Shown: one piece after another, positions 1 through 33,378 of the stretch
Numbering within the stretch: the first letter of the stretch is position 1
Layout: each line of letters starts with the position of its first letter
Origin: Arenicellales bacterium
GTDB lineage: Bacteria > Pseudomonadota > Gammaproteobacteria > BMS3Bbin11
Direction: 5' to 3'
Length of the DNA: 33,378 nucleotides
Assembly: GCA_029287915.1 (NCBI GenBank)
Contig: JARFQE010000137.1
Span: 1-33,378 of the forward strand
Program-made: the position numbers and the translations under genes
The notes under the pieces: model-generated
What the model was told of the DNA's origin: nothing
The model's input: only the letters and a program-made list of their open reading frames with translations
The model's database searches: none

Positions 1-7
1 AATAATA

Positions 8-25
8 GGGGACAGACCACGTTTT
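8..25 (+). repeat. Dispersed repeat, GGGGACAGACCACG core
   Basis: GGGGACAGACCACG followed by a T-rich end. The same 14-base core recurs at 6882-6895. Such short elements resemble REP-type sequences mobilised by REP-associated tyrosine transposases in gammaproteobacteria; that link is inference because no transposase gene is in the window. Confidence 0.6.
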
Positions 26-54
26 ACGATATCGAGATACAGCAATAGAATTAT

Positions 55-110
55 ATGGGGTCAGAGGGCAATTGTTGCTAATATCTGAGAATATTGTTCT
101 CTGACCCCAT
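55..110. repeat. REP-like hairpin upstream of the first gene
   Basis: ATGGGGTCAGAG (55-66) and its perfect reverse complement CTCTGACCCCAT (99-110) face each other. Pairing continues inward for six more positions, two of them G-T wobbles, leaving a loop of about 20 bases. It carries the GGGGTCAGAG core shared with other gaps in this window and ends 22 bases before the GGAGGT ribosome-binding site of the first gene, so it could affect transcript stability or act as a terminator for upstream transcription. Confidence 0.75.
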
Positions 111-142
111 TATTCATGACCCCACTATTTACGGAGGTCGAT

Positions 143-1270
143 ATGATGCGTAATTTTTCCATTCTGCTGCTCGCGCTGATGCTGCCGGCTACGGGCTTAT
201 CCAGCGGGCCCGATGCTCAAACCGAAAAACTCATTCAGGATCTTGGACTTCGTGAGAGTAGTCAGCCAGCTCGTGAGTCGGCGCGCTGGAAAAAGCCCGA
301 ACGCATCGTGGTGCTGCTCGACGAACGTCGCAAGAAAACCCGCCCCGATGCGATCGCCTGGCTCAAGGAAGTGGCCGATGGTGCGGAGCTGATCGAGGCG
401 GAGTCCCACGGTGATGCCGCGTTTCTGCTGGATGAAGCAGATGTGTACCTGGGCATCTGCAATGATCTCATTCTCGATAGCAGCGATTCGATACGCTGGA
501 TGCAGAACTACACCGCCGGCGTTGACCGGTGTGTGAAGTCGCCCTTAATCAGCGAGCGTGATTTCTTGTTGACCAATATGCAACGCATCTACGGTCCAGC
601 CATTGCCGAGCACGTCATCGCCATGACCTACATGCTCTCGCGCAAACTGCATGTGTTTCACGATCGGCAACGGGAACGCAAATGGGACCGAATGGCGGTC
701 AAACGGACATCGATGTGGGAGCTGCAGGGGCGCACCATGCTGGTGGTCGGACTTGGCGGCATCGGTACCGAGGTAGCAAAACGTGCGCATGGGCTTGGCA
801 TGCGCGTCATCGCGACGCGCAACTCCTCTCGCAAGGGTCCGAAGTACGTCGACTATGTCGGACTGTCAGACGAACTGCACAAGCTGGCGGCGGAGGCGGA
901 TGTGGTGGTCAACAGCACGCCCTTGACACCAGCGACGACGGGAATGTTCGACAGGAAATTCTTTGCGGCCATTAAGCCTGGCGCTTATTTCATCAATGTG
1001 GGACGTGGCAAGAGCGTGGTGACCGGTGATCTCGTCGAGGCGCTGAATTCCGGCACGATTGGCGGGGCGGGCCTGGATGTGCAGGATCCGGAACCGCTGC
1101 CGCTGGACCATCCGCTGTGGACAGCAAGGAATGTCATCATTACACCGCATATCAGTGCCAGTTCAGATGAGCAGATGAAACGCTTCTGGTTGCTGGTCCG
1201 CGAGAACCTGAGACGTTATGTCAATGGCGAACGCATGCTGAATGTGGTCGACATCAAGCGCGGTTACTGA
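143..1270 (+). CDS. D-isomer-specific 2-hydroxyacid dehydrogenase with N-terminal export signal
   Basis: NAD(P)-dependent oxidoreductase of the D-2-hydroxyacid dehydrogenase family (375 residues), expected to interconvert a 2-oxoacid and a D-2-hydroxyacid. The Rossmann motif GLGGIGTEVAKRA sits mid-protein. The catalytic Arg is in NVGRGKSV, the Glu in the DPEPLP segment and the His in TPHIS. I chose ATG at 143 over ATG at 116 because GGAGGT (133-138) lies just before it and the protein then opens with a hydrophobic signal-like segment (RNFSILLLALMLPATGLSSG). An ATG directly after it at 146 is equally possible. A signal on an NAD-dependent enzyme is odd, since the cofactor is cytoplasmic; the segment could instead be an uncleaved anchor. 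The substrate cannot be told from sequence. A repeat hairpin lies immediately upstream and another immediately downstream. Confidence 0.88.
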   Translation: MMRNFSILLLALMLPATGLSSGPDAQTEKLIQDLGLRESSQPARESARWKKPERIVVLLDERRKKTRPDAIAWLKEVADGAELIEAESHGDAAFLLDEADVYLGICNDLILDSSDSIRWMQNYTAGVDRCVKSPLISERDFLLTNMQRIYGPAIAEHVIAMTYMLSRKLHVFHDRQRERKWDRMAVKRTSMWELQGRTMLVVGLGGIGTEVAKRAHGLGMRVIATRNSSRKGPKYVDYVGLSDELHKLAAEADVVVNSTPLTPATTGMFDRKFFAAIKPGAYFINVGRGKSVVTGDLVEALNSGTIGGAGLDVQDPEPLPLDHPLWTARNVIITPHISASSDEQMKRFWLLVRENLRRYVNGERMLNVVDIKRGY

Positions 1271-1285
1271 GGAAATAGACTATAC

Positions 1286-1360
1286 GATCAAGGGGTCAGA
1301 CTACATTGATTCGCTGATGCAAGTGAATTAATGCTTCAATCGAGTCTGGCCCCATTGATG
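1286..1360. repeat. REP-like inverted repeat overlapping a gene end
   Basis: ATCAAGGGGTCAGACT (1287-1302) faces AGTCTGGCCCCATTGAT (1343-1359), a near-perfect inverted repeat with about 40 bases between the arms. It sits between the plus-strand dehydrogenase and the minus-strand hydrolase. Its right arm encodes the last residues and lies next to the stop codon of the hydrolase. Confidence 0.75.
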
Positions 1361-2181
1361 TTGAATAAGTGATTCATTACTAATCCCATACGTTGATTAT
1401 GGATGACAACACTGCGGTCCATAAAGGGGTGTGCGTAATTCTTGCCGTGTACTGTTTTTGCTCCCCTGGCATGCGAAGACTCGCGTAATTTCGAAGTCAT
1501 GCGCTCACCTAATACGCTATCTTTCTGGCCTGTTATTACCAGCAGTTTACTGGCGTCCTGGGGAAGGTTGACTAATGGATCTATCCGTTCTGGACAACCA
1601 TAGTCTGAAAGTATACTTGGGCTAGAGTCTATTACTGCTGCATCATATTCAACCCCTGAACCTATAACATTTAGAATCACAGCGCCGCCAATAGAAATAC
1701 CATAAAGCAGCTTTCTCTGGTAGCGCTGATTCAGTGACATCGCTATTTCTTTATAGTCTTCAATAATTGCGTTTATTCGTCTTTTCCCGTCAGAGTTTCC
1801 ATAGCCTCTGTAGTCAAATATATAAACATCATAATGTTTTTCAGCGAACCCTCGTAGAGAGCCGATTATCTGATCAGAAATCATGGCGTTTCCCAGGGCC
1901 ATTAATACATATCCTTTTGCGGGTATTTGCTTTTCAGCACCATCATTAGACAGGTATTTATAACCGCGAAGGGTTTTGCCATCAGAAGTCTGGTATTCGA
2001 CTGGCTCAACAAATTTCAAGTGCGAAACTCTGTTTATATCAGGAGCTGGCACTACAGAACTCCACAACCAGAACATGAAAGGCTCTATAATAATGCCGCA
2101 AACTGCATCTTCCCTGTCATTTGCAGATGCCCCTGGAGCAATTGATAAGCCGAGAAGTATTGCTATGAAATATTTAGTCAT
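1336..2181 (-). CDS. Exported alpha/beta hydrolase (S33/Bem46-like)
   Basis: Serine hydrolase of the alpha/beta fold, 281 residues. It starts with a signal peptide (about residues 1-20, ending PGASA). The nucleophile elbow is GISIGG, the oxyanion region is near DYRGYGNSDG, the acid is probably the Asp in GQKDS and the base is the His in YAHPF. This pattern fits Bem46/ABHD13-type hydrolases acting on esters or amides in the periplasm; the substrate is unknown. Base composition is more AT-rich than the preceding gene, which may mean separate acquisition. The final residues (NINGARLD) and the stop are encoded by a repeat arm, so the original C-terminus may have been replaced. No strong ribosome-binding site precedes the ATG. 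Confidence 0.8.
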   Translation of the reverse strand: MTKYFIAILLGLSIAPGASANDREDAVCGIIIEPFMFWLWSSVVPAPDINRVSHLKFVEPVEYQTSDGKTLRGYKYLSNDGAEKQIPAKGYVLMALGNAMISDQIIGSLRGFAEKHYDVYIFDYRGYGNSDGKRRINAIIEDYKEIAMSLNQRYQRKLLYGISIGGAVILNVIGSGVEYDAAVIDSSPSILSDYGCPERIDPLVNLPQDASKLLVITGQKDSVLGERMTSKLRESSHARGAKTVHGKNYAHPFMDRSVVIHNQRMGLVMNHLFNINGARLD

Positions 2182-2222
2182 TTACTCATTCTCGCTACCC
2201 TTAGGTAGAAATTTGAAATAAA

Positions 2223-2246
2223 CCAAGGGGTCAGAGTACTTGATCT
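2223..2246. repeat. Single REP-like half unit
   Basis: CCAAGGGGTCAGAGTACTTG followed by ATCT. It matches the GGGGTCAGAG core and the ACTTGAT end seen at 6941-7001 and 18292-18315. It lies in the short gap between two minus-strand genes, just past the stop of the beta-hydroxyacid dehydrogenase and upstream of the hydrolase start. Confidence 0.65.
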
Positions 2247-2257
2247 CTTGAAAACGC

Positions 2258-3121
2258 TTAACTCTCCGGACAGATCTGCTGGTAAATCGATGAATAGTCC
2301 ATCAGGTCCATGCCGTTTTCAACAGTCATGCTGGTGATTCTTTCGATGCCTTCCAGTGCATCCGTGTTCAGGCCGGCGGCTTTTGCATCATCGATAAACA
2401 GCCGGATGTCCTTCAGCAGGTGCCGGGTTGAGAAGTTCGCCGTGCCGAAGTCCCGCTCCAGGTATTTCTGCAGCTTCTTGTCGTAGGTTTTTGCATACAG
2501 TGCACTGTCACGCACGGTATCCATAAATACATCAGCGTCGACACCATTTTTCATCGCATAACCCAGACTCAGAGAAAAGCCGGCGGTCAGGGCTGCGATC
2601 AACTGGTTCATTGACAGCTTGAGCGCAGCGGCCGAACCCGTTTCACCAATGTAACGGGGTGCAGTGCCCAGTACCTGCAGGGTAGGCAGAACTTTTTCAA
2701 ACAGGTCTTTCGATCCGCCTGCCATGATGATCAGTGTTCCAGTCTTTGCCTCGGGTATGCTGCCGAGAACCGGGGCTTCCAGGTAGCTGCCGCCGCATGA
2801 TGATATCGTTTCGCCTATGTCCTTTGACTGTGATGGTGAAATGGTCGCCATCTGCAAAATGTATTTACCCTGCAGGTCTTTTTCTGTGTCGAGCTGCAGC
2901 AGACTGTTAATAGCGGCCGCGTCGCTGACCATCAGGATAATAGTACTCGATAAACGGACCAGTTCATCAGCTGTTGAGCAAACGACAACGCCGCTTTCAG
3001 CCAGCTCTTTTATGTTGTCCCGGGTGCGGTTGAACACCCTGACGGTAAACCCCTGCGACAGGAATCGCTCGACAAACGCATGCCCCATCAGGCCTGTACC
3101 TATGATACCTATATCCACCAT
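2258..3121 (-). CDS. NAD(P)-dependent beta-hydroxyacid dehydrogenase (3-HIBADH/GLYR1 family)
   Basis: Cytoplasmic reductase/dehydrogenase of the 3-hydroxyisobutyrate dehydrogenase superfamily, 287 residues as called. The dinucleotide-binding motif IGIIGTGLMGHAF is at the very N-terminus, the substrate loop is EAPVLGSIPEAKTGT and the catalytic Lys lies in ALKLSMNQLIAA. The loop resembles that of glyoxylate/succinic semialdehyde reductases more than classic 3-hydroxyisobutyrate dehydrogenase, but the substrate stays open. The ATG at 3121 is preferred over a TTG at 3142 because it places the Rossmann motif at the usual distance from the N-terminus and has CAGGG upstream. It is followed by a repeat and then the alpha/beta hydrolase on the same strand; joint transcription is possible but not shown. 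Confidence 0.88.
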   Translation of the reverse strand: MVDIGIIGTGLMGHAFVERFLSQGFTVRVFNRTRDNIKELAESGVVVCSTADELVRLSSTIILMVSDAAAINSLLQLDTEKDLQGKYILQMATISPSQSKDIGETISSCGGSYLEAPVLGSIPEAKTGTLIIMAGGSKDLFEKVLPTLQVLGTAPRYIGETGSAAALKLSMNQLIAALTAGFSLSLGYAMKNGVDADVFMDTVRDSALYAKTYDKKLQKYLERDFGTANFSTRHLLKDIRLFIDDAKAAGLNTDALEGIERITSMTVENGMDLMDYSSIYQQICPES

Positions 3122-3207
3122 GACCCTGAGTTGAAAATTCAAAAGTCGCTATTGTAATTGATTTTCAAACCTGCAGACATTGCCCGCCAAATAAACAGCG
3201 CATGATT

Positions 3208-3234
3208 AAATACCAGGAGCAGATCCTGGTATTT
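3208..3234. repeat. Perfect 11-bp hairpin in the divergent gap
   Basis: AAATACCAGGA (3208-3218) and TCCTGGTATTT (3224-3234) are perfect reverse complements with a 5-base loop. It lies upstream of both divergent genes, so it is not an obvious terminator for either. It could be an operator or a leader structure. A weak repeat-like stretch (GGGGCAGACTCAACTTG) follows at about 3255-3271. The rest of the 3122-3446 gap shows no gene. Confidence 0.6.
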
Positions 3235-3446
3235 CTGGATTTGAACCGGTGACAGGGGCAGACTCAACTTGTTATGAATTTTATTCTGTCGGCATACAAC
3301 CCCACACACTGGCTGTTTTATCAGCTGTCTGTTTTAAGTACTTTTGCATTGGTGCATGACGCACATGAATAGCAGGCGAAATCGAAACCTGAAAGATTAA
3401 GGCGATGGAGCTTAATACTGACCAGCAGCCCTTTGGGGGATGAATA

Positions 3447-3842
3447 ATGAGCGAAAGCATTGAAGTAAACAGTGATACCAGTAAGGTGTGGGAAAACCAT
3501 GTCTCTGTTCCGGACACGCCAGCGGGTTTTACCGTAAGAACCACTTACCCGACTAATCCGGACGGGGCTGAAGTGATGCTGGAACGCTGGCAAGCCGGCT
3601 CGGCGGAACCGCCGCATTCACACCCCGGTGACGATATGACGGTGGTAGTCGAAGGCAAAATGGCGATACAGTTTTATACCCGGTCAGGGCATGGACTGGT
3701 TGCTGATGGCGATGCAGTCATTCTTAACAGCGGCGATACCGGTTATGTGCAGGCAGGCCGGATCCATGACGCAAAGTACCTGCAAGATTGCAAACTGGTT
3801 TACGTTCATGACCGGGCTTTCGGCTTTACTAAGGAAGAATAA
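3447..3842 (+). CDS. Small single-domain cupin protein
   Basis: 131-residue cupin. The first metal-binding motif is in PPHSHPGDDMTVVVEGKM (two His and a downstream Glu), the second in GDTGYVQAGRIHDAKYL with its His. Such proteins bind a metal ion in a beta-barrel and may be enzymes or small-molecule sensors; no specific function can be assigned. ATG at 3447 has GGGGGA six bases upstream. No signal peptide is visible, so it should be cytoplasmic. It is followed 98 bp later by the META/SH3 protein on the same strand but with no clear operon link. Confidence 0.8.
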   Translation: MSESIEVNSDTSKVWENHVSVPDTPAGFTVRTTYPTNPDGAEVMLERWQAGSAEPPHSHPGDDMTVVVEGKMAIQFYTRSGHGLVADGDAVILNSGDTGYVQAGRIHDAKYLQDCKLVYVHDRAFGFTKEE

Positions 3843-3940
3843 TACAGGATTAATGTAGTCTTAAAAGGCAGCAGCAATGATAATATTCATCGTTAACTGT
3901 TGCGGTTTTCTTTAATGTTTTTTATCAAGAGAGTGAGCAA

Positions 3941-5044
3941 ATGTTTCAAAATCATTGGTCTGCTAAGACGTTGTTTTGTGTATCGATGCTATGGTCCACA
4001 GTATTACTGGCTGGTTCCGATGTGGTTACTGACACCACGCCGCAACCCAGCGCGACGATGCCGGATAATCCGCTTGCAGAAACAGAATGGCGCCTGGTCG
4101 AGTTTCAGTCTATGGATGATGCAACCGGGACAGTACGCCCGCACGACTCTTCGCTGTACACCATGCGCCTGAACAGTGATGGTACGGTCAATATGCGCCT
4201 CAACTGCAACCGAGCCACTGGCAACTGGTCGATCGAACCCGCTGCAAATACTGACAGTGGCCGCTTTAGCTTCGGGCTGCTTGCAATGACACGTGCGCTT
4301 TGCCCACCGCCGAGCATGGATGAGAGTATCGCGGCGCAGTCTCAGTACATCCGTTCATACCTGCTGAAGGATGGCTGGCTGTACCTGAGCCTAATGGCAG
4401 ATGGCGGAATCTATGTGTGGGAGCCGTTAAACGCAAAATCTTACGTGGCAGACATTCCTGCAGCACCTGATGATGGAGGGCCGCGTAACTGGGAAGTGGT
4501 GGGTGTCTCGCATGTGCTTAATCTTCGTGAGCAGCCATCCACCACGGCCAGGGTGGTCACCAGCTATGCGCCCGGTACCATACTTGATAACCTCGGCTGC
4601 CAGCGCAGCGGCGAACAGATCTGGTGCGATGTGCAGCAGTTGGATGGCGGCCCGCGTGGTTTTGTAGCGGCAGCGTTTTTGAAGCCAGCTGTTTCACCCG
4701 ATGGCAGTGTTGCAACCGGCACCGACGATTCGGCGCTGCGTGCTGGTCAGGGCAAATTCGATGCGAGCGGTAAAATTCCCTGTGCGCAGTCTGGTGGGCA
4801 GCCGATGGTGCAGTGTGAATTCGGCGTCGCCCGTGCCGGTGGAGGATATGCCACGGTCGTGATCAAGACGCCTGATGGCCGCAGCCGTGCGATATACTTT
4901 CGCATGGGTAAGCCGATCGGTGCCGATACCAGCCAGGCAGATGGTTATGCAGAATTCTCTGCTAGCAAGGAAAACGACCTGCACCTGATCCGTGTAGGCA
5001 AAGAACGCTACGAGATCCCGGATGCTGTTGTGTTCGGTGGCTGA
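3941..5044 (+). CDS. META domain + SH3 domain envelope protein
   Basis: 367-residue exported protein with three parts. After an N-terminal signal-like segment (residues 1-25) comes a META/HslJ-like domain (about 45-160): TEWRLVEF at its start, the LNCNRATGNW turn, then LLAMTRALCPPPSMDE. A bacterial SH3-type domain follows (about 180-245; HVLNLREQPSTTARV and GFVAAAFLKP). The C-terminal part (about 265-367) carries two Cys (KIPCAQSGGQPMVQCEFGVA) and ends in YEIPDAVVFGG, a module I associate with uncharacterised proteobacterial envelope proteins. META domains are linked to outer-membrane stability and stress tolerance, and SH3b domains to cell-wall binding. A role in envelope maintenance is inference. 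The start has only a weak GAG-type ribosome-binding site. Confidence 0.8.
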   Translation: MFQNHWSAKTLFCVSMLWSTVLLAGSDVVTDTTPQPSATMPDNPLAETEWRLVEFQSMDDATGTVRPHDSSLYTMRLNSDGTVNMRLNCNRATGNWSIEPAANTDSGRFSFGLLAMTRALCPPPSMDESIAAQSQYIRSYLLKDGWLYLSLMADGGIYVWEPLNAKSYVADIPAAPDDGGPRNWEVVGVSHVLNLREQPSTTARVVTSYAPGTILDNLGCQRSGEQIWCDVQQLDGGPRGFVAAAFLKPAVSPDGSVATGTDDSALRAGQGKFDASGKIPCAQSGGQPMVQCEFGVARAGGGYATVVIKTPDGRSRAIYFRMGKPIGADTSQADGYAEFSASKENDLHLIRVGKERYEIPDAVVFGG

Positions 5045-5068
5045 GCTCTAACTGTTCACGGATTGACC

Positions 5069-5350
5069 ATGCAGTTCCTCGCTTCATTATTCGTCGCTAA
5101 ACCACAAATCATTGGACTGGTGGCTTTAGCCTTTGTCGCGGGATACCTGGCGCTGCGCTTTATGGCGCCAGGCATTGCCCGGCGCCCCGCTTCTCTGCTC
5201 ATTGCCTCGACTGCGTGGGGGGTTTATGCCGCATGGGAGTGGCTGGTTCTGATCAAGACGCCGGAAGCGAATATTCGGGTCGACCTGCTGCTATTGTGGC
5301 CGGTGCTGGCTATTCTCACGGTATGGGCGCTGTACAGGGCATTCCGATAG
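5069..5350 (+). CDS. Small membrane protein, three predicted TM segments
   Basis: 93 residues from ATG at 5069; a TTG at 5063 is in frame but less likely. Hydrophobic stretches at about residues 10-30, 38-58 and 70-90 suggest three membrane spans, with a positively charged loop (FMAPGIARRP) after the first. It lies 24 bp after the META/SH3 gene on the same strand, so co-transcription is likely. I do not recognise a specific family; small membrane proteins of this shape are common in proteobacteria. Confidence 0.7.
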   Translation: MQFLASLFVAKPQIIGLVALAFVAGYLALRFMAPGIARRPASLLIASTAWGVYAAWEWLVLIKTPEANIRVDLLLLWPVLAILTVWALYRAFR

Positions 5351-5482
5351 CGGTGCTTTGCTGAACACCGTGATGCAGGCACGTCAATAAGCCAATGCTG
5401 GGGCCGATCCTTTTTTTTCAGGATGCACAGGGTTGATGTCCTGTCATGGGCTACTTTGCAGGGTTTTTTTCCTCAATTTTAT

Positions 5483-5524
5483 GGGGTTGGAGTGATTAAA
5501 ATTAAATCACTCCGCCCCCTTTTT
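5483..5524 (+). terminator. Probable terminator hairpin
   Basis: GGAGTGATT (5489-5497) pairs with AATCACTCC (5505-5513); outer GGGG (5483-5486) and CCCC (5515-5518) extend the stem with a small bulge. Five T follow. It is placed to end transcripts from the META/SH3 and membrane-protein genes. The arms also resemble the window's GGGG...TGATT repeat family, so it may be a repeat serving as a terminator. The rest of the 5351-5650 gap has no gene I can support. Confidence 0.65.
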
Positions 5525-5650
5525 GCTAAGCCGCTTCGAATATTAGAGCTAATTACTCTCTGATCCTGTTTATTCTCCAAACATACAATCGTATCAAATG
5601 TCTCAACAATCACATTAAGCGGAATTGCAAAACGCGAGCCGTTTAAGTTC

Positions 5651-6052
5651 ATGTTGAGCTTTAGTTCTGCATGTGTGCAAAATTGCTGCGCCGATTGTTT
5701 TGTTGGATTGACGAACCGTATTCGTCAGGCATTTGAGTTACAGCTTACGCTTCCTGTTGCTGCAGGATGCCTCACAGCTGATTTTGCAGATATGGCGCTT
5801 GCCCATTTCGATTATACGGCTGCGGCACTCCTTGACGAACCAGGCAGGCACCACGAAATACTCTATGTCCCTGCAGTCGATGAAGGCTACGAATTAAAGC
5901 TCGGTAATGCTTTTGCTGTGCCCGATGCCATGAATCACAGGGAGGCGGTCGCGCACACTGGTTATGACAATGACCTTGAAGCGTATGCCTATTATTCTTT
6001 TGCGCCTAATATTTTGGCGATTCGTGTGCCTTGTATTCCTGGCCCTCTATAA
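5651..6052 (+). CDS. Doubtful hypothetical ORF
   Basis: Open frame of 133 codons from ATG at 5651. Its 3' end overlaps the end of the opposite-strand OmpA-family gene by about 47 bases. No ribosome-binding site, signal peptide or recognised motif is visible. The middle part is rich in acidic and aromatic residues (YVPAVDEGYELKLGNA), which looks fairly protein-like, while the first 20 residues are Cys-rich and unusual. No competing frame covers 5651-6005. It may be a diverged orphan gene, a gene remnant or a chance ORF. Confidence 0.25.
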   Translation: MLSFSSACVQNCCADCFVGLTNRIRQAFELQLTLPVAAGCLTADFADMALAHFDYTAAALLDEPGRHHEILYVPAVDEGYELKLGNAFAVPDAMNHREAVAHTGYDNDLEAYAYYSFAPNILAIRVPCIPGPL

Positions 6053-6692
6053 CCGGCTTGATGAAAATCTCCACCCTTCTGTTCAGCTGTCGTCCGGCCT
6101 CAGTTTCGTTTGTATCACGCGGTTCATACTCACCACGGCCCTCGGTATGCAGACGCACACGCGAGACCCCTTCATAGGCGAGGAAGCTGGCAACGCTTTC
6201 TGCTCGTTTCTCAGACAACAGCTGGTTGTATTCATAGGAGCCTGTGCTGTCGGTATGGCCGATGATGTGTACTACCGTGCGGTCGTACTTGTTGATCAGT
6301 GTGGCCAGCTTCTGCAGCGATGGTTTGAAAGCCGGCTTGATATTGTAACGGTCGAAGTCGAAAGAGACTTCACTGTCAACCGTCAGCTTTAGCGTGTCAT
6401 CCTTCAGACGTTCGATCTCCATCTGGTGGGCATCGCGCTCGGCCTTGAGCTCCTTCTCGAACTCGGCCTGCTGTTTGTCCATGTAGTGTCCGACACCGCC
6501 GCCAGCGATGGCACCGATCATGGCGCCGACATAGCGCCCGCTGTCGTGGTCAATTTGGTGGCCGATTACTGCACCCGCTACTGCACCAACCGCCGCACCG
6601 GTCTTCGCGCGTTTGTGAGGGTCGTCGGTTGCACAACCAGTTATGCTTAACGAGTAAGCTAACGCAATAACCGGTAGAATTGTTCTGTTCAT
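6006..6692 (-). CDS. OmpA-family peptidoglycan-binding lipoprotein (YiaD-like)
   Basis: 228-residue outer-membrane lipoprotein. The signal ends in a lipobox with the acylated Cys at residue 20 (SLSITGC). A glycine-zipper region follows (residues 31-70, TGAAVGAVAGAVIGHQ), then a charged helix (about 72-100). The OmpA C-terminal domain (about 105-215) has GHTDSTGSYEYN, the LSEKRAESV helix and LNRRVEI, residues that hold the diaminopimelate of peptidoglycan. The role is to tether outer membrane to cell wall. The gene stands alone on the minus strand, with a repeat-rich gap upstream. Confidence 0.92.
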   Translation of the reverse strand: MNRTILPVIALAYSLSITGCATDDPHKRAKTGAAVGAVAGAVIGHQIDHDSGRYVGAMIGAIAGGGVGHYMDKQQAEFEKELKAERDAHQMEIERLKDDTLKLTVDSEVSFDFDRYNIKPAFKPSLQKLATLINKYDRTVVHIIGHTDSTGSYEYNQLLSEKRAESVASFLAYEGVSRVRLHTEGRGEYEPRDTNETEAGRQLNRRVEIFIKPVIEGQEYKAHESPKY

Positions 6693-6857
6693 TTATGTAG
6701 CTCTCTGTTCAGGTATCCAACTTTATTTTGCTTTATGATTAGATTATATCAGCCTCAGCATGAACAGTTCCTTAACCAGATGGATGGTATGAACCAGCTT
6801 ACGAGTAAGACTTTCATTACTGTTGTGAATTTGATTGCTCGAATGATAAATATTGGG

Positions 6858-7001
6858 GGTCTGGATGACAACAGGACAACAGGGGACAGACCACGATTAG
6901 TGGTAATTTGCTAAGCCAGCTGTGGGTTGTAATAGATTAAAATCAAGGGGTCTGTAAAATCGAGGGGTCTGAGTACTCGAATGGAGTACTTGATTTTTTT
7001 T
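6858..7001. repeat. Cluster of REP-like elements
   Basis: This stretch holds four repeat pieces. GGTCTG (6858-6863) faces CAGACC (6887-6892). GGGGACAGACCACGATT (6882-6898) matches the element at 8-25. AATCAAGGGGTCTG is at 6941-6954. AATCGAGGGGTCTGAGTACT begins at 6958 and contains the hairpin AGTACTC (6972-6978) / GAGTACT (6984-6990), followed by TTGA and eight T, which is terminator-like. Together they fill most of the gap between the OmpA lipoprotein and the phosphatase; no gene is seen in 6693-7077. Confidence 0.75.
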
Positions 7002-7036
7002 CCTCTACCGATCGTGTGTTGATTTTCACTACGAAT

Positions 7037-7056
7037 CTGGCACCTAATAGTGCCAG
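7037..7056 (+). promoter_or_regulatory. Leader hairpin before the phosphatase gene
   Basis: CTGGCAC (7037-7043) and GTGCCAG (7050-7056) form a perfect 7-bp stem with a 6-base loop, ending 10 bases before the GGAG ribosome-binding site at 7067-7070. It could influence translation of the following gene; no regulator is identified. Confidence 0.45.
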
Positions 7057-7077
7057 GTATCCAGCTGGAGCTATGCA

Positions 7078-7701
7078 ATGAAAAACATGCTATTCAGACA
7101 TCTTGCAATCATTTCGCCATGGTACGCCCTGATCGGGTTACCTGTCGGGTTACTTGCGTTGCTGCTGATATTGATGCCGAACACGCTGCAAGCCAGTGAT
7201 CAGGCGCTCGTCGAACGCATGCAGTCAGGTGGTGCAGTGCTGATGATCCGCCATGCCGAGGCCCCCGGTACTGGCGATCCGCCCGGATTCAAGCTCGACG
7301 ACTGCAGCACGCAGCGCAACCTGAGTGCGGACGGCAGGCTGCAGGCAGCAGCGATAGGTGACTGGTTGCGGGCGCATGATGTCCGGCGCGCAAGGGTATA
7401 TTCCAGTCAGTGGTGCCGTTGTCTCGATACCGCGAGACTGATAGATGTTGGCGAGGTCATGCCGCTGCCGGCGCTGAATAATTTCTACACACGTCCACAG
7501 GACCGTGAGGCCAATCTTGCTGCACTATATGCATTCCTCGCCGAGCAGCCCACTGACGGCGAACTGCTGGTGCTGGTCACGCACCAGGTCACGATCAGTG
7601 CACTGACCGGTGAGTACACACCTTCCGGTCACGGCGCGTTGCTTGGCCTGGGCCAGGGCGGCAGGTTCACCCTGATCGGCGAGCTGGATTTCGAACCATG
7701 A
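7078..7701 (+). CDS. Histidine phosphatase family protein, membrane-anchored or exported
   Basis: 207 residues. A long hydrophobic N-terminal segment (about residues 15-40) acts as anchor or signal. The catalytic RHG-type motif is IRHAEAP (Arg58, His59). The second active-site Arg lies in SSQWCRCLDTA and the second His in VTHQVT, giving the set expected for branch-1 histidine phosphatases (SixA/GpmB-like), which transfer phosphate through a phosphohistidine. The phosphatase domain should lie on the periplasmic side. GGAG with 7-base spacing supports ATG at 7078. The substrate is unknown. Confidence 0.85.
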   Translation: MKNMLFRHLAIISPWYALIGLPVGLLALLLILMPNTLQASDQALVERMQSGGAVLMIRHAEAPGTGDPPGFKLDDCSTQRNLSADGRLQAAAIGDWLRAHDVRRARVYSSQWCRCLDTARLIDVGEVMPLPALNNFYTRPQDREANLAALYAFLAEQPTDGELLVLVTHQVTISALTGEYTPSGHGALLGLGQGGRFTLIGELDFEP

Positions 7702-7751
7702 ACGTTGCCTTCAAGTAGCTCGACTGCACGAACAGGAACATGGCAAGGAGG

Positions 7752-8900
7752 CTAGTCATTGAGCAACCCCAACCACCAATCTTCCTGTACAAAATTATCC
7801 GTTGCCGACACCAGCTGCCCGAGCTTAGGCGCGATGATCTTTACCCCGCGCTTTTTCGCTTCACGCGTTACACGCTCGATCGGTTCATACCAGCTGTGCA
7901 ATGACAGATCGAACATTCCCCAGTGTATCGGCACCATGGCCTCGCCATTAAGATCGAGGTGTGCCTGCACGCCTTCCTCCGGCAACTGATGAACGAACTT
8001 CCAGTCCAGACTGTAGGCACCGTTCTCGAGGAAGGTCAGGTCGAACGGCCCGAGTCTTTCACCAATTTCTCTGTAATGCGACGAGTAACCCGAGTCGCCA
8101 CTGAAGTACACGTTCTGCTTGCTCCCTTTGATCGCCCACGATGCCCACAGCGTGCTATTTCGGTTGAACAGGCCACGACCGGAGAAATGCTGCGATGGCG
8201 CACAGGTAAAGGTCAGGCCATCAAAGGTCGTGTGCTGCCACCAGTCGAGCTCGGTGATCTTTGTTCTGTCGATACCCCAGTATTGCAGGTGCGTGCCGAC
8301 ACCCAGCGGTACGATGTAATGTAGATCTCGTTTCTTTAGTTTCTTGATGGTCTTGTGATCGAGATGATCATAGTGGTCATGCGAGATCAGCACGACATCG
8401 ATATCCGTAATATCATTGATATTGAATACCGGCGGCTGAAAGCGCTTTGCCACACCGGGTATTGGTGAAGCATAGGTCGAGAATATGGGATCGATCAGAA
8501 TGCGCCTGCCGTCGAGCTCGAGCAGGATGGTCGAGTGGCCGAACCAGATAAAGCGGATGTCACGACTCTTCTCCTGTAGCGCTGACAGGGCAGGGGGTGC
8601 CTCCGGCAGCTTCTGCTGCGGCCGGCGTTCCTTGCCGTTGAAGAAATACTCGTAAACAATAGTTGTCCACTTGCGTCCTGTCTGCAACGGTATCACCTCC
8701 GGATTCTGGAATCGCTGGCTCTGGCTATTATACTGGGGTGAACTGGTGATTCTGTCTACGCCGTCGCCGGCCACATTGGCGCCCAGTGATGTACAGGCAA
8801 CCAGGTAAGCCGATGTGGTAAACAGAAATATCGACCAAACTAGATTCTTCAAATATTCCAATTGTCTTATCTCTAATATATTCCACCTGGGAAACATCAA
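7752..8900 (-). CDS. NAPE-PLD/UlaG-like metallo-beta-lactamase-fold lipoprotein
   Basis: 382 residues. The metal site HDHYDH is at residues 174-179, with further ligands expected in PSQHFSGRG, FSGDSGYS and PIHWGMF. This arrangement, the IWFGHSTILLEL segment and the overall length match bacterial relatives of N-acylphosphatidylethanolamine phospholipase D. A lipobox (LVAC, Cys36) suggests anchoring in the outer membrane, so a phospholipid-related substrate is reasonable but unproven. The ATG pair at 8900/8897 gives an unusually long leader before the hydrophobic core. A TTG start about 12-16 codons in, at LEYLKNLVW, would give a normal lipoprotein signal. Confidence 0.85.
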   Translation of the reverse strand: MMFPRWNILEIRQLEYLKNLVWSIFLFTTSAYLVACTSLGANVAGDGVDRITSSPQYNSQSQRFQNPEVIPLQTGRKWTTIVYEYFFNGKERRPQQKLPEAPPALSALQEKSRDIRFIWFGHSTILLELDGRRILIDPIFSTYASPIPGVAKRFQPPVFNINDITDIDVVLISHDHYDHLDHKTIKKLKKRDLHYIVPLGVGTHLQYWGIDRTKITELDWWQHTTFDGLTFTCAPSQHFSGRGLFNRNSTLWASWAIKGSKQNVYFSGDSGYSSHYREIGERLGPFDLTFLENGAYSLDWKFVHQLPEEGVQAHLDLNGEAMVPIHWGMFDLSLHSWYEPIERVTREAKKRGVKIIAPKLGQLVSATDNFVQEDWWLGLLND

Positions 8901-9004
8901 TGATTATGCTTTATCATCCGTGAGAGCAGGGTGAAGGGGTTCGGTTTGCCAAATTGCCATACCCCCTCCTCATTCCATAGTGAGCCAACTAAGAGGAAAA
9001 GCAA

Positions 9005-9286
9005 ATGTTAAGTCGACTGGCTTTAATTGTTTCATTGTTACTGATGACTGCCTGTACCGAAGAACAGCAAAACAAATTGAGCCGACTTGGTGTAACCTGG
9101 CTCGAGGGCAACTATCGCGTTACCTATGCAGATGGTGAACACGTTAAAAACTGGATCGTTCTCGATAGCAAAGTCACTACTGAACCTGCCAAGGGATATT
9201 ATTATTTCTGGGTAAGGAAAAACGGCAAAAAATATTATGTGCAAACGCCTATTGCACGTACCTACATTGAAGAAATCGAAAAATAG
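9005..9286 (+). CDS. Small lipoprotein, unknown function
   Basis: 93 residues with a clear lipoprotein signal (LALIVSLLLMTAC, Cys17). The mature part has a charged, Tyr-rich tail (GYYYFWVRKNGKKYY). The AAGAGGAAAAG ribosome-binding region upstream supports ATG at 9005. I do not recognise the family. It stands alone between a minus-strand gene and the amidohydrolase. Confidence 0.75.
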   Translation: MLSRLALIVSLLLMTACTEEQQNKLSRLGVTWLEGNYRVTYADGEHVKNWIVLDSKVTTEPAKGYYYFWVRKNGKKYYVQTPIARTYIEEIEK

Positions 9287-9384
9287 CAAACGAAAGAGCA
9301 GGGCACGGATTATCAGGGTGCAGTAAGCTTTTCCCTTACAAAGTGAAGCGTTGAATAAGTTTACTGCTTTGCTATGGTTAGAAT

Positions 9385-10236
9385 ATGTCGATCAAGAAAC
9401 TGACTGTTAGCGCTGTGCTGCTGTTATCGTTCCTGTCCCCCTGGGCGATGCGTGCAGCGCAGACAGATAACGAAACCAGTTCCCTACCGATTTTCGACGC
9501 GCATATTCACTACAGCGATGATGCCCGGGAGGCCTTTTCACCGGATGATGCCATTCGGCGATTGCGTGCGGCAGGCATTAAACGGGCCCTGGTGTCCAGT
9601 TCCAGCGATGAAGGGACACAACGGCTTTACCAGGCCGACCCCGGTTTCGTAGTGCCGTCGCTGCGGCCTTATCGAAAACGGGATGAGCTGCAGACCTGGA
9701 TGCATGATGAAAGCGTGATTCCCTACCTCAAGCAACGCCTGCAGAGATATCGCTATGCGGCCATCGGTGAGTTGCACGTTGATGGTGAAGAGGCCAATAC
9801 AGCGGTGATGCGTGAAGTTGTCCGCCTGGCCAAACAGCACCGCCTGATATTGCATGTGCATAGTGATGCCCAGGCCATCAAGTTGATTTTTGAACAGGAT
9901 CCGGAGGCAAGGATTTTGTGGGCCCATGCCGGTTTTGAATTTGCCGAGACGGTTCGTGAACTCATGCTGCTGCATGATAACTTGTGGGCGGACCTTTCAT
10001 TTCGTTACGACATATCTGCCAACGGAAACATCATGCCTGAATGGGAACAATTACTCATTGATCATGCAGATCGTTTCCTGCTGGGCATAGATACCTATAC
10101 GCCGCAACGCTGGTTGCAGATAAACGAAGTCATGCAGTGGCAACGGCGGTTACTGGCTGCATTGCCGATCGATGTGGCCAGCAAAGTTGCCTATCAGAAT
10201 GGCGAGCGTATTAGCGCGATATTTGATGGCAAGTGA
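9385..10236 (+). CDS. Exported amidohydrolase-family (TIM-barrel) protein
   Basis: 283 residues with an N-terminal signal (about 1-25, ending MRAAQ). The mature part is an amidohydrolase-2-like barrel: the first metal motif DAHIHY (His40, His42), then GELHVDGE, ILHVHSDA, LWAHAGFE and a terminal GIDTYTP holding the metal-binding Asp. Such enzymes hydrolyse or decarboxylate small molecules using one or two metals. Periplasmic location follows from the signal; substrate unknown. The ribosome-binding site is weak. Two small perfect inverted repeats lie between its stop and the next gene (10237-10249 and 10376-10388). Confidence 0.82.
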   Translation: MSIKKLTVSAVLLLSFLSPWAMRAAQTDNETSSLPIFDAHIHYSDDAREAFSPDDAIRRLRAAGIKRALVSSSSDEGTQRLYQADPGFVVPSLRPYRKRDELQTWMHDESVIPYLKQRLQRYRYAAIGELHVDGEEANTAVMREVVRLAKQHRLILHVHSDAQAIKLIFEQDPEARILWAHAGFEFAETVRELMLLHDNLWADLSFRYDISANGNIMPEWEQLLIDHADRFLLGIDTYTPQRWLQINEVMQWQRRLLAALPIDVASKVAYQNGERISAIFDGK

Positions 10237-10436
10237 TGCCTGCCAGGCAATAGTATGATGAATGGAGTCAGCTCCCTGCTTTATATCATGATGAAAGCGA
10301 TTTCAGCATCACGTTATTATTTGCTTTTTGTCGAATATTCCCCACTGTTAGTGGGTTGGTCAGTGATATATAAACAGGCATAATGCCTCACCTTATCCTG
10401 AGTAAGCGCCACCAGCTTCGCTGCAATCCTTTTTAG

Positions 10437-11921
10437 TTGAAAACTAATCCCTTCAAAAACAGTTATGTTGACCTGGGTCGAGATTTTTACCAGTCGATCA
10501 AGCCAACGCCTGTCCACAATCCTCAGCTGATTATCTATAACCGGGAACTGGCAGATGAACTCGGGCTCGATGAAACTCCTTTGAATGCATCTGCTGATGT
10601 CTCGGTATTTGCCGGCAACGAGGTGCCCGAGGGTGCAGGTCCGATCGCGATGGCTTATTCCGGGCACCAGTTTGGGCATTTTAATCCACAACTGGGCGAT
10701 GGCCGCGCGATACTGCTTGGCCAGATGGAGAGTCCCGGCGGTCGTTCTTTTGATATACACATGAAGGGTACCGGACAGACGGCATTTTCTCGTAACGGTG
10801 ATGGGCGTGCTGCACTCGGGCCAGTACTGCGTGAATACCTGGTGAGTGAAGCCATGGCTCGCCTCGGCGTGCCAACAACACGCGCACTGGCAGCCGTCAC
10901 CACGGGTGAAGAAGTCATCAGAGAGCGCTTGTTGCCAGGCGGCATCATCACGCGCATTGCGGCCAGTTTTGTTCGCATCGGTACCTTCGAGTACTTTCTC
11001 GCCAGAGGGGATAAGGCGGGTCTTACCCGGCTGGCTGACTATATGATCGAGCAGTATTATGCAGATCTGAAACAAGCCGAAAACAGGTATCTTGCCCTGC
11101 TGGATGCTATCATCGAAGGACAGGCGGCATTGATTGCTCAATGGATGCAGCTCGGCTTTATCCATGGCGTGATGAATACGGACAATATGTCTATCGCCTG
11201 TGAAACCATCGACTATGGTCCGTGTGCGTTCATGGATCACTATGCCCATGACCGGGTCTACAGCTCGATAGATCATGATGGGCGTTATGCGTATAACAAT
11301 CAGCCGAATATCGGCTTATGGAACCTTTCCCGCTTTGCCGAGTGCCTGCTGCCTTTGATCGATGAGGACCAAAATACCGCGGTCGAAATGGCGAAAGATC
11401 AGCTTGAGCGGTATATCAATGCCTACCAGGAGCACTGGTTAACGGGTATGTGCGCCAAACTCGGTCTTGCCACAGTACTCGATGAGGACAAGGCGCTAGT
11501 TGAAAACTTGTTCACCATCATGGCCAGCAACAATGCTGATTTCACATTGACATTTTATCGACTTTCCATGCTTGATCTGGACGCATCGAACGACGATGTG
11601 ATGCTGGACCTATTCGATGATGTCGATGATGTAGGGTCGTTTACCCAATGGCTCGATCAATGGCGACAGCGCTTGTCTCTGGAAGCCAGTGAAAATGATG
11701 AAAGAAAAGCCATGATGCGCGCGGTCAACCCTGTCTATATACCCAGGAACCACTTGATTGAAGCGGCGATACGAGCAGCAGAAGACCATGCAGATTTTTC
11801 CGTATTTCATGCCTTGCATGAAGTTCTGCAGCATCCCTATGATTTTCAGCCTGGCAAAGAAGCCTACATGCAACCACCATTACCACATGAAGTCGTGCAG
11901 CAGACATTTTGTGGTACCTGA
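10437..11921 (+). CDS. selO: SelO-type protein AMPylator (YdiU/UPF0061)
   Basis: 494-residue pseudokinase-fold enzyme that transfers AMP to protein hydroxyl groups in SelO relatives. Recognisable segments are YSGHQFG, LGDGRAILLGQ, DIHMKGTGQTAFSR (nucleotide-binding Lys), GDGRAALGPVLREY, HGVMNTDNMS and the metal-binding DYGP. The family's C-terminal Cys is kept (TFCGT at the end), which in relatives forms a redox switch. The start is a TTG immediately after an in-frame TAG, with no clear ribosome-binding site. The N-terminus (NSYVDLGRDFYQ) nevertheless aligns with where homologues begin, so the gene appears complete. It is monocistronic. Confidence 0.93.
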   Translation: MKTNPFKNSYVDLGRDFYQSIKPTPVHNPQLIIYNRELADELGLDETPLNASADVSVFAGNEVPEGAGPIAMAYSGHQFGHFNPQLGDGRAILLGQMESPGGRSFDIHMKGTGQTAFSRNGDGRAALGPVLREYLVSEAMARLGVPTTRALAAVTTGEEVIRERLLPGGIITRIAASFVRIGTFEYFLARGDKAGLTRLADYMIEQYYADLKQAENRYLALLDAIIEGQAALIAQWMQLGFIHGVMNTDNMSIACETIDYGPCAFMDHYAHDRVYSSIDHDGRYAYNNQPNIGLWNLSRFAECLLPLIDEDQNTAVEMAKDQLERYINAYQEHWLTGMCAKLGLATVLDEDKALVENLFTIMASNNADFTLTFYRLSMLDLDASNDDVMLDLFDDVDDVGSFTQWLDQWRQRLSLEASENDERKAMMRAVNPVYIPRNHLIEAAIRAAEDHADFSVFHALHEVLQHPYDFQPGKEAYMQPPLPHEVVQQTFCGT

Positions 11922-12008
11922 TAGCTAAACTTGTAAAGATGCATCAAATTGGAGAAAGCAGAAGGAGGCGATTATATGTAGTGTCCCGGTGCTCTTATCC
12001 AGCTCAAC

Positions 12009-12401
12009 TCAATCATCATCTTCGTTCAATGCTTCGACAAACGATACCAGTGCATCGATGTCATCCTCGGCAAGATTAATATGCTGTAGTGTTGGATCAG
12101 CATTACGCAGAATTTTATTTTTCGCCAGCGCGCTGCTGGTTATATAAAAGCGTACTGCATCGTCCAGCTCGTTGAACTGACCGCTATGCATGTACGGATT
12201 GGAATGGCCAAGGTCGCGCAGCACAGGCGTTTTGAATGCAGCGATGGTCATCGGCAATGTCAGTTGTGGCTGACATCGATCTGCACCGGCCTTGCGATTG
12301 TTCTGCTTCAGTCGGCTGCACAGGATGTTGTTCAACTTCGCCTGTGGATTTGGCATATCGGGATTGGCGTAAACATTCCACCGGGCTTTAACAATGATCA
12401 C
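12009..12401 (-). pseudogene. C-terminal fragment of a di-haem cytochrome c peroxidase/MauG-family protein
   Basis: 130 codons from a GTG. The part from about residue 55 (AFKTPVLRDLGHSNPYMHSG, then NELDDAVRFY and IDALVSFVEALNED) is the C-terminal end of a di-haem peroxidase/MauG protein. No CxxCH haem site is present in this frame, and the gap to folM upstream (12402-12488) is too small to hold the missing N-terminal 200 or more residues. The frame stays open 11 codons upstream of the GTG before meeting TGA. I read it as a truncated remnant with no haem-dependent activity. No ribosome-binding site is evident. Confidence 0.65.
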
Positions 12402-12488
12402 CGATAAAAGCGAAAGGGATGAAAATGAAGCAAGTCGTCAATCTTGATTGCCAACGCCAGCAGCTGCTAGTCAATCTTCATGGTCATG

Positions 12489-13205
12489 TCATAACAGGTG
12501 GCGGCCGCCATCCATGGGCAGGATGCGGCCGGTAACATAGTGGCTGTTCATCAGGTAGTCGACCGCATGCTGAAATTCATCGAGCCCGCCTTCACGCTGC
12601 ATCAGGCTCTTTTTCAGCGTCTTTTCCCGGTAGGCCTTATCGTCATCATCATTGAACAGCACCAGCGCCGGTGCAATGCTGTTGACTTTCACCTTAGGTG
12701 CCAGGCGTACTGAATCTGACAGCGTCAGGTTGTCCATCGCTGCCTTGCTGGCAGCATAGGCACTGTGCTTGCGGCTGCCGCGGCTGCTGACATAGTCGCT
12801 GATATGAATGATATCAGCATGATCATCATTACAGTCCCTCAACAGCCCCTCCAGTGCCCGGTTCAGCTGATATGGCGCACTGACATGGATCTGCAGCATA
12901 CGCTGGATGATTTCTGCTGCCGGTATGTCGGCGCTATCGGGTAGCCATTCCGAAGCATTGTGAATAATTGCCCGCAGCTGCTTATGCGACGTCAACAGTG
13001 TCTCGATCAGCCAGTCGATCTGCGCCTGGTCATTGAAATCACAGCGGTACAGTGTCGCCCCTTTGTCGCGCAGGACATGCAGCGAGTCGTACTCGGTTCG
13101 GTAGGTGCCGATCACTGGCATGCCACGTGCGAGGAAGTTTAATGCAAGGTGCAGACCCACACGTTTGCCGGCGCCGGTGATTAACACAGGGTCGTGCTTG
13201 CTCAT
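12489..13205 (-). CDS. folM: Dihydromonapterin reductase FolM (SDR family)
   Basis: 238-residue short-chain dehydrogenase. TGAGKRVG (residues 10-17) carries the Arg/NADPH-binding pattern of pteridine reductases, the catalytic Ser is in HISDYVSS, and Tyr150/Lys154 are in [17 protein letters not shown] follows. FolM reduces dihydromonapterin to tetrahydromonapterin. Its ATG overlaps the folE stop by 4 bases, so it is the last gene of folX-folE-folM and is probably translationally coupled. Operon context is what separates FolM from other pteridine-reductase-like proteins. Confidence 0.9.
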
Positions 13206-13903
13206 GGGTTGAGGAATTCCGCCCGCGTATGGATGTTTTCCTTGAAGCAGCCGCCGAGCGCCGTGGTGCTAGTGCGCGAATTGGTATCCATAATACCGCG
13301 CGACTTGACGCAGTAATGGGTAGCGTCGATGCTGACCGCAACATCATCGGTTGCAAGCAGCACCTGTAATGCCACCAGTATCTGCTGTGTCAGGCGCTCC
13401 TGCACCTGCGGCCGCTGGCCGAAGAAACGCACGATGCGGTTGATCTTCGACAGGCCGATGATGGTGTCTTTTGGGATGTAGGCCACTTTTGCGACACCGT
13501 CGATGGTGACGAAATGATGCTCGCAGGTGCTGGTCAGGTCGATGTCCTGCACCTTCACCATTTCACTGGCACCCATTTTGTTTTCAATCAGCGACAGTTT
13601 TGGAAACTTGCTGTAGTCCAGCCCCGAAAAAATCTCGTGCACGTACATCTTGGCGATGCGGTGCGGTGTCTCGACCAGGCTGTCGTCGTTGAGATCTAGC
13701 CCCAGTGTGCCGACCACCTCGGTCATCAGTTCCTTAATGCGCTGGTACTTCTGTTCGTTGCTAAGACCTGTATAGACCATTGGCGTCTCCAGACCTTTAT
13801 CGATAAGTGTATTACGCACCAGCAGTGCTTCCCGGCTCAGGCCGGCAAAATCGTCATTCTCGTTTGTGTACTGTTTCAGGTAGACAGGATCAGGTGGTGT
13901 CAT
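13202..13903 (-). CDS. folE: GTP cyclohydrolase I
   Basis: 233 residues. It converts GTP to 7,8-dihydroneopterin triphosphate. Zinc ligands Cys127 and His130 lie in STCEHHF and Cys198 in [39 protein letters not shown] and [14 protein letters not shown] are hallmark segments. It carries about 18 extra residues before the region where the E. coli enzyme begins. It overlaps folX and folM by 4 bases each (ATGA). In this operon it probably serves tetrahydromonapterin rather than only folate synthesis. Confidence 0.96.
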
Positions 13904-14316
13904 GAGGCTTTCTCCAGCAAGGTAAGGTGTGAGTGGATGTCCACTTGGTATTCCATTGTGAGGGATACTGAATCAGCAAAGCGCAGTGCATGTGGTTTGT
14001 CGATCGTCACCCGTGCACGTTGTACATCATGGTGCGCTGAGCAGATATCAAGCACATCTGCCACCAGCTTCTCCAGCAGCAGGAATCGGCCGCTCTCGAC
14101 ATGCTCGATGACCTGTTTTGTAATGGTTTTGTAGTTCAATGCCTGCTCAACATGATCATCCATCGCGGCAGGATTAATCGCGTACTGAATCTCGATATTG
14201 ATCACAACATCCTGCTTCTTCTGCTTCTCCTCGGGGTTGAAGCCGATAAAAGTACGCAGCCGCAAGTTGCTGATGTTGATGGTTGCCTGTTTTGGTCGCA
14301 TGCTCATCATCCGCAT
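13900..14316 (-). CDS. folX: Dihydroneopterin triphosphate 2'-epimerase
   Basis: 138 residues, FolB/FolX fold. [20 protein letters not shown], the [16 protein letters not shown] helix, [12 protein letters not shown] and [17 protein letters not shown] match FolX more closely than FolB, notably the LRLRTFIG opening. The enzyme epimerises dihydroneopterin triphosphate to the monapterin form. Four in-frame ATGs lie within the first six codons; the true start is uncertain by up to five residues. It is the first gene of the folX-folE-folM operon, with 148 bp separating it from the upstream Trp-rich gene. Confidence 0.94.
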
Positions 14317-14464
14317 TTCTGTTAATGGGACTATGAGAATATTGCCAGAACAGTGAGGAAGCCGTGAATTAACCGTGAAGGATGCGTGAAGGCGGCAGGT
14401 TCAGGCTGGCCGGTAAATGGGCCCTGGGGCAGAAAGAAATTTTAGGCACAACGCATGTTGCCTG

Positions 14465-14680
14465 CTAGCACCAGCCCATGCGCCAGACAGCAGCGTCTTT
14501 CAGCTCGCGCCAGTCGATTCGGTACACGTTATGGTTAATGACTGCTTCCAGTTCACAGCCGATGACGTGTTCATTGTCGTCGCGTAGCAGGGATTTGACA
14601 ATAAAGTGGCGTTCGCGGTTTTGCGGTGTCACCGCGGTCCATTTAGACAGCAGCAGTTTGTTCGGATTGATGCGGTTCAT
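14465..14680 (-). CDS. TIGR02450-family Trp-rich small protein
   Basis: 71 residues. The conserved opening NRINPNKLLLSKWTAVTPQN, the central IVKSLLRDDNE and the end IDWRELKDAAVWRMGW fit the conserved Trp-rich family known from marine gammaproteobacteria. The function is unknown; the protein should be cytoplasmic. It is on the same strand as, and upstream of, folX, but the 148-bp gap argues against a tight operon. No clear ribosome-binding site precedes the ATG. Confidence 0.85.
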   Translation of the reverse strand: MNRINPNKLLLSKWTAVTPQNRERHFIVKSLLRDDNEHVIGCELEAVINHNVYRIDWRELKDAAVWRMGWC

Positions 14681-14829
14681 GGGAGAACTATAGCACCACT
14701 ATTCTCCGGTGTTTGTCGCGTGATTTAATTACAGGTGAACGCTTGAAATTCCGCTTTTTGTCCTCAGCTCATAGCGTATGTTGTTAAAATATGCCGCCTA
14801 TGGACGAATAAATAGCATTTCGCACAACC

Positions 14830-15375
14830 ATGAAACTACGTAATACTGAACAACGCTGGGGTTTGGTTTCAGTAATAATTCACTGGTTTACGGCAATTGC
14901 CGTCGTCGGCATGTTTGCACTTGGTCTGTGGATGGTCGAACTAACCTATTACGACCACTGGTATCGGCAGGCACCGTTCATTCACAAGAGCATCGGTGTG
15001 CTGCTATTCCTGCTAACCCTGGCCCGCTTGCTATGGCGTTGGTCGAACCCGAGGCCGGTCGAACTAACAGGACATAGCGCATTCGAAAAACGTGCAGCGC
15101 GCATCGCTCATGGCCTGATTTATCTGTTGCTGTTCTCCATTATGATCAGCGGCTACCTGATATCGACCGCCGACGGTCGGGCGGTCGATGTGTTCAACTG
15201 GTTTTCGATACCGGCAACGGTGCACGGCCATGAACAGCAGGAAGACATCGCTGGTCTGATCCACCTGGTGCTGGCGGTCAGCCTTATTACGCTGGTTACG
15301 ATGCATGCGGCCGCGGCGCTGAAACACCATTTTGTCGACAGGGACCGAACCTTGTCACGAATACTGGGCAAGTAA
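14830..15375 (+). CDS. Cytochrome b561-family membrane protein (YceJ-like)
   Basis: 181 residues with four hydrophobic segments (about 12-38, 52-70, 92-112, 142-165). His18, His52, His145 and His159 are placed as the usual bis-His haem b ligands (HWFTA, IHKSIGVLL, LIHLVL, TMHAAAALKHH). These proteins move electrons across the inner membrane, often to or from quinone. The gene is 30 bp ahead of a YceI gene, the same pair as E. coli yceJ-yceI. No operator is evident upstream. Confidence 0.92.
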   Translation: MKLRNTEQRWGLVSVIIHWFTAIAVVGMFALGLWMVELTYYDHWYRQAPFIHKSIGVLLFLLTLARLLWRWSNPRPVELTGHSAFEKRAARIAHGLIYLLLFSIMISGYLISTADGRAVDVFNWFSIPATVHGHEQQEDIAGLIHLVLAVSLITLVTMHAAAALKHHFVDRDRTLSRILGK

Positions 15376-15405
15376 TTTTTTTTAATCACTATCAAGGAGT
15401 AAACT

Positions 15406-15987
15406 ATGAAAAATACACTGTTGGCGTTTATCTTGCTGTTTTCATCTTCTGCGTTTGTGCCATCTGCTGCGTTCGCTGCCGACTACGAGATCGATACCAA
15501 GGGCGCACACGCGTTCATCCAGTTCAAAATCAGCCATCTCGGCTATAGCTGGCTGGTCGGGCGCTTTAACACCTTCGATGGTGAATTCAGCTACGATGAA
15601 AAAAATCCCGCTGCTTCGAAAGTTGTTGTTTCCATCGACACGGCCAGTATCGACAGCAACCATGCTGAGCGCGACAAGCACCTGCGCAGCAAGGATTTTC
15701 TCGATGTCGGCAAGTTTCCGAAGGCAAAGTTTGTCAGCACCTCGTTCAAGGAACTCGGCAATGGCAAAGCGGAGCTGGTCGGTGACCTGACGCTGCATGG
15801 CGTCACCAGGGCGGTGACTATTGCGGTCGAGCATGTCGGTCATGGCAAGGATCCCTGGGGAGGCTATCGACGTGGCTTTGCCGGTACCACGAAATTCGCG
15901 CTGAAGGATTTTGGTATAGACTATGACCTCGGCCCGGCATCGCAGGAAGTCGAATTGTTCCTGTCGGTTGAGGGCATCCGCAAGTAG
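15406..15987 (+). CDS. YceI-family periplasmic lipocalin-like protein
   Basis: 193 residues. The signal peptide is cleaved after AAFAA or nearby. The YceI barrel follows: [45 protein letters not shown] and [12 protein letters not shown]. YceI proteins bind polyisoprenoids, probably quinone-like lipids. AGGAG sits 9 bases before ATG, and the gene follows the b561 gene closely, so the two very likely form a transcript. The tail (SVEGIRK) is complete. Confidence 0.94.
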
Positions 15988-16138
15988 ATAGCAATAACAG
16001 TACAGGCAGTGATATGCTATTCAATACGGCTGAAAGCGCAGCAGCCCCCGGTCAGGCAGTCTCAGGCAACGCTACTGCAGTACCAACGGGCTGCCGGCAC
16101 TTTGATAACAATCGAACAGACCCAAGGGAGTTATTGAA

Positions 16139-16543
16139 ATGAAGACGACACTGGATGAAGAACAGAGAAAAAAACTGGTTGAATGGATGGTCGACAGGAG
16201 TGTCGATACCAATATCGATAGCCAGGAGCGTACTCATCGCAAGCAGTTGCTGGATGGGCTGGGTATTGCGCACGTACGGAAAATGGCCGATGAAGAGGGC
16301 ATTGATCTGACCGATGAACATATAGGGGTGATCGAGTGCCTGCGCGACTATTACCTGGAAATTGGCGAGGCGGAGAATGGCCGTGACCTGGAGGAGATGC
16401 TTGATGAAATATTTGACGGTCATGGTGGCCGTAAATACCTGTGGCGTTTGTTTCCAGGCGGTCCGGTGACACAGGGATTACGTCTCGCTGGCTTGCCAAT
16501 ACCACCGCACACAGGGGACAAGGGCTTCGGTACCGTGCGCTAG
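16139..16543 (+). CDS. DsrC/TusE-family protein lacking both redox cysteines (RspA-like)
   Basis: 134 residues. The core (DLTDEHIGVIECLRDYYLEI, then RKYLWRLFPGGPVTQG and LAGLPIPP) is the DsrC/TusE fold, where the C-terminal arm normally carries one or two sulfur-carrying Cys. Here the two positions read Leu114 (GPVTQGLRLAGLP) and Thr125 (PPHT), and the only Cys is residue 67 in the helical body. The tail is longer than in TusE and ends DKGFGTVR. Cys-less members have been described as RspA proteins with presumed regulatory roles; persulfide transfer by the usual route is not possible. The N-terminal 45 residues are charged and unlike TusE. AAGGGAG at 9-base spacing supports the start. Confidence 0.8.
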   Translation: MKTTLDEEQRKKLVEWMVDRSVDTNIDSQERTHRKQLLDGLGIAHVRKMADEEGIDLTDEHIGVIECLRDYYLEIGEAENGRDLEEMLDEIFDGHGGRKYLWRLFPGGPVTQGLRLAGLPIPPHTGDKGFGTVR

Positions 16544-16625
16544 CTACCAGCCAGTCCGGCAGCGATACAACGCTACTCGTAATTGCTATACTGGAGCAGA
16601 ATGAATCCAGTGACGGTGACGAACA

Positions 16626-16904
16626 ATGAAAGCCACAGCTGAACTGCAGGTGATTCCTCTCGGTGCAGGCGTCTCGGTGCGGCCACAGGTCAAACGTATC
16701 ATCGAGCTACTCGGGGAGTATGACTTTATCCTCGAGACCCACGGCTCGGGGACTGATATCGAGGGCGAACTCGATGACATCCTGGCAGCCGTCAAGCACG
16801 TGCACGAGGTGATGCACGAGGAAGGCAACGTGCGCCTGCTCAGCTACCTGAAGCTCGAAACGCGCACTGACAAGGAAACGACACTGGCCGGTAAAAGGCT
16901 CTGA
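16626..16904 (+). CDS. MTH1187-family thiamine-binding protein
   Basis: 92 residues of the MTH1187/YkoF-like (DUF77) ferredoxin-fold family, members of which bind thiamine or its precursor. Matching segments are TAELQVIPLGAGVSV, the ETHGSGTDIEGELDDILAAV core, VHEVMHEEGNVR and the end TDKETTLAGKRL. It lies 82 bp after the Cys-less DsrC-like gene on the same strand, so co-transcription is possible. The ribosome-binding site is weak. Whether it binds thiamine here is inferred from the family. Confidence 0.82.
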   Translation: MKATAELQVIPLGAGVSVRPQVKRIIELLGEYDFILETHGSGTDIEGELDDILAAVKHVHEVMHEEGNVRLLSYLKLETRTDKETTLAGKRL

Positions 16905-17204
16905 CTGGAATTCCATGTATGCGCGTTGACCGGATCTTCACGCCCATTCTGCTACCGTATTGTCACACTGACTATGCCGGGGAAATGAACTTAGCATGAT
17001 GATGGAAAAGACAGCGACCAAGGACGCGTTTGCATAACTATGGCGACCTATGCCACGCTAGCGACTAATTGACAGCATGTCTCCTGCCGCAAATATAAAG
17101 GTGATGCGAACAGGACTGCTCCCATTTACCCATAGACATCAGTACACTCGCTGTATTAACCAGCAGCGCACCAGTCTCTATTGAATGCTGGCGGCGTAAC
17201 CACT
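16905..17204. other. Intergenic stretch without a supported gene
   Basis: About 300 bases with no convincing ORF, repeat or terminator hairpin. A 13-codon frame from about 16996 is too short and lacks a ribosome-binding site. The end of the stretch leads into the palindromes before the metallo-hydrolase gene. Confidence 0.5.
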
Positions 17205-17225
17205 TTGTATACAATTGTTAACAAT
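17205..17225. promoter_or_regulatory. Two adjoining palindromes, operator candidate
   Basis: TTGTATACAA (17205-17214) is a perfect 10-base palindrome and is followed directly by ATTGTTAACAAT (17214-17225), a perfect 12-base palindrome sharing one base. They end 13 bases before the GGGGAGG ribosome-binding site of the metallo-hydrolase. TATACA within the first could also be a -10 box. The arrangement suggests a regulator binding as two dimers; its identity is unknown. Confidence 0.5.
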
Positions 17226-17251
17226 AAACTAATAATCAGGGGAGGAAAGCA

Positions 17252-18241
17252 ATGAAAGGCAGCATGTTTACAGCGCTGATAGCTTACCTGGCTATCCTGC
17301 TGGCAGGGTTCTGGCTGTGGGCCAGCCCAGCGGTCGCCGATACGGTCAAGATTACGCCCCTCGGCAGCCACGATGGCGAGTTCTGCCGCTTCGATCGTGC
17401 ACTGGTGCTGGAGGACCCTGACGGAACACGGTTGCTGTATGACGCCGGTCGCACGGTGACCGGAGCCAATGATCCACGGCTGGGCAAGATCGACGTCGTA
17501 CTGGTCAGTCACATGCATGGTGACCATGTTGGCGACCGGCACATCAAGGCAATCAATACCGGTGAGTGTGGGAAGCCGGCGGTTAGCGAGAGTGCGCTGC
17601 CGAACACCAACAGCGTCAATATCGCGCTGGCCAGACAGTCCATTATTGTCACCGGCAGCGAGATGCCGAAGTTCTTTGCTGCCAGGCTGAAAGCGCTCGG
17701 GGGTGACCCAAAGGCCGCACAACTGGTTCGCTTCGGCGGTTCGCGCAAGGTCGGTGGCGTCAGCATCACCACGGTGCCGGCCGTACACTCTAACGGCATC
17801 GCAGGCGCAATGGTTGGCGGGGAGCTGGGTAAAATGCTCGATGCCGCGGGACTGACAGCCTATGCCGGGCCGCCGACCGGCTATGTGCTCACATTTTCTA
17901 ATGGCCTGTCAGTATACCTGTCCGGCGACACCGGTATCACTGCCGAGCAGGCCTCGGTTGTGCGTGACTACTACCGCGCCGGCCTCGCCGTGATCAATAT
18001 CGGTGACACGTTCACCACCGGCCCGAAGGAAGCTGCCTATGTCATCAATGAGCTGGTGCAGCCCGTCGCGGCGATTGCCTCGCATGCCAACGAGCTGGCA
18101 ACAGAGAACGGCAAGGTCAACCCCGGCACGCGCACAGCAACCTTTATCGAGTCCACCAAAGTGCCGGTGCACCTGCCACTGAGCGGCCGCACGATGGAAT
18201 TTGACCGCAGCGGGCGCTGCGTGGCTGGCTGCAGCCGCTAA
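17252..18241 (+). CDS. Exported metallo-beta-lactamase-fold hydrolase
   Basis: 329 residues. A signal peptide (about 1-29) ends SPAVA. The metal-binding SHMHGDH is at residues 86-92, with later ligands in VPAVHSNG, LSGDTG and IASHANE, giving a complete two-metal site. The KITPLGSHDGEFCRFDRA opening marks a common but uncharacterised periplasmic group; lactonase or other hydrolase activity is possible. The strong GGGGAGG ribosome-binding site and twin palindromes upstream suggest regulated expression. The stop TAA merges with the first unit of a repeat array. Confidence 0.85.
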   Translation: MKGSMFTALIAYLAILLAGFWLWASPAVADTVKITPLGSHDGEFCRFDRALVLEDPDGTRLLYDAGRTVTGANDPRLGKIDVVLVSHMHGDHVGDRHIKAINTGECGKPAVSESALPNTNSVNIALARQSIIVTGSEMPKFFAARLKALGGDPKAAQLVRFGGSRKVGGVSITTVPAVHSNGIAGAMVGGELGKMLDAAGLTAYAGPPTGYVLTFSNGLSVYLSGDTGITAEQASVVRDYYRAGLAVINIGDTFTTGPKEAAYVINELVQPVAAIASHANELATENGKVNPGTRTATFIESTKVPVHLPLSGRTMEFDRSGRCVAGCSR

Positions 18242-18315
18242 TCAAGGCGTCATAATCAAGGGGTCAGTCACTTTAATCAAGGGGTCAGAGTAATCAAGGG
18301 GTCAGTCACTTGATT
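18240..18315. repeat. Array of four AATCAAGGGGTCAG units
   Basis: Unit starts at 18240 (degenerate, AATCAAGGCGTCA), 18254, 18275 and 18292 each begin AATCAAGG and alternate between GTCAGTCACTT and GTCAGAGT continuations. The last unit is bounded by AATCAAG (18292-18298) and its reverse complement CTTGATT (18309-18315). The first unit supplies bases of the stop codon of the preceding gene. Same family as the elements at 55-110, 1286-1360 and 6941-7001. Confidence 0.8.
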
Positions 18316-18442
18316 GCAGTGTAAAAAGACTTTCCCGTGTGTTTTGAGTGTGTACTGGCACAGGCCTGTCATACTAATATTTTGGTATCATTCAGAGAAA
18401 AGACTCTGCAACCGAGATATCAACAAGGTGAGAAACCACCAC

Positions 18443-18937
18443 ATGGTAGAATCCAATCTGGATATCACAAATGGTCTGGGGCACATTGTCGTGTGCCCGA
18501 ACATGTCTGCTGACTGGCAGACAACGAAGCGTTTCCTGTGGGGTATTTCCGTGCTGTCGCTGTGCATCGCGATGGTTTTCACAATGGCCGGTTTCTGGGT
18601 AATTCTGCCGTTTGCCGGGCTTGAAATTCTTTTTCTGGTTTCCTTCATGAGCTGGGTGTCACACCAGTGCCATCGCAAGCAGGTCATTCATTTTCACGAC
18701 AATCACATCTGTGTCGAAAAGGGGCACCATGCACCAAAAGATACCTGGGAATCAGAACTCTTCTGGACGCGCCTGGTGATACAGAAACCACCTTATCGGG
18801 GTCATCCACATACGTTGTTGCTGCGCAGTAAACAGCAACAGGTGGAGATCGGCGAGTTTCTCAATGAGGAGGACAAGAAGAAGCTGATCAAGGAGTTGCG
18901 TAGTGTGATCAGTGTGGTGAACAGGAAGATTTATTGA
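18443..18937 (+). CDS. DUF2244 membrane protein
   Basis: 164 residues from ATG at 18443, with AAGGTGAG about 10 bases upstream; a longer frame back to 18314 would start inside the repeat array and is less likely. Two adjacent membrane spans (about residues 27-70, GISVLSLCIAMVFTMAGFWV and the following PFAGLEILFLV) are followed by a basic, His-rich cytoplasmic domain. The PFAGLE motif between spans and the layout match DUF2244, often found near haem-copper oxidase genes but of unknown function. Confidence 0.85.
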   Translation: MVESNLDITNGLGHIVVCPNMSADWQTTKRFLWGISVLSLCIAMVFTMAGFWVILPFAGLEILFLVSFMSWVSHQCHRKQVIHFHDNHICVEKGHHAPKDTWESELFWTRLVIQKPPYRGHPHTLLLRSKQQQVEIGEFLNEEDKKKLIKELRSVISVVNRKIY

Positions 18938-19000
18938 CTGCTCCTTATTTATGGACCATTCCCTAAAGTAGAGACAGCACAGAATAACAACGGCAAAGTG

Positions 19001-19459
19001 ATGATTGAAGACGAAGATGCTATCGACTGGGACGAGGAGTTCTCTGACGACCCGGATTACCAGGCCATGAGTCCTGAGAAGCGAAAGAAGTTACTGTCGG
19101 TGATGGAAAAGATGATTGATATGGGAATGGCCGCGGTATACGGCGATGAAGATGAAGGTGTGGCGGATGCAAATGTCGATTGCGGGAAATATCTTTCAAT
19201 TTGCCAGGCACGTTGCTGTACGCTGATGTTTGCCTTGACCAAAGAGGAAGTGAAGCGTGGGAGTGCGCAATACAATAAAGAGCGCCCGTACTTCATCGCG
19301 CGTAATGACGACGGTTATTGCCCACACCTCGATCGACAAAACTGTCGTTGTATGATCTGGGAAGAACGGCCGTTGCGCTGTCGCCGTTATGATTGCCGGG
19401 ATGATGATTATATCTGGCCGCAGGGGGTGCCCGAGCAGTCTATAGAGTCGGTAAAATAG
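19001..19459 (+). CDS. YkgJ-family cysteine-cluster protein
   Basis: 152 residues from ATG at 19001; a GTG directly before it (18998) is an alternative. The N-terminal 60 residues are strongly acidic. The Cys cluster follows: DCGKYLSICQARCC, then GYCPHLDRQNCRCMIW and RPLRCRRYDC. The spacing matches the YkgJ/UPF0153 family, thought to bind zinc or an iron-sulfur cluster. The role is unknown. It is 63 bp downstream of the DUF2244 gene on the same strand. No good ribosome-binding site is visible. Confidence 0.87.
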   Translation: MIEDEDAIDWDEEFSDDPDYQAMSPEKRKKLLSVMEKMIDMGMAAVYGDEDEGVADANVDCGKYLSICQARCCTLMFALTKEEVKRGSAQYNKERPYFIARNDDGYCPHLDRQNCRCMIWEERPLRCRRYDCRDDDYIWPQGVPEQSIESVK

Positions 19460-19552
19460 TAACAAAATGATTCTCCTATCTCGGCGATGACTGCTGCCAG
19501 ATTAGAGATTCTCAGATACAGACAGGAACATGTAAAGGACAATTTTTATTAG

Positions 19553-19888
19553 ATGATCAACTGGCCTGCCATTATCCACTATCAGGGCGATGATGAACTC
19601 TGTTATGTGGCTTCAGAATTCGAATGGGAAAGAAATCCTGAATGGTCAGCAACGGATTTTACTGAAGCTGATGTACTGATCGATAGTGTCGGGCGTGTCT
19701 ATCGGATGGCTGACCTGCAAGAAGGGAATGAGAGGCTGTTGGCAACGGGTCAGATTATTTCTGTTAACGATCTTTTGAATCTTGTACAGCGGCATGCGGC
19801 TATGAACAATACCTGTTGTGTCGAAAAGATCGGTTTTCGTACTATTGATGAAGCTATGGCGGTCATTGCCAGTCTGGTCGAGCAGTGA
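19553..19888 (+). CDS. Small cytoplasmic protein, DUF4144-like
   Basis: 111 residues. The opening MINWPAIIHYQGDDELCYVA resembles DUF4144 proteins of marine gammaproteobacteria, which I recall by their WP(A/C)I start and ADVLIDSVGRVY-type middle; the assignment is moderate. No signal or membrane segment. AAGGA lies about 15 bases upstream, further than ideal. It precedes the persulfide dioxygenase by 61 bp on the same strand, so joint transcription is possible. Confidence 0.65.
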   Translation: MINWPAIIHYQGDDELCYVASEFEWERNPEWSATDFTEADVLIDSVGRVYRMADLQEGNERLLATGQIISVNDLLNLVQRHAAMNNTCCVEKIGFRTIDEAMAVIASLVEQ

Positions 19889-19949
19889 ACAATAGCCTCC
19901 GCTATCTGTCTTAATAAATCACAGTAGAGTTAACACATAGAGGAATGTC

Positions 19950-20705
19950 ATGATTTTCAGGCAATTATTCGAAACGGATTCCAGCACATACACCTATTTA
20001 CTGGCCTGCCGTGATACAGGTGCCGCAGTTCTGATCGATCCTGTTATCGATAGCGTTGAGCGTGATATCGAGCTTATCCAGAAACTGCAGCTAACGCTCG
20101 CCTATACCATCGATACTCATCTGCATGCCGACCACCTGACCGGAGCGCGTGTATTGCGCAACAAGACCGGCTGCCAGGTGGCTTTTCCCGAGGTGGAAAT
20201 GCCGGAGTGTGCAGATATCGCAATGAAAGAGGGCGTGCCATTTCAGTTTGGCAGCATTAGGCTGGACCCATTATTTACCCCGGGACATACCTCGCATCAC
20301 TTCGCTTACCGGCTTGATGACGGCACACAAAGCAGGGTATTCACCGGCGACGCACTATTGATCGAAGGATGCGGCCGCACCGATTTCCAGTCCGGCGACG
20401 CTGCAACGCTTTACCATAGCATCCGCGAAAAGCTGTTTACTCTGCCCGATGAGACGCTGGTCTACCCGGGACATGACTATAATGGCCGGCAGGTTTCCAG
20501 TATTGGTCAGGAAAAGGCACGCAACCCACGCCTGGGGATGGATAAATCAGAAGCGGATTTTATCGCCATCATGCAGGATCTAGACCTGCCTTACCCACGC
20601 AAGATTGATTTCGCGGTGCCCGGTAACGAGCAATGCGGGAAATGCCCGGATAATGTTCCGGCCGAGTTCCAGGGGCCTTGCCACCGCTTTGACCAGGGTG
20701 AGTAG
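19950..20705 (+). CDS. Persulfide dioxygenase (ETHE1-like), MBL fold
   Basis: 251-residue non-haem iron enzyme that oxidises glutathione persulfide to sulfite and glutathione. The THLHADH motif (residues 56-62), PGHTSHH, TGDALLI and YPGHDYNG give the iron ligands and the ETHE1 signature; GCGRTDFQSGD is especially diagnostic. The C-terminal tail has a Cys pair (EQCGKCPDN) and a further Cys, slightly extended relative to ETHE1. GAGGAATGTC supports the start. A hairpin follows before the convergent metallo-hydrolase. The gene indicates sulfide or persulfide handling in this cell. Confidence 0.9.
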   Translation: MIFRQLFETDSSTYTYLLACRDTGAAVLIDPVIDSVERDIELIQKLQLTLAYTIDTHLHADHLTGARVLRNKTGCQVAFPEVEMPECADIAMKEGVPFQFGSIRLDPLFTPGHTSHHFAYRLDDGTQSRVFTGDALLIEGCGRTDFQSGDAATLYHSIREKLFTLPDETLVYPGHDYNGRQVSSIGQEKARNPRLGMDKSEADFIAIMQDLDLPYPRKIDFAVPGNEQCGKCPDNVPAEFQGPCHRFDQGE

Positions 20706-20810
20706 AAAAACTCGGTTTGGCTGTTTTAATATCGTTTCCCGGCCGCAATGGCGGCTTTATCTTTTTACTCTCGGTTTTGTGTCTTTGATTTAGCCAGGCT
20801 AATAAGCGTT

Positions 20811-20838
20811 ATCCCCCTTTTTTTATTCAAAGGGGGAT
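20811..20838. terminator. Bidirectional terminator-like hairpin
   Basis: ATCCCCCTTT (20811-20820) and AAAGGGGGAT (20829-20838) form a perfect 10-bp stem with an 8-base, T-rich loop. It lies between convergent genes ending at 20705 and 20860. There is no long T run directly after either arm, but the stem itself starts with A/T pairs. Confidence 0.7.
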
Positions 20839-20859
20839 TGTAAATATAAAATAGATGAT

Positions 20860-21651
20860 TTAAGCCGCCATCATTTTTTCCAGTGCTGCCTGGTCTGGTC
20901 CAAAAAACCGGGGCGCTCGTGTTGCATCCATTAGATAGGAAAAAAGTTCGCTGTTAATACCCCGTGCCGGTGGAAGATGACTGCTTAGAATAGTTGTCGC
21001 ATTCAGCCTGCTGATATCCGACAGGCTGTCGCTGAAACTGGCATTGTCAATCTTGCTTAACCACGGCGCATCAATCGTCGCCCATTTAATGCAGCCTTCA
21101 CGCAACGCATCAGTGTTCATTGCCTCAGCGGATTCGGATGGTTCCTGCATTAATGCACCGAAACTGTCGGCGCTGAACAGGGTGTGATTCTTTGTGTCCA
21201 GCAGGCCGCAGGTTTCTGGCGCATCGTAAGTGGGCGGCGAAACAGCCAGTAGCTTGCGATCACCGACATCCAGTTGCTGGCCGGGATTGAGCAGGTACAC
21301 GCGGTCGAGCGGTATGCCGAGTATGCCCATTTTTCCCATGCCCAGGTAGCACGTCACAATGCGGGCGTTGGGAGCATCGTTAAGAATGTCTTTCAGGTTG
21401 CCCAGGTGATCGGGGTCCGCGTGGGTAATCCAGATCCATTGTAAATCAGCAGGATCTATCAGGTTGTACAGCTGCTCGCGGAACTGTTTACCCATAGAAG
21501 CAAGGCCGGTATCAACCAGTACCGGTTGTTGCGCATTTATTAAAAATGCATTGATCGGCAATAGACCTAAGCCGGGTAATGGAAAGTAGGCATTAATGGA
21601 GGTGGTGTCTTTTGCGACAAGGCCTGGCTCTAGTAGTGTTGGTTCGTTCAT
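20860..21651 (-). CDS. MBL-fold protein with flavodiiron-like metal motif
   Basis: 263 residues. The first metal motif reads ITHADPDH (His77, Asp79, Asp81, His82), with Asp in place of the usual second His; flavodiiron oxygen-binding domains have Glu there. Later elements are TLFSADSFGAL (Asp) and LSSHLPP (His); the position expected to supply a middle His reads PPTYDAPET. A di-iron oxygen-binding role is possible but the ligand set is altered. No signal peptide. AGGAGAAGC precedes the ATG. It is transcribed away from a TetR regulator, across a gap with three palindromes, and is that regulator's likely target. Confidence 0.8.
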   Translation of the reverse strand: MNEPTLLEPGLVAKDTTSINAYFPLPGLGLLPINAFLINAQQPVLVDTGLASMGKQFREQLYNLIDPADLQWIWITHADPDHLGNLKDILNDAPNARIVTCYLGMGKMGILGIPLDRVYLLNPGQQLDVGDRKLLAVSPPTYDAPETCGLLDTKNHTLFSADSFGALMQEPSESAEAMNTDALREGCIKWATIDAPWLSKIDNASFSDSLSDISRLNATTILSSHLPPARGINSELFSYLMDATRAPRFFGPDQAALEKMMAA

Positions 21652-21683
21652 GGCTGCTTCTCCTGATCCCTTTTAATTTATTA

Positions 21684-21764
21684 AGTATACATTTGTGTAT
21701 ACTGAAATTAGCATAACGACAATATTTGTACTTGTCAAATATTCATTAAACATATATGTTTAAT
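21684..21764. promoter_or_regulatory. Divergent control region with three inverted repeats
   Basis: Three perfect inverted repeats lie in the 104-bp divergent gap. AGTATACA (21684-21691) / TGTATACT (21696-21703) contains TATACT-like -10 boxes for the minus-strand gene. AATATTTG (21721-21728) / CAAATATT (21736-21743) is in the middle. The continuous 20-base palindrome ATTAAACATATATGTTTAAT (21745-21764) covers the TetR start codon. The layout fits TetR autoregulation plus control of the metallo-hydrolase; which repeat is the operator is unknown. Confidence 0.65.
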
Positions 21765-22343
21765 AAAATGAAAAAGCGAAAATACAAGCAAAAAGCCCGT
21801 GCCGAGCAGGTGCAGGAAACAAGACAATTAATCATTGATGCGACAGTAAAGCTGCATGAACAGCTGGGCCCTGCAAAAACGACTATCAAGGCCATCGCTG
21901 AGCAGGCAGGCGTACAACGCCTGACTGTGTATCGCCATTTCCCGGATGAAACCAGTTTATTTCAAGCCTGTTCCTCGCACTGGCTCGGGTTGCATCCATT
22001 ACCGGTGGTATCTGAGAGTAAAGATGATGATTCGGTGAAACAAACCACTAAAACACTGCTATCCTTTTACCTCTATTACCGTCAAACTGAGGGCATGTGG
22101 CGGTCGATTTATCATGATGTCGATGATGTTGCGGCTTTGCGAGAGCCAATGAGAAAAATTGAGTCCTATATAGATGCGATACGTGATGAGTTACTGGCAG
22201 CCTGGAAAGTCAAGGCAAAAGATAAAAAGCAATTGTCGCTGACATTGCGCCATTGTCTGCGTTTTTCAACCTGGTGTTCATTGAAGAATGAAAAATTACC
22301 AGATAAGCAGTTGGTGGAGCTGGTGATGAGCTGGCTTGTTTAA
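21756..22343 (+). CDS. TetR/AcrR-family transcriptional regulator
   Basis: 195 residues. The N-terminal DNA-binding domain shows TRQLIIDATVKLHEQLG, then TIKAIAEQAGVQRLTVYRHF (helix-turn-helix, about residues 45-65) and PDETSLFQAC. The rest is a helical ligand-binding domain without recognisable specificity. ATG at 21756 falls inside a 20-base palindrome; ATG at 21768 (MKKRK) is an alternative start. Neither has a ribosome-binding site, so translation may be leaderless. It probably represses the divergent metallo-hydrolase and itself. Confidence 0.88.
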   Translation: MFNKMKKRKYKQKARAEQVQETRQLIIDATVKLHEQLGPAKTTIKAIAEQAGVQRLTVYRHFPDETSLFQACSSHWLGLHPLPVVSESKDDDSVKQTTKTLLSFYLYYRQTEGMWRSIYHDVDDVAALREPMRKIESYIDAIRDELLAAWKVKAKDKKQLSLTLRHCLRFSTWCSLKNEKLPDKQLVELVMSWLV

Positions 22344-22455
22344 TTCAACAGTATGACTTATCAAACCGTTGGAGTATTTGATTAACCCTTGACCTTGTCC
22401 CTTTTTCGATTGATATTACAGATTCGACAGACTGGATAAATAAAGGAATAGTACG

Positions 22456-22779
22456 ATGACCTATGTCGTTACAGAAAATTGTATTCGCTGTAAATACACC
22501 GATTGTGTAGATGTCTGTCCTGTCGATGCTTTCCGTGAAGGTCCAAATTTCCTCGTCATTGATCCGGAAGATTGTATCGACTGTGACGTGTGTGTGCCAG
22601 AATGCCCGGCTGAAGCAATCTTCGCCGAGGACGATGTCCCACAAGAGCAGCAGGATTTCATCGCACTGAATGCCGAGCTGGCTGTGAAGTGGCCCTCTAT
22701 CACAGAAGGCAAGGACCCGTTGCCGGATGCCGCTGACTGGGATGGTGTGGAAGGCAAGTTGCAGTACCTCGAGAAATAG
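22456..22779 (+). CDS. fdxA: 7Fe ferredoxin (FdxA-type)
   Basis: 107 residues, a [3Fe-4S][4Fe-4S] ferredoxin of the Azotobacter FdI type. Cys9, Cys17 and Cys50 suit the 3Fe cluster; Cys21, Cys40, Cys43 and Cys46 the 4Fe cluster; Cys12 is the usual extra residue ([20 protein letters not shown], then [16 protein letters not shown]). The C-terminal extension ending in GKLQYLEK is typical of FdxA. AAGGAA upstream supports the start. It is a low-potential cytoplasmic electron carrier; the partner is not shown. Confidence 0.94.
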
Positions 22780-23011
22780 CACATCCAATTACGCTCTTTT
22801 CTTGTTTATCGCTGGATGATAAACCCTCCTGTCCATTTGATTTTATTCTGCCTCGCGAAATCAGGTCTTGCAATAATCAGTCAATAAAAACAATAAATTA
22901 TGTCAAATTTTACAATATAAACTAAATTTTCTCTTACATCAGTGGAACTAATCCTGACTAAAAAGGTCAGATATTTTGAATATACTGAAATACTGATATA
23001 GGAGGTTAGCT

Positions 23012-23464
23012 ATGACTGGACTGATACCTGGATTTCCCTATGACGGTGTGGTCACCATTAACCGCGTTATTCTGAAACCGCAATATTCTGTGGATGATCT
23101 GCAGGAACGCGTGGCCGAGCTGTGTGAAAACGTTAAAACCTATCATTCCGACACCGGTTTTGTCGGTGGTTTCGTGGCCCTCAACTCCGGTGAGATATCC
23201 AATGAGGGGTCGACGATAGGCCAGGCCGTGGCCAGCCCGCTGAAGGGCAAAGAGGCAATGATTGTGACTTTCTGGAACTCGTTCGAGGATCATGAACGGT
23301 CGCATCGTTCCGAGACCTTCCAGCCGTTGTTCAAGAATGTGCTGGAACTCTGTGAAAACGGTAACGAGGAAATTGCCTATGATATGCTCTGGTCCGGCAA
23401 GGCCTATTCAGCTGAAGAGGCTAAGAAAGCCAGGGAAATAAAGCAGCTCTATTCTGCTGCTTAA
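23012..23464 (+). CDS. Dimeric alpha/beta-barrel protein resembling the N-terminal half of sulfur oxygenase/reductase
   Basis: 150 residues, no signal peptide, strong GGAGGT ribosome-binding site (23001-23006). The pattern TFWNSFEDHERSHRSETF gives His94 and His98 in an FW-x5-H-x3-H spacing. From memory, this is the same spacing as the iron ligands His86/His90 of archaeal sulfur oxygenase/reductase (SOR). Glu120 in EEIAYDM falls close to the place of SOR Glu114. A GFVGG motif (49-53) also matches the SOR region GFVG, and Cys38 and Cys114 lie near, but not exactly at, the SOR Cys positions. Full SOR is about 310 residues, so this would be a minimal form. Antibiotic-biosynthesis-monooxygenase-like folds also show a W...H..H helix, so the enzyme activity is unproven. 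It follows fdxA by 232 bp in an AT-rich gap. Confidence 0.7.
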   Translation: MTGLIPGFPYDGVVTINRVILKPQYSVDDLQERVAELCENVKTYHSDTGFVGGFVALNSGEISNEGSTIGQAVASPLKGKEAMIVTFWNSFEDHERSHRSETFQPLFKNVLELCENGNEEIAYDMLWSGKAYSAEEAKKAREIKQLYSAA

Positions 23465-23493
23465 GCTCGACCCTGTCGGCGGCACCACAAGCT

Positions 23494-23508
23494 AATCAGG
23501 GGGTCAGA
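23494..23508. repeat. Solitary REP-like half unit
   Basis: AATCAGGGGGTCAGA, a one-base variant of the AATCAAGGGGTCAGA unit. It lies between the stop of the SOR-like gene and its terminator. Confidence 0.55.
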
Positions 23509-23558
23509 AGCCTGGCCGGATTTTCACTACTTCAGGTAAATTTATTTACCTTACCAAT

Positions 23559-23592
23559 AAAAAGGGCCGGTGAATTCACACCGGCCCTTTTT
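23559..23592. terminator. Strong bidirectional terminator
   Basis: AAAAAGGGCCGGTG (23559-23572) pairs perfectly with CACCGGCCCTTTTT (23579-23592) around a 6-base loop, followed by another T. The A run before and T run after make it work on both strands. It ends the plus-strand SOR-like gene and the minus-strand small membrane protein gene. Confidence 0.92.
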
Positions 23593-23614
23593 TAATCCTT
23601 TTACTACCTGTAAC

Positions 23615-23722
23615 TTAAGAAACGTAGTTAGCCAGGTAAATTATACCCAGGAACATAGCGAATAAAGTAGTCATCAGGATAGTCATTGTACGTTTCATTG
23701 CTGAATCTGTAGTTTCCATCAT
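23615..23722 (-). CDS. 35-residue single-span membrane protein
   Basis: Short ORF, ATG ATG at 23722/23719 to TAA, with GAGGTG 2-6 bases upstream (on the minus strand AGAGGTGCT). The protein opens with a short polar part (METTDSAMKRT) and then has one hydrophobic span (about residues 13-31, ILMTTLFAMFLGIIYLANY). A positively charged KR before the span suggests the N-terminus stays in the cytoplasm. Size and shape recall small accessory subunits of respiratory complexes, but no family is recognised. It shares the terminator at 23559-23592 with the convergent SOR-like gene, which supports it being a real transcript end. Confidence 0.7.
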   Translation of the reverse strand: MMETTDSAMKRTMTILMTTLFAMFLGIIYLANYVS

Positions 23723-24181
23723 AGCACCTCTAAATAGTCGTTGGAGATACGGCCGTTAACTGGCCACCAAAAATCTGATTGGCAGTTTAACGAGTTGATG
23801 TACTGATAGATAATCAATTTACAGATGTACCTATAAACAAAATTTTCTTATATAAAATAAAGGTTTATAAAAAGTATGGGTAATTGACAAAATTACTGGG
23901 TTTTTCATCACGAAGGTCGCAATCAAAAGATAGAATCTTTAAGGTAGAATTGTTTTTATTAGCGCCCGAAATAAAGTGTCGCAGAGAATTATTGTTAATT
24001 ATGTTCGCTTGTATTGCGATCTGCCGATGTGTCGATTATTACTTGATAGACAATATGGGCAGACAATGCCAAATGGTCTTGAGATAAAATAGAAAAGTGG
24101 ACAAATATTAATAATTAATCGTGTTCTTTCACCAGTTTAAGCTTTACTCTAGTGAATGAAAAATGGTGATCAGGTAACAAT
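23723..24181. other. AT-rich intergenic region
   Basis: About 460 bases without a supported gene. A 67-codon frame from a TTG at 23884 has no ribosome-binding site, is rich in Arg and Cys and ends without motif, so I reject it. The stretch should hold the promoter of the 35-residue protein (reading left) and of the aldo-keto reductase (reading right). No palindrome stands out. Confidence 0.5.
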
Positions 24182-25225
24182 ATGCAATACCGCAAACTAG
24201 GCAATACTGAAATTGATGTAAGTGTCATCTGTCTCGGTACCATGACCTGGGGCCAGCAGAATTCGCGCGAGCAGGCGTTTGAACAAATGGATTACGCGCT
24301 TTCTCAGGGCGTGAATTTCGTTGATACGGCTGAACTGTATTCCATCCCACCGCAGGCCGGGACATATGGACGCACAGAGGAAATTATCGGCGAATGGTTG
24401 CAGGCACGGGGGAAGCGTAACAAGCTTGTGCTTGCCAGCAAGATTGCCGGTCCTGGTGAGGACTGGATACCGCATATTCGTGGAGGTAAAACCCGTTTTG
24501 ATCGGCGTGATATTAGCCTGGCACTGGATTCCAGTCTGAAACGTTTGCAGACTGATTATCTCGATCTGTATCAATTACACTGGCCGCAACGTGATGCTAA
24601 TTTTTTTGGCAAGCTTGGCTTCGAAGTGCCTGTAGAAGAACACATTACCCCGATTCTGGAAACCCTTGAAGCGCTGGGCGAGCAGGTGAAGGCCGGTAAA
24701 ATCCGCCATATTGGCCTGTCGAACGAAACACCATGGGGTGTCATGCAGTTTCTGTATTATGCCGAGCAGGCAGGGTTAACGCGTATTGTTAGTGTGCAGA
24801 ACCCATATAGCCTGCTGAACCGTACCTATGAGGTTGGTCTGGCGGAGGTCTCCTGGCGTGAGAAGGTGGGACTGCTGGCATATTCGCCACTGGGTTTTGG
24901 TGTACTATCGGGTAAATATCTTGATGGGGCACAACCCGACGGTGCTCGCCTGTCGCTGTTCCCGAGTTATACACGTTACAGTAATCCAGCGGCACTGACT
25001 GCTACCAGTAAGTATGTTGCGCTGGCACGCAGGCATGGGCTGGAGCCGGCGCAGATGGCCCTGGCCTATGTCAACAGCCGACCGTTTTTAACCAGTACTA
25101 TTATTGGTGCCACCACGATGGAACAGTTGCGAAGTAATGTGGATAGTATTAATTTGCGCTTATCGGACGAGGTGCTGTCGGCGATCGAGGAAATTCATAA
25201 TGCCCATGCTAATCCGAGTCCTTGA
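24182..25225 (+). CDS. tas: NADP(H)-dependent aldo-keto reductase, Tas-like
   Basis: 347-residue (alpha/beta)8-barrel reductase. The catalytic tetrad is Asp48, Tyr53, Lys87 and His133 (FVDTAELY, LASKIAG, YQLHWP). KLGNTEIDVSVICLGTMTWG and QNSREQAFEQMDYAL are typical of E. coli Tas, as are the long SIPPQAGTYGRTEEIIGEWL insertion and the LLAYSPLGFGVLSGKYL cofactor segment. It reduces carbonyl compounds with NADPH; the natural substrate is unknown. AGGTAA lies before ATG. Monocistronic. Confidence 0.92.
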   Translation: MQYRKLGNTEIDVSVICLGTMTWGQQNSREQAFEQMDYALSQGVNFVDTAELYSIPPQAGTYGRTEEIIGEWLQARGKRNKLVLASKIAGPGEDWIPHIRGGKTRFDRRDISLALDSSLKRLQTDYLDLYQLHWPQRDANFFGKLGFEVPVEEHITPILETLEALGEQVKAGKIRHIGLSNETPWGVMQFLYYAEQAGLTRIVSVQNPYSLLNRTYEVGLAEVSWREKVGLLAYSPLGFGVLSGKYLDGAQPDGARLSLFPSYTRYSNPAALTATSKYVALARRHGLEPAQMALAYVNSRPFLTSTIIGATTMEQLRSNVDSINLRLSDEVLSAIEEIHNAHANPSP

Positions 25226-25344
25226 TATCGCCGCGCTGCACACGCAATGACGAGAGAGTTTGATCAAAATGCATAGCAGTTCAGATTTAATACATCGACG
25301 TAAATGATTCGATGGTTACTGTTAAAGTGGGCGATTGAATAACT

Positions 25345-25689
25345 ATGCAAATTGCAGACTATGAATTTGGCAGAATAGCCATAGATGATAAAACCTATAC
25401 CTCGGACGTCATCATATTACCGGAGCAGGTCATTGATCACTGGCGGCGCAAGCAGGGACACAACCTGGATATAACCGATCTTGACGATATTTTGCAGGCA
25501 AAACCGGACATATTGATTGTTGGTACTGGATATTATGGCCGCATGCAGGTTGCTGATGAAACCAGGCAATATCTGCAGCAGCAAGGCATAAAAGTCCACC
25601 AGGCAAAAACGAGCGATGCGGTTGCTGAATTCAATGCGCTGCAGAAAGAATGTGCGCGAATTGTGGCAGCGCTCCACCTGACGTGTTGA
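25345..25689 (+). CDS. Mth938-like (DUF498/NDUFAF3-type) protein
   Basis: 114 residues. YEFGRIAIDDKTYTSDVIIL, then HWRRKQGHNL, ILIVGTGYYGRM and the LQQQGIKVHQAKTSDAV segment match the Mth938/DUF498 fold, which in eukaryotes includes the complex I assembly factor NDUFAF3. The bacterial role is unknown. No signal or TM segment. The gene stands alone. Confidence 0.85.
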   Translation: MQIADYEFGRIAIDDKTYTSDVIILPEQVIDHWRRKQGHNLDITDLDDILQAKPDILIVGTGYYGRMQVADETRQYLQQQGIKVHQAKTSDAVAEFNALQKECARIVAALHLTC

Positions 25690-25714
25690 AGAATGCCGGA
25701 CAGCAGAAGTCCGA

Positions 25715-25801
25715 TTAAAGCGACAGTTTTGCCGTCACTAGAGTTCCTTTGCCAGAATCGCTGTCGATGCTCAGCTCGCTATACGCATTCCGTGTTCGCA
25801 T
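25715..25801 (-). pseudogene. Remnant of a histidine-kinase-type (GHKL) ATPase C-terminus
   Basis: The minus strand reads ELSIDSDSGKGTLVTAKLSL and then TAA. This is the terminal GKGT box and last strand of a histidine kinase or RsbT-type ATP-binding domain. The frame is open only back to about 25804, and no other part of the domain is recognisable upstream, so at most the last 20-28 codons survive. The remaining gap 25802-26087 shows no gene, repeat or terminator. Confidence 0.5.
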
Positions 25802-26087
25802 ATAACAACACTACTTATCAACTGGGTGCTGCCGATAATTAACATACATAATTGTTCGCTTTGAAAGTTCCATTTTCTGTCTGCTGTTTTTAATTTGTGT
25901 TTACAGAATATATAAAGTCTAAGCTTGTTACTTTTCAGGCAGGTAAGGTTTCGTGACAGTGAGCAATAGGTTGCCAACCAAAATTAACCGAATACTGATA
26001 GACTATAACTTTCTTCATTTTATATGATAATAGTTGCCGATCACTTCAATGACGATCTTCTTTTTTCCTGACACGGAGCGGTTGTAA

Positions 26088-26489
26088 ATGCTCGAAACCA
26101 ATGGCATCCCTCCATTACTGACTAACCAGCTATGTGAAGAGCTACTTTGTCAGCAGTACTGGTATCAGGGTAAACTGGTGCAGGAAGTCGATGTCCTTTT
26201 ACTCAAGGTGAATGGGCGCTGGCATCAACTCTATTTCGATGAGGGCATCGTGTTTTGGCGCCTTCAGCAGCAGGCGCCAGTAGCGGTTGAACAGCAGGCA
26301 GGCGATCCATTTGCCTATCCGTTGATAGATCTCGGTGACAAGTTTGCTATAAAGGGTGGTGTCATTATCGACTGCATTACCGAACCGTTAGTCGAAGGTG
26401 CTCGGGTAAGCCTGGTTTTTGAAGACAAAGGTTCTTTAATAATTACGCACAGCGAGAACAGGACGCGGCTGCAGTTCAACAGGTTATGA
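26088..26489 (+). CDS. Hypothetical cytoplasmic protein
   Basis: 133 residues, with GGAG nine bases before ATG. No signal peptide or membrane span. The first half has paired Cys (LCEELLCQQYWYQGK) and aromatic residues (NGRWHQLYFDEGIVFWRL); the second half looks beta-rich (FAIKGGVIIDCI, GARVSLVFED). I do not recognise a family. It lies 44 bp before the gamma-glutamylcyclotransferase gene on the same strand and may be co-transcribed. Confidence 0.65.
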   Translation: MLETNGIPPLLTNQLCEELLCQQYWYQGKLVQEVDVLLLKVNGRWHQLYFDEGIVFWRLQQQAPVAVEQQAGDPFAYPLIDLGDKFAIKGGVIIDCITEPLVEGARVSLVFEDKGSLIITHSENRTRLQFNRL

Positions 26490-26533
26490 AATCAAGCTAT
26501 AACTAAACTATATAGGCTGGCAGGCATAGACAT

Positions 26534-27094
26534 TTGATAGCGGTAGAAGAGAAACAAAGAATACATCATTATTTTGCCTACGGTTCAAATCTGCATCCGG
26601 TGCGGTTAACGGAACGTGTGCCTTCTGCAAAGTTTGTGGCTGCGGTTGAGCTTACTCATCACGACCTGGCATTTCACAAAAAAAGTCATGATGGTTCTGG
26701 TAAGTGCAACCTGCTGCATACAGGCGCTGAATCCGATATGGTGCATGGTGCAATTTACCAGTTAGACCCCGAGCATAAGGCCATATTAGACAGGCACGAA
26801 GGGAAAGGCTCTGGTTACGTCGATAAACCGCTTAACGTGCGGCATCAAGGCCGAGACTTCAGCTGCTTTACCTATCTGGCGCAGCCGACACACATTGTTG
26901 ACCACCTGCAGCCCTATCACTGGTACAAAAAACTGGTGTTACTGGGCGCTCGCTACTTGCAGTTTCCGCATTCCTACATTGCTGCCATCGAGTCCGTTAA
27001 ATCAATCGATGACCCGGATGAATCGAGAACAAAAGAGCATGACGACCTGATCAGGAAAATACTACATTTCTGCGATAGTCCCATACTGGGGTAG
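26534..27094 (+). CDS. Gamma-glutamylcyclotransferase-family protein
   Basis: 186 residues from a TTG start. The substrate-loop motif YFAYGSNL (residues 13-20), the catalytic Glu89 in DRHEGKGSGY and the PLNVR beta strand match GGCT/AIG2-like enzymes, which release 5-oxoproline from gamma-glutamyl compounds. The C-terminal extension (about 140-186) is longer than in minimal members. No ATG is available before the motif, so the TTG is likely real. Convergent with the next lipoprotein gene. Confidence 0.85.
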   Translation: MIAVEEKQRIHHYFAYGSNLHPVRLTERVPSAKFVAAVELTHHDLAFHKKSHDGSGKCNLLHTGAESDMVHGAIYQLDPEHKAILDRHEGKGSGYVDKPLNVRHQGRDFSCFTYLAQPTHIVDHLQPYHWYKKLVLLGARYLQFPHSYIAAIESVKSIDDPDESRTKEHDDLIRKILHFCDSPILG

Positions 27095-27143
27095 ATATTC
27101 AGAGAAAAACAGGAATCCGATCGATTGATGGCTGCGCTGCTGT

Positions 27144-27707
27144 TTACTTGACCACAACCTGTAAGGTCATCACATCACCTGCCAAAGCCTCAAATTCCTC
27201 CAGTGTAATGTCACGTGCCTGAAAGCCTGACGGAAAGAAAATACCGCACACCAGCTGACGGACATCTGGATGCGCAGTAGATTCAAGGCGAAACACTGTT
27301 GTGTAGTACCAGTCAGAGTCAGGCGATGCCATTGCTAGCCATGCAGCGGGTTCACTGGATGACGCCACCATTTTTTTAGCAATGGGTTTGCGGCTGTAAA
27401 AGGGGTCACTATAGCGAACAACCCTGGTGATCCTGTAGTCGCCAGCTGGCAGTGTTATTGTTTCTTCTGCAATAGTATTGACTTCGAACTTGCAGTGCGG
27501 TTCATAGGGGTTTACTGCGATTGTGGGCTTGCCATATTGAACACCGGTAGTTACCCGTTGCGGCCTAATTGTCAGGGGTTGATTCAATTTGATTATGCTG
27601 CCGGTCGGAATGGTATACAGACCGGGACCAAGAGTCGCAAACAGTGTAGATGTACAGGCTGATACCAGTAACGAAAGAGTAACAACTATAAATACTAATT
27701 TGTTCAT
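27144..27707 (-). CDS. Lipoprotein, unknown function
   Basis: 187 residues with a clear lipobox (LSLLVSAC, Cys18). The mature protein has beta-rich character (GLYTIPTGSIIKLNQPLTI, ITLPAGDYRITRVVRY) and one more Cys pair (HCKF, LVCGIFF). No family is recognised. There is no ribosome-binding site directly upstream. It sits just downstream of the HNH-like gene on the same strand (26 bp), so the two may share a transcript. Confidence 0.7.
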   Translation of the reverse strand: MNKLVFIVVTLSLLVSACTSTLFATLGPGLYTIPTGSIIKLNQPLTIRPQRVTTGVQYGKPTIAVNPYEPHCKFEVNTIAEETITLPAGDYRITRVVRYSDPFYSRKPIAKKMVASSSEPAAWLAMASPDSDWYYTTVFRLESTAHPDVRQLVCGIFFPSGFQARDITLEEFEALAGDVMTLQVVVK

Positions 27708-27733
27708 AGGGAGCGAGCCATTTTTTTCGTTGA

Positions 27734-28057
27734 TTAATCTGCCGATTTATTGCGCGGCGTATCTATGCTAGCTGTCGGTGATATACCTTCACGATCAGCT
27801 GTAACGCGGCAGCGTGCTTGTCCAGTAGCCGGAACAAATGAATTTTCGTGTTGAAAAGGACGCAGATTCTCTAATTCCTGCTGATCGCCAGCTTTGACGC
27901 TTTCTATCTTCCAGCCATACTCAGAAGCCTGGTGACCATACTGGTCGAATTTTATCCAGGCACCACATTCATCCTTACGCCACTCGTCAGGATCCTGGTC
28001 ATTTGTTGCCCGGGCTTTTTCCCAAACGCCCTGCACAGTCTCATTATCAAATTCCAT
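27734..28057 (-). CDS. HNH-like small protein with degenerate active site
   Basis: 107 residues from ATG at 28057, supported by GAGGAGG six bases upstream; a longer frame to 28072 lacks such a site. The first 75 residues (VQGVWEKARATNDQDPDEWR, KDECGAWIKFDQYG, SEYGWKIESV, ELENLRPFQHEN) follow a family in which I recall WEIDHVxP and LRPLHWxNN as the HNH motif. Here the Asp-His pair is replaced by Glu-Ser, so nuclease activity is doubtful. The tail after residue 75 is unlike the family and may have been altered. Confidence 0.65.
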   Translation of the reverse strand: MEFDNETVQGVWEKARATNDQDPDEWRKDECGAWIKFDQYGHQASEYGWKIESVKAGDQQELENLRPFQHENSFVPATGQARCRVTADREGISPTASIDTPRNKSAD

Positions 28058-28323
28058 CGGGTGCCTCCTCATACAAATTAATATCTAGTTTAAAAGGATC
28101 GACTCACTAATTCCAGCAGCGAGTATAAAAGTAGTATCGTAAAAGGGGTTATGTCCTTAACCTGGGGGGAAATGGATCTGAAGACTGTTTTTGCTATGAT
28201 ACAAAATCGATCATTAGCTGGAATACGTTTACAGGCAAGCAACTAGAACGACACAAAGGGTGCTGGAAAGATCTCAAAGCAGGCAGCGCCATTGTTGTTA
28301 TAAAGACTGGAGGAATCACATTA

Positions 28324-28545
28324 ATGTCAACACGATATACCAGTAAAAAGGCACCCGGAATGGCGGTGACACTGGCCCGCGATGGTGTCTATATCGAACT
28401 GGAGGGTGATATGGTAAAGGTCAGCTCACACAAACCTGCCGACATCGAGCAGATGGTGCTCGACCAGTTCCATGTTATTGATGACAGCATCACATGGCAT
28501 GATGTTGAATCAGCGAGCCTGCATGATCAGTACAATCTCAAATGA
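28324..28545 (+). CDS. Small hypothetical protein
   Basis: 73 residues, no signal or TM segment. GGAGGA about nine bases before ATG makes expression likely. The centre alternates charged and hydrophobic residues (GVYIELEGDMVKVSSHKPAD), suggesting a small alpha/beta fold. Family not recognised. An extended -10-like TGCTATGAT lies at 28192-28200, so it probably has its own promoter. Confidence 0.65.
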   Translation: MSTRYTSKKAPGMAVTLARDGVYIELEGDMVKVSSHKPADIEQMVLDQFHVIDDSITWHDVESASLHDQYNLK

Positions 28546-28690
28546 GCCGCAACAGGATTAGCGACACCTGCCTGTAAATGCATAAATCCAGCACCTCCTG
28601 TTGCTATGGCGCAGGATTCTTTGTTGCAGCCCGAAACGGGCGTCATGGTTAGCTGCATGTTCATAGACCAGGTGATTACTGCTCTATGCT

Positions 28691-30607
28691 CTATATCAAC
28701 CAGTCTATGCCTGTTGCTTTCATGAATTTATATATACCTCTCTGGTGCCGTACTGACCAGCCTTTCATTCCTTTGAGTTTCATCACCTCGCGGCGCATCT
28801 GCAGCCATTCCGGTGATCCCCAGCGATAGGATGTGGACTTCAGCAGCTCAAACACATCTATAAGGTCCTGGCTTAGTTGGTCATCCTGGTAGAAAAAGCC
28901 CATTTCATTGTTGAACAGGCGTGAGCGGTAATCGAAGTTTGATGTCCCTATGAATCCGTATTCACTGCCAGTGATAAATTTTGCATGTAACTTGCCGTAA
29001 TGCTCGGTTCCGGCTGGAAGTTTTACGGAATCCAGTCTGCCAGTCTCGTAGATAAAGATTTGCGGGTGGTTGACCTGCTTTTTCCATTCATCGCTTTGCA
29101 CCAGTGCAGGATTCATCTCTCCATCATTGAGGCTGGATAACCAGGCCTCGCTGAGCTCGGGTGATAAAAGTAATCTTGGCCCCAGCTCCATATCAATAAT
29201 TGACTGCGCAAATATATTGTCACTGGTGAGTACTGAATTGGTGATGATTTCCAGCCTTCCTTTCGGGTGCTCATCCAGCCATTTGTGAACTTCCTTGGCA
29301 CCATCGAGGATTAGATTACCATCATCATCGAAATATTTTGCGACAAATAGATAAGGCGAGATTATTCTCAGCACATTACTTGATTTTGAACCGCTGTCGG
29401 TCTCGGAAACCTCGTAAAGGATATAGGTAATCGAGTTGGGATTACGCGACTTGTTTTCTGCCACACCGGTGACCACCCTGACATTACTGAGGTTATCCAG
29501 CTCATGCGCGAGACGCACCTTCGAATCACGAAAACCGGTCGTCATGTACGTATTCATATCGTTCATTTTCTGCTGCATAGCAGGCTGGCTCTTGAAGAAT
29601 TCCAGACTTTGCTGGGCTTTTTCGCGCTGCCGGCGTTCAGTATCCGGATTATCAGCCGGCCAGATGCGTTTATTGCCCTTGTTGAGAAAGAGGATGGAAT
29701 AATAGATCTCACTGACGTTGCCGACCGTCGCCGAGTCAGTGGCATCGTCAACTGCCGGCCGTAGAATGATTTCTACATCACGATATGCAGTGGGATCGGA
29801 AGAGCCATCTGCATGGATACCATAATAGGCCAGCGATATGTTACGCCCACCGGTCATGACAATGGCTTTGTCAGGGAAGTGCCCATCTATGACAAGTAGC
29901 TTGTCATGTGAGCGTCTATTTGCCCAGCTGGTAACTTTGGATAATGCATTGAAGATCACCACCTGTACGCGTGCCCGGTTTTTGGTTATCTCACTGTTTT
30001 CGTTCTTCATGAAGCCGGCATTTCCGGCACAGGTTTCAACTGCTCTCAGTTCAGAGTGTGTCGGATGTAAAGATCCAATTGAATCAACGATAATACGTAC
30101 ATCGATACCTCTTTTGACAGCATTGCACAGGGCCCCCAGCAGCGCATAACCGGCTTTATCACGGGTAAAGATATAATACGCCATATCAATCGTATGTTGA
30201 GCGTTTTCGATCATCCAGATTTTTGCAGCCAGTGAGCGCAGGCCGTCATCCTGCGTGGGGCCTATGATCCTGGTTCGTGCGTGCTGTATTGGTGAGCGAG
30301 CCTGAATACCAAGTTCCAGCGGATCGAATGGCAATTTGCTGATGTGCTTCCAGCTGCGGTTTTCATACAGTTGTTTTATATGCTTATCATCAACCGCATC
30401 AGCGGGAGGGCAGTCTGGACGGTTGATTATCCCCGGATAACAGCTTACGGTAAGTTTTTCCCACTCCGGGGAGAAGGCATGGTGGTCATAAAAGGATAAT
30501 GCAGCAGTAGAAAATCCTGTATTTAGCAATAAAATGGCTGTTAAAATGCGTGTCACATAAGCTTGCAGACAACCAGTAAAATTGATTTGTATTCTGTTTG
30601 TTAACAT
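28691..30607 (-). CDS. Exported phospholipase D/cardiolipin-synthase-like protein
   Basis: 638 residues. A signal segment at about 18-37 (RILTAILLLNTGFSTAA) precedes two phosphodiesterase motifs. The first is SHDKLLVIDG (His234, Lys236, Asp241) followed by TGGRNIS. The second is KLHAKFITGS (His541, Lys543; Ser548 in place of the usual Asp) followed by FIGTSNFDYRSRLFNNEMG. This layout resembles ClsC-type enzymes, which make or cleave phosphodiester bonds in phospholipids. Export suggests action in the periplasm. It is divergent from an exported EEP-family protein, sharing a 53-bp promoter gap. Confidence 0.88.
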   Translation of the reverse strand: MLTNRIQINFTGCLQAYVTRILTAILLLNTGFSTAALSFYDHHAFSPEWEKLTVSCYPGIINRPDCPPADAVDDKHIKQLYENRSWKHISKLPFDPLELGIQARSPIQHARTRIIGPTQDDGLRSLAAKIWMIENAQHTIDMAYYIFTRDKAGYALLGALCNAVKRGIDVRIIVDSIGSLHPTHSELRAVETCAGNAGFMKNENSEITKNRARVQVVIFNALSKVTSWANRRSHDKLLVIDGHFPDKAIVMTGGRNISLAYYGIHADGSSDPTAYRDVEIILRPAVDDATDSATVGNVSEIYYSILFLNKGNKRIWPADNPDTERRQREKAQQSLEFFKSQPAMQQKMNDMNTYMTTGFRDSKVRLAHELDNLSNVRVVTGVAENKSRNPNSITYILYEVSETDSGSKSSNVLRIISPYLFVAKYFDDDGNLILDGAKEVHKWLDEHPKGRLEIITNSVLTSDNIFAQSIIDMELGPRLLLSPELSEAWLSSLNDGEMNPALVQSDEWKKQVNHPQIFIYETGRLDSVKLPAGTEHYGKLHAKFITGSEYGFIGTSNFDYRSRLFNNEMGFFYQDDQLSQDLIDVFELLKSTSYRWGSPEWLQMRREVMKLKGMKGWSVRHQRGIYKFMKATGIDWLI

Positions 30608-30660
30608 CTTATGGTACCAGTCAACGTTATGAATTTTTAAATTCTAACATAGTGATATCA
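30608..30660. promoter_or_regulatory. Short divergent promoter gap
   Basis: Only 53 bases separate the divergent phospholipase D and EEP genes. The stretch is AT-rich and holds the inverted repeat GAATTT-TT-AAATTC (30631-30644), a candidate shared operator. Promoter boxes cannot be assigned firmly. Confidence 0.4.
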
Positions 30661-31626
30661 ATGAGCCTGAAAAGTGTATTGACCGTGCTGGTGCTTTTGT
30701 TCACGTTAGCAAACAATGCTATTGCTGACGAGTCTTCTGCATTAGCAAATGCCAAGATCTACTCAACGGCTGATCGGGTAATTCAATCGGATACCATTAC
30801 CCTGCTCACGCTGAACATGGCACATGGCAGGAAAGACAGGCTGAACCAGATATTCTTATCATCTGACACCATTCGAAAAAATCTTGATAATATTGCTGAT
30901 CGGCTACTGCAGTTAGATGCTGATGTGGTAGCACTGCAGGAAGCCGACGGTCCGTCGTTCTGGAGTGGCAATTTCGACCATGTCGGCTATCTGGCGCAGG
31001 CAGCTGGTTACCCGATGAGTGTGCGCTCGGACCACGTCGAAAGCTGGCTGATAAATTTTGGCACCGGAATTTTATCGCGTGTAGCTTTCAAGGAAGTCAT
31101 ATCGCATGACTTTCCGCGATCACCTCCTACCCTGAGAAAGGGCTTCACACTTGCCCAGATTGACTGGCAGCCGGATGAAAGTAAATCACCTATTGCGATC
31201 GATGTTCTTTCTGTCCATCTGGATTTTTCACGCAAGAAAGTCAGGGAACAGCAAATCAAAGATATGCTCAGGATAATGAAGAAAAGAAATAATCCCGTCA
31301 TTATCCTTGGCGATTTCAACAGTGAGTGGCCATCATCAGAGTCAGTCATTCGAAAGCTGGCAGAATGTGGTGGATCGAAAGTATACAAACCCGATGCAAC
31401 TGACCTCGGTACATACAAGTCAGGCAAATACAGACTGGACTGGGTATTGCTGTCCGACGATCTTGAATTCAAACGCTACGAGGTATTGAAAGATGTATTA
31501 TCTGATCATCAGTCTATCGTGGTTGAGGTGGCTTATTTAGGTGACCGAGAGCAGAAAATGGCTGCTGCCAACAAGAATTCTGCAGATTGTGATGAACCCG
31601 TATCAGAAAATAAGCCTGTAGATTGA
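30661..31626 (+). CDS. Exported endonuclease/exonuclease/phosphatase-family protein
   Basis: 321 residues from ATG at 30661, which gives a clean signal peptide (about 1-22, ending NNAIA); a longer frame to 30598 would overlap the opposite gene. The EEP fold motifs are LTLNMAHG (Asn52), ALQEADG (Glu94), SVHLDFSR, ILGDFNSEW, LDWVLLS and LSDHQSIV (catalytic His). Such metal-dependent enzymes cleave phosphodiesters in nucleic acids or lipids. With the divergent phospholipase D it forms a pair of secreted phosphodiesterases. The last 25 residues are polar and not part of the domain. Confidence 0.88.
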   Translation: MSLKSVLTVLVLLFTLANNAIADESSALANAKIYSTADRVIQSDTITLLTLNMAHGRKDRLNQIFLSSDTIRKNLDNIADRLLQLDADVVALQEADGPSFWSGNFDHVGYLAQAAGYPMSVRSDHVESWLINFGTGILSRVAFKEVISHDFPRSPPTLRKGFTLAQIDWQPDESKSPIAIDVLSVHLDFSRKKVREQQIKDMLRIMKKRNNPVIILGDFNSEWPSSESVIRKLAECGGSKVYKPDATDLGTYKSGKYRLDWVLLSDDLEFKRYEVLKDVLSDHQSIVVEVAYLGDREQKMAAANKNSADCDEPVSENKPVD

Positions 31627-31653
31627 AACAACCAGGTCAGGTGCTTTTTATTT

Positions 31654-31716
31654 AGTTTCAAGTTCCAAGTTCCAAGTTCCAAGTTTCAAGTTTTAAGTTT
31701 TAAGTTTTAAGTTTTA
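31654..31716. repeat. Nine-copy heptamer tandem repeat
   Basis: Nine 7-base units with consensus AGTTYYA: one AGTTTCA, three AGTTCCA, one AGTTTCA, then four AGTTTTA. The change of the two variable bases along the array is stepwise. It lies in the gap between the EEP gene and the methyltransferase. Copy number may vary between strains by slippage. Confidence 0.92.
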
Positions 31717-31809
31717 TCAGTTAAAGAAGGCAGGAAGGTGGGAGCGCAAAGAGGAATGAAAAACCGCGATGATCAAAAATCAAGTTCATTCGTTTTGGTG
31801 AATATAGCG

Positions 31810-32487
31810 ATGAAACCTTTGTTATCTTTTGCTTGTTTACTGTTTTATGGATTAACGCTTGCGTATGCCACCGAGCAAAACGTCAATCCCGGTATTAATC
31901 ATCATTATCAGGGTGCGGGATATCACCAGTGGTTTTCGACCTTTGAGCGGCCGGGACGCGAAGTTTATGACAGGCGAGTGGACGTTGTACAAGCGTTGCA
32001 GCTCAAACCAGAAATGGATATTGCCGATATCGGTGCCGGAACCGGTTTTTATAGTCTGCTGTTCGCGAAGCAGGTCGGAAGCTCAGGTAACGTGTACGCC
32101 GTCGATGTTACCGATGATTTCGTTCGCAACATTAAACGTCGTGCGTCGGAGCAAAACCTGCATAACATTCATGCCGTTCTCAGCAGCCAGAGAGATACAC
32201 GCCTGGATCCGGGGTCCATCGATATGGCCTTCGTCTGTAATACCTATCATCACTTTGAATACCCACAAACCATGCTGGCATCGATTTACCGTGCACTTCG
32301 TCCGGGTGGGAAACTGATCATTATTGACTATCGAAAGCAGCCCGGTAGAAGTTCCTCATGGGTGATGTCACATGTCAGGTCTGCCAAACAAACTGTGATT
32401 AATGAAATCCAGCAAGCTGGTTTCAAATTGCATTCTGAGTCAGATATATTAAAAGAGAACTACTTTCTCAGCTTTGTAAAAAAGTAA
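31810..32487 (+). CDS. Class I SAM-dependent methyltransferase with signal peptide
   Basis: 225 residues from ATG at 31810 (GGTGA eight bases upstream); a longer frame to 31738 would put 24 charged residues before the signal. The signal is about 1-20 (LLSFACLLFYGLTLAYA). The Rossmann motif I is IADIGAGTGFYS (residues 71-82), the acidic strand-2 end is YAVDV, and post-motif segments are AFVCNTYHHFEYP and LRPGGKLIIIDYRK. The substrate is unknown. Export is surprising because S-adenosylmethionine is made in the cytoplasm; similar signal-bearing methyltransferases are annotated in other proteobacteria. Confidence 0.83.
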   Translation: MKPLLSFACLLFYGLTLAYATEQNVNPGINHHYQGAGYHQWFSTFERPGREVYDRRVDVVQALQLKPEMDIADIGAGTGFYSLLFAKQVGSSGNVYAVDVTDDFVRNIKRRASEQNLHNIHAVLSSQRDTRLDPGSIDMAFVCNTYHHFEYPQTMLASIYRALRPGGKLIIIDYRKQPGRSSSWVMSHVRSAKQTVINEIQQAGFKLHSESDILKENYFLSFVKK

Positions 32488-32517
32488 TAGTGAACAGGCA
32501 ACATTTTATCTGGCTGA

Positions 32518-32886
32518 TCAGGACACGGACTGACCAGGGTATGATATTTCAAGGATAATGCATTCCTTATCGGCTCTGAAAGGCCCATGCAGTTCTACCG
32601 GTGGCCGGCTTGCCTAGTCGCTGACTTCCAGCCATTGATTAAACGCTTCATCATACAGGCGGCCTTTTATTATCATGATCTCTTCCGGGTAATCATGACG
32701 TTTTGCACCTATGGCCCTTGTGTCAGCACCCGGTCTGAACCGGGTTAATCGCGTATAGTCACCGCTGATGTTATCCATCGCCAGGGTTATTTGTTCAATC
32801 AGCCCATCTGTTCCGCTTATGACTTCCCACATGTGGTCATTGCGCTTATCCAGTGCGTTCCAGTAAGTGGCCGTGGATTTTGCCAT
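32518..32886 (-). pseudogene. ChrR-like cupin gene interrupted by an in-frame TAG
   Basis: From ATG at 32886 (GGAGA about 10 bases upstream) the frame reads 90 residues (MAKSTATYWNALDKRNDHMW, FRPGADTRAIGAKRHDYPEE, FNQWLEVSD) and meets TAG at 32614-32616. Beyond it, the same frame continues without a stop for 31 more residues (ASRPPVELHGPFRADKECII and LEISYPGQSVS) to TGA at 32518. The second part holds the second cupin motif, which should follow the first directly, so the TAG most simply replaces a Tyr codon (SDYASRPP). This could be a recent nonsense mutation, a base-call error or suppressed readthrough. Unstopped, the protein would be a 122-residue cupin related to ChrR-type sensors or small dioxygenases. 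Confidence 0.8.
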
Positions 32887-33042
32887 GTCTGTCGTCTCCA
32901 GCCAGGTAATAGGGTTCAGGTAAAAGGTCGGTGACAAATCAGTATTATCATTTATTTATCACTGACGCCTGTAAACATTGTTGTATGCTTAGCTACAAGT
33001 TATTACGGTGGTGTAAATTCTGCGCGTAAGTAAAGTCCATAA

Positions 33043-33100
33043 GCCAGACCCAATTGAGCTGTCGAGCAATCTTTACAATGACAGAACAATCGGGTCTGAC
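33043..33100. repeat. REP-like inverted repeat
   Basis: GCCAGACCCAATTG (33043-33056) faces CAATCGGGTCTGAC (33087-33100), complementary at 12 of 14 positions, with a 30-base loop. The arms carry the GGGTCTGA core of the window's repeat family. It lies 25 bases past the stop of the minus-strand rhodanese gene, where it may act as its terminator. Confidence 0.65.
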
Positions 33101-33125
33101 CCAGCTATTTTGAGTTAGAACTCGT

Positions 33126-33378
33126 TTAACAGGTTGAGTAGCCTGCATCCAGCCAGCCCTGGGTGCCGCCGTCTATAAAAAAGACGTTGTCGTATCCGCG
33201 TTGTTTGAGCACATGGGCAGCTAATGCACCCATGGGGCCGCCCTGGCATGCGGTAATTATTGTACGTGTGCGGGATGTGAGCTCCTGGGGCAGTTCACCT
33301 TGCGGTTTTTCACTCAATTCGTTTAGCGGTAGATTAAGTGCACCGGGAATGATGCCCGTAGTGGAACGGATATCCGCT
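33126..33378 (-). CDS. Rhodanese-domain protein (partial, N-terminus outside window)
   Basis: At least 83 residues; the frame stays open to the window edge, so the start is missing. ADIRSTTGIIPGALNLPLNE corresponds to the rhodanese substrate-side motif. The catalytic Cys is in IITACQGGPMG, followed by AAHVLKQRGYDNVFFIDGGT and GWLDAGY. The active-site loop (CQGGPMG) lacks the Arg common in thiosulfate sulfurtransferases. It probably transfers sulfur from a persulfide or thiosulfate; location depends on the unseen N-terminus. Confidence 0.85.
   Translation of the reverse strand, partial: ADIRSTTGIIPGALNLPLNELSEKPQGELPQELTSRTRTIITACQGGPMGALAAHVLKQRGYDNVFFIDGGTQGWLDAGYSTC

Follow-up and report, generated by a model that had tools for sequence, protein, structure and literature searches.

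The window analysed here, a stretch of 33,378 nucleotides, contains a small gene whose product raises a simple question: is the protein a relative of sulfur oxygenase/reductase (SOR), or an ordinary protein of the ABM fold that happens to resemble one? The original prediction favoured a minimal, single-domain SOR relative and named a generic ABM-type fold as the alternative.

The gene and its signals

The gene (23012..23464, + strand) runs from ATG to TAA and encodes a 150-aa protein with a single ABM-fold domain. The open reading frame is exact, and the features picked out in it are all there: F87-W88-x5-H94-x3-H98, E120, the segment G49-F-V-G, and two Cys residues (C38 and C114), the only ones in the protein. 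On the + strand, the Cys38 codon lies at 23123..23125, the His94-x3-His98 codons at 23291..23305 and the Glu120 codon at 23369..23371. Inspection of the sequence places a Shine-Dalgarno-like AGGAGG (23000..23005, +) just 5' of the ATG and a 14-pair hairpin resembling an intrinsic terminator (23559..23592, +) 3' of the gene, signals that make it look like a transcription unit of its own. The gammaproteobacterial genome from which the window comes carries soxB and dsrA, and the nearest relative of the window is an Arenicellales bin (L016).

A discrete and strongly conserved family

A tblastn-confirmed scan yielded 364 relatives of the 150-aa protein. The best 80 of these show 76-86% identity, and nearly all their hosts are sulfur oxidisers, among them Sedimenticola, Thiobacillus, Thioalkalivibrio, Candidatus Thiodiazotropha, Halochromatium, Thiohalocapsa and Hydrogenophilales; the anticipated sulfur context is thus borne out by the organisms that carry the gene. 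Identity is about 70-86% across proteobacterial classes, and a second, paralogous group is 33-38% identical to the window protein. A family profile run against 398 genomes of the phylum found both groups, and no others, in 9 genomes, and detected nothing beyond the close and paralogue groups; the family is therefore discrete. Members also occur in two ~1-Mb genomes (96-99% complete), and plasmid sequences gave no match to the gene.

All members are single-domain proteins of ~150 aa that lack the second SOR domain. The residues C38, G49, F50, G53, W88, H94, E95, S97, H98 and F107 are invariant in 119/119 distinct sequences drawn from both groups, E120 is kept in all 118 that cover it, Y123 and W127 are likewise invariant where covered, and position 114 is Cys in 118 of the 119. 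Poor conservation of His94, His98 and Glu120, which would have spoken against a shared iron site, is clearly not what we find. Omega values of 0.007-0.24 between relatives show that amino-acid replacements accumulate much more slowly than silent changes.

The genome of the window also holds a paralogue (~37% identical; G000:C83:27412-27789, L096:1483-1893), which adjoins a cytochrome-b561-like gene. His45 of the main group is replaced by Tyr in the second group. Another paralogue copy (G005:C190:841-1257) contains two in-frame TAA codons, which may reflect gene decay or a fault in the assembly. Two genomes carry a duplicated 3' tail after an intact gene copy (L068:5670-5782 and, at locus L105, G308:C1:1972508-1972615); at L068 the duplication is local, extends to the DNA level and is flanked by repeats.

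Sequence similarity to SOR

SOR binds its iron through His86, His90 and Glu114; Cys31 is essential, and Cys101 and Cys104 are supportive (PMC7398979). The predicted likeness in spacing holds: the two His are 4 residues apart in both proteins, and the second His is separated from the Glu by 22 residues in the 150-aa protein and by 24 in SOR. C38 lies 11 residues before the GF, and SOR Cys31 8 residues before it. All 50 family members and all 11 SOR N-halves examined contain the motif W-x5-H-x3-H-x18-26-E-x2-[YF], against 0/26 ABM proteins of related genomes and 0/742 other, neighbouring ORFs; even its core, W-x5-H-x3-H, was found in none of the 11 SOR C-halves. The two Cys lie near SOR Cys positions, as claimed. 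C38 corresponds to Cys31 in 119/119 sequences, a pairing that depends on gap placement (paired in one hhalign alignment, shifted in two other profile alignments), but the Cys101-x2-Cys104 pair has no C-x2-C counterpart, only the single C114 nearby.

SOR was the best known-family match for 42/50 members in Pfam and for 36/50 in NCBIfam (best 5.7e-5), and the family profile found Sulfurisphaera (S. tokodaii) SOR as its top PDB match (E 4.2e-5, residues 14-135). The relation is reciprocal: in 369 genomes a SOR model recovered 10 true SORs plus 31 matches below the cut-off, 20 of which belong to the small family. All SOR scores of the family stay under the curated thresholds; the window protein itself scored 15.4 bits against PF07682 and 18.5 bits against NF047630, below the curated cut-offs of 25 and 400 bits respectively, and its pairwise score to SOR was weak (E 0.16). 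Compared by hhalign, the family reached a probability of 93.9 with the SOR N-half, 2.1 with the SOR C-half; the value for an ABM protein set was 91.8. The ABM model PF03992 did not match the window protein and matched 17/50 members weakly (best member E 0.0062). Matches to triosephosphate isomerase, seen in the pairwise and PDB profile searches, were judged to be chance, as this enzyme has a different fold.

The protein thus carries a SOR-like set of residues and SOR is its nearest named family by sequence, but it is not a SOR: it has one domain, no C-x2-C, and scores below the cut-offs. At 150 aa it is half as long as SOR, in which two domains are fused (~308 aa), as had been noted.

Predicted structure

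AlphaFold2, supplied with a 50-sequence alignment, predicted one ferredoxin-like ABM-type domain (pLDDT 90.5). Helix 27-45 contains C38 and helix 91-99 both H94 and H98; strand 81-88 finishes with W88 and strand 119-124 begins with E120. In the model of a bacterial SOR, used for secondary structure only because of its pLDDT of 58 overall (about 65-84 around the site), C33 falls in helix 19-37, W82 in strand 74-82, H88 and H92 in helix 85-94, and E116 in strand 110-124. Both models therefore share one register, with the Cys in helix 1, the Trp at the end of strand 3, the two His in helix 2 and the Glu in the last strand. Alignment and conservation make Cys38 the counterpart of the catalytic Cys31, alignment, predicted structure and conservation make His94 and His98 those of His86 and His90, and conservation and predicted structure lead us to propose Glu120 as that of Glu114. 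The positions of the SOR iron ligands and catalytic Cys are accordingly both invariant and placed on the same helices and strand.

The best structural matches were ABM proteins, led by SnoaB (3kg0; Z 14.3, rmsd 1.5, 97 residues), with FasU (9lsd) also among the closest solved folds. The solved SOR matched with Z 11.1 and rmsd 3.4 over 126 residues, but the part aligned is its C-terminal half, where there is no iron site. Foldseek matches included IsdI/IsdG. The profile search and the structural comparison proposed as checks thus had different leaders, SOR in the former and, in the latter, ABM proteins, the alternative that the prediction itself had named.

Set beside the SOR N-half (PF07682/NF047630; A. 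ambivalens 2cb2, S. tokodaii 6m35), the family shows Cys, GF, W, H-x3-H and Glu in matching order and on matching secondary-structure elements; the ferredoxin-like domain and sulfur-oxidising hosts are further common features. SOR contains bound iron, assembles as a 24-mer hollow sphere and has oxygenase/reductase activity.

Two observations concern SOR itself. SORs are held to be cytoplasmic; one true SOR (L140:1210-2400, G530) has, at about residues 50-90 of its frame, an N-terminal RRKFLKMTAMAAGGATMMG stretch resembling a Tat export signal. A second type of bacterial SOR, divergent and sharing about 30% identity with the classical one, was found at L121, L122, L141 and L142, and at least three of its genomes also carry the small family.

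Phylogeny

The family grouped with the SOR N-half in a clade (support 93/83) apart from ABM proteins and the SOR C-half. With the active-site columns masked, this clade was lost; forcing it was not rejected (p 0.30). The link in the tree therefore rests on the active-site residues, and we do not accept the tree as proof that the family shares an ancestor with SOR.

Neighbouring genes

In the window, a ferredoxin gene (22456..22779, +) lies upstream of the SOR-like gene; it was not found adjoining the gene elsewhere. Some 2.3 kb upstream, a further gene (19950..20705, +) encodes a metallo-beta-lactamase-fold protein (Pfam PF00753) that resembles ETHE1-type persulfide dioxygenase, a mono-iron enzyme that converts persulfide to sulfite. 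The latter would be functionally similar to the activity we consider below, although its fold is unrelated. A relative of this protein, ~30-32% identical, is present at the loci of 7/80 relatives, which is a weak link. At six Thioalkalivibrio loci (L046, L056, L059, L076, L078 and L091) an ETHE1-like gene precedes the family gene by no more than about 3 kb, and Thioalkalivibrio loci also have an adjoining, divergently oriented ArsR-type regulator gene, apparently fused to rhodanese.

No conserved operon partner, sulfur genes included, was found at the loci of relatives. Neighbours vary by lineage: mutL and others in Thiobacillus, the ArsR-type regulator gene in Thioalkalivibrio, and queA-tgt-yajC-secD in the small genomes. 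As the gene is solitary and its neighbours are lineage-specific, we propose no partner.

Carriage follows sulfur oxidation genes

Among 95 related genomes, 19 carry the close group; soxB exceeds the cut-off in every one of these, and dsrA is present in 18, twice as a fragment at a contig edge. Counting carriers of either group, dsrA was present in 22/23 versus 8/65 non-carriers (p about 4e-13) and soxB in 22/23 versus 9/65 (p about 1e-12); these counts were thinned to about one genome per family, and since related families are partly dependent the p values are not strict. Ordinary ABM genes, examined as a control, had no tie to sulfur (5/10 dsrA+ versus 12/27 dsrA- genomes). Carriage of the SOR-like gene follows that of sulfur oxidation genes.

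A survey of 75 Thioalkalivibrio genomes assigned SOR to three strains and the rDsr pathway to a group of six (PMC6382920). The small family is present in many Thioalkalivibrio, so that many of these carriers probably lack rDsr, and the common denominator is more likely to be Sox plus either cytoplasmic route than rDsr alone. Some carriers (Halochromatium, Thiohalocapsa) are largely anaerobic phototrophs.

Proposed function and alternatives

The observations behind the original prediction are confirmed and its interpretation is partly supported. We propose that the protein is a cytoplasmic, homodimeric 'half-SOR', a non-heme-iron protein acting on sulfane sulfur through a SOR active site that was either kept or evolved, and put the probability of this reading at about 0.45. 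The protein would be a cytoplasmic one-domain member of the dimeric alpha+beta-barrel (ABM-type) superfamily, in which His94, His98 and Glu120 are predicted to hold a mononuclear non-heme iron and Cys38 would carry sulfane sulfur in persulfide form. As in other one-domain members, two copies of the protein probably pair into a barrel that has two identical sites, whereas SOR is one fused barrel with one site. The most likely substrate would be sulfane sulfur, as persulfide, polysulfide or in carrier-bound form, in the cytoplasm of Sox/rDsr and some sHdr oxidisers, where the putative enzyme might oxygenate surplus sulfur to sulfite or thiosulfate, or protect the pathway. The presence of the gene in largely anaerobic phototrophs tempers the oxygenase reading.

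Much of the same evidence could be accommodated by an ABM-fold enzyme that binds metal through a 2-His-1-Glu site evolved separately from that of SOR on the shared scaffold, and whose substrate is something else common in sulfur oxidisers, such as an organic thiol, an intermediate bound to a thiol, a lipid or a quinone. We regard this as unlikely, though a serious competitor. The loss of the SOR link in the masked tree, the almost equal hhalign scores for ABM and SOR and the structural ranking are all consistent with it; yet the catalytic Cys and iron ligands match SOR in order and in secondary-structure element, the profile match is to the SOR N-half and not the C-half, and the tie to soxB and dsrA points to inorganic sulfur. 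Ordinary ABM proteins (PF03992), although they share the single ferredoxin-like domain and provide the closest solved folds, differ in that none of the 26 from related genomes has the His/His/Glu motif and in occurring independently of sulfur genes. The main functional rival, somewhat less probable again, dispenses with oxygenase activity altogether: a sulfane-sulfur carrier or sensor built on the ABM scaffold, using Cys38 (with Cys114) and feeding, for example, TusA/DsrE or rDsr/sHdr, with His and Glu structural or binding a structural metal. The (near) invariance of both Cys, the solitary gene with its own terminator, and occurrence in phototrophs and in sulfur oxidisers that denitrify, to which an enzyme dependent on O2 is less useful, would fit such a role. 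However, a carrier has no need of an invariant H-x3-H plus Glu, and no operon with tusA, dsrE or rhodanese was seen at the loci of relatives.

That the resemblance to SOR is a chance short-motif match on an ordinary ABM protein seems improbable. Although the weak pairwise score, and the fact that triosephosphate isomerase scores too, would suit that explanation, it has to contend with residues invariant in 119 sequences, reciprocal best sub-threshold matches with the SOR model, and a pattern absent from ABM and control proteins. Very improbable indeed is a heme-binding or heme-degrading protein of the IsdG/HmoB type, with heme degradation unlikely. The shared ABM-type fold, the Foldseek matches noted above, a strand-1 Asn-Arg common to the family and IsdG-like host proteins, and weak matches of 5/50 members to heme-oxygenase models (best 0.005) hint in this direction; against it, the heme-ligand His of the Asn/Trp/His triad (e.g. 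in host protein L123, W+19) corresponds, by count from the conserved Trp, to the invariant Phe107, hhalign with IsdG-type ABMs gives a probability of 0.3, i.e. no profile match, and carriage tracks sulfur-oxidation genes.

Judged from its sequence and distribution, this small protein may be an overlooked sulfur enzyme. A full-text literature search, with subscription papers outside its range, turned up no description of a SOR relative with one domain. A bolder extension, which we hold to be doubtful, is that such proteins form a widespread, unrecognized family of 'half-SOR' homodimers acting as iron oxygenases or in sulfur disproportionation, that neutrophilic Sox/rDsr/sHdr oxidisers commonly carry them as an accessory, and that they retain the ancestral one-domain state, two-domain SOR being the product of a duplication, a fusion and the loss of one site. 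SOR has been considered rare and is best known from thermoacidophiles; its small relative is commoner, at least in Thioalkalivibrio. The cytoplasmic handling of sulfane sulfur in Sox/rDsr/sHdr bacteria is still only partly worked out, and the family offers a concrete candidate for it. As a conserved family with intact SOR-type residues, retained even in ~1-Mb genomes, it could show how the SOR fold originated from a one-domain ancestor.
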